This document shows, piece after piece, positions 1 to 64,000 of a DNA stretch of 64,000 bases. Every line of letters begins with the position of its first letter. The stretch's first letter is position 1. The stretch comes from Flavobacteriales bacterium 33_180_T64 (GTDB taxonomy: Bacteria; Bacteroidota; Bacteroidia; Flavobacteriales; Flavobacteriaceae), in the NCBI GenBank assembly GCA_002162685.1, contig MAAQ01000018.1, positions 124,001-188,000 of the forward strand, read 5' to 3'. The notes below the pieces were generated by a model that saw nothing but the letters and a program-made list of their open reading frames with translations, was not told the origin of the DNA and did no database searches. Position numbers and translations under genes: made by a program.

Positions 1-141
1 CAATGCTCCAAAGTAAGCTCCTGCATCACCAGTTGGTTGAGGCATTTCAATTAATCCACCGGGAATAAGTTTGTTAAGACCAAAGAATAAAACAAATAGG
101 CCGAGTAATATTCTCAAGACCAAAAACACTTTTGAATTCAT
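1..141 (-). CDS. DoxX-like small membrane protein (partial, cut by window edge)
   Basis: The 47 visible N-terminal residues begin MNSKVFLVLRILLGLFVLFF and continue GLNKLIPGG, a first membrane helix followed by a short loop. The start is the ATG facing the following gene. The helix plus the FGLNKL stretch resembles the first segment of DoxX-type four-helix membrane proteins, some of which are linked to oxidoreductase partners. The rest lies beyond the left edge, so the assignment rests on one helix only. It is on the same strand as the two large genes to its right, but a terminator hairpin separates it from them, so it is probably its own transcription unit. Confidence 0.5.
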   Translation of the reverse strand, partial: MNSKVFLVLRILLGLFVLFFGLNKLIPGGLIEMPQPTGDAGAYFGAL

Positions 142-238
142 AATATTTAGTATTAGTTAGTATATGAATATAGTGATTTTTAGTATAATGGAAATTTTAA
201 AGAAATGTTTAAGTGATAATTATGGTTGTTTAAAGCTT

Positions 239-272
239 AAAAAAACCTGCAATAAATGAATTTTGCAGGTTT
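239..272 (-). terminator. Rho-independent terminator of the secreted-protein gene
   Basis: A 10-bp perfect stem (AAACCTGCAA paired with TTGCAGGTTT, 10-nt loop) is followed, reading the minus strand, by seven Ts. It lies just after the stop codon of the 524-residue secreted protein and probably ends the alpha-2-macroglobulin operon. Confidence 0.85.
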
Positions 273-296
273 GTACTATATAAGTTAAGTGTTAAT

Positions 297-1871
297 TTAG
301 TTTACTTGTAATTTTATGATACGACCGTTTTTCTTTCGTTCTCCTAGTAAAAATAAACTTTGATTATTGATATTGATAACACCATTATTGACTTTGTAAT
401 AGACTTTTGATTCTTTATCATCAATTAATTTTTTGTAATCAAAATTGCCGTCTCCATCAATAGAAATCGCGTAGAGATTTGATCTTTTTGATGATGTTTG
501 TTTAAATGAAATACGATCTGCACTTAGTTTTTTTACATTGTCAGAACAATTGATAAAAAAGTAAGTAGATTCATTTACAGGTAAACTTGTATACGAACTA
601 TTTACAGTTCCTACTTGTGCTTTATTAATATTTCTTGCCCATTTTAAATTACCTTGAGCGTCTAATCGCATAGCCATAATGTCATTATAATGATAAACAG
701 TACGCGTACTCATGCTTCCGTTAGCACCCATTGAAGTATGTGTTGTAATAAAGAATTCTTCAGCATTAATAACAATATCATTATTGGCCATTAAGTACAC
801 GCCTTTAAAATCGATATTATTAATTCCTTTTGCTTTTTTTCGTTTCTTTTTACCCTCTCTATTTCCATATTTGTCGGTAAGGAATTCATTAGAAAAATCA
901 TTAAACTTATTAAAATTTGTTTGTAATGTCTTTGGATCTAAATCATAAATACATACACCGTTTAGTTTATATTCTTCTTTGTTTCCAAAAAAACCAACAC
1001 AAGCCAAACGCTCACTGTTTTTGACTAAATACAAAGATTCTATGTATTTGTCTTCGCTTTTAAAACTAATACTTTGTTCGCCTTCTGCATTAATTTTATT
1101 TAACTCATAATGATAGTTTACTTTACCTTTCTTTTTCGATTTTCTTTTTCCGCCTTCGTAAGCTTTTCCTAGAAAATATATAGTGCCATCTTCACCATCT
1201 ACTTGAAAACTTTTGTAAACAAATAATTTATCCTTAATATCTTTAACGATAAGTTTATCATAAACTTGTTCGAAATTATCATTGAAAACAAAAACCTTAT
1301 GAGTTTCTTTTTCTTTGTTTTTAAAGTCAAAATTTATTGCGAAAAACTTTTTATTTGCAGACATGATAACTTCTCCCATATGATTACCATCAGCTTGGCT
1401 AAATCCATTATCGAAGAAAAATGGAAATATCATAACACCGAAATATTTTTTCACATTATCTTCAGAAAAATCAAGAAGCGTTTTATTAGAGAAACTTAAT
1501 GTGTTTAAATCGGAAGACGCTACATTAATAGCAATCTTATCTTCTTTTTTTAGCGTTTCAACTTCAATAAGATGTAATTGATTATCTTTTAGAAAAGCAT
1601 TTCTAATCGTTTTATTTTTTACTTCATAATTTAATTCTTTTATAAGCTTTAGGTTGTTATCAAAATACTGGATGTAATAACCTTTTAATCTTCCAAAACC
1701 TGCATAATAAGATCTAATAGTCACAATACCACCATTATCGGCTTCTAGACTGAAACTTAGAAATGAATGTTTCTTTTTGTCTTTAAAAATGTCACTTTTC
1801 GTGATCGAAATGTCTTGAGCAAAAGACATGGTTACTAAAAATAGTAATGTAATAGTTAAGAGTTTTTTCAT
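297..1871 (-). CDS. Secreted protein of unknown function
   Basis: This is a 524-residue protein with a clear signal peptide (MKKLLTITLLFLVTMSFAQ, cleavage after the A before Q). The mature part is rich in Lys, Asn, Phe and Tyr and in short beta-type segments, with phrases such as YYAGFGRLKGYYIQYFDNN and DIMAMRLDAQGNLKWARNIN that suggest a repeated-strand, propeller-like fold reporting values along a trajectory. I do not recognise a family, and no catalytic motif, lipobox or T9SS sorting tail is visible, so it is predicted to be periplasmic. It starts 66 bp after the stop of the alpha-2-macroglobulin gene on the same strand with no terminator between, so co-transcription is likely. Its function is unknown. 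Confidence 0.8.
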   Translation of the reverse strand: MKKLLTITLLFLVTMSFAQDISITKSDIFKDKKKHSFLSFSLEADNGGIVTIRSYYAGFGRLKGYYIQYFDNNLKLIKELNYEVKNKTIRNAFLKDNQLHLIEVETLKKEDKIAINVASSDLNTLSFSNKTLLDFSEDNVKKYFGVMIFPFFFDNGFSQADGNHMGEVIMSANKKFFAINFDFKNKEKETHKVFVFNDNFEQVYDKLIVKDIKDKLFVYKSFQVDGEDGTIYFLGKAYEGGKRKSKKKGKVNYHYELNKINAEGEQSISFKSEDKYIESLYLVKNSERLACVGFFGNKEEYKLNGVCIYDLDPKTLQTNFNKFNDFSNEFLTDKYGNREGKKKRKKAKGINNIDFKGVYLMANNDIVINAEEFFITTHTSMGANGSMSTRTVYHYNDIMAMRLDAQGNLKWARNINKAQVGTVNSSYTSLPVNESTYFFINCSDNVKKLSADRISFKQTSSKRSNLYAISIDGDGNFDYKKLIDDKESKVYYKVNNGVININNQSLFLLGERKKNGRIIKLQVN

Positions 1872-1937
1872 TCTTTGATTAAATTTTGAAATTGAAAAAT
1901 AATAATTTTAATGGTTTCGTGTAGGAAATTTTTCTAA

Positions 1938-4900
1938 TTATTCTACTTTTATTTTTACACCTTCACTATGACTACTAAACTCTGGAGCATACATACTTTG
2001 AATTGTTGTGATGCCGTTACTCATATGTCCAGCGTTATTAACTCTTAAGTCATACTCAAAAACATAAACTCCTTTTGGTAAATAATCGAAAAAGAAATTA
2101 GTAGAAGCGTCTTTTGTACTTTCATAATAGCCTAAACCATCTTGGTATTTGTATTGTGATAATACATTTATAGGTTCTAATCCTGCAGCACGCATATCTT
2201 TCATGTGAACAAATTCCATAGCACGATCACTTCGTAATTCAATACGAACTCTTACCAAGTCGCCAACTTTTAAATTGGTTTTAGATGTAATTTCAGTAAT
2301 TTGTTCTCCAGTTGCCGTATTGGTTTTTTTGAAGAGTTTTTTCTGTAATTTAAGAGGTGTTTCGGCAGAAGTAATCTTATCTAAATCTTCAAAATATTGC
2401 CAGTATAAACTTCCCCAAGCAATACCATCGCCTTTTTTTGTGAGTTTTACGGTTGCCATGTTTGATAATATTTCAGAAGCAGACCATGACGTTTTATAAT
2501 AGCCTGTACCAGCCTCTGTTTTTACGTTTTCTAATTTTGAAGCTTCAATCTCTTTTCCACCTAAAACCACGTCAACCATATCCGTTACACTTAGCCAATC
2601 ACTTCCTTGTAATAATAAGGCATAGATAGCATCTGTTGTAGCTTTAGTAGTTTGCCAACGGTTGGTTTGCTTGTTTTTAAGTAACCAGATTTTTAGATTA
2701 TCGATAGTTGTGGCATCATTTTCAATTTCAGAAAAAACTTCAATTAATAAGGCTTGTGTTTCTATTGGTGCTTGATACCAATACCATGAGCTGGTATTTT
2801 CTTTCCAGTACATACCTAATTCTTCCGAAGTGATACTCGTTTCACGTAATGACTTTAATATTCTTTCTGATGTTGTTTTGTCATCCATTCTATTAACAAC
2901 TAATGCCATTAGTCCTTTTGCATATAAGGAGCGACTTAACCAATACTTTTGAATTTGAGTTTGGTAATAATCCATAATAGATTGAACCTCTTTTGATGGC
3001 TTGTTATTAGTATAAAAGCTTCGCATATACAAATAATGCAATTGCGTATAACTTAAATGATCTTTAGATAAATCTGCTTTTGGATTATATTTTTTAATGT
3101 CTTTATACTCTTGTATAAATTCTGCATCTAAATAGCTTATAGCTTTAGTTAGCATTTGCGAAGTTTCAGTGCTTGTTACTCCTAGTTTATTAAGATGTCC
3201 AAAGCCTGTAATGATATGCTGTGTGATATAGCGGTTAGGTTGCCCACCATTAAACCATGACCAAGCACCATTTGCCATCTGACCGTTTTTAAGTTTACGT
3301 ATAGCCAATTCTAATTCAGTATTCATTTTGTTTAAATCGAATAATAAAGCAATACGTTTTTTTTGCTCTGTTTCACTTTGCGCATCGCGTAACCATGGGG
3401 TTTCTTGAATTAAAAGCGATTTCAAGTCTTGGTTTTTTTCAAGATTACTCAATAAAGCATCTGTATTTTTCCATTGGTTAAAAACTTCTTGAATTCTCGG
3501 ATTGCTATTCGCAATATGACTTGCTAGTGCATTAGCATAATAACGACTAAAGGTTTGCTCATTACACTCATAAGGATACTCCATCAAATATGGTAAAGCT
3601 TGAACAGCATACCAAGCTGGATTTGATGTAATCTCTAAAGTGAGTTTATGATGCTTAAGTGTTGTTGAGGTATTGGTTTTGAGTTTGTCTAAGGTAAATG
3701 TTCGTGTTTCATTACTCTTAATCCACATTGGTAAGGTTTCGGTGACTAACATTCTATTGCTTAACACAGGTAATGCATTTTGTTCGCCATCGCTAAAATC
3801 TCCTGCTTTCGCTAAAATTTTATACTGAACAGCATCAACATCAAACGGAATATGAAGTGTCCATGAAGCTTGTGTATTTCCTTTAGCATCTACTACAAAT
3901 TGAACGGTTTCCTTTGTTAATGAAATGCCAAGATGCTCAGTGATATCTTTTCCTGAAATAGGATTAGTTAATACTAGCTTTGCTTGTCCAGATAATTGTT
4001 TGTCAGTTAAATTTGCAATTTTTGTGCTGATAGAAATCTGATCCCCTTCGCGTAAAAAACGAGGAGCATTGGGTAGCACCATCAATTCTTTTTGCGTAAC
4101 AGTTTCTAAAGTTGTTGTTCCGCTTTCTAAGGTTTTGGTATGTGCTAATAATTGCAATTTCCATTTGGTTAAGGCTTCAGGAGTTGTGAAATTAAAACTC
4201 ACATTGCCTTCTTCATCCGTTTGTAACTGCGGAAAGAAAAATGCGGTTTCTTGAAGATTCTTACGGATTTTGACATCGTCAAAGTTTTGTTTCTTTGTTT
4301 CTTTGTTTGTAATTTCAGAAACCATGTAACCTCCACTTTGTTCGGTTTTGCTTTTAAAAACTAGAGCTTTTTTATCTTTCATAAAAGCAATTTCCATATC
4401 ATCTTCTCTGACAAAACCAATACTATCATTTTCCATTCTTGGTGCTGCACTTTCTGCAACAACTATGACTTCTTCTAAAACAGCACTATCTTCATTAAGC
4501 GTTATACTATAATAATTGTCATTAGAGATTTTTAGTTCTAAGGCTTTGTAGCCTATATAGCTTACAACTAGAGTTTCACCTTTTTTTACTTTTATTGAAA
4601 ATTTTCCATCAAAATCAGAAGTTGTACCTGTATCTGTTCCTTTGATATTAATATTAACACCTATGAGGAGCTCTCCAAGATTGTCTTTTACAATACCTTG
4701 AACCATTCCTTTGGTTACATGAGATACATTTTTACTAGTATAGGTTGATGGTATAGCTGCATTTAGTCTTCTTAAATACTGTTGTCTTCCGTAATAATAC
4801 TCGCTAAAATAGAGTCCGAATAAATTAAGTTGATCGTAGTTTTGCACAGTATAACTACCATGATTATACTGTGCATTTTCTATTCTAAAAGTATTTGTTC

Positions 4901-7900
4901 TAAAACTCTGTCCAGCGTGTAATCGATATATCGAATAGTAGGTTGGTTTTTGTATTGGGTTAAAATTCCAGTGATGCGTTTTAAATTGATCTAAAGATGC
5001 ATCATACATACTTGCTAGTAATTCTGTAGCGATTTTTTCGCCTTTAGGGCCTTTAATTTTAAAACGCCAAGTTTCATCGGTTCCAGGTTGAAGTTTGTCT
5101 CTAAATGTAAGGGTTTCAATTTCTAAATCTGTTTTTGGATACGGTACAGAAATATTAAGGCTTCCACTTTTAAAGCTGTTTTTAAAAGCATAAGTATAAT
5201 GCACAATAAAACCACCTAAATCTTCAGAGTTTACAGGAATCTGTATTGTTTTTTTAGTGTTGCTTAATGGTATTAATTGCTTACTTACAATGGTTTTGTT
5301 TTTTTCAATTTCAACAGTAACATATATATTCGAAGACGATGAACCGAGTATAAGATCAACAGTCTCTCCAATAGCATAACTCGTTTTGCTTGTTTGAATA
5401 TGAAACAGTTTGTTGTCTGCTAATGTTTTATCACCATTGCTATAAATAGTGGTTTGAACTTCATCTTTTACATTTTGACCAAAACGATCTTTACTTTCTA
5501 ATACAATGCGGTATTTGCCAGATTCCCAGCGTTTAATTTTTCCTAATATTAAGGTTTTTGATGTTTCAGTATCAAACGATTTTGATAGTACAAGCGCTCC
5601 TTTATTCCAATTTTTGCTATCGTGTTCGTTAGTATAAGCCTCATTAGGAAACAAGGTTTTAAATTCTAATTTAGTGAGGTTTTTATAATCTGGAGCAGCC
5701 CAAGGACGTAATCTTAATACACTATTTGGTGCTTTTAATTTATAGATTTTTAATGTGCCCTTTGCAGGAACAAATTCACCATTAAGGTTTCTTGTGTCGA
5801 TCTTAATGGTATGTGTTTTATTGTCTTTATCTAATGTATTAGCAACAATTATAGAAGCTGTTAATGCATGATAACCAACATTAACTACAGTTGTAGTACT
5901 TCGTGTTTCCCCGTTAATATCAGTAATATCTGCAGTTACTTCATAGTTAAATGTAGGCAACGACATTTTATCGACACTTTCATCAGGAATGGCTTTAAAT
6001 TTTATGTTGAAATTACCAAAGGCATCTGTCGTAGTTTCTCCGTGTGTAATCTCTTGTGGTTCACTATTAAAATACGGCCTGTGCCAATAGTACCAATTAG
6101 GATAACGTATTTTTCGGTGTACACGATAGATTACTTTTGCATCTGTAATACTACTTCCAGCATAAGCCAATGCATTTCCATTTATGTTTATAGTATCATT
6201 AACTTTATACGTTTCTGATACGGGTTTGAATGTCGCTTCAAATTTTGGACGTTTATATTCTTCTACTGAAAAAGAATGGGAAGTATTAATAGTATTATAG
6301 CCATTTAATTTCAGGAAGAAATTACCTGTTAATCCATTGCTTGGTAATATGAATTCTCCAGAAACTGAACCAAATGTATTGGTAACGAGCGCTAGTTTTT
6401 TTACTTCTTCACTATTGGCATTATACAAGGTTACATTAATATGCTTGTTTGAAAGTACTTCAGGTTTATTATTTTTAGTGGTCATAATAATACCTTTAAA
6501 GTATAGGGTTTGACCAGGTCTGTATATACTTCTGTCTGAAAACAGAAAGCCTTTATCCTTAGGTTTATTATTATCATAACTATAATAACGGTTTACATAA
6601 AGGTTTTTAAATACAGCAGTATCGTTTGTTGTTGTGATTTTCAGAGAGATTCGTGAACGTGAATAGTTTTGTTTTGAAATTGAAATTTCACCATTCTTGT
6701 TAGTTGTATAGTGTTCGGTTTTATAATTGTTTTTATAGTTTTTGAAAAAAGTAAGCCTAACAGAGGCATCTGTAATAGGTTTTCCGTGAGTTCTATCTAT
6801 GATTTGGTAGATTGTATTCTTTTTATCTTCCTTTTGGACATATGCGATATCAGTGACTTGTATTTCTTTAAAGGCATATGTATTACTATCGTTTAAGACT
6901 TGTCCGAAAATAATATAATGGCCATTTTTAAGTTTCGGAATTGCAATTTCTGTACTGTGCTGTTGATGATCATCTTCATTTTTAAGAGTAGAAGTCCAAC
7001 GCTCTATGGCTTTCATTTGGTTTAAAACCTTTAAATGTTCAGACGGTTTATTATAAGTGTTAAGAATTTTTAGTTGATCTTCGGAAACTGTACCAATTTT
7101 AAAATTAATGGTCTCCAAATTTTTGTAGCGAATAAGTGCTAAGGTATTAGTATTTATTGCTATAATATCTTCAGTCGTGATTTGTAGTGTTTGAGCTAAG
7201 ATTTGTCTTTTAAGGATCTTGCATTGTTTGGCACCTTTACTTTTAGGATAGTTTTTAAGTGTTGTGAGACAAAGCTCTAGAGCATTTTTAAATTTCCAAC
7301 GATGCGCTTCATTTGTTTTTGGTTGATAATTAGTGCCTTGCTGCTGAAATATTTTAGCGATTTCAAAATTGTATAATGCAGAAACATCAAACTTAATATT
7401 ATCCCATTTTTTACTTTCTTCATGTAAAGCATTGAGAAACAATTCTTGTTTATTATCAAAAGTTGCATTTTGGTAAATGAAATTTAAGCGTGCTATGTCA
7501 ACATCAACTAGCGCATTAGGAGAAGCGTCATTTAAATGAAATTTTATAAGTCTCTGGTAAATTTTGAGTGCTTGTAATTGTAATGACGTAGAATCTTGAG
7601 ATTCTAAATTCATAAAAGCATAAGCTTTTGAAGTTCCTAATAATTTCGGACTATCAATTTCAAATTTATAGGCTGGTTTTGTAATGTTATTTTCATTGGT
7701 TTTATAAAATTGAAGCGCATTATGAGATAATAAATCGTAAAGAGTAGGTCTGTAAGTTTTAGAATTTATTTGAGGAGTTAAAATAGCATCATAAGCTTCT
7801 AAGCTCGTTTGTTGTAGTATTAATCCATTAGCTAATGATTGCTCATAATTAAAGTGAACTTCTTCAAATAAGGTTTCTAAATCCCAAGTTCGAAAATCAA

Positions 7901-8309
7901 TCTCGTCAACTTTTTTATTGGTTTTAGTACGGTTATAGAATTTCCATTTGTTTTGAGTAAAGTATTGCCAATACAAGGTTGCTAAAATATTTTGGAGTAC
8001 ATTTTTTGTTGGCGATTCACTTTTTGAGATGATGCTTTTAAAATCATTGATGACATTAAACTGTGCATCTTCTTCAAGAATTAAAGCATATTTACTTCTG
8101 TAGAGCAAGGTTTTAACTTCCTGAGGTGTATTGTTGCTTGCTTTTGCTTTTTTTTCAATAGACACTACGATTTTTAACGCAGACTTCGGTAAGCCTTTAT
8201 TTTCGAAATCACTCACTTGTTTCCATAACTCGGAAAAATCTTCAGGAGTTTGAGCATTTGAGAAGTTTGCATAAAATAGGAGCATCAGTATAAGTGAAAT
8301 ATGTTTCAT
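1938..8309 (-). CDS. Alpha-2-macroglobulin family protein with thioester and embedded carboxypeptidase-regulatory domain
   Basis: This 2123-residue protein has a signal peptide (cleavage near ANFSNA-Q) and no lipobox, so it should be free in the periplasm, unlike lipoprotein YfhM of E. coli. Domains in order: helical N-terminal part; MG2-type domain with SDRSIYRPGQTLYFKG near residue 590; further macroglobulin domains; a SusC-like carboxypeptidase D regulatory domain at about 1199-1283 ending EEVIVVAE; the A2M domain near 1355-1450 (FNFTTPEALTKWKLQLLAHT); the thioester domain with CNEQ at 1582-1585; and C-terminal beta domains. In this family the Cys-Gln thioester covalently traps attacking proteases after bait cleavage. 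The usual partner pbpC is not adjacent. The downstream gene is the secreted protein of unknown function. The family call is secure; the protease-trap role follows from the family. Confidence 0.93.
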   Translation of the reverse strand: MKHISLILMLLFYANFSNAQTPEDFSELWKQVSDFENKGLPKSALKIVVSIEKKAKASNNTPQEVKTLLYRSKYALILEEDAQFNVINDFKSIISKSESPTKNVLQNILATLYWQYFTQNKWKFYNRTKTNKKVDEIDFRTWDLETLFEEVHFNYEQSLANGLILQQTSLEAYDAILTPQINSKTYRPTLYDLLSHNALQFYKTNENNITKPAYKFEIDSPKLLGTSKAYAFMNLESQDSTSLQLQALKIYQRLIKFHLNDASPNALVDVDIARLNFIYQNATFDNKQELFLNALHEESKKWDNIKFDVSALYNFEIAKIFQQQGTNYQPKTNEAHRWKFKNALELCLTTLKNYPKSKGAKQCKILKRQILAQTLQITTEDIIAINTNTLALIRYKNLETINFKIGTVSEDQLKILNTYNKPSEHLKVLNQMKAIERWTSTLKNEDDHQQHSTEIAIPKLKNGHYIIFGQVLNDSNTYAFKEIQVTDIAYVQKEDKKNTIYQIIDRTHGKPITDASVRLTFFKNYKNNYKTEHYTTNKNGEISISKQNYSRSRISLKITTTNDTAVFKNLYVNRYYSYDNNKPKDKGFLFSDRSIYRPGQTLYFKGIIMTTKNNKPEVLSNKHINVTLYNANSEEVKKLALVTNTFGSVSGEFILPSNGLTGNFFLKLNGYNTINTSHSFSVEEYKRPKFEATFKPVSETYKVNDTININGNALAYAGSSITDAKVIYRVHRKIRYPNWYYWHRPYFNSEPQEITHGETTTDAFGNFNIKFKAIPDESVDKMSLPTFNYEVTADITDINGETRSTTTVVNVGYHALTASIIVANTLDKDNKTHTIKIDTRNLNGEFVPAKGTLKIYKLKAPNSVLRLRPWAAPDYKNLTKLEFKTLFPNEAYTNEHDSKNWNKGALVLSKSFDTETSKTLILGKIKRWESGKYRIVLESKDRFGQNVKDEVQTTIYSNGDKTLADNKLFHIQTSKTSYAIGETVDLILGSSSSNIYVTVEIEKNKTIVSKQLIPLSNTKKTIQIPVNSEDLGGFIVHYTYAFKNSFKSGSLNISVPYPKTDLEIETLTFRDKLQPGTDETWRFKIKGPKGEKIATELLASMYDASLDQFKTHHWNFNPIQKPTYYSIYRLHAGQSFRTNTFRIENAQYNHGSYTVQNYDQLNLFGLYFSEYYYGRQQYLRRLNAAIPSTYTSKNVSHVTKGMVQGIVKDNLGELLIGVNINIKGTDTGTTSDFDGKFSIKVKKGETLVVSYIGYKALELKISNDNYYSITLNEDSAVLEEVIVVAESAAPRMENDSIGFVREDDMEIAFMKDKKALVFKSKTEQSGGYMVSEITNKETKKQNFDDVKIRKNLQETAFFFPQLQTDEEGNVSFNFTTPEALTKWKLQLLAHTKTLESGTTTLETVTQKELMVLPNAPRFLREGDQISISTKIANLTDKQLSGQAKLVLTNPISGKDITEHLGISLTKETVQFVVDAKGNTQASWTLHIPFDVDAVQYKILAKAGDFSDGEQNALPVLSNRMLVTETLPMWIKSNETRTFTLDKLKTNTSTTLKHHKLTLEITSNPAWYAVQALPYLMEYPYECNEQTFSRYYANALASHIANSNPRIQEVFNQWKNTDALLSNLEKNQDLKSLLIQETPWLRDAQSETEQKKRIALLFDLNKMNTELELAIRKLKNGQMANGAWSWFNGGQPNRYITQHIITGFGHLNKLGVTSTETSQMLTKAISYLDAEFIQEYKDIKKYNPKADLSKDHLSYTQLHYLYMRSFYTNNKPSKEVQSIMDYYQTQIQKYWLSRSLYAKGLMALVVNRMDDKTTSERILKSLRETSITSEELGMYWKENTSSWYWYQAPIETQALLIEVFSEIENDATTIDNLKIWLLKNKQTNRWQTTKATTDAIYALLLQGSDWLSVTDMVDVVLGGKEIEASKLENVKTEAGTGYYKTSWSASEILSNMATVKLTKKGDGIAWGSLYWQYFEDLDKITSAETPLKLQKKLFKKTNTATGEQITEITSKTNLKVGDLVRVRIELRSDRAMEFVHMKDMRAAGLEPINVLSQYKYQDGLGYYESTKDASTNFFFDYLPKGVYVFEYDLRVNNAGHMSNGITTIQSMYAPEFSSHSEGVKIKVE

Positions 8310-8400
8310 TTGTCAAGATTTACAGCAACCTACATTCAAAATCTATTCCAAAAAATAGTGAATGCGTGAATACGGTATTTGAATGAGTGAAGTTACATGT

Positions 8401-8430
8401 TTTGCCAGTGAAATAGAAAGGTTATTTTTG
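8401..8430 (+). promoter_or_regulatory. Promoter of the TPR gene (TTTG / TATTTTTG)
   Basis: TTTG (8401-8404), an 18-bp spacer and TATTTTTG (8423-8430) match the Bacteroidota -33/-7 consensus. The predicted transcription start falls about 17 bp before the ATG at 8452, which rules out the in-frame ATG at 8383. Confidence 0.65.
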
Positions 8431-8451
8431 TATTCCCGACTTAAATCTTGT

Positions 8452-9405
8452 ATGAAGTTTATTTTAATATGTTTTTGCTTACCTGTATTTGTTTTTGGCC
8501 AATCTCATCTAGAAAAAGGACAACAATTAATTGCTGCTAAAGATTTTAAAAAAGCAGAACAACATCTTTTGAAATATAATGAAACACATCAAAATGATAT
8601 AGAAGGCATTGAACTTTTAGGAGATGCTTATGGTCATCAGAGACAATGGGATAATGCTATTATTTATTATAAAAAATTAACCAAGTTAGAACCTCATAAT
8701 GCGAATTTCCATTATAAGCATGGAGGCGCTTTAGGGATGAAAGCACTTAGTGTAAGTAAGCTAAAAGCCCTAGGTATTATTGGAGATGTGAAATCGGCAT
8801 TTTTAAAAGCTGCTGCGCTAGATCCTAGTCACATTGATACACGTTGGGCTTTAGTCGAATTGTACATGCAGCTACCCGGTATTATTGGAGGAAGCAAAAG
8901 CAAGTCGTTAAAATATGCTAATGAATTAGAAGCTTTATCTAAAGTTGATGGGTATTTAGCAAAAGGTTATATTTATGAATATGATGATGAGCCAGAAATG
9001 GCTGAGACCTATTACAAAATGGCTATACATGTAGGTGGTTCATTAACCTGTTATGAAAAGCTTACTAAGTTGTACGAAAAAGAAAAGCAACCAGATAAAG
9101 CAATCTCTAATTTGGAAGCTTCAGGAGAACGTCATCAACGCAATGCCATGCATTATCAAATTGGAAAGGTTTGTGCAGAATATAATATTCAGTTAGATAA
9201 AGGTGAAAAATGCTTAATGGCTTACATTGAGAACTATTCGGCTAAAGATGGTGTGCCAAAAGCTTGGGCCTATTACCGATTATCTCAAATCTATAAGCAT
9301 AAAAAAAATAAGGTAGATGCTTTAAAATGGATAGATGAAGCTATTGTTAGTTTGCCAAAAATTAAAGCCTTTAAAAAGGAAAAACAAGAGATTGAAAAAC
9401 TTTAA
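8452..9405 (+). CDS. Secreted tetratricopeptide-repeat protein
   Basis: The 317-residue protein starts MKFILICFCLPVFVFGQ, a signal peptide cleaved before the Gln. The mature part is a run of TPR helices: QLIAAKDFKKAEQHLLKYNE, WDNAIIYYKKLTKLEPHNAN, PEMAETYYKMAIHVG, PDKAISNLEASGER and VDALKWIDEAIVSLP. TPRs are protein-interaction scaffolds, and nothing else is visible. The reading frame extends 23 codons upstream to 8383, but that extension spans the predicted promoter and would hide the signal peptide, so the ATG at 8452 is preferred. It is divergent from the alpha-2-macroglobulin gene, and mpl follows with its own promoter. The partner and role are unknown. Confidence 0.85.
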   Translation: MKFILICFCLPVFVFGQSHLEKGQQLIAAKDFKKAEQHLLKYNETHQNDIEGIELLGDAYGHQRQWDNAIIYYKKLTKLEPHNANFHYKHGGALGMKALSVSKLKALGIIGDVKSAFLKAAALDPSHIDTRWALVELYMQLPGIIGGSKSKSLKYANELEALSKVDGYLAKGYIYEYDDEPEMAETYYKMAIHVGGSLTCYEKLTKLYEKEKQPDKAISNLEASGERHQRNAMHYQIGKVCAEYNIQLDKGEKCLMAYIENYSAKDGVPKAWAYYRLSQIYKHKKNKVDALKWIDEAIVSLPKIKAFKKEKQEIEKL

Positions 9406-9457
9406 TACACCTCTAAAAACTTCTTTATTACTGTTTCTTACTTAGCACTTCAATTAG

Positions 9458-9465
9458 TATATTTG
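9458..9465 (+). promoter_or_regulatory. -7 element of mpl (TATATTTG)
   Basis: TATATTTG fits the TAnnTTTG consensus. The -33 region is weak (TTTC around 9434). The element overlaps the first in-frame TTG of the reading frame and so supports the ATG at 9487 as the real start. Confidence 0.55.
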
Positions 9466-9486
9466 GAGGTCTACAAAATTCAACAC

Positions 9487-10851
9487 ATGAATGTACATTT
9501 TATTGCAATAGGAGGAAGTGCTATGCACAATCTAGCTCTAGCATTACACAATAAAGGCTACCAGGTTACTGGAAGTGATGATACTATTTTTGAGCCTTCA
9601 AAATCACGATTAAAAGCTAAGGGATTATTGCCAATAGAATTTGGATGGTTTCCAGAGAAAATTACATCAAATTTAGATGCTATTGTTTTAGGGATGCATG
9701 CCAAAGCAGATAACCCAGAGTTATTAAAAGCTCAAGAGTTGGATATTAAAATTTATAGTTATCCAGAATTTTTATACGAGCAGTCCAAACATAAAACACG
9801 TGTGGTTATTGGTGGATCCCATGGGAAAACAACCATTACATCTATGATTTTGCATGTTATGCATTATCATGACCGTGATGTTGATTATATGGTTGGTGCG
9901 CAATTAGAAGGTTTTGATGTGATGGTGAAACTCACTGAGGAGAACGATTTTATCGTCTTAGAAGGCGATGAGTATTTAAGCTCACCAATTGATAGACGGC
10001 CGAAATTTCATTTGTACAAACCTAATATCGCTTTGTTAAGTGGTATTGCTTGGGATCATATTAATGTATTTCCTACCTATGAAAATTATCTGGAGCAGTT
10101 TTCCATATTTGTAGATAGTATTGTGCAAGGTGGAAGTGTCAACTATAATGAAGAAGATCCAGAAGTGAAAGCCGTTGTAGAAGCTAGTGAGAATCCTATA
10201 CGTAAACTTGCTTATCAAACACCAGAATACCGTGTAGAAAACGGACAAACATTACTTGCTACACCAGAAGGCGATTTGCCTATTGAAGTCTTCGGAAATC
10301 ATAATCTAAATAATCTTGCTGGTGCCAAATGGATTTGTCAGCATATGGGAATTGACGAAGATGATTTCTATGAAGCTATTGCGACATTTAAAGGGGCTAG
10401 TAAACGCTTAGAGAAAATTGCAGAAAGCTCTAATAGTGTTGCCTATAAAGATTTTGCACATTCACCAAGTAAAGTTGCAGCGACAACCAAAGCAGTAAAA
10501 GAACAGTATGCTAATAGAACATTAGTAGCCTGTTTAGAATTGCATACTTATAGTAGTTTAAACGCTGAGTTTTTAAAAGAGTATAAAGGCGCTTTGGATG
10601 CAGCAGATGTTGCTGTTGTGTTCTATTCACCTCATGCTGTTAAAATTAAAAAGTTGGAAGAAGTGACTCAGGAGCAAATCGCTACTGCTTTTGAACGTGA
10701 TGATTTGGTTATTTATACCAATCCAGACGATTTTAAATCGTATTTATTTTCTCAGAGTTTTGATAATAAAGCATTATTATTAATGAGCTCAGGTAATTAT
10801 GGTGGCTTAGATTTTGATGAGGTTGCAGGTTTAATTAATTTGAATTCATAA
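9487..10851 (+). CDS. mpl: UDP-N-acetylmuramate:L-alanyl-gamma-D-glutamyl-meso-DAP ligase (Mpl)
   Basis: A Mur ligase of 454 residues that rejoins recovered murein tripeptide to UDP-MurNAc in peptidoglycan recycling, in the cytoplasm. The N-terminus MNVHFIAIGGSAMHNLALAL is the Rossmann-like UDP-binding domain. The ATP P-loop GGSHGKTT is at residues 109-116 and is followed by the central ligase segment VLEGDEYLSS. The C-terminal domain contains DFAHSPSK, which corresponds to the DFAHHP-type stretch of Mpl and separates it from MurC. The frame is open back to a TTG at 9463, but that codon lies in the -7 element, so the ATG at 9487 is chosen. The gene stands alone and its 3' end overlaps a convergent small membrane gene by 17 bp. 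Confidence 0.9.
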   Translation: MNVHFIAIGGSAMHNLALALHNKGYQVTGSDDTIFEPSKSRLKAKGLLPIEFGWFPEKITSNLDAIVLGMHAKADNPELLKAQELDIKIYSYPEFLYEQSKHKTRVVIGGSHGKTTITSMILHVMHYHDRDVDYMVGAQLEGFDVMVKLTEENDFIVLEGDEYLSSPIDRRPKFHLYKPNIALLSGIAWDHINVFPTYENYLEQFSIFVDSIVQGGSVNYNEEDPEVKAVVEASENPIRKLAYQTPEYRVENGQTLLATPEGDLPIEVFGNHNLNNLAGAKWICQHMGIDEDDFYEAIATFKGASKRLEKIAESSNSVAYKDFAHSPSKVAATTKAVKEQYANRTLVACLELHTYSSLNAEFLKEYKGALDAADVAVVFYSPHAVKIKKLEEVTQEQIATAFERDDLVIYTNPDDFKSYLFSQSFDNKALLLMSSGNYGGLDFDEVAGLINLNS

Positions 10852-11062
10852 GTACTAAGGCTAAATAAAACACGCCGAGCAATAAAATAACTTTAAATAA
10901 CCATCCTACTAAAGCATTTTTCCAAATTTGATTTTCTTTATATAAAGTATCAAATTTTTTAGTGCCAAGAAAGAAGAAATACCTAACGATTGCACCCATC
11001 CATTCAGATGTTTTAAATTCACTATCACCACTAGTATTCCATTTTAAGTTATTATTTTTCAT
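10835..11062 (-). CDS. Small single-span membrane protein, unknown function
   Basis: This 75-residue protein has a charged N-terminal half (KNNNLKWNTSGDSEFKTSEW), a middle FFFLGTKKFDTLYKENQIW and one C-terminal membrane helix (GWLFKVILLLGVFYLALVLM). I do not recognise the family. It converges on mpl and overlaps its last 17 bp. No shared operon partner is visible. The start is the ATG facing the upstream spacer. A real small gene is favoured because the helix is well formed, but coding evidence is limited to length and composition. Confidence 0.65.
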   Translation of the reverse strand: MKNNNLKWNTSGDSEFKTSEWMGAIVRYFFFLGTKKFDTLYKENQIWKNALVGWLFKVILLLGVFYLALVLMNSN

Positions 11063-11238
11063 AGTTCAAGAAACTTCAACATTAGTATACTAATTGGTAT
11101 TCAAGATGAAGAATTTGTTACAGCATAGCTATATAATAAGTTGAATTTATATGCGTTATTCTTACATCTAACCAAACCAATTTATACTATTCAACAGCTT
11201 TACGTTTAATTAATTAATAATCAAAAACCAATGTAATT

Positions 11239-11880
11239 ATGATGAAACGTATTCTATTAAGTGTATGTGTTTTTTCAATTGTATGTTCGTGTACGAGTGA
11301 TGATTCTCAAACTCCAGATGATCAAGTAGCAAATTTTTATGCTTTAACAGTAGGCAATTCTTGGGAGTATAAAAACTACAAATACAATTCAAATTCTGAA
11401 ACCTATGAAGATACTGGTGTTGTAGATGCTGTTAGTATTGTAAGTGTCGAAGATATTTCTGGAAACACCTATTTTAAGTTTAGACGATTAACTACAGGTA
11501 ATGAAGAAGGAATAACATTTTGTAATCCAAATGGTGAACATTTTGAATACTTAAGAGAAGCTAATGGTAATCTTATTGATAGTGAAGGTGCTATTAAATT
11601 CACAAATAATGATTTTTCTGAAAGGCTGCTTCAGGAGAATTCTTGGGGAGATGTTGTAGAGCAATTAGTAGAAGGTAGTACTGAGCTTATAGTAGAATCG
11701 GGTACCTTTACTTGTGTTAATTCTGAACGCTATGCAGTAACGCCAGAAGGTGATCAATTACCTGGATTGGACCGTTTTTATTATGCTGAAGGAGTTGGAT
11801 TAGTATACGATACTTCTTCTTTTATATCTAATGAAATACCAAGTATTATTAGACGTTTAGATGTTTATACTGTGCAATAA
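11239..11880 (+). CDS. Lipoprotein, probably surface exposed, unknown function
   Basis: A 213-residue protein with a type II signal peptide: MMKRILLSVCVFSIVCSC, where the Cys before TSDDSQ is the likely lipidated residue. Acidic residues directly after the lipid Cys (TSDD) resemble the lipoprotein export signal that carries Bacteroidota lipoproteins to the cell surface. The mature protein is mostly beta-type, with ALTVGNSWEYKNYKYNSNSE near the start and DRFYYAEGVGLVYDTSSF near the end. This layout is common in flavobacterial lipoproteins of unknown function. MMK allows either of two adjacent starts. It stands alone and ends at a bidirectional terminator. Confidence 0.8.
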   Translation: MMKRILLSVCVFSIVCSCTSDDSQTPDDQVANFYALTVGNSWEYKNYKYNSNSETYEDTGVVDAVSIVSVEDISGNTYFKFRRLTTGNEEGITFCNPNGEHFEYLREANGNLIDSEGAIKFTNNDFSERLLQENSWGDVVEQLVEGSTELIVESGTFTCVNSERYAVTPEGDQLPGLDRFYYAEGVGLVYDTSSFISNEIPSIIRRLDVYTVQ

Positions 11881-11927
11881 TAGATGTGTTGTTCTATAGT
11901 CTAATTTAGATCCTAAAATATTAAAAA

Positions 11928-11956
11928 CTCCAATGGTTAATCATTGGAGCTTTTTT
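11928..11956. terminator. Bidirectional terminator between two convergent lipoprotein genes
   Basis: An 8-bp stem (CTCCAATG/CATTGGAG) with a 6-nt loop is flanked by A5 on the left and T6 on the right. It can therefore stop transcription from both sides. Confidence 0.85.
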
Positions 11957-12008
11957 ATAAAAATAGATAACGCTACTTTTTCTAACACGAAAGTAAAAAT
12001 AAAATTAA

Positions 12009-12638
12009 CTAATAATATGCCGTACCACTAGCAAATAATACTGGATTGCAACAACTTGTTCCATCACAACAAAGAAAATAGTCTACAGTAATGTCTAATG
12101 CAAACTCATAATTGTTTAGCTGACTTGCAGAAGTAAGAGATAATTGATCCATTAATTGACATACAAACTCATTATATGCTCTATTACCATTGGTTGCATT
12201 CAAATATGTACCACCATTAGCACCATATACGTCAAAAGAGATATCTATAGATGTGGAGTTAGAACCATTAGGATTAGTATCGTCAAAATTATAAGTCAGC
12301 CAACTTTGTAAATTAGTCATCCATGAAGCATATCTAGTTGATGTAAGCTCATTTCTTCTTGTTGGATCATAAAAATCATTAAGGTAAATTTGATGGTTAA
12401 CGTATAGATTAGATGTATATGTTCCTCCTTGTTCTGAGCAATAATATGAAGGCATAAAGGAACTTTTGTTACTTTTTATTCCATCTTCGTAAACTTTTAA
12501 ATTGTCTTTAATGAGTTCGTAATTGGTAAGGAATTCCAATTTTTCCTCTTCTTGTATGTTTTCTGTTTCGCAACTTGTATATAATATACCGATAAAAACT
12601 AATGCTATTAGCGTAAGCTTATGCTTTTGATATTTCAT
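12009..12638 (-). CDS. Small lipoprotein with a cysteine-rich C-terminus
   Basis: The 209-residue protein carries a type II signal peptide (LIALVFIGILYTSC, lipid Cys followed by ETENIQEEE). The mature part begins with a charged helical stretch, then a segment with YYCSEQGGTYTSNLYVNH. It ends with three clustered cysteine groups in FLCCDGTSCCNPVLFASG, two of them vicinal pairs. Such clusters suggest disulfides or metal binding, but the family is not recognised. It faces the preceding lipoprotein gene across a shared terminator. About 300 bp of noncoding DNA lies upstream. The function is unknown. Confidence 0.75.
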   Translation of the reverse strand: MKYQKHKLTLIALVFIGILYTSCETENIQEEEKLEFLTNYELIKDNLKVYEDGIKSNKSSFMPSYYCSEQGGTYTSNLYVNHQIYLNDFYDPTRRNELTSTRYASWMTNLQSWLTYNFDDTNPNGSNSTSIDISFDVYGANGGTYLNATNGNRAYNEFVCQLMDQLSLTSASQLNNYEFALDITVDYFLCCDGTSCCNPVLFASGTAYY

Positions 12639-12939
12639 TGTTTTTGAATTTTAATTGTTAATTATTGAAGGTTAAATTGATGTAGTGCGCAACACCTTTG
12701 ATATCAAAATAATAACTTTTAAAAATAAAATTCAAGGCAAATTGTATAAGCGTAAGCATCTATTACATATTTGTAGAGATTAAAATGCTAGTTTTAATAA
12801 TAATTAAATTCAAAAATATTCAGATTTGGTAAAATGATATCAACTTTAGTTCTTACAGAAAGAAATTGATTTTTTCTATTGGTTAGCATTAAAGTTTTTC
12901 TGTAACTAAATATATTTCGATTATTAGTTTATTTTTTAA
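12639..12939. other. AT-rich intergenic region with a possible distant promoter
   Basis: No coding potential is seen. On the minus strand there is a TATTTTTG element (12811-12818) with a TTG 22 bp upstream, which could serve the lipoprotein ending at 12009 through a leader of about 165 nt. A 9-bp inverted repeat (TTACAGAAA near 12852, TTTCTGTAA near 12897) lies just after the stop of the next minus-strand gene and may help to end it. Confidence 0.35.
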
Positions 12940-13362
12940 TTAGTAATCGATGAGTTCCCATAAAATTAAAATTAATACAATTGATCTTGCTGTCCAACTT
13001 AATGTTCTAATCCAGTTGGTTCTAATAACTTTGATGATGAGTTTTGGATCTCCTTCGCTCATGAGTTTTAAATGAATTGGGACTTGGAAAATCATTGTAC
13101 TTAGCCATATAAAAACTAATAAGACAATATTTATTAGATATAAATTTTCAGGATAATAATATAGTAAAATGAGTCCGCTTATGAGTTCTATAGTCATTAT
13201 AGGAATTGTAATAAAACCAGTAATTGCATTTTTTCTTTCGTAAGCAGGAAACTTATTATAATCTATTACCTTAAAAAGCGGATAATGTACAATTTGAACA
13301 AACCAACATAAGCCAGTCATAAAAACAGTAGTAAAAATGTGTAGAATAAGTATGGTTTTCAT
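12940..13362 (-). CDS. Four-helix integral membrane protein, unknown function
   Basis: A 140-residue protein with four predicted membrane segments: MKTILILHIFTTVFMTGLCW, the helix around FITIPIMTIELISGLILLYY, LYLINIVLLVFIWLSTMIF and the C-terminal TARSIVLILILWELI. The loops hold FVQIVHYPLF and QVPIHLKLMSEGDPK. No known family is named with confidence. The ATG overlaps the stop of the PaiB-like gene by 4 bp (ATGA), so the two are almost certainly translated from one mRNA, and this protein may work with that flavin-binding partner. Confidence 0.75.
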   Translation of the reverse strand: MKTILILHIFTTVFMTGLCWFVQIVHYPLFKVIDYNKFPAYERKNAITGFITIPIMTIELISGLILLYYYPENLYLINIVLLVFIWLSTMIFQVPIHLKLMSEGDPKLIIKVIRTNWIRTLSWTARSIVLILILWELIDY

Positions 13363-13952
13363 TTAAAAACGGCATTTACAAACTGCTCAATACTTTCTTG
13401 ATTAGTTCTAATTAATTCCTGCTTGGCATTATTAATATCACGAGGTTTCTTGTCTTGAGAGAGTTTAAATTTGCCTTCCCAATCTGTAATAGTGATCTCA
13501 AACATTTTAATATAGTCTAAGCTTCGATCTAGCCTTGGATTATCTGGTGTTAATACATACTTGTGCTCTGGTGCTTCTAAGAATTTGGTCATAGTTATTA
13601 ATGACTGCTTTAAGGCTATTTTGCTTTCAATAGCTTTTACCTTACCTTTTAAATGGACTTTAATATAGTTCCAAGTTGGTAATTGCGTTGTGCTGTATAT
13701 ACTTGGTGAAATATAACAATTAGGGCCAGAGAATATGATAGTAACAGGGTTATCATCTTTTAACACTGCTGCTTGCGGATTAAATTTATCAATATGTCCA
13801 ATAAGTTTACCATTTTCATAAACTAGAGGTAAGTGTGTAATTAACGGTTGATTGTCATATACTGAAATAACAGTGGCCAATGGATATGCTTTTATAACCT
13901 CAATCATGTGATTTTGGTCATTGTCTTGATGATGTTTTGGAGGGTAATTCAT
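13359..13952 (-). CDS. PaiB-like FMN-binding protein
   Basis: The 197-residue protein belongs to the FMN_bind_2/PaiB family, a split-barrel flavin-binding fold. In Bacillus, PaiB was described as a negative regulator of sporulation and protease genes. The typical N-terminus MNYPPKHH, the segment YPLATVISVYDNQPLITHLP, the VTIIFSGPNCYISPSIY strand and the TWNYIKVHLKGKVK stretch are all present. It is the first gene of a two-gene unit and overlaps the following membrane-protein gene by 4 bp. No DNA-binding domain is visible, so a regulatory role cannot be taken for granted; a flavin-dependent reductase is an alternative. Confidence 0.85.
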   Translation of the reverse strand: MNYPPKHHQDNDQNHMIEVIKAYPLATVISVYDNQPLITHLPLVYENGKLIGHIDKFNPQAAVLKDDNPVTIIFSGPNCYISPSIYSTTQLPTWNYIKVHLKGKVKAIESKIALKQSLITMTKFLEAPEHKYVLTPDNPRLDRSLDYIKMFEITITDWEGKFKLSQDKKPRDINNAKQELIRTNQESIEQFVNAVFK

Positions 13953-14068
13953 GCTTATTAGATCAATTTTTTTATGAGTAGTTGTATATATTTTACAGAA
14001 ATATAGTATTTTTTCTATATATTGGTTTGCATTTAATACCTCAGAAAGTTACAATATATCTTTATGTC

Positions 14069-14767
14069 ATGACAGAAAAACCAACATCATTTTCTATTAA
14101 AAATTGGTCGCAAGCAGATCGTCCTAGAGAGAAGCTTCGTGACAAAGGAAAGGCGATTTTAAGTGATGCCGAATTAGTAGCCATACTACTTGGGTCTGGA
14201 AATAGAAACGAGAGTGCTGTAGCTTTAAGTAAACGTATATTGGCTAGTCTAGATCATAATTTATATGAACTTGGTAAGCTATCATTAAAGCAGTTGATGT
14301 CTTTTAAAGGAATTGGAGAGGCAAAGGCAATCACTATTGTTGCAGCAATGGAATTAGGTAAGCGCAGGCGAGGAGAAGACGCATTGCAGAAAAATAAAAT
14401 AACCTCAAGTGCTTCGGTTTTTGAATTGATGCAACCCATAATTGGTGAATTGTCTCATGAAGAATTTTGGATTTTGTATTTGAATAATTCTAATAAAGTG
14501 ATTCAAAAAAGTCAACTAAGTAAAGGTGGTATAACAGGAACTATAGTTGATGTGCGTTTAGTCTTGAAAAATGCTTTAGAAGTAGGTGCAGTAAGTCTTC
14601 TTTTAGTTCATAATCATCCGTCAGGAACCTTAAAACCAAGTGAAGCCGATAAATTGATTACTCAAAAATTAAAAGTCGCTGCACAAAGTCTAGATATTAA
14701 AGTTTTAGATCATGTAATTGTCACCGAAAAAGCATATTTTAGTTTTGCCGATGAAAATTTATTATAA
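14069..14767 (+). CDS. radC: RadC family JAB-domain protein
   Basis: The 232-residue protein starts MTEKPTSFSIKNWSQADRP. It has an N-terminal helix-hairpin-helix region (LMSFKGIGEAKAITIVAAME) and a C-terminal JAB/MPN domain with metal-binding motif VHNHPSG followed by PSEAD, the RadC signature. RadC was named for DNA repair, but its biochemical role is unsettled. The reading frame is open upstream to a TTG at 13982, but homologues begin at about the chosen ATG and the extension has no conserved sequence. It is followed after 38 bp by the deacetylase-like gene and the HAD gene on the same strand. Confidence 0.92.
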   Translation: MTEKPTSFSIKNWSQADRPREKLRDKGKAILSDAELVAILLGSGNRNESAVALSKRILASLDHNLYELGKLSLKQLMSFKGIGEAKAITIVAAMELGKRRRGEDALQKNKITSSASVFELMQPIIGELSHEEFWILYLNNSNKVIQKSQLSKGGITGTIVDVRLVLKNALEVGAVSLLLVHNHPSGTLKPSEADKLITQKLKVAAQSLDIKVLDHVIVTEKAYFSFADENLL

Positions 14768-14805
14768 TTTTACTGAAAATTGATTACTGAACACGACATA
14801 CTAAA

Positions 14806-16107
14806 TTGCTACTAGTTTATACACATAAAATTACGCCTAGATTACGATTTACATTCAAGCATTTGTGTACAAGAATTCTTGGGATACCAGTATCTTTTAC
14901 AACAACGATTGAAGAGTTTATTGCACACGATAGTTTAAAAATGTCATACACACGACAGCCATTGAGTAATGAGGTTTTTGTTAGAAATCATGAATTACTT
15001 TTTGAGCAAGGTTTATCAGATATTGATATTAATGTGCAAAACTGGGAGGATACAAAATGTTTTTTTTCAACAGGAGAGAAAAGTGCATTACCATATGATA
15101 TTTTTGCTGCTTCCTTTTATTTATTGAGTCGTTATGAAGAATATCTTCCGCATGTAAAAGATGATTATGGACGATTTACAGCTACAGAAAGTTTAGCATA
15201 TAAACATCAATTTTTAAATCAGCCAGTAGTTGACATATGGGCTTACAAACTAAGACAGGTATTAGAACAAAAATTTGAAACGTTTATATTTCCGAAGCGA
15301 ACCTACAACATACAGCCTGTAATAGACGTGCCAATGGCATATTATTTTAAACAAAAAGGTATAATGCGAACCGTTGGAGGTGCGTTAAACGATTTGTTTA
15401 GGCTTAGATTAAGAGGTTTGTATCAGCGATTTTTAGTGTTATTTGGTTTTAATCGTGATCCTTATGATACGTTTAAATGGATTATTAATAAGCAAAAACA
15501 ATACAAATTTAAGTTTCGGGTATTTTTCTTAATAGGCGATTTTTCTACCTATGATAAAAATATTAGTATCAATAAAAAGAAGTTTGTCTCACTAATAAAA
15601 TCTGTTTCAGATTATTGCAGGATTGGACTTAAAGCGTCCTACTTTGCATTAGATGATATTGCTATTCTGAAGAAAGAAAAAAAGAATATAGAATTCGTCA
15701 CTAATTATGAATTAGAAGCGTCTCGTAATTCGTTTTCTAAAGTTAACCTTCCAATATCATATCGCAATTTGATTGAGTTAGAAATAAAAGAAGATTTTAC
15801 GATGGGTTATTTAAATTATTTAGGGTTTAGAGCAGGTACATGTACACCCTTTTTATTTTATGATTTAGACTTTGAGACACCAACTCCATTGTTAATTAAT
15901 TCATTTCATTGTATCGATTATTCGATGCTAAAACATCAATCACAATTAGATAAAGAGCAGGAATTACAGCGTTTAATAGATTCGGTAAAACGTGTTAATG
16001 GTACGTTTACTCCAGTATTTCATAATTACAGCTTTGGGAGTGACCCAAGATGGAAAGGTTTTAAAAAATTATTTACTCAAATATTAGATTCAACAAATGA
16101 AGGTTAA
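14806..16107 (+). CDS. Polysaccharide-deacetylase-like protein
   Basis: A 433-residue cytoplasmic-looking protein without a signal peptide. The N-terminal domain (MLLVYTHKITPRLRFTFKHL, then LPYDIFAASFYLLSRYEEYL) is typical of flavobacterial proteins annotated as polysaccharide deacetylases. The C-terminal domain contains GLKASYF, YRAGT-like FRAGTCTPFLFYDLDFETPT and HNYSFG near the end. The usual NodB metal motifs (TFDDG, HxxxH) are not evident, so activity is uncertain. Translation appears to start at TTG, the codon that aligns with the family N-terminus. The 3' end overlaps the HAD gene by 11 bp, which indicates coupled translation. Confidence 0.75.
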   Translation: MLLVYTHKITPRLRFTFKHLCTRILGIPVSFTTTIEEFIAHDSLKMSYTRQPLSNEVFVRNHELLFEQGLSDIDINVQNWEDTKCFFSTGEKSALPYDIFAASFYLLSRYEEYLPHVKDDYGRFTATESLAYKHQFLNQPVVDIWAYKLRQVLEQKFETFIFPKRTYNIQPVIDVPMAYYFKQKGIMRTVGGALNDLFRLRLRGLYQRFLVLFGFNRDPYDTFKWIINKQKQYKFKFRVFFLIGDFSTYDKNISINKKKFVSLIKSVSDYCRIGLKASYFALDDIAILKKEKKNIEFVTNYELEASRNSFSKVNLPISYRNLIELEIKEDFTMGYLNYLGFRAGTCTPFLFYDLDFETPTPLLINSFHCIDYSMLKHQSQLDKEQELQRLIDSVKRVNGTFTPVFHNYSFGSDPRWKGFKKLFTQILDSTNEG

Positions 16108-16786
16108 AGGCATAAAGCATATATTTTTTGATTTAGATCATACACTTTGGGATTTTGATAAAAATTCGGCACTCACATTTGAGAAAATTTTCGAGGTTCA
16201 CAATATTGCTGTTAGTACCAGTGATTTTTTATCGGTTTATGAGCCTATAAATCTTAATTATTGGAAATTATATAGAGAAGAAAAAATAGATAAAGAGAAT
16301 TTGAGATATAAACGTTTAAAAGATTCGTTTGTTGCTGTAGATTATCATGTTTCTGATGACGTTATAAATAAACTATCGGAAGATTATATCACTTATCTCA
16401 CAACGTTTAATCATCTTTTTGATGGTACAATTGAAATTTTAGAGCATTTACATACGTACTATCACTTGCATATCATAACTAACGGTTTTGAAGAAGCGCA
16501 ACAAAGAAAGATGGATAATGCTAATATAGCACGCTATTTTAAAACGATTACAAATTCTGAAGCAGCAGGTGTTAAGAAACCTAATCCTATTATTTTTAAT
16601 CATGCACTCGATTTAGCAAAAGCAAAAGCTGATGAAAGTATAATGATTGGCGATAATTTTGAAGCTGATATCATAGGCGCAATGGATGTTGGTTTAGATG
16701 TCATTTTATTTAATTACCATAATTATGATGCTAGTGATACTATTAAGCAAGTAAAAGAATTGCAAGATTTAAAGCGATTTTTATAA
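16097..16786 (+). CDS. YjjG-type HAD nucleotidase
   Basis: The 229-residue HAD-superfamily phosphatase has motif I FFDLDHTLWDFDKN, where the first Asp is the nucleophile, an HAD cap helix region, motif II in HIITNG, motif III Lys in GVKKPNP and motif IV MIGDNFEADIIGA. This pattern and the length match the YjjG group, which dephosphorylates nucleotides, preferring non-canonical pyrimidine ones (house-cleaning). It acts in the cytoplasm. The start overlaps the preceding gene by 11 bp. Sugar-phosphate phosphatases of the same superfamily are the alternative. Confidence 0.85.
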   Translation: MKVKGIKHIFFDLDHTLWDFDKNSALTFEKIFEVHNIAVSTSDFLSVYEPINLNYWKLYREEKIDKENLRYKRLKDSFVAVDYHVSDDVINKLSEDYITYLTTFNHLFDGTIEILEHLHTYYHLHIITNGFEEAQQRKMDNANIARYFKTITNSEAAGVKKPNPIIFNHALDLAKAKADESIMIGDNFEADIIGAMDVGLDVILFNYHNYDASDTIKQVKELQDLKRFL

Positions 16787-16801
16787 TGTTATCACGAGTA
16801 T

Positions 16802-16843
16802 TATTTTTGCAGATAAATAGTTCTATATACACAAAGTGTATAT
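16802..16843 (+). promoter_or_regulatory. -7 element and palindromic candidate operator
   Basis: TATTTTTG (16802-16809) matches the -7 consensus; no clear TTTG is seen at -33. Fifteen bases later is an inverted repeat with 8-bp arms and a 3-bp centre, ATATACAC/GTGTATAT (16825-16843). It lies in the leader of the following gene and is a possible repressor site or hairpin. Confidence 0.45.
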
Positions 16844-16878
16844 TTACAACTTAGAGTTAATCCTAATTTTTGTTTTAT

Positions 16879-17742
16879 ATGAATAAATTACGATACATAG
16901 TCATGCTACTTATAATTGGTCAAACAACTTTAAGTGCACAAAATTCTGTAAACGATTATAAGTATATCGTTATACCTGCACAATACGAGTTTTTAAAATC
17001 TCATGACCAATACCAATTAAATTCGCTTACTAAGTTTTTATTCAATAAATACGGATTTACAGCATTTATTGAAGACGAAAATTTGCCTGAAGATTTAAGT
17101 CAGAATCGATGTCTAGCATTAAAATCTAATGTTGAAGAAGTAAAAGGTGGTTTATTGAAAACTAAGCTTCAAATTAATTTAATTGATTGCCGAGGTCGTG
17201 TTGTGATGAGTTCAAAAATTGGGGAGACAAAGATCAAAGAATATAAAAAAGCTTATAGTGTGGCACTTAGACAAGCATTTGAAACATACCAGTTTTTAAA
17301 TTATAAATATAAGCCTAGCGAAAAGTTATCTACTGTCACAACTATGCCTTCTGAAGTAAAAGAAAGCGAAGCTAAAAAAGAAATTGAACGCTTGAAAAAA
17401 GAGGTTGAAGCGCTTAAAGAAAAGAAAAAAGAAAGTGCTAAAGCTGTTTCAGTTCCTGAAGTAGATGTCGTTAAGTCCTCAGAAAAAGAAGTTAAAATTA
17501 TTAAAGCTGTTGTTGAAGCAAAAGAAGATACTAATATGCTTTATGCGCAACCTATAGACAATGGCTTTCAAATTGTAAATACAATTCCCGAAAAAGTAAT
17601 GGTACTTTTCTATTCAGGATTAAAAGATGTGTTCATTGTAGAAGGAAAAGATGCTATTGTTTATAAAAAAGGAACTGTTTGGGTTTTAGCAGAAAACGTT
17701 GGTGCTTCTCTTAAATCTGAAACCATAACGATCAAGTTTTAA
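16879..17742 (+). CDS. Secreted coiled-coil protein, unknown function
   Basis: The 287-residue protein has a signal peptide (MNKLRYIVMLLIIGQTTLSA-Q). The N-terminal half (KYIVIPAQYEFLKSHDQYQL, then LTKFLFNKYGFTAFIEDENL) is a compact domain that I recall from hypothetical flavobacterial proteins. It is followed by a charged coiled coil (EIERLKKEVEALKEKKKESA) and a C-terminal beta domain (DNGFQIVNTIPEKVMVLFYS). A TTG at 16870 is in frame, but the ATG at 16879 puts the signal peptide at the N-terminus. Its stop is nested with the stop of convergent rarA inside TTAA. It is likely periplasmic; the role is unknown. Confidence 0.8.
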   Translation: MNKLRYIVMLLIIGQTTLSAQNSVNDYKYIVIPAQYEFLKSHDQYQLNSLTKFLFNKYGFTAFIEDENLPEDLSQNRCLALKSNVEEVKGGLLKTKLQINLIDCRGRVVMSSKIGETKIKEYKKAYSVALRQAFETYQFLNYKYKPSEKLSTVTTMPSEVKESEAKKEIERLKKEVEALKEKKKESAKAVSVPEVDVVKSSEKEVKIIKAVVEAKEDTNMLYAQPIDNGFQIVNTIPEKVMVLFYSGLKDVFIVEGKDAIVYKKGTVWVLAENVGASLKSETITIKF

Positions 17743-19019
17743 TAGTCATATTTGTTTTTCCATCGCAATTTTAAAAATTCACGTTGTGCATTTTCACGTG
17801 CATTATTTCCAGGATTATAAAGCGTTGTGTTTTTGATGTCTTCTGGTAAAAATTCATGAGCAGCAAAGTTGTTTTCATACTTATGCGCATATTGATAGTT
17901 ATCTCCGTAACCCAATTCTTTCATGAGCTTTGTTGGCGCATTTCTAATTGATAATGGTACAGATAAATCGCCTGTTTCTTTAACTAATTGTTGCGCTTTA
18001 CCAATCGCTTCATAAGCCGCATTGCTTTTTGCTGAAGTAGCTAAATAGGTCACACACTGGCTCAAAATAATACGAGATTCAGGATAGCCAATTACGGTAA
18101 CAGCTTGAAATGTATTATTAGCAATAACTAATGCTGTTGGGTTTGCATTGCCTATATCTTCACTTGCTAAAATAAGTAAGCGACGCGCAATAAATTTAAC
18201 GTCTTCACCGCCTTCAATCATCCGGGCTAACCAATATACAGCTGCATTAGGATCGCTACCTCTTATAGATTTTATAAAAGCCGATACAATATCATAATGT
18301 TGCTCACCAGTTTTGTCGTATCTAACAGTATTGCTTTGAACACGTTTTGAAACAATATCGTTGGTAATTACTATATTTTCTATTTCATCAAAAGACGAAA
18401 CAATAAGCTCAAATAAATTTAATAGTTTTCGTGCGTCACCACCAGAAAGTCTAATTAAAGCTTCTGTTTCTTTGAGTTTTATTTTACGTTTAGATAAGAA
18501 TTCATCTGTTTTAAGCGCACGTTGTAAAAGCGATTCTAAATCACTTTTATCAAAAGAATTAAGAACATAAACTTGACAGCGTGATAGAAGTGCAGGTATA
18601 ACCTCAAAACTAGGATTTTCAGTAGTGGCACCAATTAAAGTTACCCAACCTTTTTCTACTGCTTGCAATAGTGAATCCTGTTGTGATTTGCTAAACCTAT
18701 GAATCTCATCAATAAATAAGATAGGGTTTTTAGTGGTAAATAAACCACCACTTTGCTTTGCTTTTTCAATAACGTCTCTAATATCTTTTACGCCAGAGTT
18801 TATAGCACTTAAGGTGTAAAATGGACGCTTAGATTCATTGGCGATAATATTGGCAAGTGTTGTTTTTCCTGTTCCGGGTGGTCCCCAAAAAATCATAGAG
18901 GCAATAACACCTTGATTTAACTGTTGAGTCAAAACGCCAGTTTTACCAACTAAATGCGACTGACTTAAATAATCGTCAAGAGTTTGCGGGCGTAATCGTT
19001 CTGCTAAAGGTTCGTTCAT
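17739..19019 (-). CDS. rarA: Replication-associated recombination protein A (RarA/MgsA)
   Basis: A 426-residue AAA+ ATPase of the clamp-loader-like RarA/MgsA/WRNIP1 family that acts at stalled replication forks. It shows the N-terminus [20 protein letters not shown], Walker [10 protein letters not shown], Walker [11 protein letters not shown], sensor 1 [11 protein letters not shown] and the arginine-rich [13 protein letters not shown] sensor 2. The C-terminal oligomerisation domain includes [20 protein letters not shown] and [12 protein letters not shown]. The length matches the family. It is convergent with the upstream secreted-protein gene (4-bp overlap) and divergent from the rhomboid gene. 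Confidence 0.96.
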
Positions 19020-19107
19020 AATGTAAAATTACAAAAAACGAATGTGACAATATTTCATAGTTTTCATAAATGGAGAGTATTTTGATAATAAAGTTTTAAA
19101 TTTAGAT

Positions 19108-19854
19108 ATGAGTAATAATCAGCAACAGTTTAAATATTCTACAGGAGTCATTGCATATCCTGTGTTTTTTGTGCTTTCAATTTGGATTGTGTTCTGGTTG
19201 CAGGTGCGCTTTTTTCCATCCATAAAAAAATGGGGTGTTTATCCGCAAAAAATAGAAGGGCTCTCAGGTATTTTAACAAGCCCATTTATTCATGCCGATA
19301 TTGAACATTTATATCACAACTCTATCCCTTTGTTTGTGCTCTCAGTTGCCTTATTTTATTTCTATCGAAAAATCTCATGGAAAGTCCTATTCTTTGGGAT
19401 ATTATTATCGGGATTATTTACATGGGTAATTGGTAGACCAGCTAATCATATTGGAGCAAGCGGATTAGTTTATGTTCTTGTAAGCTTTATATTTTTTAAA
19501 GGTATTTTTGCAAAACATTTTAGATTGGTTGCTTTATCTCTGATAATCATTTTTCTTTATGGAAGTATGATTTGGTATGCCTTTCCTGTAAAAGAGGGTA
19601 TATCTTGGGAAGGTCATCTTGGAGGACTTATTTCAGGATTTATATTTGCACTTATTTTTAGAAAAACTATAGCGAAGCCAGAACGTTATGTTTGGCAACA
19701 ACCCGATTATAATGAAGATGACGATCCGTTTTTGAAACATTTTGATGATAATGGAAACTTTATCGAAAACATAGAACCAGAAATAGAGGAGGAGCCAATT
19801 TCGGAAGAAAATAAACCCTCAATTAATTATACGTTTAAGGAAAATAAAGATTAA
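19108..19854 (+). CDS. Rhomboid family intramembrane serine protease
   Basis: The 248-residue protein has about six membrane helices. The TM2-type motif HADIEHLYHNSIPLF supplies the conserved His and Asn. The nucleophile Ser is in IGASGLVY (GxSG) and the catalytic His is in WEGHLGG. These make a complete rhomboid Ser-His dyad in the cytoplasmic membrane. The C-terminus after YVWQQPDYNEDDDPFLKHF is an acidic cytoplasmic tail that is not part of the core. The substrate is unknown. Its stop overlaps that of convergent rlmB by 4 bp. Confidence 0.92.
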   Translation: MSNNQQQFKYSTGVIAYPVFFVLSIWIVFWLQVRFFPSIKKWGVYPQKIEGLSGILTSPFIHADIEHLYHNSIPLFVLSVALFYFYRKISWKVLFFGILLSGLFTWVIGRPANHIGASGLVYVLVSFIFFKGIFAKHFRLVALSLIIIFLYGSMIWYAFPVKEGISWEGHLGGLISGFIFALIFRKTIAKPERYVWQQPDYNEDDDPFLKHFDDNGNFIENIEPEIEEEPISEENKPSINYTFKENKD

Positions 19855-20585
19855 AAACGTTGTCGTATCGCTTCATATAAAAATACACCACAAGCTACAG
19901 ATACATTTAAAGATTCTATATCTCCTAATAAAGGGAGTTTAGCTTTATCATCAGCAATTCTTAATACGGATGGATTTATGCCTTTTCCTTCAGAGCCCAT
20001 AATAATAGCACAAGGTTCTTTAAAAGAAATATCGTAAATTGTATTGTCTGTTTTTTCGGTAGCAGCAATAACTTTTATACCGCTAGCTTGCATATGAAAT
20101 ACAGCATCTTTTATATGATCAACTTTACATATTGGCATTTTAAAAAGTGCACCAGCACTTGTCTTTATAGCATCACCATTTACTGGAGCTCCACCTTTTT
20201 TCTGAATGATAATTCCTGAAACACCTGTACATTCGGCAGTACGAACGATAGCTCCAAAATTTCTGACATCACTTAATTGATCTAATAGTAAAAAGAGTGG
20301 TGTTTTTCCAGATTCTATAACATTCGTAACAAGCTCTTCGATATTATAAAATGTAATTGGAGCAATTTGTGCAATCACCCCTTGATGGTTCTTTTTAGAT
20401 AAACGATTAAGTTTTTCAACAGGAACATAAGAACTATTTAAACGTTCTTTTTTTAAGAGTTGTTCTAATTCTGAAAATAATTCGCCACGTAAACCTTTTT
20501 GTAAAAATATTTTATCAATATTCTCACCAGATTTTATAGCTTCAATAACTGCACGTATACCAAAAATTGTGGTTTCTTTTTCCAT
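19851..20585 (-). CDS. rlmB: 23S rRNA (guanosine-2'-O-)-methyltransferase RlmB-type SpoU protein
   Basis: A 244-residue SPOUT (TrmH/SpoU) methyltransferase. The N-terminal substrate-binding domain starts TIFGIRAVIEAI. The three SpoU motifs follow: LSDVRNFGAIVRTAECTG (motif 1 with Asn and Arg), AIIMGSEGKGI (motif 2) and PLLGDIESLNVSVACGVFLY (motif 3). RlmB methylates G2251 of 23S rRNA in E. coli; the exact target here is inferred from length and N-terminal domain. The gene stands alone, with a terminator of the next gene just upstream of its ATG. Confidence 0.92.
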   Translation of the reverse strand: MEKETTIFGIRAVIEAIKSGENIDKIFLQKGLRGELFSELEQLLKKERLNSSYVPVEKLNRLSKKNHQGVIAQIAPITFYNIEELVTNVIESGKTPLFLLLDQLSDVRNFGAIVRTAECTGVSGIIIQKKGGAPVNGDAIKTSAGALFKMPICKVDHIKDAVFHMQASGIKVIAATEKTDNTIYDISFKEPCAIIMGSEGKGINPSVLRIADDKAKLPLLGDIESLNVSVACGVFLYEAIRQRF

Positions 20586-20600
20586 GGCTCAAAGGTATAA

Positions 20601-20627
20601 AAAACCATTCTAATTTAGAATGGTTTT
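20601..20627 (-). terminator. Terminator of the arylsulfotransferase-like gene
   Basis: A 12-bp stem (AAAACCATTCTA paired with TAGAATGGTTTT) has a 3-nt loop. On the minus strand it runs into a T tract. It sits between the stop of the sulfotransferase-like gene and the start of rlmB. Confidence 0.85.
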
Positions 20628-20646
20628 TAATCTCTTGTATTAAGAT

Positions 20647-22290
20647 TTATTGTTTGATTATTTTTTTGCTAATACTTTTATTCCCAGAATAGATTTTTAC
20701 AAAATAAACTCCAGAATCAAAATTAGAGATATCTATTATATTTGTATTATTAGTTTCAAGTACTTTATGTCCTAGAATAGAATAGAATTCAATTTTATCA
20801 ATAGTATTTGATGCTGAAACATTGATGTAATTTGATGTTGGATTCGGAAATAATTTAAATTGTACTGAAACAAAATCTTCAACACTTAAATTATCACAAA
20901 TTGTTAAATCAGGATTTAATTCTAATGGAAGTCCAGGAGTTAAATCTCTTCCAGAAAACGCAGGGTAATCTGGTGCGTATTTAATAGCTCTAAATAAAAT
21001 ATTAACAACAGGAGGAGCATTACCTTGTAAAGCCGTTAATCCATCAATATTATTTACTGGATTCACATATTCCCATACAATATTATCGTTGTCGTCTATT
21101 TCAAAAATTTCGCCAGTTCTACCTTCACAAATTAATGTGTTTCCATTTGCTAAACGTTGCGCACTACTCACAATAGCTGAGTAAAATTCTGAAGGCGAGG
21201 TTGATTGGTCAGAATATGAATAATCTATAGTTTGAGGCCCATAAGCTGTATTTGAAGTATAGGTATACACTCCAGGAGATGATGTTGGAGGGGTAATTAT
21301 AATTGCTTCTGAATATTCAGGAGTTCTGCCGCTTCCATTATTGAAAATCATGAGCTTTCCTGCATCAGTCAAACCGTTTGCTATAAAATGAGGGTAATGC
21401 TGTCCAAATAAAGTGCGATCTGTTTCTGTGCCTTGTCTGTATGCTTGTGGGTTTCCCCATCGATATAATAAATCACCACCATTACCATAATCACCACCAG
21501 AATTTGTTGCGGCTTCTGCTGTACTGGTTGAATGGTCTATAATATAAATTTCGCTTAAGTTACGAGAGCTAATAACAATTTGATCTAAACTTTCATTATA
21601 CTGTATTGAATTAAAGTGAAGCCAGTTAGAACCTCCATTTCCACCATTTAAAAAATTGATATCAAGTTTTTCTGGAGTTAAGGCCACATCACCAAAATTT
21701 GCTTTTGTATTATCAAAATCCTGAATGAGATGATCTTTGATATTCCATTCCCACACAATATTTGCTTGGTTTGCACCTACAGGTTCGACTTCTATAATTT
21801 GCTCGTTATAAAGTCTAGATTGACTAAATAAATTGGGGTCTCTACCGGCTGCTAATGCTTCGGCTTCAGAGAGTACTGTTGCGGCAAGAATTAATACATT
21901 GCCATTAGGCATTGGGAATACATCATGATGTTGTCTAAAATTGTTTGTACTATAAGTAAAAGACCAAATAATATTACCATCCCAATCAAAAAGTTCTATG
22001 ATACCTCCATTTCCACCAAATATAATATCGCTACTACCGTCTTCTAATCGACCAGCTCTGAGTAAATTTCCGTTAGGTAAGAGATACACTGCATTACCAG
22101 GTAAATAGGTGCTATTCCATTCATTGATAACTTCTCCACAATTGTTTATTAGGTAAGCTTTAGTATGAATACTAATGAGTGTGTAAGCTTCAAAAGCACC
22201 TTCGGTAATTGAAATAGTTCCAACAGTGTTTTGAGCTTTTGTAATACTGAACACTAAAAGAGTAAAGCAAATGAGTAATTTTCTTATCAT
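20647..22290 (-). CDS. T9SS-exported arylsulfotransferase (ASST)-like protein
   Basis: This 547-residue protein has a signal peptide (MIRKLLICFTLLVFSITKA-Q). The central part is an ASST-like propeller with repeated strands: AYLINNCGEVINEWNSTYLP, AVYLLPNGNLLRAG, then RQHHDVFPMPNGNVLIL, WLHFNSIQYNESLDQIVISS and ANGNTLICEGRTGEIFEI. In ASSTs the conserved His residues accept the sulfuryl group; whether catalysis survives here is not certain. The C-terminal 75 residues (FPNPTSNYINVS, then GVYFVKIYSG and KKIIKQ) are a type A T9SS sorting domain, so it should be exported to the surface. It lies downstream of the SusC/SusD/lipoprotein genes on the same strand, but a terminator separates it from them. 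Confidence 0.85.
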   Translation of the reverse strand: MIRKLLICFTLLVFSITKAQNTVGTISITEGAFEAYTLISIHTKAYLINNCGEVINEWNSTYLPGNAVYLLPNGNLLRAGRLEDGSSDIIFGGNGGIIELFDWDGNIIWSFTYSTNNFRQHHDVFPMPNGNVLILAATVLSEAEALAAGRDPNLFSQSRLYNEQIIEVEPVGANQANIVWEWNIKDHLIQDFDNTKANFGDVALTPEKLDINFLNGGNGGSNWLHFNSIQYNESLDQIVISSRNLSEIYIIDHSTSTAEAATNSGGDYGNGGDLLYRWGNPQAYRQGTETDRTLFGQHYPHFIANGLTDAGKLMIFNNGSGRTPEYSEAIIITPPTSSPGVYTYTSNTAYGPQTIDYSYSDQSTSPSEFYSAIVSSAQRLANGNTLICEGRTGEIFEIDDNDNIVWEYVNPVNNIDGLTALQGNAPPVVNILFRAIKYAPDYPAFSGRDLTPGLPLELNPDLTICDNLSVEDFVSVQFKLFPNPTSNYINVSASNTIDKIEFYSILGHKVLETNNTNIIDISNFDSGVYFVKIYSGNKSISKKIIKQ

Positions 22291-22403
22291 GGTTAAATTT
22301 TCAAAATTATAGAGTGCTCTAACAAATGTAATATTTATTAACTGAAAAGGGACTTAAGCATTAGAGTTTAACAAGGAGGCGCTGGAGTCTATGTTATTAA
22401 TAA

Positions 22404-22431
22404 AAAAGCCTCTTCATATGAAGAGGCTTTT
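22404..22431 (-). terminator. Terminator of the SusC-SusD-lipoprotein operon
   Basis: A perfect 28-bp palindrome (AAAAGCCTCTTCAT and its complement) is followed by T6 on the minus strand. It lies 24 bp after the lipoprotein stop codon. Confidence 0.88.
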
Positions 22432-22455
22432 AAATGTATTAAAAAATGAATTCAA

Positions 22456-23355
22456 TTATTCATTACATAAATTTATTGCAATTGGTCCAGCTGCTGCTCC
22501 TGCACCTCCAGAGGCTACAAGATTGCCACTCGGGGCATAAATTTGAAATGACATTTCTCCCCAGAAATCTCCTGCAAAATAGAAATCAGCTGATTCAGTT
22601 CCTTCTGGAATTTCAAAAGTTTGAGTACCACTACTTGATTGGTCAACACAAGGATAACCAGGATCTTCGTATGGCGTACAAAGACCTAATTCGATAACTT
22701 CACCTGTGTTTAGAGTAATAATAATTCCAGCGCCACCACCATCACCAGTGAGAGGTTGCCATCCATCACCATAAGAATCGGCCATATCAACAGACCAGGT
22801 TCCTGCTGGAGGTGGAGCGATACAAACAACAGTAGATCCAAATGTGTGATCTGCAGATTGGTTGTCAAAGTTTGCACTAACATCGCTAAATACACCATCT
22901 GCGTTTGTAAAGGCTAATCTATAGTTAAATACATCTCCTCCTTCTAATGCAGTTTGAGGTAAGCTTAATGCTGATAAAATGTCAGCTCCGTTATAGTTTA
23001 TTGTTACTTCTGGATTAGTACCACTTGTATTAAAACTAGATGGATCAATCGAGTAAAGTAACGCTTCGTCTGCAGTTGTAGTTAAGCCTGCAAAGCTTAC
23101 AAATACAGATAAATTTGTTACATCAAAACCATCATCTAATGAAAACAGATTATAGGTTTTTGAGAAAGTAGAAGATGCAGGATCTAACTTATTAATGTTA
23201 GTAGATCCTTCAGAGCTAATTTCTGTAGCAAATGGTTGTCCTGTTACATTGAGGTCATCAAAGTCAACAGGTAGTTTATCATCATCTGAACATCCAGTAA
23301 TTCCTACTGAAATCAGGACAGATAAAAAGAGTGTTAATATTATTCTATTTTTCAT
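22456..23355 (-). CDS. Surface lipoprotein of the SusC/SusD operon
   Basis: The 299-residue lipoprotein has signal LFLSVLISVGITGC and SDDDKLP directly after the lipid Cys, a good match to the Bacteroidota surface-export signal. The first half looks like beta-sandwich domain material (TFSKTYNLFSLDDGFDVTNL). The second half contains TWSVDMADSYGDGWQPLTGD and a Gly/Asp-rich segment that resembles the DSYGDGW motif of calcium-binding-type secreted domains, ending GAAAGPIAINLCNE. It is the third gene of the SusC-SusD operon, 11 bp after susD, in the position where SusE/SusF-type accessory glycan binders occur. Ligand unknown. Confidence 0.8.
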   Translation of the reverse strand: MKNRIILTLFLSVLISVGITGCSDDDKLPVDFDDLNVTGQPFATEISSEGSTNINKLDPASSTFSKTYNLFSLDDGFDVTNLSVFVSFAGLTTTADEALLYSIDPSSFNTSGTNPEVTINYNGADILSALSLPQTALEGGDVFNYRLAFTNADGVFSDVSANFDNQSADHTFGSTVVCIAPPPAGTWSVDMADSYGDGWQPLTGDGGGAGIIITLNTGEVIELGLCTPYEDPGYPCVDQSSSGTQTFEIPEGTESADFYFAGDFWGEMSFQIYAPSGNLVASGGAGAAAGPIAINLCNE

Positions 23356-23366
23356 AATTAAATTTT

Positions 23367-25034
23367 TTATTGAATGAAACCTGCGGCATTATTATCCCAA
23401 AATACTTGAATACCTAAGCCAGGTTTTTGATTGATATTCGGATTTCTATCTACAGATACATTTGGATATAAAAATGATCTTGGGAATTCTCCTGTACCTA
23501 AGTATGTTGGTTGTAAGTTGATTGGAGTACCTGTTCTTCTATAGAGGTTATACCCTTCAACACCGTTACCATACATGGCAATCCAGTATTCTTTAGCAAT
23601 TACAGCCATTCTTTCGTCTGGACTTGTAGCAGCGTCATACAATGCTAATACTTCGGCAACATAATCTTCTACATCACCATTATCTGGTACACTACCAAAA
23701 GATCCTGGGTTAGGTAGTTTACTCATTACTGTTGTAATAGAATTTCTAACACCTTCTTCTAACATTGCACGAGCATCATCAGTAGTACTTAAATATATTG
23801 CAGCTTCTGCTCTCATAAAGTTTACAAATGAATTCATCATTATTGGCCATATTCCAGCTCCATCTAAACCATCACCAGAATCAATAGCAGACCCTTGGTC
23901 ATCATCAAATTGTCCACCAGCTGGATACGTGCCAAATGTCATTCTCTTTGCATTGTCAGGAGGAATACCATCATTTTCTGAATGGTCTCTTCCCCAGTAT
24001 CCATCGCCTCTATCGAAAAGCGCGCAAAAGGGTAATGGCGTTGCAGAAAGTGCATCTATAGGAGCATATGTGTTAGGACGAGAATCATTCCAGCAATCTA
24101 TCTCATTATTTAAAACAGCAGGATCTGTAGGGAATGCATTTGTTTGTCTGTAAATATAATATCTCAATCTTGGATCATCAATACCTTTTTCTTCTGTCAT
24201 TGCCCATGCTAAGTAGTTTGGTATATACTCTCCTGTATTTGCAGCTTCGTATTCTTCAACATAATATTGATGCTTACTTTGCGGGTTGTTAGAGGTTCCA
24301 GCTTGCCAGAAAAAATCATCTGAACTAGAGCTAATAAAGTTGTCATCTAATAAAACGGCAGCAATACCAGCAGCTGAACCAGCTTCATCGACAAGTCTTC
24401 TTGATAGATAGTACTTCAGTTTTAAACTATTAGCTAAACGTGTCCATTTGTCAATATCTCCTCCGTAAAATAAATCTGTAGCTTCTGGAGTATTACCATC
24501 GATGTTATCAAAACCTGTTAAGGCATCATTTAAATCATTAAATGCTTGAGTATATACATCTTGACCCGAATCTACATTAGGAAAGTTGTCACCTCCATTT
24601 AATGCTTCAGAATAAGGTACATCTCCAAAATAATCAACAAGTGTCATTAAGGTATAAGCTCGCATTATTTTTAAAATCCCTAAGTGTTCTAATCTACTAG
24701 TTTCAACTAGCGTAGGTTCAATACTGTTTATTTCGTTCAAAATATCAGTATAGGCAATTGTCCACATGCCGCTTAGGTTAACATTAGAATTATTGAAATT
24801 TACTTGATAGGAGTCAAACATATACTCTAATCGTACGGCTTCACCACCTGCTTCTGTAGCTTCCTCAAAAAATTCGGAGAAACTATAGGCTACAAAATTT
24901 AAATTTGTATCGGGATCTAGGCTTTCAGAAGACGGTAAGTTAGGATCAACTAATAGGTCTAATTCTGTTGTTTCACATGATATTAATAAAATCAGTGATA
25001 GCGCCCAAAATATTTTATTATTTATTTTTTTCAT
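23367..25034 (-). CDS. SusD/RagB-like outer-membrane lipoprotein
   Basis: A 555-residue lipoprotein (signal ending LSLILLISC, then ETTELDLLVDPNLP). The mature sequence has the helical SusD-like core: FVAYSFSEFFEEATEAGGEA, ILNEINSIEPTLVE and HLGILKIMRAYTLMTLVDYF followed by GDVPYSEAL. The C-terminus has a short AKEYWIAMYGNGVEGYNLYR stretch followed by the typical RRTGTP and FPRSFLYP. SusD proteins cap the TonB-dependent SusC barrel and capture the nutrient. This divergent SusD-like_2 type is often found without glycosidases. It lies between susC (12 bp) and the lipoprotein gene (11 bp) and is surely co-transcribed. Confidence 0.93.
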   Translation of the reverse strand: MKKINNKIFWALSLILLISCETTELDLLVDPNLPSSESLDPDTNLNFVAYSFSEFFEEATEAGGEAVRLEYMFDSYQVNFNNSNVNLSGMWTIAYTDILNEINSIEPTLVETSRLEHLGILKIMRAYTLMTLVDYFGDVPYSEALNGGDNFPNVDSGQDVYTQAFNDLNDALTGFDNIDGNTPEATDLFYGGDIDKWTRLANSLKLKYYLSRRLVDEAGSAAGIAAVLLDDNFISSSSDDFFWQAGTSNNPQSKHQYYVEEYEAANTGEYIPNYLAWAMTEEKGIDDPRLRYYIYRQTNAFPTDPAVLNNEIDCWNDSRPNTYAPIDALSATPLPFCALFDRGDGYWGRDHSENDGIPPDNAKRMTFGTYPAGGQFDDDQGSAIDSGDGLDGAGIWPIMMNSFVNFMRAEAAIYLSTTDDARAMLEEGVRNSITTVMSKLPNPGSFGSVPDNGDVEDYVAEVLALYDAATSPDERMAVIAKEYWIAMYGNGVEGYNLYRRTGTPINLQPTYLGTGEFPRSFLYPNVSVDRNPNINQKPGLGIQVFWDNNAAGFIQ

Positions 25035-25046
25035 TGTTTTCTTTTT

Positions 25047-28000
25047 TTAGAATGTTATTTTAACGCTCATACCATATCTTCTAGAATTCCAAGATGTAAG
25101 GTAATCGAAACCTTGTGAGTTACCTACACCTAAACTATTGATTTCTGGATCATAGTTTGTTTCTTTTGGGACATTAAGCGCTCTGACAAATAGGTTTTGA
25201 CCAACTAGCGTAAATGATATGTTTCCAAAAGGTGTTTTGTCTAGCCACTTTTTAGGTAAATTATAGCTTAGTGAAGCTTCTCTTAATCTAATGTGCGATG
25301 CATCATAAATTAATAATTCATCAACCCCAAATCCAATATTATTAAAATAGGCTTCAGTAGCTGTTAATTGAATATCATTTGGTAAGCCAGTACTTTGGCG
25401 AATACCAGGAAGAATAACGCCTTGAGAGCGATCAAAATTACCAACAACACCTCTACCTACTAAAGCACCAACAGTTGTCGCGTAGATGTCTCCACCACTT
25501 TGATATTCCCATTGCATGTTGAATGTCCAGTTTTTGTATCTAAAACTATTGGTAATAGTAGAGAACCAATCTGGATTAGGATCACCTATAATTCCATTAG
25601 TAGGATCTTGAATCCAATATCCATTTTCATCTACTAACCTGTTTCCTTCGTCATCTCTTAAAACACGTGTTCCGAAGATAACACCTAATTGCTCACCATT
25701 TACAGCAGCATTAGCAGGTGTTGCAAAAATACCACCATATAAAATTTGTTCACCGTCATCTAAGCCTTGGACTTCACTTTTATTTTGAGAGAAGTTACCA
25801 GAGATTTTCCAGTTTATATTTTCAGTTTTTACAGGAGTAACATCAGCAGTGATTTCAATACCTTTATTGATTACTTTACCAATGTTAGTAAACTGACTGG
25901 TGTATCCTGTTTCAGGAGCTAGAGGTCTTAAAATAATTTGATCTTCAGTATTTCTATTATAGTAAGTGAATTCAAACCCAACGCGATTATCTAAAAATCT
26001 ACCATCAACACCAAACTCAAATTCTTTTGATAATTCTGGTTTTAGGTCTGGATTTGGTAAAAAGTTAGGAACACTTGTTGTTGTAGTCCCATTACCAGCA
26101 GCATCTTGAAAAACATTAGGCACTAAAGAGGTCACTCCTCTTGTGTTATAAGGACCAGGGAAACCTGGAGACGTACCGTAACCTGCTCTTAGTTTTAGAT
26201 AATTTAATCCTAAGCCATTTGTAGAGCGTAGTTCGCTAAATGCACTTGTCGGGATAAATGATACACTAAAGCCAGGTGAAAATTGTGATCTATTGTCTGT
26301 TTCTAGTGTGGATGTCCATTCATTTCTTATTGAAGCATTAAGATATAAGAAATCTTTATATCCGATTGTTGCCGATGTATACAATGCGGCATTGTTCTCT
26401 TCGGTAAATTGTTGATATGCAGTATTATTATCAGCAAAAAGAGTCCCCTCAATTATAGTACTAGAATTAATAAAGTTTAAATGATTTTGAAGACCGAAAA
26501 TAATTTGATCTCTACTTTCTGACCCATCTCTATTAAATTCTCTTCTCTGAGTTGTTGCTCCAATTGTTGCTTGTAAGTTGAAGTCTTCTGATATTTTAGT
26601 GTCAATATTAGCTAATAATGAATGGTCCCAAATTCTATATGTTGAGGCTGTTGTTTGAAGATATCCATTTGGATGTATACCATCATTAGCACCTCTATTG
26701 ATAACTCTTGTTGTTCTATCATTTGTATTGTCAATACCTAATCTATAATTGATTTTTAGCCAATCGGTAAAGTCATAAGAAACAATGAAATTCCCAAATA
26801 ATCTATTGGTGTTGTTTTCGTCTTTAGTATTGTCTACTACCCAAAGTGGGTTCATACGATCATTTCCACCTCTATACCATAAGCTTTCGCCAGTAGTTGG
26901 GTGTTGGTATGGTGTATCTAAAGTGACACTTCTTGGAATATATAATACATTCCACACAGATGCAATACCACCTGTACCAGATGTAGATATCGAAACATCA
27001 CTACCTGTAGAAGCATCAGTAAATGGTGAAGTTAAATCTGTAACAGCAAAACTTAGTTTACCACTTACAGTAAATTTATTATCCATTTTATAAGTACCTC
27101 CAAGAGAGAAATTATTTCGATTTAAGCTGTTGCCTGGAATAAATGATTCATCATCAACATGACTATATGCAAAATTGATAGCACCTTTATCTCCTAAGCC
27201 ACCCGCCACAGTAATTGAAGTATTAGAAATAACTCCTGTTTTAAAAAAACCTTCTTGACTATCAATAGCTCTATAAGGTACAGTTGGTGAATCTAATTCA
27301 GGTCTATTTGGGAATAATACCGAAGGTTCAACACCAAAATTATTTAAAACCATTGTTCTAAATGCGTTGTCAATTGTTTCTTGACCACTAAATGGTGCTC
27401 CCCAGTTACTAAAGAAAGGGCCATAAACATTTTGAAATCCACCACCATAAGTATCTTGATAGTCTGGTAAATTAATTTTGTTAAAGAAAATGGATTGATT
27501 AACAGTGATTTCAGTCTTTCTTGATGCTTGATTACCAGATTTAGTTGTAATCAAAATCACACCATTTCGACCTTGGCCACCATATAAAGCTGTAGCACTT
27601 AAGCCTTTTAAGATACTTACACTTTCAATATTGTTTGGATCAATATCAGCAAAACCACTACGTACATTTCCTGATTGGAACGCAGAAGAGCTTGAAGATT
27701 GGTTGGCGCCACCACTAGAGCCATCAAAAGGAACTCCATCTACAATAAATAATGGTTGGTTACCACCAGTAATCGAAGAAAATCCTCTAATAATAATATT
27801 CGAACCACTACCTGATGCGCCTCCTGTACCAGTAATTCTTACACCTGCGGCTTTACCTCTAAGAATTTTACCTATATCGGTATCAGCTTTTTGTTCAATA
27901 TCTTTACTGCTAACAGTAGATACAGAATACCCTAAAGCCTTTTTTTCCTTTTTTATACCTTGAGCAGTTACAATAACTTCTTCAAGAACTGAGGCGTCTT

Positions 28001-28289
28001 CTTCCATCGTAACATTGATAGTTGTAATCGCTCCAACAGTTACAGAATGGTTTTTTAAGCCAATGTAAGAGAAAATAAGAATGTCTCCTTCATTTGCATT
28101 GATGGTGTATTTGCCATCAAAATCAGTTTGAGTTCCATTTGTAGTGCCTTGAACCACAATGTTAACTCCAGGAATCGGTAGATCCGAAATATCAGATACG
28201 ATACCTGAAATTGCCTTTTCTTGTGCTAATGAGAGTTGCACAACTAACAGCAATAATAGTGTCAGTAATTTACTAAGCTTTAATTTCAT
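25047..28289 (-). CDS. SusC/RagA TonB-linked outer-membrane transporter
   Basis: The 1080-residue protein begins with a signal peptide (MKLKLSKLLTLLLLLVVQLS, cleavage at LA-Q). A carboxypeptidase D regulatory-like domain follows at about 26-105 (GIVSDISDLPIPGVNIVVQG, DFDGKYTI), ending in the TonB-box-like EEVIVTAQG. The plug domain comes next (ILRGKAAGVRITGTGG, IIIRGFSSITGGNQPLFIVD) and then a 22-strand barrel with a C-terminal aromatic end (MSVKITF). It imports a ligand with energy from TonB, with the SusD lipoprotein as lid. It is the first gene of the operon. No extracytoplasmic-sigma/anti-sigma pair, sensor or glycoside hydrolase is next to it, so the substrate cannot be deduced. Confidence 0.96.
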   Translation of the reverse strand: MKLKLSKLLTLLLLLVVQLSLAQEKAISGIVSDISDLPIPGVNIVVQGTTNGTQTDFDGKYTINANEGDILIFSYIGLKNHSVTVGAITTINVTMEEDASVLEEVIVTAQGIKKEKKALGYSVSTVSSKDIEQKADTDIGKILRGKAAGVRITGTGGASGSGSNIIIRGFSSITGGNQPLFIVDGVPFDGSSGGANQSSSSSAFQSGNVRSGFADIDPNNIESVSILKGLSATALYGGQGRNGVILITTKSGNQASRKTEITVNQSIFFNKINLPDYQDTYGGGFQNVYGPFFSNWGAPFSGQETIDNAFRTMVLNNFGVEPSVLFPNRPELDSPTVPYRAIDSQEGFFKTGVISNTSITVAGGLGDKGAINFAYSHVDDESFIPGNSLNRNNFSLGGTYKMDNKFTVSGKLSFAVTDLTSPFTDASTGSDVSISTSGTGGIASVWNVLYIPRSVTLDTPYQHPTTGESLWYRGGNDRMNPLWVVDNTKDENNTNRLFGNFIVSYDFTDWLKINYRLGIDNTNDRTTRVINRGANDGIHPNGYLQTTASTYRIWDHSLLANIDTKISEDFNLQATIGATTQRREFNRDGSESRDQIIFGLQNHLNFINSSTIIEGTLFADNNTAYQQFTEENNAALYTSATIGYKDFLYLNASIRNEWTSTLETDNRSQFSPGFSVSFIPTSAFSELRSTNGLGLNYLKLRAGYGTSPGFPGPYNTRGVTSLVPNVFQDAAGNGTTTTSVPNFLPNPDLKPELSKEFEFGVDGRFLDNRVGFEFTYYNRNTEDQIILRPLAPETGYTSQFTNIGKVINKGIEITADVTPVKTENINWKISGNFSQNKSEVQGLDDGEQILYGGIFATPANAAVNGEQLGVIFGTRVLRDDEGNRLVDENGYWIQDPTNGIIGDPNPDWFSTITNSFRYKNWTFNMQWEYQSGGDIYATTVGALVGRGVVGNFDRSQGVILPGIRQSTGLPNDIQLTATEAYFNNIGFGVDELLIYDASHIRLREASLSYNLPKKWLDKTPFGNISFTLVGQNLFVRALNVPKETNYDPEINSLGVGNSQGFDYLTSWNSRRYGMSVKITF

Positions 28290-28405
28290 ATTGTTGGTTT
28301 ATTTGAATTAGTCGATACCAAATCTCTTAATAAAAACTTAAAAAAACAATTATATTCCTAATAAAATGTTAATAATGCAAATAATTGGCTAATACATGAG
28401 GAAAA

Positions 28406-30097
28406 TCAGAATCTTGTCGTTAAACTCAAATGAATTTTAGAATCTGATAATTTAAACTTTTGATTTTCTGTTTTTCCGCTTGTGTAGTTAAAACGAAATA
28501 AACCAGATTTAGTTAGTAAACCAAACCCAAATCCAAATCCAAAAAGTTTCCCTTTCTGATTTGCTATTTTATTTTCAAAATATGCCGCATCAATTACAGA
28601 GTGTACATATATAGTGTTATTTAGCTTATATCTATATTCTGTATTAAGAACTCCATATAGATTAGCAATAAGACTGTTTTCTTCAAAACCACGTATAGAG
28701 TTAATGCCACCAAATCTAGGGAGTTCATTTTCTAAATAAGTATCAGACACTAGGTAGTTTGAGCTAATTTTTCCATAGATACTGTTTTTGTCATTGAGGT
28801 TAAAAACTTTGAACGTGTTAATAGAGAAACTTGATTGCTGTTCATCAAAATCTTCATAAGTCCTATTTCCAAAGCCAGTAGACATCTCAAATAAGAAATT
28901 TATTGGAAATAAGAAATCATAATTCTGTCGTTTTGTATACGTATAATTGATAAAATATTGATTCGATTTATAATCTGTGATCAATGCAATAGGTTGATCT
29001 AAGAGGTCTGTTGATGTTACCGAATTTACTCCGGCGGATACCACCTGCTTACTGTTGATTTGATAATTAATTTTAGCAATCTGACTTACAGTTACAAATG
29101 ATGAGTCTCTTTTGAAAATATTTAAATTTAAATCTATACCAACTGGAGAATTAAATAGATATGGAGCCTTAAGGTTTAAGTTAAATGTTTGCTGGTCGTT
29201 TTCATCACTCTTATAAAGTAGTTTTAAAGATTCACCATAATTCAGATTATTGGTAAGGCTTAAATCTAAGTAACCATCAAATTCAATTTTATTTGTAGAC
29301 TCGTTTGTACCGAAACCTAAAAAACCATCAAAGGTGTTACTTTTTGATTTTTCGATATACATATATAATATGGTAGAGTCTTGAGTGAATAATACTTCAG
29401 GTTCTTTTATTTGATTAGCAAATACCAAATCATTTAGAGTAGCAGTTTTATCTTTTATTTCTTCTAAACTAAAAATTTGCCCAGTCTTTATCTTTAAATA
29501 ACGGTTGAGAAAAGACTTTGGAAATTTTTCGTAACCTTTTAAAACTAATTTATCTATGGTTCTTGTTTTAGTATCAGATATAGAAAGAGACCCACTTAAT
29601 GTTTTATTGTTAGTCTTTTTGATATCAGTTAAGATTAAGGTGCTAAATGGATTTCCACGATTTGCTATTTCAGAGTTTATAGACTGTAATGTGGTTTCTA
29701 AATCTCCTATAGGAATAACTAAAAGATCATTTTTATCTAAAAAACCAGTGAGTTTTAAAATTGACATATCTACCAGTCCATTGTGATTTATAATAACAGA
29801 GGTATATTGATTTTTTAAACTGAAAGTTGCTAGATAAGAAGAATCGTTCTGCTTTTTAAAGTTTAAGAGCTCGCTTTCAATGTATCCAGTGTTTAATATT
29901 TTTTTCTTTAAACGATTTAATTCAAATTCTAAAGAAGCATAGTCAATAAAAGAATATTGATACCCTAAGGAGTCAATAGTTTTAGTTTCTATTTCTGATG
30001 ACCCAACTGAAGTCAAATACAAATTTTGGGCATACAAATTTGTAAACCAAGATATAAATAGGGGTAATAGTATAGGACTAATTTTTCTTAACATCAA
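28406..30097 (-). CDS. BamA/TamA-like outer-membrane barrel protein
   Basis: A 563-residue protein with a signal peptide (ISPILLPLFISWFTNLYA-Q). The N-terminal part contains POTRA-like segments (TRTIDKLVLKGYEKFPKSFL, LKIKTGQIFSLEEIKDKTAT). The C-terminal part is a 16-strand-type barrel with GGINSIRGFEENS, the RGF motif of Omp85 proteins, and an aromatic terminal strand (LSLTTRF). The Omp85 superfamily inserts or exports proteins across the outer membrane. It is shorter than BamA, so a TamA- or patatin-type relative is likelier. It lies upstream of susC on the same strand with a 116-bp gap, and is divergent from rpsL. Confidence 0.82.
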   Translation of the reverse strand: MMLRKISPILLPLFISWFTNLYAQNLYLTSVGSSEIETKTIDSLGYQYSFIDYASLEFELNRLKKKILNTGYIESELLNFKKQNDSSYLATFSLKNQYTSVIINHNGLVDMSILKLTGFLDKNDLLVIPIGDLETTLQSINSEIANRGNPFSTLILTDIKKTNNKTLSGSLSISDTKTRTIDKLVLKGYEKFPKSFLNRYLKIKTGQIFSLEEIKDKTATLNDLVFANQIKEPEVLFTQDSTILYMYIEKSKSNTFDGFLGFGTNESTNKIEFDGYLDLSLTNNLNYGESLKLLYKSDENDQQTFNLNLKAPYLFNSPVGIDLNLNIFKRDSSFVTVSQIAKINYQINSKQVVSAGVNSVTSTDLLDQPIALITDYKSNQYFINYTYTKRQNYDFLFPINFLFEMSTGFGNRTYEDFDEQQSSFSINTFKVFNLNDKNSIYGKISSNYLVSDTYLENELPRFGGINSIRGFEENSLIANLYGVLNTEYRYKLNNTIYVHSVIDAAYFENKIANQKGKLFGFGFGFGLLTKSGLFRFNYTSGKTENQKFKLSDSKIHLSLTTRF

Positions 30098-30110
30098 TAG
30101 AAATATTATT

Positions 30111-30118
30111 CAAATTTA
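30111..30118 (-). promoter_or_regulatory. -7 element of the Omp85-like gene (TAAATTTG)
   Basis: On the minus strand TAAATTTG lies 14 bp before the ATG, giving a very short leader. The -33 box is not clear. It faces the rpsL promoter. Confidence 0.45.
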
Positions 30119-30191
30119 ACGGAAAATAATCACTAAAAATATCTCGTATCGAAAATAAATTGAGAAACTTTTTAAAATTAATCGTTATAGG

Positions 30192-30241
30192 TTTGAAAAA
30201 TTGATATTTATTTCTACCTTTGCAGCCCTCTAAGGAGAGGG
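30192..30241 (+). promoter_or_regulatory. Promoter and leader hairpin of the ribosomal-protein gene block
   Basis: TTTG (30192-30195), a 19-bp spacer and TACCTTTG (30215-30222) match the Bacteroidota consensus perfectly. The transcript begins just before a GC-rich hairpin, CCCTCT-AAGG-AGAGGG (30226-30241), 25 bp before the rpsL ATG. The hairpin may stabilise the message or act in autoregulation. Confidence 0.85.
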
Positions 30242-30266
30242 TTTAATAAAAATTATATAGAAATAT

Positions 30267-30641
30267 ATGCCAACAATTTCACAATTAGTACGAAAAGGAA
30301 GAGCCAAAATAACCAAGAAGAGCAAATCGGCTGCTTTAGATTCGTGTCCACAAAGACGTGGTGTATGTACTCGTGTTTACACAACAACTCCTAAAAAACC
30401 TAACTCAGCAATGCGTAAGGTAGCAAGGGTTCGTTTAACAAACGGTAACGAGGTTAATGCATACATCGGTGGTGAAGGACACAATTTACAAGAGCACTCG
30501 ATAGTATTGGTTAGAGGTGGAAGGGTAAAAGATTTGCCAGGAGTTAGATATCACATCGTTCGTGGTGCCTTAGACACAGCAGGTGTTGCAGGTAGAACAC
30601 AACGTAGATCTAAGTATGGTGCAAAACGCCCTAAGAAGTAA
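30267..30641 (+). CDS. rpsL: 30S ribosomal protein S12
   Basis: The 124-residue decoding-centre protein is almost identical to bacterial S12 over [20 protein letters not shown] and [18 protein letters not shown]. Both lysines whose mutation gives streptomycin resistance (in PKKPNS and in [11 protein letters not shown]) are wild type. It is the first gene of a transcription unit that runs to rpsK, directly after a perfect promoter and leader hairpin, with rpsG 22 bp downstream. Confidence 0.98.
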
Positions 30642-30663
30642 TTTAAAACTTTAAGAAGAAGAC

Positions 30664-31140
30664 ATGAGAAAAAGAGCAGCAAAAAAGAGACCGCTTTTAC
30701 CAGATCCAAAATTTAACGACCAGTTAGTAACTCGTTTCGTTAATATGATGATGTGGGATGGAAAAAAGTCTATCGCTTTTAAAGTATTCTACGATGCAAT
30801 TGATATTGTAGAGTCAAAGAAAACTGACGAAGAAAAAACAGCTTTAGAGGTTTGGAAAGATGCCTTATCTAACGTTATGCCTCACGTAGAAGTACGTAGT
30901 CGTAGAGTTGGTGGAGCTACCTTCCAAATTCCAATGCAAATTCGTCCAGATCGTAAAGTATCTACAGCTATGAAATGGTTGATTGGATACTCAAGAAAAA
31001 GAAATGAAAAATCTATGCCTCAAAAATTAGCTGCTGAAATTTTAGCTGCAGCTAAAGAAGAAGGAGCGGCTGTTAAAAAGAGAGTTGATACTCACAAAAT
31101 GGCAGAAGCAAATAAGGCATTCTCTCACTTTAGATTTTAA
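30664..31140 (+). CDS. rpsG: 30S ribosomal protein S7
   Basis: This 158-residue protein initiates assembly of the 30S head by binding the 3' domain of 16S rRNA. Recognisable segments are [39 protein letters not shown] and the C-terminal [20 protein letters not shown]. The length is usual. It stands in the str order between rpsL and fusA, with fusA starting 8 bp after its stop. Confidence 0.98.
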
Positions 31141-31148
31141 TTAAGAAC

Positions 31149-33275
31149 ATGGCAAGAGATTTAAAATTTACAAGAAATATAGGTATTGCTGCTCATATTG
31201 ATGCAGGGAAAACTACGACAACAGAGCGTATTCTATATTATACAGGTGTTTCTCATAAAATTGGTGAAGTACATGATGGTGCTGCAACAATGGATTGGAT
31301 GGAGCAAGAGCAGGAAAGAGGTATTACAATTACTTCTGCTGCTACAACTTGTACATGGGATTTTCCTATTGAAAATGGTGAGAAAACTCCAGATACTAAA
31401 GGATACCACTTTAATATTATTGATACTCCTGGTCACGTTGATTTTACGGTTGAAGTAAACCGTTCATTACGTGTATTAGATGGTTTAGTGTTTTTGTTTA
31501 GTGCAGTTGATGGTGTTGAGCCACAATCTGAAACTAACTGGAGACTTGCAGATAACTATAAAGTGCCTAGAATTGGGTTTGTTAATAAAATGGATCGTCA
31601 AGGGTCTGATTTTATGATGGTTTGTGGTCAAGTTAAAGAAATGTTAGGTTCTAATGCAGTTCCTATCGTTTTGAATATTGGTGATGAAGAAAACTTTAAA
31701 GGTATTGTCGATTTAGTAAAAAATAGAGCTATTGTATGGCATGATGAAACTCAAGGGGCAACTTTTGATATTATCGACATTCCAGAAGAGCTTAAAGAAG
31801 AAGCTAAAAAATATAGAGCTCTATTAATTGAAGAAGTAGCTAGTTACGATGAGAACTTATTAGAAAAGTTCATGGAAGATGAAGATTCTATAACAGAAGA
31901 AGAAGTGCATGCTGCACTTAGAGCTGCTGTTATGGATATGGCAATCATTCCTATGATTTGTGGTTCTGCTTTTAAAAATAAAGGTGTACAATTCTTATTA
32001 GATGCTGTATGTCGTTACTTACCTTCTCCAATGGATAAGGAAGGTATTGTAGGAGTGAATCCTGATACAGAACAAGAAGAAATTCGTAAGCCAAGTGTAA
32101 ACGAACCATTCGCTGCATTAGCATTTAAAATTGCTACAGATCCTTTCGTAGGACGTTTAGCGTTTTTTAGAGCTTATTCTGGTCGTTTAGATGCAGGTTC
32201 TTATGTGTTAAACAATCGCTCTGGTAAGAAAGAACGTATTTCTCGTATCTATCAAATGCATGCTAATAAGCAAAATGCAATTGATTATATAGAAGCTGGA
32301 GATATTGGAGCTGCTGTTGGATTTAAATCAATTAAAACAGGAGATACACTTACAGCTGAAAAACATCCTATTGTTTTAGAATCGATGGACTTCCCTGATC
32401 CAGTAATTGGTATTGCGGTTGAGCCTAAGACTAAAGCTGATGTTGATAAATTAGGTATGGGATTAGCTAAATTAGCTGAAGAAGATCCAACATTTACTGT
32501 GCGTTCAGACGAAGCTTCAGGACAGACTATTATTTCTGGAATGGGTGAGCTTCACTTAGATGTTATTGTTGATCGTTTAAAGCGAGAATTCAAAGTCGAA
32601 GTTAATCAAGGACAACCACAAGTAGAATATAAAGAAGCAATTACAGCTTCTGCAGACCATAGAGAAGTTTATAAAAAACAATCAGGTGGTCGTGGTAAAT
32701 TTGCCGATATTGTATTTACTGTTGAGCCAGCAGATGAAGGCGTAGTAGGTCTTCAATTTGTATCTACAATTAAAGGTGGTAACGTTCCTAAAGAATTTAT
32801 CCCTTCAATTGAAAAAGGATTTAAAATGGCAATGGTAAATGGACCATTAGCAGGATACGAAATTGATGCTATGAAAGTGACATTGAAAGATGGATCTTAT
32901 CATGATGTCGATTCTGATCAATTATCATTCGAATTAGCAGCTAAACTTGGATTTAAGAATTCAGCAAAAGCAGCTAAAGCGGTGATCATGGAACCAATTA
33001 TGAAGCTTGAAGTTATTACTCCAGAAGAAAATATGGGTGATATCGTAGGTGACTTAAACCGTCGTCGTGGTCAAGTAAGTGATATGGGGGATAGAGCTGG
33101 TGCAAAAACTGTAAAAGCTACTGTGCCATTATCTGAAATGTTCGGTTATGTAACTACATTAAGAACATTATCATCAGGTCGTGCGACATCAACAATGGAA
33201 TTTTCACACTATGCAGAAACTCCTTCTAGTATTTCAGAAGAAGTAATCAAAGCAGCAAAAGGCGTAGAAGCTTAA
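31149..33275 (+). CDS. fusA: Elongation factor G
   Basis: A 708-residue translational GTPase that drives translocation. All G motifs are present: [15 protein letters not shown] (G1, residues 15 on), RGITITSA (G2), DTPGHVDF (G3), NKMD (G4) and GSAFK (G5). Domains II-V follow, including [15 protein letters not shown] in domain III and [16 protein letters not shown] near the end. It is full length, so it is the canonical EF-G rather than a paralogue. Here fusA is followed directly by rpsJ, with no tuf, joining the str and S10 gene sets. Confidence 0.97.
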
Positions 33276-33287
33276 AACTAAAAGAAA

Positions 33288-33593
33288 ATGAGTCAGAAAA
33301 TTAGAATAAAATTAAAGTCTTACGATCACAATTTAGTTGACAAGTCTGCTGATAAGATTGTAAAAACAGTAAAAAGCACTGGTGCTGTAGTAACTGGACC
33401 AATTCCATTACCAACACACAAAAAGATTTTCACTGTATTGCGTTCACCACACGTAAACAAGAAGTCTAGAGAACAATTTCAATTAAGCTCTTACAAGCGT
33501 TTATTAGATATTTACTCTTCATCTTCTAAAACAATTGATGCGTTAATGAAACTTGAATTGCCAAGTGGAGTTGAAGTAGAGATTAAAGTGTAA
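33288..33593 (+). CDS. rpsJ: 30S ribosomal protein S10
   Basis: The 101-residue protein has the S10 core [20 protein letters not shown] and the loop segment [20 protein letters not shown]. In other bacteria S10 (NusE) also joins the transcription antitermination complex. It follows fusA by 12 bp and precedes a structured 142-bp spacer before rplC, an unusual gap in an otherwise tightly packed block. Confidence 0.97.
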
Positions 33594-33735
33594 GTGAAAC
33601 TTATCGCTTAGTTGATAAAAGCGAAACATGTCCAGAGCTGCGTGCGAAGGAAAAACGGTAAAAATACAATTCAAGGTCGAATGTATTTTCGGCCTTGAAT
33701 TTTAATAAATAGTAATAATAAATAAATTAATAATT
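33594..33735 (+). promoter_or_regulatory. Structured spacer between rpsJ and rplC
   Basis: The spacer contains a 14-bp stem (33668-33681 with 33688-33701, one G-T wobble, 6-nt loop TGTATT), preceded by a weaker TCGCTT/AAGCGA hairpin near 33606. Only a short T run follows the main stem, so it could be a weak terminator, an attenuator or a ribosomal-protein binding leader for the L3-L4 genes. No coding capacity or TAnnTTTG promoter is seen. Confidence 0.55.
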
Positions 33736-34353
33736 ATGTCTGGGTTAATAGGAAGAAAAATCGGTATGACCAGCATTTTCGATGAAAATGGAAAGAATAT
33801 TCCATGTACAGTAATCGAAGCTGGACCATGTATCGTTACCCAAGTCAGAACTGAAGAGGTCGACGGGTACAGTGCCCTTCAACTTGGTTTCGATGACAAG
33901 ACAGAGAAAAGTGCTACTAAAGCTGAAATTGGTCATGCCAAAAAAGCTGGTACTTCTGTTAAAACAAAAGTCGCGGAATTTCAAGGATTTGAAGGAGATT
34001 ACAAATTAGGAGATGCTATAACAGTAGATCACTTTATCGAAGGTGAGTATGTTGATGTAGCAGGAACTTCAAAAGGTAAAGGTTTCCAAGGTGTTGTAAA
34101 ACGTCATGGATTTGCTGGAGTTGGTCAAGCAACACATGGTCAGCACAACCGTTTAAGAGCTCCAGGTTCTATTGGTGCTGCTTCATATCCTGCGAGAGTT
34201 TTCAAAGGAATGAAAATGGCAGGACGAATGGGTGGCGAAAGAGTGTATGTTGAAAATTTAAGAGTCTACAAGGTAGTTGCTGAAAAGAACTTAATCGTAG
34301 TTAAAGGATGTGTTCCAGGACACAATAACTCTTATGTAATTATTCAAAAATAA
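33736..34353 (+). CDS. rplC: 50S ribosomal protein L3
   Basis: The 205-residue L3 starts [20 protein letters not shown] and carries the long internal loop toward the peptidyl-transferase centre, including [20 protein letters not shown] and [13 protein letters not shown]. It binds 23S rRNA early in assembly. It follows the structured spacer rather than a tight junction with rpsJ, and its stop codon overlaps the rplD start by one base (TAATG), so these two are translationally coupled. Confidence 0.97.
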
Positions 34354-34982
34354 TGAAAGTAGCAGTTTTAGATATAAACGGAAAAGACACAGGTAGAAAG
34401 GTAGACCTTTCTAAGGATGTGTTTGCTATTGAGCCTAATAATCATGCTGTATACTTAGACGTTAAGCAATATCTTGCTAACCAACGTCAAGGAACACATA
34501 AGGCAAAAGAGAGAGCAGAAATTACAGGAAGTACACGTAAGATTAAAAAACAAAAAGGGACTGGTACAGCGAGAGCTGGTAGTATCAAGTCTGGTGTATT
34601 TAGAGGTGGTGGACGTATGTTCGGACCAAGACCTAGGAATTACAGTATTAAACTGAACAAAAACCTTAAGCGCTTAGCACGTAAATCAGCGTTAACAATG
34701 AAAGCTAATGATAAGGATATCGTTGTTTTGGAAGACTTCAATTTTGATACTCCAAAAACGAAAAACTTTACGGCTGTATTGAAAGCACTTGATTTACAAG
34801 ACAAAAAATCTTTAATTGTGTTGGGTGCGTCAAATAATAATGTATATTTGTCATCACGAAATTTTAAAAGGTCTGAAGTTATAATCAACTCAGAATTAAG
34901 TACTTATAAGATTTTAAACGCAAATAAATTAGTTCTTTTAGAGAGTTCTTTAGAAGGAATTGAATCGAACTTAAGTAAATAA
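34353..34982 (+). CDS. rplD: 50S ribosomal protein L4
   Basis: A 209-residue L4 with the extended loop that lines the exit tunnel ([20 protein letters not shown] followed by [19 protein letters not shown]). In E. coli L4 is also the autoregulator of the S10 operon; whether it binds the spacer upstream of rplC here is only a possibility. Start overlaps the rplC stop by one base, and rplW follows after 7 bp. Confidence 0.97.
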
Positions 34983-34989
34983 GAAGACA

Positions 34990-35280
34990 ATGAGTATCTT
35001 AATTAAACCTATCATCACTGAAAAAGCAACAACTAATAGTGAGTTGAATAACTGCTTTACGTTTCAAGTGAACACTAAGGCGAACAAGGTAGAAATCAAA
35101 AAAGCGGTTGAAGCTGCTTATGGTGTCTCTGTAGAAAAAGTTCGTACTATAAATGTCCGTCCAGATCGTAGTACCAAGTTTACAAAAACTGGTATTCAAC
35201 ATGGTAAAACAAATGCTGTTAAAAAGGCAATTGTACAACTGGCGGAAGGTGAAGTAATTGATTTATACACTAACATGTAA
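34990..35280 (+). CDS. rplW: 50S ribosomal protein L23
   Basis: The 96-residue protein begins MSILIKPIITEKATTNSEL and contains NKVEIKKAVEAAYGVSVEKV. L23 sits at the tunnel exit and docks trigger factor and the signal recognition particle. Normal length and normal place in the S10 order, with rplB starting 10 bp after its stop. Confidence 0.97.
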   Translation: MSILIKPIITEKATTNSELNNCFTFQVNTKANKVEIKKAVEAAYGVSVEKVRTINVRPDRSTKFTKTGIQHGKTNAVKKAIVQLAEGEVIDLYTNM

Positions 35281-35290
35281 TTAGACAAGA

Positions 35291-36118
35291 ATGTCAGTAA
35301 GAAAATTAAAACCAATCACATCAGCTCAGCGATTTAGAGTAGTAAATGGATTCGACGCCATAACTACTGATAAGCCGGAAAAGAGTTTACTCGTTCCGAA
35401 CAAAAGATCTGGTGGTAGAAACAGTCGAGGAAAGATGACCATGCGCCATATTGGTGGAGGTCACAAAAGAAAGTATCGTATTATCGATTTTAAACGTAAT
35501 AAAACAGGAGTACCTGGTGAAATTATGTCAATTCAATACGATCCAAACAGAACAGCTTTTATCGCATTATTGAATTATCAAGATGGTGAGAAAAGATATA
35601 TTATTGCTCAAAACGGATTACAAGTCGGGCAAAATGTTGTTTCTGCTAGAGAAGGAGTAGCGCCAGAAATTGGTAATGCTATGCCATTAAGTCAAATTCC
35701 ATTAGGTACTATTATTTCTTGTATTGAATTACGTCCTGGACAAGGAGCAGTAATGGCAAGAAGTGCTGGAGCATTTGCTCAACTAATGGCAAGAGATGGA
35801 AAGTTTGCTACTGTTAAATTACCTTCTGGAGAAACAAGAATGATTCTCGTAGAATGTATGGCTACAATAGGTGTTGTTTCTAATTCTGATCATCAATTAA
35901 CTGTATCTGGTAAAGCAGGTAGAAGTAGATGGTTAGGTAGAAGACCTAGAGTAAGACCAGTAGTAATGAATCCAGTTGATCACCCAATGGGTGGTGGTGA
36001 AGGTAAATCTTCAGGAGGACACCCAAGATCAAGAAATGGTATTCCAGCTAAAGGTTATAGAACACGTTCTAAGACCAAGGCGAGTAATAAGTATATTGTA
36101 GAACGTAGAAAGAAATAA
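35291..36118 (+). CDS. rplB: 50S ribosomal protein L2
   Basis: This 275-residue L2 is needed for subunit association and peptidyl transfer. It has the RNA-binding core ([20 protein letters not shown]) and the conserved C-terminal [19 protein letters not shown] with the catalytically important His. It ends in the basic tail [15 protein letters not shown]. The length fits the family. rpsS starts 9 bp downstream. Confidence 0.98.
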
Positions 36119-36127
36119 TAAGATAAT

Positions 36128-36406
36128 ATGGCACGTTCATTAAAAAAAGGACCTTACATTCATTATAAATTGAATAAAAAAGTTGCTGAAAATGTAGCAT
36201 CTAACAAAAAAACAGTTATCAAAACGTGGTCAAGAGCCTCTATGATTTCTCCAGATTTTGTTGGACAAACTATAGCAGTTCACAACGGTCGTCAGTTTGT
36301 ACCAGTTTACGTAACAGAAAACATGGTAGGTCATAAGTTAGGAGAATTTTCACCAACACGATCTTTTAGAGGTCATGCTGGCGCGAAAAATAAAGGAAAA
36401 AAATAG
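36128..36406 (+). CDS. rpsS: 30S ribosomal protein S19
   Basis: The 92-residue S19 of the 30S head begins [19 protein letters not shown] and includes [20 protein letters not shown] and [19 protein letters not shown]. It forms a complex with S13 that contacts the A-site tRNA and the intersubunit bridge. Tightly packed between rplB and rplV. Confidence 0.98.
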
Positions 36407-36412
36407 TAAGCT

Positions 36413-36820
36413 ATGGGAAGTCGTAAAAAACAAATGGCAGACGCTATTAAGGAAGGCAGGAAAAATGTTGCATTTGCAAAATTGAATAACTGTCCTACAT
36501 CACCAAGAAAAATGCGCTTAGTTGCGGATTTGGTGAGAGGTAAAGAAGCTGAAAAAGCATTACAAATCTTAAGATTTAGTTCAAAAGAAGCATCTCGTAG
36601 ATTAGAGAAATTGTTGTTATCAGCAATTGCTAACTGGCAAGCTAAAAATGAAGATGCAGCTATTGAAGAAGCAGATTTATTTGTGCAAGAAATTAGAGTT
36701 GATGGTGGATCAATGTTAAAAAGATTACGTCCAGCACCTCAAGGTCGTGCACACAGAATTAGAAAAAGATCTAATCACGTAACAGTTGTGATTGGAGCTA
36801 AAAATAACACACAAGCTTAA
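36413..36820 (+). CDS. rplV: 50S ribosomal protein L22
   Basis: A 135-residue L22 with the core [20 protein letters not shown] and the tunnel-lining beta hairpin ending [20 protein letters not shown], the region where macrolide-resistance changes occur; nothing looks altered. It has a roughly 20-residue charged N-terminal extension ([20 protein letters not shown]) compared with E. coli, which is usual in this group. Confidence 0.97.
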
Positions 36821-36828
36821 ATAGAGAT

Positions 36829-37551
36829 ATGGGACAAAAGACAAATCCAATAGGAAATCGTTTAGGAATTATCAGAGGATGGGAATCTAACTGGTATGGT
36901 GGAAATGATTACGGAGATAAACTTGCTGAAGATGATAAAATCAGAAAGTATATCCATGCTCGTTTATCTAAAGCTAGTGTATCTAGAGTTATTATTGAGC
37001 GTACGCTTAAACTTGTAACCGTTACTATCACTACTGCTAGACCTGGTATTATTATCGGTAAAGGTGGCCAAGAGGTAGACAAGTTAAAAGAAGAGCTTAA
37101 GAAAATTACTGGAAAAGAAGTTCAGTTAAACATCTTTGAAATTAAGAGACCTGAACTTGATGCGTTTTTAGTAGGATCAAGTGTTGCTCGTCAAATAGAA
37201 AATCGTATTTCTTATAGACGTGCAATCAAAATGGCAATTGCTGCTGCTATACGTATGAATGCTGAAGGAATAAAAATTCAGATTAGTGGCCGTTTAAATG
37301 GTGCTGAAATGGCACGTAGCGAACACTATAAAGAAGGACGTATTCCTTTATCTACATTTAGAGCTGATATTGATTATGCTTTAGTTGAAGCACATACTAC
37401 TTATGGTAGATTAGGTGTTAAAGTATGGATCATGAAAGGTGAAGTGTACGGAAAAAGAGAACTTTCTCCATTAGTTGGCTTGTCTAAGAAACAAGGCGGC
37501 AAACCTGGAGGACGCGGAGGGAATAATAACAAGTCTCGTCGTAGAAAGTAA
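36829..37551 (+). CDS. rpsC: 30S ribosomal protein S3
   Basis: The 240-residue S3 has the type II KH domain with the GxxG loop ([20 protein letters not shown]) and the C-terminal mRNA-entry domain ([40 protein letters not shown]). The tail is Gly/Lys/Arg/Asn rich ([18 protein letters not shown]). It helps unwind mRNA at the entry channel. Followed after 19 bp by rplP. Confidence 0.98.
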
Positions 37552-37570
37552 TTTTTAAAGAAAAGTAATA

Positions 37571-37990
37571 ATGTTACAACCTAAAAGAACAAAATTTCGT
37601 AAAGTCCAAAAAGGACGTATGAAAGGAAATACCGGAAGAGGTTTTACTCTTTCTAATGGTATGTTTGGTATAAAATCTTTAGATTCTAATTTTTTGACAT
37701 CTCGTCAAATTGAAGCTGCACGTATTGCTGCAACTCGTTTTATGAAGAGAGAAGGTCAATTATGGATTAAGATATTTCCAGACAAGCCTATTACCAAAAA
37801 ACCATTAGAAGTACGTATGGGTAAAGGTAAAGGTGCCGTAGAATATTGGGTAGCTGTAGTAAAGCCAGGAAGAATTTTATTCGAAGTTGGTGGAGTACCA
37901 ATGGACGTTGCAAAAGAAGCCTTACGTTTAGCTGCACAAAAGTTACCAGTAAAAACTAAGTTTTTAATAGCTCGAGATTACGAAGCTTAA
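37571..37990 (+). CDS. rplP: 50S ribosomal protein L16
   Basis: The 139-residue L16 begins [20 protein letters not shown] and carries [20 protein letters not shown] and the helix [19 protein letters not shown]. It organises the A-site tRNA binding region of the 50S subunit. It has the normal length and lies in the usual S3-L16-L29-S17 order. Confidence 0.98.
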
Positions 37991-38000
37991 TATAAGTATT

Positions 38001-38192
38001 ATGAAGCAAGAAGAAATTAAACAGCTATCAGTAGCTGAGTTACAAGAGAAACTTGGCGAAACTAAAAAGAGTTATTCAGAGCTTAAATTAGCTCATGCAA
38101 TCTCTCCATTAGATAATCCAATTCAGTTACGTAACGTTAGACGTTCAGTAGCAAGAATTGCAACAGAATTAACTAAAAGAGAAATACAATAA
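38001..38192 (+). CDS. rpmC: 50S ribosomal protein L29
   Basis: A 63-residue two-helix protein: MKQEEIKQLSVAELQEKLGE and NPIQLRNVRRSVARIATELT. It sits next to L23 at the tunnel exit. Normal size; rpsQ follows after 18 bp. Confidence 0.96.
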   Translation: MKQEEIKQLSVAELQEKLGETKKSYSELKLAHAISPLDNPIQLRNVRRSVARIATELTKREIQ

Positions 38193-38210
38193 TTGTATTC
38201 TGGCTGAAAG

Positions 38211-38468
38211 ATGGAAAAAAGACATTTAAGAAAAGAGCGTATAGGAGTTGTTACTAGTAACAAAATGCAGAAATCAATTGTGGTTGCTGAAGTTAAAAAA
38301 GTAAAACACCCTATGTACGGAAAATTCGTTTTGAAAACAAAAAAATATGTTGCTCATGACGAAACAAACGACTGTAATATTGGAGATACTGTAAAGATCA
38401 TGGAAACAAGACCTTTAAGTAAATCTAAATGTTGGAGACTAGTAGAAATAATTGAAAGAGCGAAGTAA
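38211..38468 (+). CDS. rpsQ: 30S ribosomal protein S17
   Basis: The 85-residue OB-fold protein S17 has [20 protein letters not shown], then [19 protein letters not shown] and [20 protein letters not shown]. It binds the 5' domain of 16S rRNA early in assembly. Its stop is 2 bp before the rplN start. Confidence 0.97.
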
Positions 38469-38470
38469 TT

Positions 38471-38839
38471 ATGGTACAACAAGAATCAAGATTAAAAGTA
38501 GCTGATAACACTGGAGCCAAGGAAGTTTTAACTATCCGTGTTCTAGGTGGTACAAAAAGAAGATACGCATCTATTGGAGACAAAATTGTTGTCTCAGTAA
38601 AAGATTCTACTCCAAATGGAAACATTAAAAAAGGAGCAGTTTCAACAGCAGTAGTAGTTCGTACTAAAAAAGAAGTTAGACGTCCAGATGGATCTTATAT
38701 TAGATTTGACGATAACGCTTGTGTGCTCTTAAATCCAACAGGAGAAATGAGAGGAACACGTGTTTTTGGACCCGTAGCTAGAGAACTTCGTGATAAGCAA
38801 TTCATGAAAATTGTTTCATTAGCACCTGAAGTGCTTTAA
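38471..38839 (+). CDS. rplN: 50S ribosomal protein L14
   Basis: A 122-residue L14 beginning [20 protein letters not shown], with [20 protein letters not shown] and [20 protein letters not shown]. It lies at the subunit interface and is the binding site of silencing factor RsfS in other bacteria. Its stop overlaps the first ATG of rplX by one base. Confidence 0.98.
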
Positions 38840-39162
38840 TGACTAATAAAATGACAAAGTTTAAAATTAAATCAGGAGATACTGTAAGAGTAATAGCTGG
38901 AGACCATAAAGGGACTGAAGGTAAAGTGCTTAAAGTGTTAACCGATAAAAGCAAGGCCATCATTGAAGGCGTGAACATGGTTAAGAAACACACTAAACCA
39001 AGTGCACAAAGCCCTCAAGGAGGTATAGTAGAAAAAGAAGCACCTATGCATATTTCTAATCTATCATTGTTAACATCTAAGGGTGAAGCAACAAGAGTAG
39101 GTTATAAAATGGAAGGTGACAAGAAAGTAAGATTTTCAACAAAATCAAATGAAGTAATATAG
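38839..39162 (+). CDS. rplX: 50S ribosomal protein L24
   Basis: The 107-residue L24 contains the KOW motif ([20 protein letters not shown]) and the segment [17 protein letters not shown]. Two starts are possible. The ATG that overlaps the rplN stop gives [14 protein letters not shown], and the ATG four codons later gives [10 protein letters not shown], which matches many relatives. The first is kept because of translational coupling, but the second is as plausible. L24 starts assembly of the 50S subunit. Confidence 0.96.
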
Positions 39163-39164
39163 TT

Positions 39165-39716
39165 ATGACTTATATTCCAAGATTAAAACAAGAGTACAAG
39201 GACAAAGTAGTTTCTGCTCTTACAGAAGAATTCGGATATAAAAACGTAATGCAAGTTCCTAAACTTAAAAAGATAGTTATATCTAAGGGTGTTGGAGCTG
39301 CTGTTGCAGATAAAAAATTAATTGATCATGCAATTGATGAATTAACAATGATATCTGGTCAAAAAGCTGTAGCTACATTATCTAAAAAGGATGTTGCATC
39401 TTTTAAATTGCGTAAAGGAATGCCAATTGGTGTAAGAGTTACGTTAAGAGGAGAGCAAATGTATGAATTTTTAGATCGTTTAGTGACTTCAGCTTTACCA
39501 CGTGTTAGAGATTTTAATGGTATCAAAGCAACTGGTTTTGATGGTAGAGGAAATTATAACTTAGGAGTTGTTGAGCAAATTATATTTCCAGAAATGAATA
39601 TTGATAAAATCAATAAAATCTCTGGTATGGATATTACATTTGTAACTTCTGCAGATACAGACAAAGAAGCAAAATCGTTATTAACTGAAATGGGTTTACC
39701 TTTTCAAAAGAACTAA
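39165..39716 (+). CDS. rplE: 50S ribosomal protein L5
   Basis: The 183-residue L5 binds 5S rRNA and contacts P-site tRNA. It begins [20 protein letters not shown] and has [40 protein letters not shown] and the C-terminal [20 protein letters not shown]. It stands in the normal L14-L24-L5-S14 order with 2-3 bp spacers. Confidence 0.98.
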
Positions 39717-39719
39717 GAT

Positions 39720-39989
39720 ATGGCTAAAGAATCAATGAAAGCCCGTGAGGTAAAAAGATCTAAAACAGTAGCTAAATATGCTGAGAAACGTAAAGCTTTA
39801 AAAGAAGCTGGAGATTACGAAGCATTACAAAAGTTACCAAAAAATGCATCTCCTGTTCGTCAACATAATCGTTGTAAATTGACAGGTAGACCAAAAGGTT
39901 ATATGAGAACTTTTGGTATTTCACGTGTAACATTTCGTGAAATGGCAAACCAAGGTTTGATTCCAGGTGTTAGAAAAGCATCTTGGTAA
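39720..39989 (+). CDS. rpsN: 30S ribosomal protein S14 (zinc-free long form)
   Basis: The 89-residue S14 has only one Cys ([18 protein letters not shown]), whereas the zinc-binding short form has two CxxC pairs. It is therefore the C-minus, zinc-independent type of about 89-101 residues. The C-terminal [20 protein letters not shown] is strongly conserved. S14 is part of the 30S head next to S3 and S10. A 90-bp spacer with weak hairpins follows before rpsH. Confidence 0.97.
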
Positions 39990-40079
39990 ACTAAATCGTT
40001 TAACACGATTATAACAAGAATTATAAATTGGTTTTAGGTTCGACATAGTATCGAAAACCACTACCGCAAATTAATATAA
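39990..40079 (+). other. Spacer between rpsN and rpsH with weak hairpins
   Basis: Two small inverted repeats are visible: AATCG/CGATT near 39994-40010, and a bulged stem of GGTTT/AAACC (40030-40059) enclosing TCGA/TCGA. No promoter or T tract is seen. It may hold a translation-control site, but support is weak. Confidence 0.3.
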
Positions 40080-40478
40080 ATGAATACAGATCCAATTGCT
40101 GATTTCTTAACAAGAATCAGAAATGCAGTAAAAGCCAACCATAGAGTTGTTGAGATACCTGCATCAAACTTAAAAAAAGAGATGACTAAAATATTATTCG
40201 ATCAAGGATATATTTTAAGTTATAAATTTGACGATTCTAGTGTACAAGGAACAATAAAAATTGCTTTGAAATACAATAAAGAAACTAAAGAATCGGTTAT
40301 CAAAAAAATTCAAAGAATAAGTACACCAGGTTTACGTAAGTATGCTAGTGCTAATGAAATGCCAAGGATACTCAATGGATTGGGTATTGCTATCGTTTCT
40401 ACATCTCATGGTGTAATTACTGGTAAGCAAGCAGAAAGAGATAATGTAGGTGGCGAATTATTGTGTTACGTTTACTAA
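40080..40478 (+). CDS. rpsH: 30S ribosomal protein S8
   Basis: A 132-residue S8 with TDPIADFLTRIRNAVKANHR at the N-terminus and the RNA-binding C-terminus NGLGIAIVSTSHGVITGKQA ending GGELLCYVY. It binds helix 21 of 16S rRNA and in E. coli represses the spc operon. The preceding 90-bp spacer with weak hairpins is the only nearby candidate for such control. Confidence 0.98.
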   Translation: MNTDPIADFLTRIRNAVKANHRVVEIPASNLKKEMTKILFDQGYILSYKFDDSSVQGTIKIALKYNKETKESVIKKIQRISTPGLRKYASANEMPRILNGLGIAIVSTSHGVITGKQAERDNVGGELLCYVY

Positions 40479-40496
40479 TTTAAATCAGAAAGAACA

Positions 40497-41039
40497 ATGT
40501 CAAGAATAGGAAATAATCCAGTAGCAATTCCAGAAGGAATTACAGTTGATGTTAAGGACAACGTAATTACTGTAAAAGGTAAATTAGGAGAATTAACACA
40601 AAGCTATGACACTGTTGCGGTTAAAGTTGAAGACGGAAACGTACTTGTAACACGCTCAGCAGATAATAAAGAACAAAAAGCTAAACATGGTTTATACCGA
40701 GCTTTAATACACAACATGATTACAGGTGTATCTAAAGGGTGGACTAAAGATTTAGAACTTGTTGGTGTAGGTTATAGAGCTTCAAACCAAGGTCAAAAAT
40801 TAGAATTGGCTCTCGGTTTCTCTCACAATATTATTTTAAATATTGCACCAGAAGTAAAAATTGAAACCATTTCAGAAAAAGGTAAAAACCCAATAATAAA
40901 ATTAACATCTCACGATAAACAATTAGTTGGACAAGTAGCTGCGAAAATTCGCGGATTTAGACCACCAGAACCTTACAAAGGAAAAGGGGTTAAGTTTGTT
41001 GGTGAAGAATTAAGAAGAAAAGCAGGTAAATCAGCTTAA
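40497..41039 (+). CDS. rplF: 50S ribosomal protein L6
   Basis: The 180-residue L6 begins [20 protein letters not shown] and shows the duplicated alpha/beta domains, with [20 protein letters not shown] and the C-terminal [20 protein letters not shown]. It lies near the factor-binding site. It sits between rpsH and rplR in the usual order. Confidence 0.98.
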
Positions 41040-41049
41040 AAAATTAGTT

Positions 41050-41406
41050 ATGGTATTAACAAAGAACGAAAAAAGACTAAGAATAAAAAGCAGAATTCGT
41101 AAAGTTGTCTCTGGTACAGAAGCAAGACCTCGTTTAGCTGTTTACAGAAGCAATAAAGAAATCTATGCTCAAGTTGTAGATGATGTAACAGGTAAAACTT
41201 TAGCTGCAGCATCTTCAAGAGATAAAGATGTAGCTTCTGCAAAAGGAACTAAAACAGAAATAGCAGCCTTAGTTGGTAAAGCTATTGCTGAGAAATCAAT
41301 AAAAGCAGGTATCAATACTATTTCTTTTGATAGAGGTGGATACCAATATCACGGAAGAGTAAAATCATTAGCAGAAGGAGCTAGAGAAGGCGGACTTAAA
41401 TTCTAA
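41050..41406 (+). CDS. rplR: 50S ribosomal protein L18
   Basis: The 118-residue L18 binds 5S rRNA together with L5. It has [40 protein letters not shown] and the C-terminal [20 protein letters not shown]. Normal length; rpsE follows by 6 bp. Confidence 0.98.
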
Positions 41407-41412
41407 GACACT

Positions 41413-41937
41413 ATGTATCAAAAATATAAAAACGCAGAATTAGTAAAACCAAGTGGAATCGATCTTAAAGATCGTTTAGTTGGTGTACAAAGAGTTACCA
41501 AAGTAACAAAAGGAGGTAGAGCTTTTGGTTTTTCAGCGATCGTAGTGGTTGGTGATGAAGCTGGAGTTGTAGGTCACGGTTTAGGAAAATCTAAAGATGT
41601 AGCTTCTGCAATTGCAAAAGCTGTTGATGACGCTAAGAAAAACTTAGTAAGAATTCCTATTATTAAAGGAACCTTACCTCATGAGCAAAAAGGTAAATTT
41701 GGTGGAGCAAAAGTAAATATTATTCCTGCTGCTCCTGGTACAGGTGTAATTGCTGGTGGAGCTGTAAGAACAGTTTTAGAAGCAGTTGGTATACATGATG
41801 TATTATCAAAATCTCAAGGATCTTCTAACTCTCATAATGTTGTAAAAGCAACTTTTGATGCTTTATTACAATTAAGAGATGCAAATACAATTGCAAAGGA
41901 AAGAGGTATTTCTCTTGAAAAAGTGTTTAACGGTTAA
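41413..41937 (+). CDS. rpsE: 30S ribosomal protein S5
   Basis: A 174-residue S5 with the double-stranded-RNA-binding N-terminal domain ([40 protein letters not shown]) and the C-terminal domain with [20 protein letters not shown]. It is involved in mRNA helicase activity and decoding fidelity. Normal length. Confidence 0.98.
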
Positions 41938-41949
41938 TTAAATAGGACG

Positions 41950-42132
41950 ATGGCAAAGATTAAAGTAACAAAAGTAAAAAGCGCAATCAATCGTACTAAA
42001 ACTCAAAAGAGAATTTTAGAAGCTCTTGGGTTGAAAAAAATTGGTCAAACAAAAGAGCACGATGCATCACCAAGTATTCTTGGGATGGTAAGTAAAGTTT
42101 CACATTTAGTTTCTGTTGAAGAAACAAAATAA
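41950..42132 (+). CDS. rpmD: 50S ribosomal protein L30
   Basis: The 60-residue L30 (MAKIKVTKVKSAINRTKTQK, LGLKKIGQTKEHDASPSILG) is present, though some bacterial lineages lack it. Normal size. rplO starts 9 bp after its stop. Confidence 0.96.
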   Translation: MAKIKVTKVKSAINRTKTQKRILEALGLKKIGQTKEHDASPSILGMVSKVSHLVSVEETK

Positions 42133-42141
42133 TAAGATACA

Positions 42142-42594
42142 ATGAACTTAAGTAATTTAAAACCAGCAGAAGGTTCTGTAAAGAATCAAGGTAAAAGAAT
42201 AGGTCGTGGACAAGGTTCTGGAAAAGGTGGTACTGCAACACGTGGTCACAAAGGAGCAAAGTCTCGTTCAGGTTATTCTAAAAAATTAGGTTTCGAAGGT
42301 GGTCAAATGCCACTTCAAAGACGAGTTCCTAAATTTGGATTTACAAATATTAACCGTGTAGAATATCAAGGTGTAAACTTAGATAAATTGCAAGAGTTAG
42401 TAGATAACAAGAAGATAAAGGATGCAGTTGATTTTCAAACTCTAGTAGATCTAGGTTTGGCGGGAAAGAATGAGTTAGTAAAAATTCTTGGTCGTGGTGA
42501 ATTAAAATCAAAATTAACAGTAACTGCTCATAAATTTACTGCTTCAGCAAAAGCTGCAATTGAAGCTGCAGGTGGAGAAGCGGTAACTTTATAA
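42142..42594 (+). CDS. rplO: 50S ribosomal protein L15
   Basis: A 150-residue L15 with the Gly/Arg-rich N-terminal extension ([20 protein letters not shown]) that threads into 23S rRNA, the conserved [19 protein letters not shown] and the C-terminal globular domain. It is a late assembly protein. secY follows by 12 bp. Confidence 0.98.
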
Positions 42595-42606
42595 GAACAC
42601 TTTAGT

Positions 42607-43959
42607 ATGAAATTAATAAATACATTAAAAAATGTTTGGAAAATAACAGAGTTAAAAGACAGAATCATTCTTACGCTTGGTCTGCTTTTAGTTTACCGTT
42701 TTGGTGCTCAAGTTGTTTTACCAGGTATAGATGCGACTCAACTTGGAGGTTTACAAGAAGGAGCCGATGGAGGTATATTAGGAATTCTTAATATGTTTAC
42801 TGGTGGAGCCTTTGCAAATGCTTCTGTTTTTGCGCTTGGTATTATGCCTTATATTTCAGCGTCTATTGTTGTTCAATTAATGGGTATTGCGATTCCTTAC
42901 TTACAGAAACTTCAAAAAGAAGGTGCAAGTGGGCAAAAGAAGATTACGCAAATTACACGTTGGTTAACGATTATCATTTGCTTATTCCAAGCACCTGGTT
43001 ATTTAGCTAGTTTACAACCTGCATTTGGGATCCCTTCTACAGCATTTTTATTAGGAACTGGTGCAACATTCTATATCTCTTCAGTAATTATATTAATTAC
43101 TGGATGTGTTTTTGCAATGTGGTTAGGAGAAAAGATTACAGATAAAGGTATTGGTAATGGAATTTCATTATTAATTATGGTTGGTATTATTGCAAACTTA
43201 CCTTTGTCCTTTATTCAAAATGCTGCATCTCGCTTAGATGGAGGAGGAAATGGTGGTCTTATGATGATTTTAATTGAACTAGTAGTTTGGTTTGTAATCA
43301 TTTTGGCTTCTATAATGTTAGTAATGGCTGTACGTAAAATTGCGGTACAATATGCAAGAAGAACAGCATCTGGTGGATACGAAAAGAATGTATTTGGATC
43401 TAGACAGTTCTTACCATTAAAATTAAATGCATCAGGAGTAATGCCAATTATCTTTGCTCAAGCAATTATGTTTGTGCCTAGTTTAATTGGAAAATCTTTT
43501 GGAGCATCAAGTGAAGTAGGACAATGGATGCAAACTCAATTTAATGATCCTTTTGGATTATGGTACAATGTTGTGTTTGGATTACTAATTATCATCTTTA
43601 CATATTTCTATACTGCGATTACTGTTCCTACGAACAAAATGGCAGATGATTTAAAAAGAAGTGGTGGTTTTATTCCAGGTATTAGACCAGGAACAGAAAC
43701 TTCAGAATATTTAGATAAAATAATGTCTCAAATTACATTACCAGGATCTATGTTTTTAGCATTAATTGCTGTGTTCCCAGCTATTATTGTACAAATCATG
43801 GGTATCCAAGGTGGTTGGGCATTATTCTTTGGTGGCACGTCGCTACTAATTATGGTTGGAGTAGCAATAGATACCATGCAACAAGTAAATTCATATCTGT
43901 TGAATAAACATTATGATGGCTTGATGAAAACTGGTAAAAATAGAAAAGCAGTAGCTTAA
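42607..43959 (+). CDS. secY: Protein translocase subunit SecY
   Basis: The 450-residue integral membrane protein forms the Sec channel. About ten membrane helices are visible, including IILTLGLLLVYRFGAQVVLP, the plug-bearing TM2a region (GGILGILNMFTGGAFANASV) and ALGIMPYISASIVVQLMG. The cytoplasmic loops hold GGYEKNVFGSRQFLPLKLN and FIPGIRPGTETSEYLDKIM, needed for ribosome and SecA contact. In this gene order secY is followed directly by infA, with neither adk nor map between. Confidence 0.98.
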   Translation: MKLINTLKNVWKITELKDRIILTLGLLLVYRFGAQVVLPGIDATQLGGLQEGADGGILGILNMFTGGAFANASVFALGIMPYISASIVVQLMGIAIPYLQKLQKEGASGQKKITQITRWLTIIICLFQAPGYLASLQPAFGIPSTAFLLGTGATFYISSVIILITGCVFAMWLGEKITDKGIGNGISLLIMVGIIANLPLSFIQNAASRLDGGGNGGLMMILIELVVWFVIILASIMLVMAVRKIAVQYARRTASGGYEKNVFGSRQFLPLKLNASGVMPIIFAQAIMFVPSLIGKSFGASSEVGQWMQTQFNDPFGLWYNVVFGLLIIIFTYFYTAITVPTNKMADDLKRSGGFIPGIRPGTETSEYLDKIMSQITLPGSMFLALIAVFPAIIVQIMGIQGGWALFFGGTSLLIMVGVAIDTMQQVNSYLLNKHYDGLMKTGKNRKAVA

Positions 43960-43968
43960 TTATATACT

Positions 43969-44184
43969 ATGGCAAAACAAGCAGCAATAGAACAAGACGG
44001 ATCAATCATTGAAGCATTATCAAATGCGATGTTCCGAGTTGAACTAGAAAATGGTCACATTGTGACAGCTCACATTTCAGGTAAAATGCGTATGCATTAT
44101 ATTAAGTTGTTACCTGGTGACAAAGTAAAATTAGAAATGAGTCCTTATGATTTAACTAAGGCTCGCATAACTTATAGATACTAA
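43969..44184 (+). CDS. infA: Translation initiation factor IF-1
   Basis: The 71-residue OB-fold factor blocks the A site during initiation. It has [40 protein letters not shown] and [19 protein letters not shown]. Length and sequence are typical. It is located between secY and rpmJ, 4 bp before the latter. Confidence 0.97.
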
Positions 44185-44188
44185 TACG

Positions 44189-44305
44189 ATGAAAGTAAGA
44201 GCATCAGTTAAAAAAAGAAGTGCCGACTGTAAATTAGTCCGCAGAAAAGGTAGACTTTACGTCATTAACAAAAAGAATCCTAGATTCAAACAAAGACAAG
44301 GGTAA
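44189..44305 (+). CDS. rpmJ: 50S ribosomal protein L36 (zinc-free form)
   Basis: This 38-codon gene encodes [20 protein letters not shown] followed by [18 protein letters not shown]. The N- and C-termini are classical L36. Of the four zinc ligands of the E. coli-type protein (Cys11, Cys14, Cys27, His33), only Cys14 is kept; the others are Ser, Asn and Phe, so this is the C-minus form that does not need zinc. It lies between infA and rpsM, 2 bp before the rpsM ATG. It acts in the 50S subunit. Confidence 0.97.
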
Positions 44306-44307
44306 TT

Positions 44308-44682
44308 ATGGCAAGAATTGCAGGTGTAGACATACCAAAACAGAAAAGAGGAGTGATCTCTTTAACTTATATCTACGGAGTAGGTAGTAGTAGAGCACAA
44401 GAAATTTTAGCAAGCGCTAAAGTTGACGAAAACATCAAAGTACAAGATTGGACAGATGAGCAAATTGGAGCAATCCGTGATTCTGTAGGAACTTATACTA
44501 TTGAAGGAGAATTACGTTCTGAAACACAATTAAACATTAAGCGATTAATGGATATTGGATGTTACAGAGGTATTCGTCATAGAGCTGGACTTCCTTTAAG
44601 AGGTCAGAGAACTAAGAACAACTCTAGAACAAGAAAAGGTAGAAGAAAAACTGTTGCTAACAAGAAAAAAGCAACTAAATAA
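44308..44682 (+). CDS. rpsM: 30S ribosomal protein S13
   Basis: A 124-residue S13 with [20 protein letters not shown], the helix-two-turn-helix [13 protein letters not shown] and the tRNA-contacting tail [20 protein letters not shown]. It forms intersubunit bridge B1. A 108-bp spacer with a short tandem repeat follows before rpsK. Confidence 0.98.
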
Positions 44683-44694
44683 TAATTAATTAGA

Positions 44695-44715
44695 CATTAG
44701 TCATTAGTCATTAGT
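44695..44715 (+). repeat. Three tandem copies of CATTAGT between rpsM and rpsK
   Basis: CATTAGT is repeated three times head to tail in the spacer. The flanking sequence has loose further copies of ACTA/TTAG-type words. It is probably a simple-sequence spacer without function, but length variation between strains would be easy to detect. Confidence 0.7.
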
Positions 44716-44790
44716 GTTAGATGAATCTGTTTGAAATAGCAATGTTTAGGATTCTAACAACTAAAGCTAACAACTAGAAACTAAAAGAAT

Positions 44791-45174
44791 ATGGCAAAGT
44801 CAAGTACTAAAAAACGTAAAGTAATAGTGGATGCTGTTGGAGAAGCTCACGTAGCTGCCTCTTTTAACAATATCATCATCTCATTAACCAATAAGAAAGG
44901 TGATGTGATTTCATGGTCATCTGCGGGTAAAATGGGATTCAGAGGTTCTAAAAAGAACACTCCTTACGCTGCTCAATTAGCTGCAGAAGATGCTGCTGGA
45001 GTTGCAAAGGAAGCTGGACTTAAAAAAGTAAAAGTTTACGTTAAAGGTCCTGGTAACGGTAGAGAATCTGCTATCAGATCAATTCATAATGCAGGTATAG
45101 AAGTGACAGAAATTATTGATGTTACTCCATTGCCACATAATGGTTGTAGACCTCCAAAAAGAAGAAGAGTATAA
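44791..45174 (+). CDS. rpsK: 30S ribosomal protein S11
   Basis: The 127-residue S11 of the 30S platform has [40 protein letters not shown] and the C-terminal [17 protein letters not shown]. It is the last gene of the main block: a strong terminator follows and rpsD has its own predicted promoter. Confidence 0.98.
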
Positions 45175-45190
45175 TTTATATATGTAATAG

Positions 45191-45231
45191 AATTAATATC
45201 AACTGTTTTTAATGGTTGATATTAATTTTTT
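45191..45231 (+). terminator. Terminator after rpsK
   Basis: A 13-bp perfect stem (left arm 45191-45203, right arm 45215-45227) with an 11-nt loop is followed by a T6 tract. It is as good as the terminator after rplQ and should stop or attenuate the long ribosomal transcript. Confidence 0.8.
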
Positions 45232-45244
45232 ATATGTAAATTTG
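45215..45244 (+). promoter_or_regulatory. Promoter of rpsD-rpoA-rplQ inside the terminator
   Basis: TAAATTTG (45237-45244) is a perfect -7 element. GTTG (45215-45218) at an 18-bp spacing is the likely -33 and lies in the right arm of the terminator hairpin. The leader to rpsD would be about 95 nt. Confidence 0.6.
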
Positions 45245-45345
45245 CAAACTGAAAAATAACAAACAAGTATCAACGAGAGATCAACGTTCGTCGAAGGATA
45301 AGATTAAGACCTTAATTCACAAACACTCTCAAAAACAAATTTAAA

Positions 45346-45951
45346 ATGGCAAGATATACTGGTCCTAAAACTAAAATAGCCCGAAAATTCGGTGAAGCTA
45401 TTTTTGGAGATGATAAAGCTTTTGAAAAAAGAAACTATCCTCCAGGTCAACATGGTGCAAACAAGCGTCGTGGAAAAAAATCTGAATACGCTATCCAATT
45501 AATGGAGAAGCAAAAAGCTAAATATACTTATGGTATTTTAGAAAAACAATTCAGAAACATGTTCAAAAAAGCAACAGCTGCTCAAGGTATTACAGGTGAA
45601 GTATTACTTCAACTTTGTGAATCTCGTTTAGATAACGTTGCCTTCAGAATGGGATTATCTCCTTCTAGAAGTGGAGCAAGACAATTAGTCTCTCATAGAC
45701 ATATCACTGTAAATGGTGGAATCGTTAATATTCCTTCTTACCAATTAAAAGCAGGTGATGTTGTTGCTGTTAGAGAAAAATCTAAATCATTAGAAGCTAT
45801 CCAAAATTCATTAGCTAACTCTAGCAGTGTATTTGAATGGATCACATGGAATAACGATACTAAGCAAGGAACTTACGTTTCTATTCCTGAAAGAATCCAA
45901 ATTCCAGAAAATATCAACGTACAGTACATCGTCGAATTATATTCTAAATAA
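45346..45951 (+). CDS. rpsD: 30S ribosomal protein S4
   Basis: The 201-residue S4 starts 30S assembly and has the S4 RNA-binding domain ([40 protein letters not shown]). The N-terminal [20 protein letters not shown] lacks the four-cysteine zinc motif found in some S4 proteins. It is the first gene of the unit rpsD-rpoA-rplQ. In E. coli S4 represses the alpha operon; the long leader here could serve that. Confidence 0.97.
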
Positions 45952-46045
45952 TAAATTATTCATATTGGTATTTGGCCAAAGGATTTATAGTATTCTTCAA
46001 ACTTATAGATCGCGCAACTAAATAACAATTAAAACGAAGAAAGAT

Positions 46046-47038
46046 ATGGCAATATTAAATTTTCAGAAGCCTGACAAGGTGATCATGATTGATTCAACTG
46101 AATTTGAAGGTAAATTTGAATTTAGACCTTTAGAACCAGGTTATGGATTAACAGTAGGTAATGCTTTAAGAAGAGTTTTGTTATCTTCTTTAGAAGGTTT
46201 TGCAATTACATCAATTAGAGTAGAAGGCGTTGATCACGAATTCTCTACTATTGCAGGTGTTGTTGAAGACGTTACAGAAATGATTTTAAACTTAAAGCAA
46301 GTAAACTTTAAGCGTCAAATTGATGAAGTTGATAACGAATCAGTTTCAATTTCAATCTCTGGACAAAATCAAATTACAGCTGGTGATTTCCAGAAGTTTA
46401 TATCAGGTTTCCAAGTATTAAACAAAGATTTAGTGATCTGTAATTTAGATCCTAAAGTAAGTATTAACATGGAAATTACTATTGAAAAAGGTAGAGGTTA
46501 TGTTCCTGCAGAAGAAAATAAAAAGGCTTCAGCACCAATAGGAACTATCTTTACAGATTCAATTTATACGCCTATTAAGAATGTAAAGTATAGCATTGAA
46601 AACTTTCGTGTTGAACAAAAAACTGATTTTGAAAAATTAGTTTTTGAAATTCAAACTGATGGTTCAATCGCACCTAAAGACGCTTTAACAGAAGCTGCTA
46701 AAATATTAATTCACCACTTCATGTTATTCTCTGATGAGCGTATTACTCTTGAAGCTGATGAAATTGCACAAACTGAAACTTATGATGAAGAATCACTTCA
46801 CATGAGACAGCTGTTGAAAACTAAATTAGTTGATATGGATCTTTCTGTACGTGCATTAAACTGTTTAAAAGCTGCAGAAGTAGATACATTAGGAGATTTA
46901 GTGTCTTTTAATAAGAATGACTTAATGAAGTTCCGTAATTTCGGTAAGAAATCTTTAACAGAGCTTGAAGAGCTTGTCAATGTTAAAGGTCTTAACTTCG
47001 GAATGGACTTAGCAAAATATAAATTAGATAAAGATTAA
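46046..47038 (+). CDS. rpoA: RNA polymerase alpha subunit
   Basis: A 330-residue alpha subunit. The N-terminal dimerisation domain contains [20 protein letters not shown] and [20 protein letters not shown]. After a linker, the C-terminal domain has [20 protein letters not shown] and [20 protein letters not shown], the helix-hairpin-helix that contacts activators and UP elements. It is the only polymerase gene in the window and lies between rpsD (94-bp spacer) and rplQ (61-bp spacer). Confidence 0.98.
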
Positions 47039-47099
47039 TACGTCATATTTTGCTCCTCAATAATGGGTTGTAGCAAGATGATGATTAAAACAAAATGTC

Positions 47100-47570
47100 A
47101 TGAGACACGGAAAGAAATTTAACCATTTAGGAAGACAAACTGCTCATAGAAAAGCAATGTTAGCTAATATGGCATGTTCATTAATAGAACATAAACGTAT
47201 CAATACTACAGTTGCTAAAGCTAAAGCTTTAAAACAATTTGTTGAACCAATGATTACTAAATCAAAGGAAGATACAACACATAACAGACGTATCGTTATG
47301 TCTAGATTAAGACAAAAAGATGCCGTTACTGAATTGTTTAGAGATGTAGCTGTAAAAGTTGCTGATCGTCCAGGTGGTTATACAAGAATCATCAAATTAG
47401 GAAATAGACTTGGTGATAACGCTGATATGGCAATGATAGAGCTCGTTGATTATAACGAAATCTACAATGCAGGTAAGAAGGAGAAGAAAACTACTAGAAG
47501 AAGTAGAAGAGGTGGTTCTAAACCAGCTACTCCACCAGTTGAAACGAAAGCAACTAATGAAGAAGAATAA
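47100..47570 (+). CDS. rplQ: 50S ribosomal protein L17 with charged C-terminal extension
   Basis: The 156-residue L17 has the core [20 protein letters not shown] and [20 protein letters not shown], ending with [20 protein letters not shown]. After about residue 125 it carries a low-complexity tail rich in Lys, Arg, Ser, Thr and Glu ([20 protein letters not shown]). E. coli L17 is 127 residues and lacks it; similar tails are common in Bacteroidota. It is the last gene before a clear terminator. Confidence 0.97.
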
Positions 47571-47593
47571 ATGTTAATAAGCATTTAATATAT

Positions 47594-47627
47594 AAAGGAT
47601 AATCTATTTTAGATTATCCTTTTTTTT
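47594..47627 (+). terminator. Terminator after rplQ
   Basis: A 12-bp perfect stem (AAAGGATAATCT/AGATTATCCTTT) with a 5-nt loop runs into a long T tract. It ends the rpsD-rpoA-rplQ unit. Confidence 0.92.
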
Positions 47628-47821
47628 ATAGATTTTTGTAAAATATTTTGAGTGTTATGGTTCTTTACTTACGCATAAACTTCCAACAGTGTCTCAAATA
47701 CGAAGTGTTTAAGATTTCGTATGACGATAATAAAATGGATAAGTAACCATTAACGCAGAAAAGCAATAACAGAATAGAAGAACTTACAACGTTACGACAA
47801 ACAATACAACACACAACGAAC

Positions 47822-48925
47822 ATGAAATACCAAAAACGTAAAAAAGCTTTAATCTTACTGGCTGACGGAACAATTTTTCACGGTAAATCTATAGGTAAAG
47901 ATGGTACTGCCTTTGGTGAAGTTTGCTTTAATACTGGTACTACTGGTTATCAAGAAATTTTCACAGATCCTTCATATTTCGGTCAATTAATGGTGACTAC
48001 CAATGCGCATATTGGTAACTATGGAACTAAAGGCGATGAAATTGAATCAGATTCTATAAAAATTTCAGGTCTAATTTGTAAGAACTTTAGTTTTAATTAT
48101 TCACGACCTGCTGGTGACAAATCATTACAAGAGTTTTGCGATGACCACAATCTTTTAGTGATCTCGGATATTGATACGAGAGCATTAGTTAGTCACATTA
48201 GAGATCATGGTGCAATGAATGCTGTAATCTCTACTGATGTAGATAATGTAGAGGGTCTGAAAAAACAATTGGCAGACGTCCCAAGCATGGACGGTTTAGA
48301 ATTAGCTTCACAAGTGTCTACTAAAGAACCTTATTATTTTGGAGATGAAAATGCAAGCTATAAAATCGCTGCATTAGATATCGGAATTAAAAAGAATATC
48401 CTTCGCAATTTAGCTGAACGTGATGCTTATATTAAAGTATTTCCATATAACTCCAAATTTGAAGAATTAGAAGCATTTCAACCTGATGGTTACTTTTTGT
48501 CTAATGGTCCTGGTGATCCAGAACCTTTAGTTGAAGCTCAAGCTGTTGCTAAAGAAATTATTAAAAGAAACTTGCCATTATTTGGTATTTGTTTAGGACA
48601 TCAAGTGATCGCATTAGCAAACGGGATTTCAACTTATAAAATGCATAATGGGCATCGAGGGATTAATCATCCAGTGAAAAATCTAGTAACGACTAAAGGA
48701 GAAATCACATCTCAAAATCATGGTTTTGCTATTAATAGAGAAGAGGCCGAAAATCATCCCGATATTGAAATAACGCATGTGCATCTAAATGATCATACTG
48801 TTGCCGGTCTTAAACTGAAAAACAAAAACTGTTTTTCAGTTCAATATCATCCAGAAGCAAGTCCTGGACCAAACGACTCGACCTATTTGTTTGATGAGTT
48901 TATTCAGAATATAAAAAATAACTAA
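47822..48925 (+). CDS. carA: Carbamoyl-phosphate synthase small (glutaminase) chain
   Basis: The 367-residue subunit hydrolyses glutamine and passes ammonia to CarB for arginine and pyrimidine synthesis in the cytoplasm. The N-terminal CarA domain shows LADGTIFHGKSIGKDGTAFG and GEVCFNTGTTGYQEIFTDPS. The class I amidotransferase domain has the nucleophile Cys257 in FGICLGHQVIALANG, the oxyanion strand GYFLSNGPGDPEP and the His/Glu pair in VQYHPEASPGP. carB is not in the window. About 195 bp of noncoding DNA separates it from the rplQ terminator, and it has its own terminator. Confidence 0.97.
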   Translation: MKYQKRKKALILLADGTIFHGKSIGKDGTAFGEVCFNTGTTGYQEIFTDPSYFGQLMVTTNAHIGNYGTKGDEIESDSIKISGLICKNFSFNYSRPAGDKSLQEFCDDHNLLVISDIDTRALVSHIRDHGAMNAVISTDVDNVEGLKKQLADVPSMDGLELASQVSTKEPYYFGDENASYKIAALDIGIKKNILRNLAERDAYIKVFPYNSKFEELEAFQPDGYFLSNGPGDPEPLVEAQAVAKEIIKRNLPLFGICLGHQVIALANGISTYKMHNGHRGINHPVKNLVTTKGEITSQNHGFAINREEAENHPDIEITHVHLNDHTVAGLKLKNKNCFSVQYHPEASPGPNDSTYLFDEFIQNIKNN

Positions 48926-48930
48926 TAAAG

Positions 48931-48970
48931 AATTGGCAATGGAATTAGAAAATCATTGCCAATTTTATTT
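48931..48970 (+). terminator. Terminator after carA
   Basis: An 11-bp perfect stem (AATTGGCAATG/CATTGCCAATT, 12-nt loop) is followed by a short interrupted T tract (TTATTTTA). Confidence 0.75.
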
Positions 48971-49041
48971 TACGAAAACATTATAGTTTAGATATTATGT
49001 AATTCTGCTTTAGGTTGAATCCTAATAGGCTAACTATTTTG

Positions 49042-49049
49042 TAAATTTG
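49042..49049 (+). promoter_or_regulatory. -7 element of eno (TAAATTTG)
   Basis: A perfect TAnnTTTG lies 35 bp before the eno ATG. The nearest TTG (49015-49017) is 24 bp upstream, slightly more than the usual spacing, so the -33 box is uncertain. Confidence 0.6.
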
Positions 49050-49069
49050 AATTTTAAATACAACAATAA

Positions 49070-50377
<1,308 letters not shown>

Positions 50378-50470
50378 GCTTTAATAAAAGTAATTTATTT
50401 TATTTTTTGAATCTGATTGAGATTATTAGATTTAATATATGGTTACCAATATTTTTCAATTAAAGATTCA

Positions 50471-50522
50471 ACTCCTATTATTCATGGTTTTTGTAATAGA
50501 CCATGAATAATAGGAGTAATTT
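50471..50522 (+). terminator. Long perfect hairpin after eno
   Basis: An 18-bp perfect stem (50471-50488 with 50500-50517) has an 11-nt loop. It is followed by AATTTTAG, a weak T tract. It is probably the eno terminator, but the stem is much longer than the others in the window (8-14 bp) and lies 93 bp after the stop codon. Confidence 0.6.
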
Positions 50523-50657
50523 TAGAATGTTTTATGATTTGAATGAATTACTCATTTTATTTTAATATATATTGATGTCTGCAACGGTAAGTAAATTCTG
50601 TACAGCAATTTTTCGTTCAGGGTTTTACCAAACAACACAATGCTATTAGGCAAGTAG

Positions 50658-53222
50658 ATGATTAAATTTCATTCCACATATTTAAAAGTAAGTTTTATTA
50701 TTTTCTTTTTCCTCTGTTCTTTCACCTCTTTAGGGCAGATATCCCATAGTATTAATTATACGCCAAAAGATGGACTTAATAGTTCGCAAGTATATGATAT
50801 AACACAAGATGAAAAAGGACATCTTTGGTTTGCAACAGATCGTGGTATTAGTAAGTTCAATGGCTACGAATTTAAATCTTTTACAACCTTAGATGGACTT
50901 ACAGATAATACTGTTTTTTATTTTTTTCATCAAAAAGATGGAACTATTTGGTGTACAGGGTTAGATAATGAATTGTTTTTTTTTGATACTAACAACTCTT
51001 TTAAACCCTATCCTTTTAATCACATTATTCAAAAGTTCAGGGAAACTAAGTTAACCTATATTATTTCAGAAATACTATTCAACGATGAAAAACTATACAT
51101 TAGTTTTACTGGTTTAAGAGGTTATATTATTATTAATCAAGAAGGTATTCTTACGGATTACACTAATGTAGCTAAAGAGGAGGGTATTAAAATTGTAAAT
51201 GAATGTATTGACTCGATTAACTTTACTTATATATTAAATCTATCTCAGTCTAAGAAGCCAATATTTAAGAAGAGCATCTATTCAGAAATGATTCCTTCTT
51301 CAACAGTAAGTTTATTTGAAACAGCAACAATTAATCAGACAACACTATTTATTAATAATGCTGTGTACTTAGTGAAAAATAATAAAACAACTATTATTAA
51401 TGACACGAAGAATCCTATAAATGTTGGCGTTTATGATAAGTCTCATTTTTGGGTTGGGTATAGACATGGTGGTGGCGCTATTTATGATCTTACTGGAAAA
51501 AAAATCAGACATTTTCTTGAAGGAAAATCAGTAACAAAATTATTTTTGGATCATGAAAAAGGATTATGGATATCGACTTTAGGTTCGGGTGTTTTTTATT
51601 TTAAAGACCCTACAATCATAGTTTATTTGTTTGATAAAATAAAAAGCAACCTCGTTCACAGCCTAACATCAAATCGTGATACTATTTATATTGGATATTA
51701 TAATGGTTATGTTACGAAATGGAATGGTAAGAAGCATTCTATAGTTTATAGTCCTTCAGGAATACCTTCTCCAGCTATTGTTCAATATTACGAACATTTA
51801 AAAGACGTAGTATTTACTTACAATCAAGGACTCTCTTTAGACAATGAAATGCATCCATTGAAGCGGCTTCCGCTTTCTTTGTCTGACAATCTTGATCAGG
51901 AGATTATAATTGGCCAATTCTTTGGCTTTTCTACTATAAAAGAACAGGTTTCCCATATTCCTCTTAATTTTCGTATTAATGATATTTCTAAGAATCCTTT
52001 GGGATATTATCTTGCCACTAATCAAGGGCTTATGGATTATAGAAATGGTGTTTTAAAAGAGTATGAAACCCCTCTATTTAAACATAGAATGGAAGATATT
52101 GATCAAAATAAAGGGACTTATTATGCCGCTTCTTTAGGTGCTGGATTAGTTGTTTTTGATAAAGATACTATCTATAATATCGATGAAAATGATGGTTTGT
52201 ATAGTAATTTAACCTCAGAAGTTGTTGTAGAAAATGATTCGACCCTATGGGTTTGTGGCATTAAAGGGCTTAATCGTATTCTATTAAAAGATCGCTTTAA
52301 TTATTCTATTTCTGGTGTTTCTACATTTGACGGATTGATAAACAATGAAATAACTGATGTTGAAATTAAAAGCGATACCATTTGGGTTGGTACAAAAGAA
52401 GGCCTCTGTGCTATTAGTAAAGATTTTTTTGAAAAGAAAGAAAAATCACAATCTAATTTTTATCTATCTATAAAGAACATCAAAGTAAATGATAAAGAAA
52501 CGACTATAAAAGAATTAAAACATTTGGATTATACCCAAAATAGAATTGAAATTTTATTTCAAGGTATTTCATTTAAACAAAATAAAAACCTTCACTATAG
52601 ATATAAACTTGAAGGTTTGGAACAAAACTGGAATATTACAAAAACTACAAACGCTGTGTACACTTCCATTATTCCAGGGAACTATACTTTAATCTTACAG
52701 GTAAAAGGAATGTATGGAGATTGGAATGCTAATGAGCTTCGTTTTCCTATACGAATTTATCCTCCTTATTATAAGGCATGGTGGTTTATAGTATTAATTA
52801 CTCTTTTTGTAATATTATTGTTATACGGTTTTTTTAAGTATAGAATTCTTTCTTATAATAAAGACATTATACGAGAAATGCTTAGATACGCTTTAAAGCA
52901 ATTAAAACCCAATAAAAATTATTTAGTCTTTAAGGAGAAAGGAAGAGAAATTAAAATGGATACTTCTAATATCTATTATGTAAAAGCAGCAGGAAATTAT
53001 TTAGAACTTTATACCATAAAAGGGAAGTTTACAATTAGAGAAAAAATAAGTAATTTTATTAAGCAAGTCCCAGATGCTTTAGAATTTTTACAAGTTCACC
53101 GCTCATACATTATACGTATTGATAGAATTAGTGAAAAAAATAAACAACATATTGTTGTAAATAACACTGAAATTCCTGTAGGTAATTCTTATAAAGATGC
53201 ATTAAACAACATTCTTTTTTAA
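50658..53222 (+). CDS. Membrane-anchored sensor-regulator: beta-propeller, Y_Y_Y domain, LytTR DNA-binding domain
   Basis: An 854-residue protein. Order: signal or anchor helix (VSFIIFFFLCSFTSLG); two-component-regulator propeller repeats (SSQVYDITQDEKGHLWFATD, GISKFNGYEFKSFTTLDGLT, DHEKGLWISTLGSGVFYFKD, EVVVENDSTLWVCGIKGLNR); Y_Y_Y domain at about 636-700 (LHYRYKLEGLEQNW, IPGNYTLILQVKG); one helix at about 707-729 (WWFIVLITLFVILLLYGFFK); and a LytTR domain at about 757-850 (NIYYVKAAGNYLELYT, LQVHRSYIIRIDRIS). There is no histidine kinase or receiver domain. An extracellular signal is thus expected to act directly on a membrane-tethered transcription factor. Direct-repeat candidate operators begin 12 bp after its stop codon. 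The ligand is unknown. Confidence 0.9.
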   Translation: MIKFHSTYLKVSFIIFFFLCSFTSLGQISHSINYTPKDGLNSSQVYDITQDEKGHLWFATDRGISKFNGYEFKSFTTLDGLTDNTVFYFFHQKDGTIWCTGLDNELFFFDTNNSFKPYPFNHIIQKFRETKLTYIISEILFNDEKLYISFTGLRGYIIINQEGILTDYTNVAKEEGIKIVNECIDSINFTYILNLSQSKKPIFKKSIYSEMIPSSTVSLFETATINQTTLFINNAVYLVKNNKTTIINDTKNPINVGVYDKSHFWVGYRHGGGAIYDLTGKKIRHFLEGKSVTKLFLDHEKGLWISTLGSGVFYFKDPTIIVYLFDKIKSNLVHSLTSNRDTIYIGYYNGYVTKWNGKKHSIVYSPSGIPSPAIVQYYEHLKDVVFTYNQGLSLDNEMHPLKRLPLSLSDNLDQEIIIGQFFGFSTIKEQVSHIPLNFRINDISKNPLGYYLATNQGLMDYRNGVLKEYETPLFKHRMEDIDQNKGTYYAASLGAGLVVFDKDTIYNIDENDGLYSNLTSEVVVENDSTLWVCGIKGLNRILLKDRFNYSISGVSTFDGLINNEITDVEIKSDTIWVGTKEGLCAISKDFFEKKEKSQSNFYLSIKNIKVNDKETTIKELKHLDYTQNRIEILFQGISFKQNKNLHYRYKLEGLEQNWNITKTTNAVYTSIIPGNYTLILQVKGMYGDWNANELRFPIRIYPPYYKAWWFIVLITLFVILLLYGFFKYRILSYNKDIIREMLRYALKQLKPNKNYLVFKEKGREIKMDTSNIYYVKAAGNYLELYTIKGKFTIREKISNFIKQVPDALEFLQVHRSYIIRIDRISEKNKQHIVVNNTEIPVGNSYKDALNNILF

Positions 53223-53234
53223 ATGACTTATGAT

Positions 53235-53264
53235 TCCGTCACTATTTTTAAGTGTATTCGTCAC
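53235..53264 (+). promoter_or_regulatory. Candidate LytTR operator, copy 1
   Basis: TCCGTCAC (53235-53242) and TTCGTCAC (53257-53264) are direct repeats with a 22-bp period, two helical turns. LytTR regulators such as AgrA and ComE bind pairs of direct repeats with this geometry. It begins 12 bp after the stop codon of the LytTR regulator gene. Confidence 0.55.
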
Positions 53265-53304
53265 AAACCACTTATTTTATTTGTGTTCCCCTTTGTTTAT
53301 TGTT

Positions 53305-53312
53305 TAGGTTTG
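53305..53312 (+). promoter_or_regulatory. -7 element TAGGTTTG downstream of operator copy 1
   Basis: TAGGTTTG fits TAnnTTTG. A TTTG at 53280-53283 (21-bp spacer) may be the -33. The distance from the end of the second direct repeat is 40 bp, the same as in copy 2. Confidence 0.55.
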
Positions 53313-53404
53313 AAAATGATTTAACATCATGATATTTAAGGTTTTATAGAAACGCCTTTAGTATGTCAGGTGTTTAATTAATCAAACACTTTCTGTTTTC
53401 TTGG

Positions 53405-53457
53405 GTAATAATTCTAGAACTGCACCTATTTGAATTTAGAGGAGTTTAATGGAGTAA
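53405..53457 (+). repeat. Duplicated 53-bp upstream element, copy 1
   Basis: This copy differs from the one at 54446-54498 at only two adjacent positions (GC against AT). It contains the 8-bp palindrome TTCTAGAA, a TTTG and two GGAGT words 10 bp apart. It lies far (328 bp) from the first lipoprotein gene. Confidence 0.85.
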
Positions 53458-53785
53458 TACGAAAACCTAATCATTAAATAGAGTAAAATAAATTATGAAT
53501 AATAGATCTAATACCAAAAAGGGACAAAGTTATACTATAATATACAGTTTGCTTTTTTAATTAAAATAGATTTTTTTCATAATAAATAATGTTTCAAATA
53601 TTAATGAAATGTATGGTTAGCTACTGTTCTTGATGTGTTTACTCCAAATTGTTTGAAATCATATTATAATGTTTCGCATCAGTATTAAAACCAAAACAGG
53701 GAAGAAAGTATAAACTGTAAACAGTGTAAAAGCCTAAGACACACTAAAATTAAGTAGGCCTAATTTTATAAAAAAATAATAAAAA

Positions 53786-54322
53786 ATGAAAAAAGTAATT
53801 ATATGTATTGTAATAACATCAATAATAATGGTTGGTTGCTCTAAGAACGAAGAAACTTTTCCATTAAATAATTCACAGATATTTGAAAGATTTGCTCAAG
53901 AGGGCAATACTGCTGAAGTGTTGGGGTATTCATTAGCAAATGTTTACCAAGACTATCAAAGTATAAAAAGTTCTGATAAAGAATTTATGGTTAATACGAT
54001 AAACAATACGACTCTAACAGATAATCAAAAGGCTTCTGCTTTATTTTCTAGGACAGGTCTCTCTGCCTATTTAGCTACACTAAGTACATTCAAACAAGAT
54101 GTATCAAATAGTGGAACCTTTTTAGAGCAACAAAATAATGTAAATAGCACCTCAGAGTATTTTAATTCTATTATTCATTTTGAGGAGGACCTTGAAGAGA
54201 TAGACCCATGTACAGTTCAATATATAACATGTATGTATACAATTTCAATAGGATGCATGGGATTTGCACCATGCATGGTAGGGGGTTCAGTTCTTTGCGC
54301 TGTTAATTATTACAATTGCTAA
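53786..54322 (+). CDS. Small lipoprotein with six regularly spaced C-terminal cysteines
   Basis: The 178-residue protein has a type II signal peptide (IICIVITSIIMVGC, then SKNEETF). A helical middle part (QIFERFAQEGNTAEVLGYSL, NNTTLTDNQKASALF) leads to a hydrophobic, Cys-rich tail of 37 residues starting at DPC. Its six Cys are spaced x6, x7, x5, x7, x6, a symmetric pattern, and four of the six follow the form C-M or C-A. I know no family with this tail; three disulfides or a metal site are possible. It lies in the island downstream of the LytTR regulator and upstream of a second Cys-rich lipoprotein. Confidence 0.75.
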   Translation: MKKVIICIVITSIIMVGCSKNEETFPLNNSQIFERFAQEGNTAEVLGYSLANVYQDYQSIKSSDKEFMVNTINNTTLTDNQKASALFSRTGLSAYLATLSTFKQDVSNSGTFLEQQNNVNSTSEYFNSIIHFEEDLEEIDPCTVQYITCMYTISIGCMGFAPCMVGGSVLCAVNYYNC

Positions 54323-54357
54323 CTTCCAATTATACATTATTAACTTAATTTATTGAA

Positions 54358-54382
54358 TTCCTCGAGATCCTATCTCGGGGAA
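54358..54382 (+). terminator. GC-rich hairpin after the first island lipoprotein
   Basis: An 11-bp stem (TTCCTCGAGAT/ATCTCGGGGAA, one T-G wobble, 3-nt loop) lies 35 bp after the stop codon. No clean T tract follows, so it may be a factor-dependent terminator or a transcript-stabilising end. Confidence 0.5.
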
Positions 54383-54445
54383 GTTCATTGTTCTTTATTT
54401 ATAATTAACATCAAGAGTATCTTCATTATTACTTCTGCTTTCTGA

Positions 54446-54498
54446 GTAATAATTCTAGAACTATACCTATTTGAATTTAGAGGAGTTTAATGGAGTAA
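54446..54498 (+). repeat. Duplicated 53-bp upstream element, copy 2
   Basis: It is 51/53 identical to the copy at 53405-53457, and similarity continues less strongly on both sides. It lies 51 bp before the second lipoprotein ATG, the normal place for a promoter. TTTG followed 22 bp later by TAACCTGA is a poor promoter match, as expected if an activator is needed. Confidence 0.85.
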
Positions 54499-54549
54499 CC
54501 TGAAAATCCAACATTAACAAAGAGTAGGGATAATTAAATATTATTTATT

Positions 54550-55041
54550 ATGAAAAAAATTATTATCATTTTATCAGTTTTGTCTATTATCAGTTGCTCC
54601 AATGAAAACGATTCTCTTAAGGATAAGGAGTATTCTATAGAGACCAATACCGGTATAACATATGAAAGAAAGGATGCTGAAAGTACGCGAAGGGCTAAAT
54701 TAAATGAACAATTAACAGATCTATGTCATGGTCAGTTTTTTACGATTATAAATAGTGGGAACTGTGCTGGTGATGTATTTGAACTTTGTTATTGTTGGTA
54801 CGGTGTGTCAACTTGTATTTGTCAATATACAATGGCATATAATCAAGAAGCAATTGAACCTTATGTCAACTTTTTGTCAGAAAATAATTTTAATGATGTT
54901 CAAATAGCATTCAATAATGTCGTTGAATCAATAAATACAGAAGGTTACGATGAGAATGTAATAGTATATAAAAATACAATAGACTCCTTAGAAGGGGAAA
55001 GAAAGCTTATGATTACAAATTGGTTAGAGAATGTAAATTAG
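54550..55041 (+). CDS. Small cysteine-rich lipoprotein
   Basis: A 163-residue protein with a lipoprotein signal (IIIILSVLSIISC, then SNENDSLKDKE). The middle has a compact Cys-rich block: LCHGQFFTIINSGNCAGDVF and ELCYCWYGVSTCICQYTMAY, six Cys in about 40 residues with two CxC pairs. The C-terminal part is helical (EPYVNFLSENNFNDVQIAFN). The sequence is not related to the preceding lipoprotein except in general design. No family is recognised. It follows the second copy of the duplicated upstream element by 51 bp. A degenerate LytTR remnant follows its stop at once. Confidence 0.75.
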   Translation: MKKIIIILSVLSIISCSNENDSLKDKEYSIETNTGITYERKDAESTRRAKLNEQLTDLCHGQFFTIINSGNCAGDVFELCYCWYGVSTCICQYTMAYNQEAIEPYVNFLSENNFNDVQIAFNNVVESINTEGYDENVIVYKNTIDSLEGERKLMITNWLENVN

Positions 55042-55042
55042 A

Positions 55043-55123
55043 AGACTCTATATTATTGTATATAATGCTATGATTTTCATAGGAGATTCACATGAAGAAG
55101 TATTAAATTATATTCTTTTCTAA
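55043..55123 (+). pseudogene. Remnant of a LytTR regulator C-terminus
   Basis: In one frame this stretch reads YIIVYNAMIFIGDSHEEVLN then YILF and a stop. The intact regulator ends HIVVNNTEIPVGNSYKDALN then NILF and a stop: about 11 of 24 positions are identical, with no gaps and the same stop. The 12 bases after the stop and the direct repeats that follow are also shared. It therefore looks like the 3' end of a lost second regulator gene, cut off at the end of the lipoprotein gene. It is too short to be functional. Confidence 0.6.
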
Positions 55124-55135
55124 ACAACTTAAAAT

Positions 55136-55165
55136 TTCGTCACTATTTTCAAGTGTGTTCGTCAC
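55136..55165 (+). promoter_or_regulatory. Candidate LytTR operator, copy 2
   Basis: TTCGTCAC occurs twice (55136-55143 and 55158-55165), exact direct repeats with a 22-bp period. The position relative to the upstream stop (12 bp) and to the downstream TAGGTTTG (40 bp) is the same as in copy 1. Confidence 0.6.
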
Positions 55166-55205
55166 AAATCCCTTATTTCCTTATTATTACCGTTTGTTTA
55201 TTGTT

Positions 55206-55244
55206 TAGGTTTGAAAATGAGTTCTCTTTCTTAGGAGAGCTCAT
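55206..55244 (+). promoter_or_regulatory. -7 element TAGGTTTG and leader hairpin of the T9SS gene
   Basis: TAGGTTTG (55206-55213) is a good -7, but no TTTG is found at -33, which suggests dependence on an activator. A hairpin with 10-bp arms (55217-55226 and 55235-55244, one wobble) lies directly at the predicted start of the transcript, 94 bp before the gene. Confidence 0.55.
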
Positions 55245-55337
55245 TCTGTAAAAAAAACTAAAAAAAATGATAGAATTGACAGCAATTTAATTCTTCATTA
55301 AAATCATAACAACTTAAAAAATTAAAACAAAACACAA

Positions 55338-56654
55338 ATGAAAAAAATTACTTTACTATTTATCTTATGTATCATTTCAGTCTCTCTGTCTTACAGTCAA
55401 TGTACAGACTCAACTATTCAATGGCCTACAGGTATTGTAACTGTTTTGGAGGTTTCTGGTGCACAAACTATATCTAATGATAATTGGCCTGATAACGAAT
55501 TTTCTTTACTAACGGGATTAGTTATAGGTGAATCTTATACTATCTCTACAAACTTAACAACCTATATAACAGTTACTGAACCTGATGGAATGACAATCAT
55601 TACACATGGATTAGATTCTGTTTCATTTACTGCAACTACGACAGACATCGTTTGTTATTGGACCTTAGATTCGCTTTGTAACACCCAAAATAATAGAGAT
55701 ACTATTACTCAAATTGAATGTACTACTTGTAATGCATGTACAGCAACAGCAACTCCTGATGCTGTAATAGAACCAACTCCTGCTAATATGTCTATAGACA
55801 TTGCTATAACCGGAATTACTATTACACCTTTTTCTTGGATAGAAGATACGGTTAACCCAGCAGATAGTTTTAATCTAAGTATTGGCCTAACTACAACTGG
55901 AGATGATATTGGTACTGTTTTTGATTTTGCAAATGGAAATGGACTTAATTATACTTGGGCATATAATACGACTTATTACTGGAAAGTTGAATCAGTAAAT
56001 TGTATGGGGTCTACGACGAGTGCTGTTTGGAGTTTTACGACTACTTCATGTACAGCAACAGCTAGTCCAGATTTAGCTGTAAGTCCTATGCCTGCTGATA
56101 GTGCTATTAACATCCCGATAAACGATGTTTTTGATCCAGGAAATTTAGTAGTTGGGCCATTTTCATGGACAGAAGCTATTACAGGGGATTTAGCCAATAG
56201 TTATAATTTAAGCCTTGGTTTAACGACTTCCGGAGATGATTTAGGTGTTATTACTGGAGCTACAAATGGTAATTATCTAACCTTTACTTGGGCTTATGAT
56301 ACTACTTATTATTGGAAAGTTGATGCTGTAAATTGTTTTGGAACAGCTACCGGGACAGTTTGGAGTTTTACAACGGAAGCAAATCCTACTTTATCAATCA
56401 CTGAGTTTAATACAGATAAATTTAGTGTTTATCCAAATCCTGCAGAGTCATTTGTAATTATAAAAAATATATCGCCATACAAACTAGAAAATGTAAGCTT
56501 ATATGATATAAGGGGAAGTCATATAAAGACATACAAACTAAACAATAACCTTGAAGTTAATCAGATATATGTATCTAATTTACAGGTTGGTGTATATGTA
56601 TTTGTAATACAAACTGAACAAGGACAGCTTATAAAAAGATTGGTAAAAGAATAG
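55338..56654 (+). CDS. T9SS-exported protein with two FN3-like repeats
   Basis: A 438-residue protein with a signal peptide (ITLLFILCIISVSLSYS-Q). An N-terminal domain of about 110 residues is followed by two homologous repeats at about 134-237 and 238-345. Both begin CTATA(T/S)P, contain FNLSIGLTTTGDDIG or YNLSLGLTTSGDDLG, and end TYYWKV, a Cys, then VWSFTT. This is the FN3-like or Ig-like repeat of flavobacterial surface proteins. The last 75 residues (FSVYPNPAESFVIIKN, GVYVFVIQTEQGQLIKRLVK) are a type A T9SS sorting domain, so it should be secreted or attached to the surface. It is the gene directly downstream of candidate LytTR operator copy 2, and I infer it is a target of that regulator. 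Confidence 0.82.
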   Translation: MKKITLLFILCIISVSLSYSQCTDSTIQWPTGIVTVLEVSGAQTISNDNWPDNEFSLLTGLVIGESYTISTNLTTYITVTEPDGMTIITHGLDSVSFTATTTDIVCYWTLDSLCNTQNNRDTITQIECTTCNACTATATPDAVIEPTPANMSIDIAITGITITPFSWIEDTVNPADSFNLSIGLTTTGDDIGTVFDFANGNGLNYTWAYNTTYYWKVESVNCMGSTTSAVWSFTTTSCTATASPDLAVSPMPADSAINIPINDVFDPGNLVVGPFSWTEAITGDLANSYNLSLGLTTSGDDLGVITGATNGNYLTFTWAYDTTYYWKVDAVNCFGTATGTVWSFTTEANPTLSITEFNTDKFSVYPNPAESFVIIKNISPYKLENVSLYDIRGSHIKTYKLNNNLEVNQIYVSNLQVGVYVFVIQTEQGQLIKRLVKE

Positions 56655-56695
56655 TATTCATTCTTAAATCATATTCTAAAGAAAGCGAAATATAT

Positions 56696-56857
56696 ATGTC
56701 AAGAGGTGCATGGAATAATCATGCTTTTTTAACCGAATCTATTAAAGGAATTTTAGTGTTAGGAGTCTTTTTTAATCATGAAGAGTTTTATCCTAATCAT
56801 CCTGATGTGAGAAAAACAAGTAAGCGAGTTATAGATTTCATAATAAAGCGTATATGA
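56696..56857 (+). CDS. Possible 53-residue protein, unknown
   Basis: This open frame (MSRGAWNNHAFLTESIKGIL, then NHEEFYPNHPDVRKTSKRVI and a basic end IIKRI) starts 41 bp after the T9SS gene. Composition is protein-like, with a hydrophobic segment ILVLGVFF and a basic C-terminus. No family, signal or operon evidence supports it, and it may be a fragment of a larger lost gene. Confidence 0.3.
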   Translation: MSRGAWNNHAFLTESIKGILVLGVFFNHEEFYPNHPDVRKTSKRVIDFIIKRI

Positions 56858-56917
56858 TTTTAAAAAGATCTACCTATGAAGAGATTACAACGCCTTCATA
56901 ATTAGAAAGCAATAGCG

Positions 56918-57112
56918 ATGAGCGTCTTCAATTATGGAGGCTATAGAATAGAAATAAATCTTGAAAATGAATCTAATACACGTATGTATGCGTTTCAAAT
57001 AAAGGCGAATAAAATTGTTTTAATACCACAACAAGATAGAACTAAAAATACAGAACCAACTCGATTAATTGAAGGTTGGAATGATTACTTCTGGTTGAAA
57101 TTTAAAGAATAG
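56918..57112 (+). CDS. Small protein of unknown function
   Basis: The 64-residue product (MSVFNYGGYRIEINLENESN, KANKIVLIPQQDRTKNTEPT, then RLIEGWNDYFWLKFKE) looks like a compact beta-rich domain without signal or membrane segment. It is the last frame of the island, before a strong terminator and gltA. No family is recognised. The protein-like composition and the terminator downstream favour a real gene. Confidence 0.45.
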   Translation: MSVFNYGGYRIEINLENESNTRMYAFQIKANKIVLIPQQDRTKNTEPTRLIEGWNDYFWLKFKE

Positions 57113-57217
57113 TATATGAGCACTTATAGAATATAACAATAACAAAATATTTAGTTAATAGGAATATCAATAATTTATAAGGATAGAAGAGTACCTTTTT
57201 ATGCTAGTTTTTGTTAT

Positions 57218-57254
57218 GAGCGCTTGAAATATTTATTTTAAGCGTTCTGTTTTT
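57218..57254 (+). terminator. Terminator at the end of the island
   Basis: A 12-bp stem with two wobbles (57218-57229 with 57236-57247) and a 6-nt loop is followed by TGTTTTT. It isolates the island from gltA. Confidence 0.8.
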
Positions 57255-57381
57255 AATATCAATTCTATCAATATCAAAATTCATAAATCCTTTGTCATTT
57301 GACTTTATAAATCCTTAGATATTTCGTAATTTCGTGACGTCTCATACGACTAACATTCTAAATAAAATTTTCAAATATAAT

Positions 57382-58668
57382 ATGTCAGATAAAGCTACAC
57401 TAGAAATTAATGGTCAAAAACACGAATTCCCATTAGTTAAAGGTACAGAAAACGAAGTTGCAATAGATATAAAAACACTAAGAGGTGTTACTGGAGGTGT
57501 GACTACAATTGATCCAGGATATAAAAATACAGGTTCTTGTGAAAGTGCAATTACGTTTTTAGATGGAGAGAAAGGAATCTTAAGATACAGAGGATATTCT
57601 ATTGAAGAATTAGCAGAAAAAGCAGATTTTTTAGAAGTTGCATATCTTTTAATTTTTGGAGAATTACCAACTCAAGAAGAATTAGAGAAATTTCACTCAG
57701 ATATTAAGATGCATGCTGTTGTTGATGATGATATTAAGAAAATATTAGATGCTTTTCCGAAAACGGCACATCCAATGGGTGTTTTAGCATCATTAACAAG
57801 TGCATTAACAGCTTTCAATCCTTCATCTGTAAATGTAGATTCTGAGGAAGAAATGTACAATGCTATTGTTAGAATATTAGGTAAATTCCCAATATTAGTT
57901 GCTTGGACAATGCGTAAGAAAAAAGGATTACCATTAGATTATGGAAGCACATCTTTAGGTTATGTGGAGAACATTTTACAAATGATGTTTAAACGCCCAA
58001 ATGAAGATTACGTTCAAAATCCAATTTTAGTAAATGCTTTAGATAAATTATTAATTCTTCATGCCGATCATGAACAAAACTGTTCAACGTCTACTGTAAG
58101 AATAACAGGTTCATCTCATGCTGGATTATTTGTGTCATTATCAGCCGGTATTTCTGCGCTTTGGGGACCATTACATGGTGGAGCTAACCAAGCTGTACTA
58201 GAAATGCTAGAAGGGATTAAAGATGATGGTGGTGACACTAAAAAATATATGGCAAAAGCCAAAGATAAGAATGATCCTTTCCGCTTAATGGGCTTTGGGC
58301 ATCGTGTGTATAAAAACTTTGACCCAAGAGCAAAAATCATTAAAGTTGCAGCTGATGAAGTTTTAGGAGATTTAGGTGTTGATGATCCAATTTTAGGAAT
58401 CGCTAAAGGTTTAGAACAAGAAGCTTTAGAAGATGCATACTTTGTAGATAGAAAATTATATCCTAATGTAGATTTTTACTCAGGTATTATTTATAGAGCT
58501 ATGGGTATTCCTACTGAAATGTTTACAGTAATGTTTGCTTTAGGGCGTTTACCAGGTTGGATAGCTCAATGGAAAGAAATGCGTATGCGTAAAGAACCAA
58601 TTGGTCGTCCACGTCAATTATATATTGGTGAGACCTACAGACCATTTAAAGATATTAGTAAAAGATAG
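57382..58668 (+). CDS. gltA: Citrate synthase
   Basis: The 428-residue enzyme condenses acetyl-CoA and oxaloacetate. It has LRGVTGGVTTIDPGYKNTGS near the N-terminus, the catalytic His in HADHEQNCSTSTVRITGSSH, GPLHGGANQAVLEMLEGI, the second His in LMGFGHRVYKNFDPRAK, and the Asp in PNVDFYSGIIYRAMG. The length matches the hexameric bacterial type. A GTG at 57334 is in frame but would add 16 residues absent from the family, so the ATG before SDKATLEINGQ is used. A terminator separates it from the island upstream, and another follows. Confidence 0.97.
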   Translation: MSDKATLEINGQKHEFPLVKGTENEVAIDIKTLRGVTGGVTTIDPGYKNTGSCESAITFLDGEKGILRYRGYSIEELAEKADFLEVAYLLIFGELPTQEELEKFHSDIKMHAVVDDDIKKILDAFPKTAHPMGVLASLTSALTAFNPSSVNVDSEEEMYNAIVRILGKFPILVAWTMRKKKGLPLDYGSTSLGYVENILQMMFKRPNEDYVQNPILVNALDKLLILHADHEQNCSTSTVRITGSSHAGLFVSLSAGISALWGPLHGGANQAVLEMLEGIKDDGGDTKKYMAKAKDKNDPFRLMGFGHRVYKNFDPRAKIIKVAADEVLGDLGVDDPILGIAKGLEQEALEDAYFVDRKLYPNVDFYSGIIYRAMGIPTEMFTVMFALGRLPGWIAQWKEMRMRKEPIGRPRQLYIGETYRPFKDISKR

Positions 58669-58687
58669 ACCACTTAAAATGTCAGAT

Positions 58688-58719
58688 AAAAGCTTCATAA
58701 ATTGTTATGAAGCTTTTTT
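58688..58719 (+). terminator. Terminator after gltA
   Basis: A 13-bp perfect stem (arms AAAAGCTTCATAA and TTATGAAGCTTTT, 4-nt loop) is followed by T residues. The T tract merges with the -7 element of the next gene. Confidence 0.9.
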
Positions 58720-58726
58720 ATATTTG
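58719..58726 (+). promoter_or_regulatory. -7 element of the DDAH-like gene (TATATTTG)
   Basis: TATATTTG lies 6 bp before the ATG, so the transcript would be leaderless or nearly so. The -33 region would fall inside the gltA terminator hairpin and has no clear TTTG. Confidence 0.45.
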
Positions 58727-58732
58727 TAATCT

Positions 58733-59647
58733 ATGATAACACCTAATGTAAAAAATGAAACATCTCGCTTACGTGTTGTAGTATTAGGAACAGCTACAAG
58801 CGTAGGGGCGACACCAGCCTTAAAAGATGCCTACGATCCTAAATCTATAGAGCATATTAAAGCAGGAACCTATCCTGTAGAAGACGATATGGTTAAAGAA
58901 ATGGAAGCCGTAGCTGATATTTTTAAAAAGTATGATGTTACCGTTTACAGACCAAAAGTGATTAAAGATTATAATCAAATCTTTGCTAGAGATATTGCTT
59001 TTGTTATAGAGGACAAGTTTATTAGAGCCAATATTTTACCAGATAGAGATCGTGAGATTGAAGCCATAGAACACGTTTGGAGTCAAATTCCAGAAGCGCA
59101 GAGAGTACGTCTGCCCGAAGAATGTCATGTAGAAGGTGGTGATGTAATGCCTTGGAATGATTATATATTTATTGGCACATATTCAGGAGAAGATTATTCA
59201 GATTTTATCACAGCACGTACCAATATGGATGCTGTAATTGCTATACAAGAGCTATTTCCAAATAAAATAGTAAAATCTTTTGAGCTTCGTAAATCTAATA
59301 CAGAAGCTAAGGATAATGCATTACATCTCGATTGTTGTTTTCAACCGGTTGGCAAAGATAAAGCTATACTTCACAAAAATGGATTTTTAATAGAAAGGGA
59401 ATATAATTGGCTAGTAGATTTCTTTGGTAAAGACAACATCTTTGAAATTACACAAGACGAAATGTATAACATGAACAGCAACGTATTTTCTATCGCTGAA
59501 GATGTGATCATTTCTGAACGTCATTTTACCAGATTAAACACGTGGCTTCGAGAGCAAGGATTTACCGTAGAAGAAGTTCCTTATGCAGAAATAGCTAAAC
59601 AAGAAGGCTTGTTGCGTTGTAGTACCTTACCATTAATTAGAGATTAA
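58733..59647 (+). CDS. Dimethylarginine dimethylaminohydrolase / amidinotransferase family protein
   Basis: A 304-residue protein of the guanidino-group-modifying (pentein) superfamily. Motifs: FARDIAFVIED (substrate Asp), CHVEGGDVMPWND, the catalytic His in ALHLDCCFQPV (HxD), and the nucleophile Cys296 in LLRCSTLPL at the C-terminus. DDAH, arginine deiminase and amidinotransferases share these. The C-terminal Cys position and length suggest a DDAH/ADI-type hydrolase that releases citrulline or ornithine-type products, but the substrate cannot be settled. Cytoplasmic. It sits right after gltA and has a -7 element overlapping the gltA terminator. Confidence 0.85.
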   Translation: MITPNVKNETSRLRVVVLGTATSVGATPALKDAYDPKSIEHIKAGTYPVEDDMVKEMEAVADIFKKYDVTVYRPKVIKDYNQIFARDIAFVIEDKFIRANILPDRDREIEAIEHVWSQIPEAQRVRLPEECHVEGGDVMPWNDYIFIGTYSGEDYSDFITARTNMDAVIAIQELFPNKIVKSFELRKSNTEAKDNALHLDCCFQPVGKDKAILHKNGFLIEREYNWLVDFFGKDNIFEITQDEMYNMNSNVFSIAEDVIISERHFTRLNTWLREQGFTVEEVPYAEIAKQEGLLRCSTLPLIRD

Positions 59648-59665
59648 TTTATTTTTTTAAATCGA

Positions 59666-60439
59666 TTAGTCAGGGCTCTCATTCGCAACTAAATATTCGG
59701 TGTCATCTTTAAACAGTCCTTCTCCTTTGATAAGCCATGCAAATCCAAAGCTCTCAACGGCTAAAGTCTCCATCCAAAAGGTGAGTTGGTTAGCATTGTA
59801 TACATGGGCTGGAATAACTTTTAAAAACCCTAACCCAATAACAATAAGCGAAGCGACAATAAGTATTGCGCATCCTTTGTAAATTTTATTACGAAGTCTT
59901 TTTTTACGTCCTTGCAATTCGGGCGATTTATTAGATTTGGTAAATAAAAAGAAAGACATATATGCTAATAAGAGTAAAAAGAGACCTGCCGATACTAAAT
60001 GAAAATCTTCTCTAAATCCAGCACTAGCATTGCCTTCAATATAAGTTACAGAATAGGCTTTTAAGGTATCACAACATATACTACTTAAGTTGCCTGTTGG
60101 GAAAAATACCACAAATAAAGCACAAATCCCTGCAATGGTAGAAATGTAAAAGTCAATGGATTTTTTTCCACTATAAACAATTAAGAAAATAGCTATCATG
60201 CTTAAAATTACTGTAAAAACACTTCCAGCTCTTGTGTAATAATAATGACTAATAGATTCTATAGGTCTGGCTAAATCAAAAAACAGAAAGGTAATAGCGA
60301 TTAAAATAATAGGTAAGAGCATACCAGAAATACCAATAAGTTTTCTTAATGTTTTACTACTTTTTAACCATATTTTGTCGTCTTCGGTGTAGTCGAGGTT
60401 AATTATAGTGTTAACCTTTTGTTCGAGTTGATTTTGCAT
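59666..60439 (-). CDS. Six-helix integral membrane protein, unknown function
   Basis: The 257-residue protein has about six membrane segments: IGISGMLLPIILIAITFLFF, SVFTVILSMIAIFLIVYSGK, FYISTIAGICALFVVFFPTG, HLVSAGLFLLLLAYMSFFLF, CAILIVASLIVIGLGFLKVI and FWMETLAVESFGFAWLIKGE. A short charged N-terminus is cytoplasmic. The loop with ISHYYYTRAGSVF and the CC pair in SSICCDTL are distinctive. It resembles uncharacterised membrane proteins in general, but no family is named. It converges on the DDAH-like gene and stands alone. Confidence 0.75.
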   Translation of the reverse strand: MQNQLEQKVNTIINLDYTEDDKIWLKSSKTLRKLIGISGMLLPIILIAITFLFFDLARPIESISHYYYTRAGSVFTVILSMIAIFLIVYSGKKSIDFYISTIAGICALFVVFFPTGNLSSICCDTLKAYSVTYIEGNASAGFREDFHLVSAGLFLLLLAYMSFFLFTKSNKSPELQGRKKRLRNKIYKGCAILIVASLIVIGLGFLKVIPAHVYNANQLTFWMETLAVESFGFAWLIKGEGLFKDDTEYLVANESPD

Positions 60440-60534
60440 AATTATAGATTTTAATTAGTATAAAAATCATTTAGTAATATTATTCTCAGATAATTACAAA
60501 TGCATCAAAACGAAGATAAATCTTTTATAAACAC

Positions 60535-60562
60535 AAAATATACGTAGATCTACGTATATTTT
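60535..60562. terminator. Perfect 28-bp palindrome, probable terminator
   Basis: The two 14-bp arms (AAAATATACGTAGA and its complement) meet without a spacer. On the minus strand it ends in TTTT and lies 31 bp after the M28 peptidase stop, so it could be a terminator. The absence of a loop and the symmetric core TACGTAGATCTACGTA also fit a dimeric-protein binding site upstream of the membrane-protein gene. Confidence 0.6.
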
Positions 60563-60593
60563 ATATAAAATTAGACTACGATATCATAGATTA

Positions 60594-61754
60594 TTAATCA
60601 ACAATAATTGTTTTTACAAATCGTTTATTATTGATATTAAAAACAGCTAAATATTGTGCAGAAGCAATACTATCTATAGCTATTGTTTGAGTTTGTTTGG
60701 TTAAGGTATTTTGATATACATTTTCACCTAACATATTTATAAGTTTAAAATCAACAGTATACTCTAATGGGTTTTTGAATTCTATCTTTAAATAGTTCTT
60801 TGATGGATTAGGAGAGATGCTTACAGTGTTTTCAAAGTAATCTTGATCATTAATACTTAGAGATTCAAAGGCTACAGCAAATTCCATAGCTGCACCTAGA
60901 GCTCCTTTAGTCACTTCGTAGGCATAAGTTACATCCATATTGGCTAAATTATCATTAGAAGTATGATTTACAGGCGAAACATTACTTTCGTATAAACCAG
61001 TAATAATTTCTCCATTATTTTCAAAAGGCACATAGTCTGATGCAAAAGCATATGAGATTTCTGAGTTCAAATTAGAGTAGAATTCAATACAATTCGCCAA
61101 AACAAGCGTCGCAGCATTAGATGCAGCATTGTTGAACGACGGATTACTTAAATCACGTTCACAAACAACACTATCGTTTGTCATGCCGTTAACACCTCCA
61201 ACTTCATCAATATTAAAAACAATTTTAATATCTAGATTTTGTGGAACAACCGTATTGTTTACATAATAGTTACTCCCAATTAAACCATCTTCTTCACCAG
61301 AAAAATGTATGAATTTAATAGAGTATTCAGTGTCTATGTTTTTTAAAAGTCTAGCCAATTCTAATAGTAATACTGTTCCTGTTCCATTATCATTAGTTCC
61401 AGGGCCATTAATAGTATCATAATGAGCATCAATAATCACAAAGGTATTTGGGTACAAACTACCTGTTTTTGTAATAATAATATTATTACTTGTTCCTGAA
61501 GAATAAGTGAAAGGCTGTAATACTATATCTGTATAGCCTAGATTTTGATAACGTGTAGTAATCCAACTTTCTGTATTTGCAAGTGCTGAAGACCCAACAG
61601 TTTTAATTCCTAAGTTTTCAAAGGCAGTCAAATCATTTAAAACATTTGTTTCTAAAGTACTTGCAACAATATCAGCATAAAATTGATTAAAACTTTGCGC
61701 AAATGATACATTTAAAGTTAAGATTAATATGAAAGTTAGGCTTAGGTTTTTCAT
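60594..61754 (-). CDS. M28 family metallopeptidase with T9SS sorting tail
   Basis: A 386-residue secreted peptidase. Signal peptide LSLTFILILTLNVSFA-Q; M28 zinc-peptidase core with VIIDAHYDTI (His ligand), GTNDNGTGTVLLLELARLL (bridging Asp), FSGEEDGLIGSNYY (catalytic Glu and Glu ligand), FNIDEVGG (Asp) and a final His in SPVNHTSNDN. These agree with a di-zinc aminopeptidase. The last 70 residues (SISPNPSKNYLKIEF, QYLAVFNINNKRFVKTIIV) are a type A T9SS sorting domain, so it is exported to the surface or medium. It lies 33 bp downstream of the acyl-CoA-binding-protein gene on the same strand. Confidence 0.92.
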   Translation of the reverse strand: MKNLSLTFILILTLNVSFAQSFNQFYADIVASTLETNVLNDLTAFENLGIKTVGSSALANTESWITTRYQNLGYTDIVLQPFTYSSGTSNNIIITKTGSLYPNTFVIIDAHYDTINGPGTNDNGTGTVLLLELARLLKNIDTEYSIKFIHFSGEEDGLIGSNYYVNNTVVPQNLDIKIVFNIDEVGGVNGMTNDSVVCERDLSNPSFNNAASNAATLVLANCIEFYSNLNSEISYAFASDYVPFENNGEIITGLYESNVSPVNHTSNDNLANMDVTYAYEVTKGALGAAMEFAVAFESLSINDQDYFENTVSISPNPSKNYLKIEFKNPLEYTVDFKLINMLGENVYQNTLTKQTQTIAIDSIASAQYLAVFNINNKRFVKTIIVD

Positions 61755-61787
61755 GATTGCGATTTGGTAAGTGATAAAAGGCTTTTA

Positions 61788-62054
61788 TTATTTTCGGTAT
61801 AAGAGATAATTGTTAACTAGCTCTATATAAATTTGTTTGGCTTCATCTTCGGAAATGTCTTTTACCTGAAATAGGGCATTAGTTTTAAAAGCATTGATGA
61901 TGGGTTTACTACTATTAGGTCTGCCATAATCATTACTAGCTTTTTTGTAGTAAGCATAAAGACGTAATAGGAAATCTGCAGGAAAAGGTTCTGTATGTAA
62001 ATTAATACGATCTACAGCCTTATTAAATTCTATGTCTAATTCTTCTGAAGTCAT
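61788..62054 (-). CDS. Acyl-CoA-binding protein
   Basis: The 88-residue product is a full-length ACBP four-helix domain: LDIEFNKAVDRINLHTEPFP, then FLLRLYAYYKKASNDYGRPN and a C-terminal EDEAKQIYIELVNNYLLY. The LYAYYKKA stretch with its Tyr and Lys matches the acyl-CoA-binding helix 2. ACBPs bind long-chain acyl-CoA esters in the cytoplasm. They are common in eukaryotes and patchy in bacteria. Its ATG overlaps the stop of psd by 4 bp, which points to a role in supplying acyl groups for phospholipid synthesis. Confidence 0.88.
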   Translation of the reverse strand: MTSEELDIEFNKAVDRINLHTEPFPADFLLRLYAYYKKASNDYGRPNSSKPIINAFKTNALFQVKDISEDEAKQIYIELVNNYLLYRK

Positions 62055-62704
62055 AGTTTTTCAGCAATAATACTTTCTCCTCCTTTTACTTTTTGATTTA
62101 ATTGTACTTTAATATCAGCATCTAATGGTAAAAACAAATCAACACGAGAGCCAAATTTAATAAATCCAGAATCTGAACCTTGAATTGCGTTGTCCTCTAC
62201 TTTTGCATAGTTTACAATACGTTTTGCTAATGCGCCAGCAATTTGTCTGTACAATATTTTACCAAAATTTTTATTTTCAACAACAACAGTTGTACGTTCG
62301 TTTTCTTCACTAGCTTTTGGATGCCATGCTACAAGAAACTTTCCTGGATGGTATTTGCTGTACGTTACATTTCCGCTAATAGGATAACGTGTTACATGAA
62401 CATTGATAGGTGACATAAACACTGATACTTGAATGCGTTTGTCGTTGAATACTTCTTTTTCAAATACCTCTTCAATGACTACAACCTTACCATCAACAGG
62501 AGAAACAGCAGTATGATTTTCTAGTTTTGTATGACGTTTAGGATTTCTGAAAAATTGCAGAATAAGCACTAAAAAAATAAGCATGCCTACCATTAAAAGT
62601 AATCGTAACCATGAAATATCTATAAACCAATCAATTAATAAAATTGATGCAATAACCACAACTAACGTGATGAATATAATTTTATAACCTTCTTTATGAA
62701 ACAT
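62051..62704 (-). CDS. psd: Phosphatidylserine decarboxylase proenzyme
   Basis: A 217-residue proenzyme of the short (PSD-A) type that makes phosphatidylethanolamine. Two N-terminal membrane segments (IIFITLVVVIASILLIDWFI, LLLMVGMLIFLVLILQFF) are followed by VSPVDGKVVVIEE, FMSPINVHVTRYPISGNVTY and GFIKFGSRVDLFLPLDADIK. Self-cleavage is expected between Gly and Ser of FGSRVD, giving the pyruvoyl group. It overlaps cdsA by 11 bp and the acyl-CoA-binding gene by 4 bp, so the cluster is translationally coupled. Confidence 0.95.
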   Translation of the reverse strand: MFHKEGYKIIFITLVVVIASILLIDWFIDISWLRLLLMVGMLIFLVLILQFFRNPKRHTKLENHTAVSPVDGKVVVIEEVFEKEVFNDKRIQVSVFMSPINVHVTRYPISGNVTYSKYHPGKFLVAWHPKASEENERTTVVVENKNFGKILYRQIAGALAKRIVNYAKVEDNAIQGSDSGFIKFGSRVDLFLPLDADIKVQLNQKVKGGESIIAEKL

Positions 62705-63515
62705 ACATTACAAGTCTTAAAAATAAAAATATAAAAGGTGCTGCAAAGATAATACTATCCAATCGATCTAATAAGCCACCATGACCAGGCATAATAACAC
62801 CACTATCTTTTACATTTGCTTGGCGTTTAAACTTAGATTCTATTAAATCACCTATCGTACCAAAAACACTAATAATGATACTTAATATAAGCCAGTTTGT
62901 AAAACTTAAAGCCTCTGCAAAGTTAGCAATAAAATAACTGGCTATACAAGCAAAAAAAAGACCACCTAGAAAACCTTCTACAGTTTTTTTTGGAGAAATA
63001 CTTGGAAATAATTTTTGTTTACCAAAATTTTTACCAACTAGATAAGCAAATGTATCGTTTACCCAAACTAATATAAATGATCCTAAAACGAGTAGAGGAG
63101 AGAAGGTTTGGTTAAAATTTGAGATACAAATTAAAAATACAAACCCGCTTGACAAATAAAATGTTGTTATAATAAATCGTTTAGAACCAAAGAGTGGAAT
63201 TGTTTTTTCAGAAAATAAATCTTTAATCAGTATTAATTCAACAAATATGGTAATTACTAAAAGAATTTGTGTGGCTTCGTCAATACCTTTAGTCGAATCT
63301 GCAATAAGTTTCCAATAGGCAAAACCAAGATATAGTAAGATGAATATTATATATGGGAAAAAACTTTTAAGCTGAATAAGCTTTTTGAACTCTGCCATGC
63401 AGATGATGCCAAATATAAAAAAGAGTACGATAAGTGCATTTTGCCAATATAGAGAAGCAATAAGCAGAGACACATATAATAGTCCAGAAAGTGCTCTTGT
63501 AACTGTTTCTTTCAT
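62694..63515 (-). CDS. cdsA: Phosphatidate cytidylyltransferase
   Basis: The 273-residue integral membrane enzyme makes CDP-diacylglycerol from phosphatidate and CTP. It has about eight membrane segments (ASLYWQNALIVLFFIFGII, YIIFILLYLGFAYWKLI and others) and the CDP-DAG synthase signature near the C-terminus, SISPKKTVEGFLGGLFF with GDLIESKFKRQANVKDSGVI and PGHGGLLDRLDSIIFAAPF. It is followed by psd, so the pathway runs in gene order. It begins immediately after the LUD-protein stop codon with no spacer. Confidence 0.95.
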   Translation of the reverse strand: MKETVTRALSGLLYVSLLIASLYWQNALIVLFFIFGIICMAEFKKLIQLKSFFPYIIFILLYLGFAYWKLIADSTKGIDEATQILLVITIFVELILIKDLFSEKTIPLFGSKRFIITTFYLSSGFVFLICISNFNQTFSPLLVLGSFILVWVNDTFAYLVGKNFGKQKLFPSISPKKTVEGFLGGLFFACIASYFIANFAEALSFTNWLILSIIISVFGTIGDLIESKFKRQANVKDSGVIMPGHGGLLDRLDSIIFAAPFIFLFLRLVMYVS

Positions 63516-64000
63516 TTATAAATCTTCTAAGAGCAACAAATATAAGTTTTTTGAGCTGCTTCCGTAAGTAAGAAAGTCTTTATCTTCGACTGTTTTAAAA
63601 TGCTTTATAGTAGTAATGTTAGTTGGGATTTTATCTTTGTTTTTTCCTTTTATTCCTCTTAATCCTTCACCTATATTCTGAACAAATTGACTTGTAGTTG
63701 CATAGATTACAAAGTTATCAGGCAACTCTTTTAATTTCTTTTCAGCAATCTGGTTAGAAGAAATTAGTAAAGAGCCATCATCTGAAATTAAATATTCACA
63801 AGTAGAAAAGAAAAAAGCGCTTTCTGAAATTCGCTTGGTAGTATTAAAGTTAAAATCTTTAAATAAATCATTTAGGCGTTCATCAAACAATAAAATGTTG
63901 TCGTTTTCCCAATTATTTTCTTTTAAAATGGAATTTAAGCTATCTTGAATCTCTTTCATGTTTTCACAATACAAGAATTTCCCGCCATTAGCTTTGAAAT
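63516..64000 (-). CDS. LUD-domain (LutC/YkgG-like) protein (partial, runs off the right edge)
   Basis: At least 161 residues are visible, and the frame is open to the edge: FKANGGKFLYCENMKEIQDS precedes the first possible internal start, so the gene begins outside. Segments ISESAFFFSTCEYLISDDGS, NFVIYATTSQFVQNIGEGLR and GIKGKNKDKIPTNITTIKHF fit the LUD/YkgG family; lactate-utilisation LutC belongs here, but flavobacterial members near cdsA have no proven role. It abuts cdsA directly. Confidence 0.8.
   Translation of the reverse strand, partial: FKANGGKFLYCENMKEIQDSLNSILKENNWENDNILLFDERLNDLFKDFNFNTTKRISESAFFFSTCEYLISDDGSLLISSNQIAEKKLKELPDNFVIYATTSQFVQNIGEGLRGIKGKNKDKIPTNITTIKHFKTVEDKDFLTYGSSSKNLYLLLLEDL

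Follow-up and report, generated by a model that had tools for sequence, protein, structure and literature searches.

The two pairs of direct repeats found in the window, as we call the whole 64,000-nucleotide stretch of DNA analyzed here, are very probably a dedicated operator of the LytTR regulator encoded beside them, a one-component membrane protein that, as far as can be judged from sequence, probably activates neighboring genes for secreted cargo. The initial annotation had read the repeats as LytTR operators, and this reading is borne out by their conservation beside homologous regulators, by the restriction of strong matches to genomes carrying such a regulator, and by a distance of 38 to 40 bp to TAnnTTTG, the consensus of the Bacteroidota -7 element. 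A concrete operator, regulator, and promoter geometry is thus available for a Bacteroidota membrane LytTR class tied to secreted or surface cargo. The word, the period, and the spacing to the -7 element vary so little that sequence alone allows the targets of many homologues to be identified.

We propose that the periplasmic propeller and Y_Y_Y part of the regulator would sense a signal and that the cytoplasmic LytTR domain would bind two TTCGTCAC half-sites, 22 bp apart and head-to-tail on one helix face, the proximal one centered about 55 to 60 bp ahead of the presumed start point. From an operator upstream of the -33 region, the regulator would then aid RNA polymerase at the TAnnTTTG promoter. 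Two transcripts are predicted for the window: operator 1 would drive one for lipoproteins, and operator 2 would drive one for a type IX secreted protein.

Paired repeats and promoter elements in the window

The pattern CGTCAC-N16-CGTCAC occurs with 0 mismatches at 53237 and 55138 (Table 1), and at operator 1 and operator 2 alike a TAA stop ends 12 bases ahead of the first repeat. Re-reading the sequence upheld the coordinates first reported for these elements, together with the 22-bp period, the 40-bp spacing to TAGGTTTG, and the stop 12 bp upstream. In a scan of the 3.75-Mb genome that tolerated one mismatch, no further place turned up, and the pair pattern read backwards had 0 matches there. 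With up to two mismatches allowed, 10 of 100 shuffles of the window reach two matches; this loose pattern is weak evidence by itself. By eye, the -33 region shows no clear common box at these promoters, and an Rfam scan of 50300-57400 gave no match at either operator.

Table 1. Coordinates of the operators, promoter elements, and predicted proteins of the locus in the window
Feature	Position	Strand	Remarks
Operator 1	TCCGTCAC 53235-53242, N14, TTCGTCAC 53257-53264	+	Period 22; toward target = TTCGTCAC
Operator 2	TTCGTCAC 55136-55143, N14, TTCGTCAC 55158-55165	+	Period 22
-7 element, promoter 1	TAGGTTTG 53305-53312	+	40 bp past operator 1
-7 element, promoter 2	TAGGTTTG 55206-55213	+	40 bp past operator 2
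854-aa regulator	50658-53222	+	Reg_prop propeller, Y_Y_Y, one predicted transmembrane segment, C-terminal LytTR
178-aa predicted lipoprotein	53786-54322	+	First ORF of at least 80 aa past promoter 1; leader about 470 nt; lipobox-like ...VGCSK start (by eye); no Pfam family
163-aa predicted lipoprotein	54550-55041	+	Next ORF; lipobox-like ...ISCSN start (by eye); no Pfam family
438-aa type IX secretion cargo	55338-56654	+	First ORF of at least 80 aa past promoter 2; Por_Secre_tail 1.9e-11
Relic of the regulator's last 24 codons	55052-55123	+	52/74 identical over 53149-53222 / 55050-55123

The two sites had been taken for independent matches. They are in fact halves of one 174-nt duplication (53149-53322 / 55050-55223, 78% identical) that contains both operators; therefore, the two places count once. 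The duplication starts within the last codons of the regulator, and the likeness ends about 10 bases past the -7 element, beyond which 13/50 positions are identical. Between the copies, identity amounts to 27/30 in the operator, 8/8 in TAGGTTTG, 31/40 in the intervening stretch, and 52/74 in the coding tail. Of the LytTR frame stops reported ahead of both operators, the one at 53222 stands, and the other belongs to a relic whose translation reads IIVYNAMIFIGDSHEEVLNYILF against IVVNNTEIPVGNSYKDALNNILF, each followed by a stop. Operator 2 would have arisen when the 3' end of the regulator gene, the operator, and the promoter were duplicated.

Architecture of the regulator and its locus

Pfam matches of the regulator comprise LytTR (2.2e-14; residues 765-853), Y_Y_Y (1.4e-13), and Reg_prop (4.6e-12). 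Its hydropathy peaks at residues 11 and 708: the N terminus is a probable signal peptide, and the profile predicts one membrane pass at about residues 708-726, with the sensor outside and the LytTR domain inside. The LytTR domain carries the motif FLQVHRS, in which Q replaces the R of the FhRhHRS type that marks the family; VHRSY aligns with the homologues, many of which read FLRVHRS or YLRVHRS. The other mark of LytTR systems, a pair of direct repeats of about 9 bp with a period of about 21 to 22 just upstream of a promoter, is present as well. There are 27 LytTR domains in this genome, that is, 26 besides the regulator. All nine homologues scanned have LytTR and Y_Y_Y, and eight of the nine have Reg_prop above the cut-off; the exception, L110, has a shortened ORF.

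In 15 of the 21 genus relatives examined, gltA and eno are no more than 1.5 kb apart, and in the other six gltA was not seen near eno within the available stretch. In the window, the two genes stand about 7 kb apart, with the regulator and its cargo between them (50378-57333), probably as the result of a lineage-specific insertion of that size. Among the 23 genomes of the genus, the only other near relative of the regulator is a truncated copy (G309), which has no operator site. When named genomes were searched with the whole regulator, a single distant relative came up (L037; 23% identity), which was left out of further comparison.

Conservation of the operator beside homologous regulators

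We searched 397 genomes of the family and defined carriers by a homologue at E 4e-55 or better. There are 16 carriers, including the genome of the window, and 16 further loci in 15 genomes, all of which were taken for flank reading. G248 and weaker matches, as well as G940:C28, were excluded as lacking the LytTR part or falling well below in score. A near-full regulator aligned at 15/16 loci, and at L105 it aligned in two pieces. The element recurs in the flanks of the homologues, in many cases where the regulator and a neighboring gene diverge: the motif is present at 13/16 or better at 11 of the 16 loci and at 12/16 at three more (L103, L111, and L113), and the flanks of the remaining two (L098 and L112) hold no site. 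Of the GTGACGAA pairs of at least 13/16 within 400-bp flanks, 13 have period 21, 11 have period 22, and 23 are spread over the other 50 periods; the 24 pairs at 21/22 compare with 0.10 in shuffles (maximum, 2). The operator word takes the forms TTCGTCAC, TTCGTCCC, and TTCGCCAC.

The outcome had looked negative when 299 genomes of the family were scanned for two exact CGTCAC words 22 bp apart. Seven genomes matched, including that of the window; the six others all fall outside the carriers, and the exact pattern read backwards matched in 26 of the 299. This result follows from the fixed 22-bp period and the exact word, since the homologue flanks show period 21 and changed letters.

Held-out homologues, unused in defining the word, were drawn from the order (395 genomes) and the class (237 genomes). 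They comprise 13 regulator genes from nine genomes and six families, one of which is the family of the window. Here, period 21/22 accounts for six pairs of at least 13/16, where shuffles give 0.07 (maximum, 1), and all 50 other periods combined account for 14. Lowering the threshold to 12/16 raises these counts to 11, where shuffles give 0.80, and 54. Nine of the 13 genes have at least one pair at 12/16 or better, although a lone 12/16 pair is weak evidence; no site was found at the other four (the first copy of L150, L153, L165, and L167). Perfect 16/16 pairs occur in G940 and G419, both outside the family of the window. Some of these loci need care: L153 (G471) has an apparent split frame and a guessed flank stop, with no site across its 12 kb; the gene start was guessed for the flank of L152; and L168 has masked bases within and near its first regulator.

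We also counted direct repeats in the flanks of both sets without reference to any word. With 11-base repeats, periods 21 and 22 lead all others: with up to one mismatch they occur in seven and three flanks, respectively, against a mean of 0.15 over 47 other periods, and with two mismatches in 12 and nine, against 1.72. Repeats of 14 bases with 11 matches gave 11 flanks at period 21 and four at period 22, against 1.13; period 15 also gave four.

Distance to the promoter element and orientation

At 10 target-type and 10 regulator-type sites picked by hand, we measured the gap between the proximal repeat and TAnnTTTG. With at least 5/6 letters, the element lies at 39 bp in 8/10 target-type sites of the first set and at 40 bp in 2/10, and it is exact in four. 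Among held-out target-type sites, it is exact at 40 bp in 5/9. At regulator promoters, it is exact at 38 bp in 7/10 and at 47 bp in two. As background, an exact TAnnTTTG stands at 2 of 2088 other positions of the same stretches. The two pairs of L100, placed in neither group, lack a TAnnTTTG within 75 bp. A separate count of seven pairs at L103, L111, and L113, where the words are divergent, gave an exact element at 39 bp in two, one at L111 and one at L113.

Toward target genes the repeats read TTCGTCAC, and toward the regulator's own gene they read GTGACGAA. In divergent regions with both operator types, the two are 100 to 101 bp apart in six of seven loci and 110 bp apart in the seventh, an arrangement that may reflect DNA looping. 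The seven loci are L099, L101, L102, L104, L105, L108, and L110. The window has sites of the target type only, and no site lies upstream of its own regulator gene. A rule assigning period 22 to targets and period 21 to regulator promoters fitted the sites of the model described below and was dropped after failing at the held-out loci L150, L151, and L152, where the period is 21.

Genome-wide distribution

A sequence-only model was built from 21 of 31 listed pairs, leaving out one pair identical to another and nine of odd period, overlapping, gene-distant, or weaker (L100, L105, three of L107, L108, L113, and two of the window). The genome search scored 16 first-look candidates per genome under strict filters. 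Over the 397 genomes, it gave 22 matches of at least 27.4 bits, all adjoining a regulator, in 12 of the 16 carriers; the regulators of L103, L111, L112, and L113 were missed. The best match in the 381 noncarriers reaches 22.0 bits. Matches in carriers occur by construction, the model having been trained there, but the silence of noncarriers does not. No carrier has a match of at least 27 bits away from the regulator; therefore, from sequence comparison, the motif looks like a local, dedicated operator without a genome-wide regulon.

When the model was run on the nine held-out carrier genomes (E 0.05), four gave matches and five gave none. The top match adjoins the regulator in G940 (34.8 bits), G419 (23.9 bits), and G460 (17.2 bits, weak). 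G485 has three matches (19.8 to 20.7 bits), all on the contig of the regulator within about 18 kb; one lies a few hundred bases upstream of the regulator, and the top match is about 15 kb off. These three matches, at L152 and G485:C20:71036-89381, surround a single regulator and hence perhaps mark a small local regulon.

As a control, we examined this genome's 26 remaining LytTR loci, which gave three pairs (13/16) at period 21/22 and five at 50 other periods. Two of the three are at L031, a LytS/LytT-type pair, and look like a related operator. There, at 3025-3090 (own genome, C18), three related words, GTTGACAAA, GTGACAAA, and TTTACGAA, stand at 21- and 22-bp spacing upstream of the kinase/regulator pair.

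Comparison with known regulators

SusR-like regulators of Bacteroidota unite a periplasmic sensor, a membrane pass, and a cytoplasmic DNA-binding domain in one chain, have a helix-turn-helix output, and belong to polysaccharide loci. The regulator of the window has the Reg_prop and Y_Y_Y domains, membrane pass, and DNA-binding domain of this group in the same order, its membrane sides being predicted, and differs in its LytTR output and its surface or secreted cargo. No SusC/SusD-type family was found among the four window proteins scanned with Pfam.

LytTR response regulators of the AgrA/ComE type have a receiver domain and a separate kinase. The protein had been likened to these, a comparison that fails: we found neither a receiver nor a kinase among the Pfam matches of its 854 residues, the neighboring ORFs encode enolase and lipoprotein-like proteins, and it appears as a membrane-anchored one-component protein. 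What it shares with them, from the available part of PMC4227749, is two direct repeats upstream of weak promoters; the proximal repeat is centered near -60 for AgrA and at an estimated -55 to -60 in the window.

The nearest precedent that we found is a set of LRS-like operons in two Bacteroides species, described, in the portion of PMC6193735 available, as having predicted membrane LytTR proteins, 11-bp repeats with an 11-bp gap, and a promoter TGTA-19-TATCTTTG lying 11 bp beyond the repeats. There, Bacteroidota LytTR repeats of period 22 had thus been predicted already, and a membrane-spanning LytTR regulator is likewise shared with the window. By our own arithmetic, the 11-bp repeat lies 34 bp from the -7 element in Bacteroides and 36 to 37 bp from it here. 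The half-site words TCCGGTATTCA/ACCGGAAATCA are unlike TTCGTCAC; the Bacteroides LytTR proteins have several membrane segments, with no propeller mentioned in that portion, whereas the window regulator has one predicted segment and a propeller; and the LRS operons have a separate NfeD/DUF2154 membrane protein (PMC6193735), whereas the sensor is fused here. By eye, none of the four ORFs of at least 80 aa in 50378-57333 encodes a multi-pass protein that could be a separate membrane inhibitor of the LRS type.

CoxC of Afipia carboxidovorans, an MHYT-LytTR membrane one-component repressor in the available part of PMC11347149, shares the membrane-bound one-component LytTR design and a direct-repeat operator with repeats about two turns apart. 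It differs in its MHYT gas sensor, its three repeats TTNNNGCN overlapping the -35 box, and its action as a repressor; the window protein has Reg_prop, Y_Y_Y, and one predicted membrane segment in place of the MHYT fusion that marks the CoxC subfamily. As far as the available parts of these papers go, published LytTR sites match those described here in period, repeat length, and placement upstream of -35/-33 (PMC6193735, PMC11347149, PMC4227749). Among the open-licence papers listed by our literature searches, no title or abstract opening gives an account of this propeller-LytTR regulator class, its operator, or its target.

Alternative explanations

CoxC is also the precedent for the main rival, in which the same protein and operator act in repression relieved by a signal, since it shows that a membrane one-component LytTR protein can repress (PMC11347149, part available). 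Yet CoxC sites overlap the -35 box, whereas the proximal repeat here ends 39 to 40 bp before the -7 element, upstream of -33, the usual place of an activator, and we consider repression unlikely. A different cell regulator, such as one of the 26 remaining LytTR proteins, might bind the operator and leave the membrane protein as a mere neighbor. The 27 LytTR domains of the genome provide candidates, among them the L031 pair with its related TTTGTCAC words upstream at 21/22 spacing. However, nothing exceeds 22.0 bits in the 381 genomes in which no membrane regulator was found, and the best match adjoins the membrane regulator in the held-out G940 and G419, from other families, which makes such a binder quite improbable.

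The words could instead act at the RNA level or as a recombination site for cargo exchange behind the regulator, as the differing cargo and the edges of the window duplication, which fall at the regulator tail and the promoter, might suggest; but a fixed 38 to 40 bp to the promoter element, upstream of the presumed start and at both kinds of promoter, fits DNA binding, and there is very little chance that this explanation is right. Even less credence is due to the repeats being an inert by-product of local duplication. Both window copies do lie within one 174-nt duplication, but homologues from other families are accompanied by the same motif and spacing to TAnnTTTG, which contradicts this idea, and the operator and -7 element are better kept than the coding relic. 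Counting against the preferred reading, a dedicated activator operator, are the loci without a site (upstream of the window's own regulator, L098 and L112, and 4/13 held-out genes) and the opposite sense in which the operators at regulator promoters read relative to target-type ones.

Cargo behind the operators

Cargo varies from locus to locus. The first genes behind target-type sites encode proteins with a type IX sorting tail in the window, at L103, at L109, and at L168 (two); at L111 the tail is in the second gene, and at L104, L110, L105, and L163 it falls below the cut-off. The cargo of L108 resembles that of L104 by eye. Lipoprotein-like starts were recognized by eye in the window and at L099, L102, L106, and L151. 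L107 and L113 have tandem short peptides behind the operator, two at L107 (5809-6198) and three at L113 (5816-6906), most with a double-glycine-type leader; their matches to the class I lanthipeptide leader (15.2 bits, cut-off 22) and to a bacteriocin signal (14.7 bits, cut-off 15.7) are weak and fall below threshold. At L165, type IX cargo adjoins the regulator, and no operator was found there; L164 is an exception, as its next protein has tetratricopeptide-like repeats by eye. The survey leaves out L101, L150, L152, L166, and L169.

More tentatively, and with rather more doubt than confidence, these loci may belong to a family of regulators spread across Bacteroidia, all of them one-component membrane LytTR proteins that have an operator of their own and are followed by exchangeable, unrelated secreted cargo. 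This cargo would comprise surface proteins of the LRR, cadherin, PKD, Kelch, or laminin-G type as well as small lipoproteins; in two genomes it would consist of double-glycine-leader peptides, arranged in tandem, that resemble bacteriocins or pheromones. Such movable cassettes, represented in this genome by the insertion of about 7 kb between eno and gltA, would be a Gram-negative counterpart of the Gram-positive LytTR switches of bacteriocin production and competence.

Some further features were seen around the lipoprotein genes of the window. The 178-aa lipoprotein (53786-54322) has a cysteine-rich stretch at its end. An 84-nt leader (53402-53485 / 54443-54526, 83% identical) is repeated ahead of both lipoprotein genes, and its second copy overlaps a match to the Rfam DUF805b cis-regulatory RNA (54490-54530; 32.7 bits, cut-off 35.6, E 2.4e-6). 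Finally, a 25-nt inverted repeat (53570-53594 / 54536-54560, 96% identical) places the start of the second lipoprotein gene, reversed, within the leader of the first and is perhaps a rearrangement scar.
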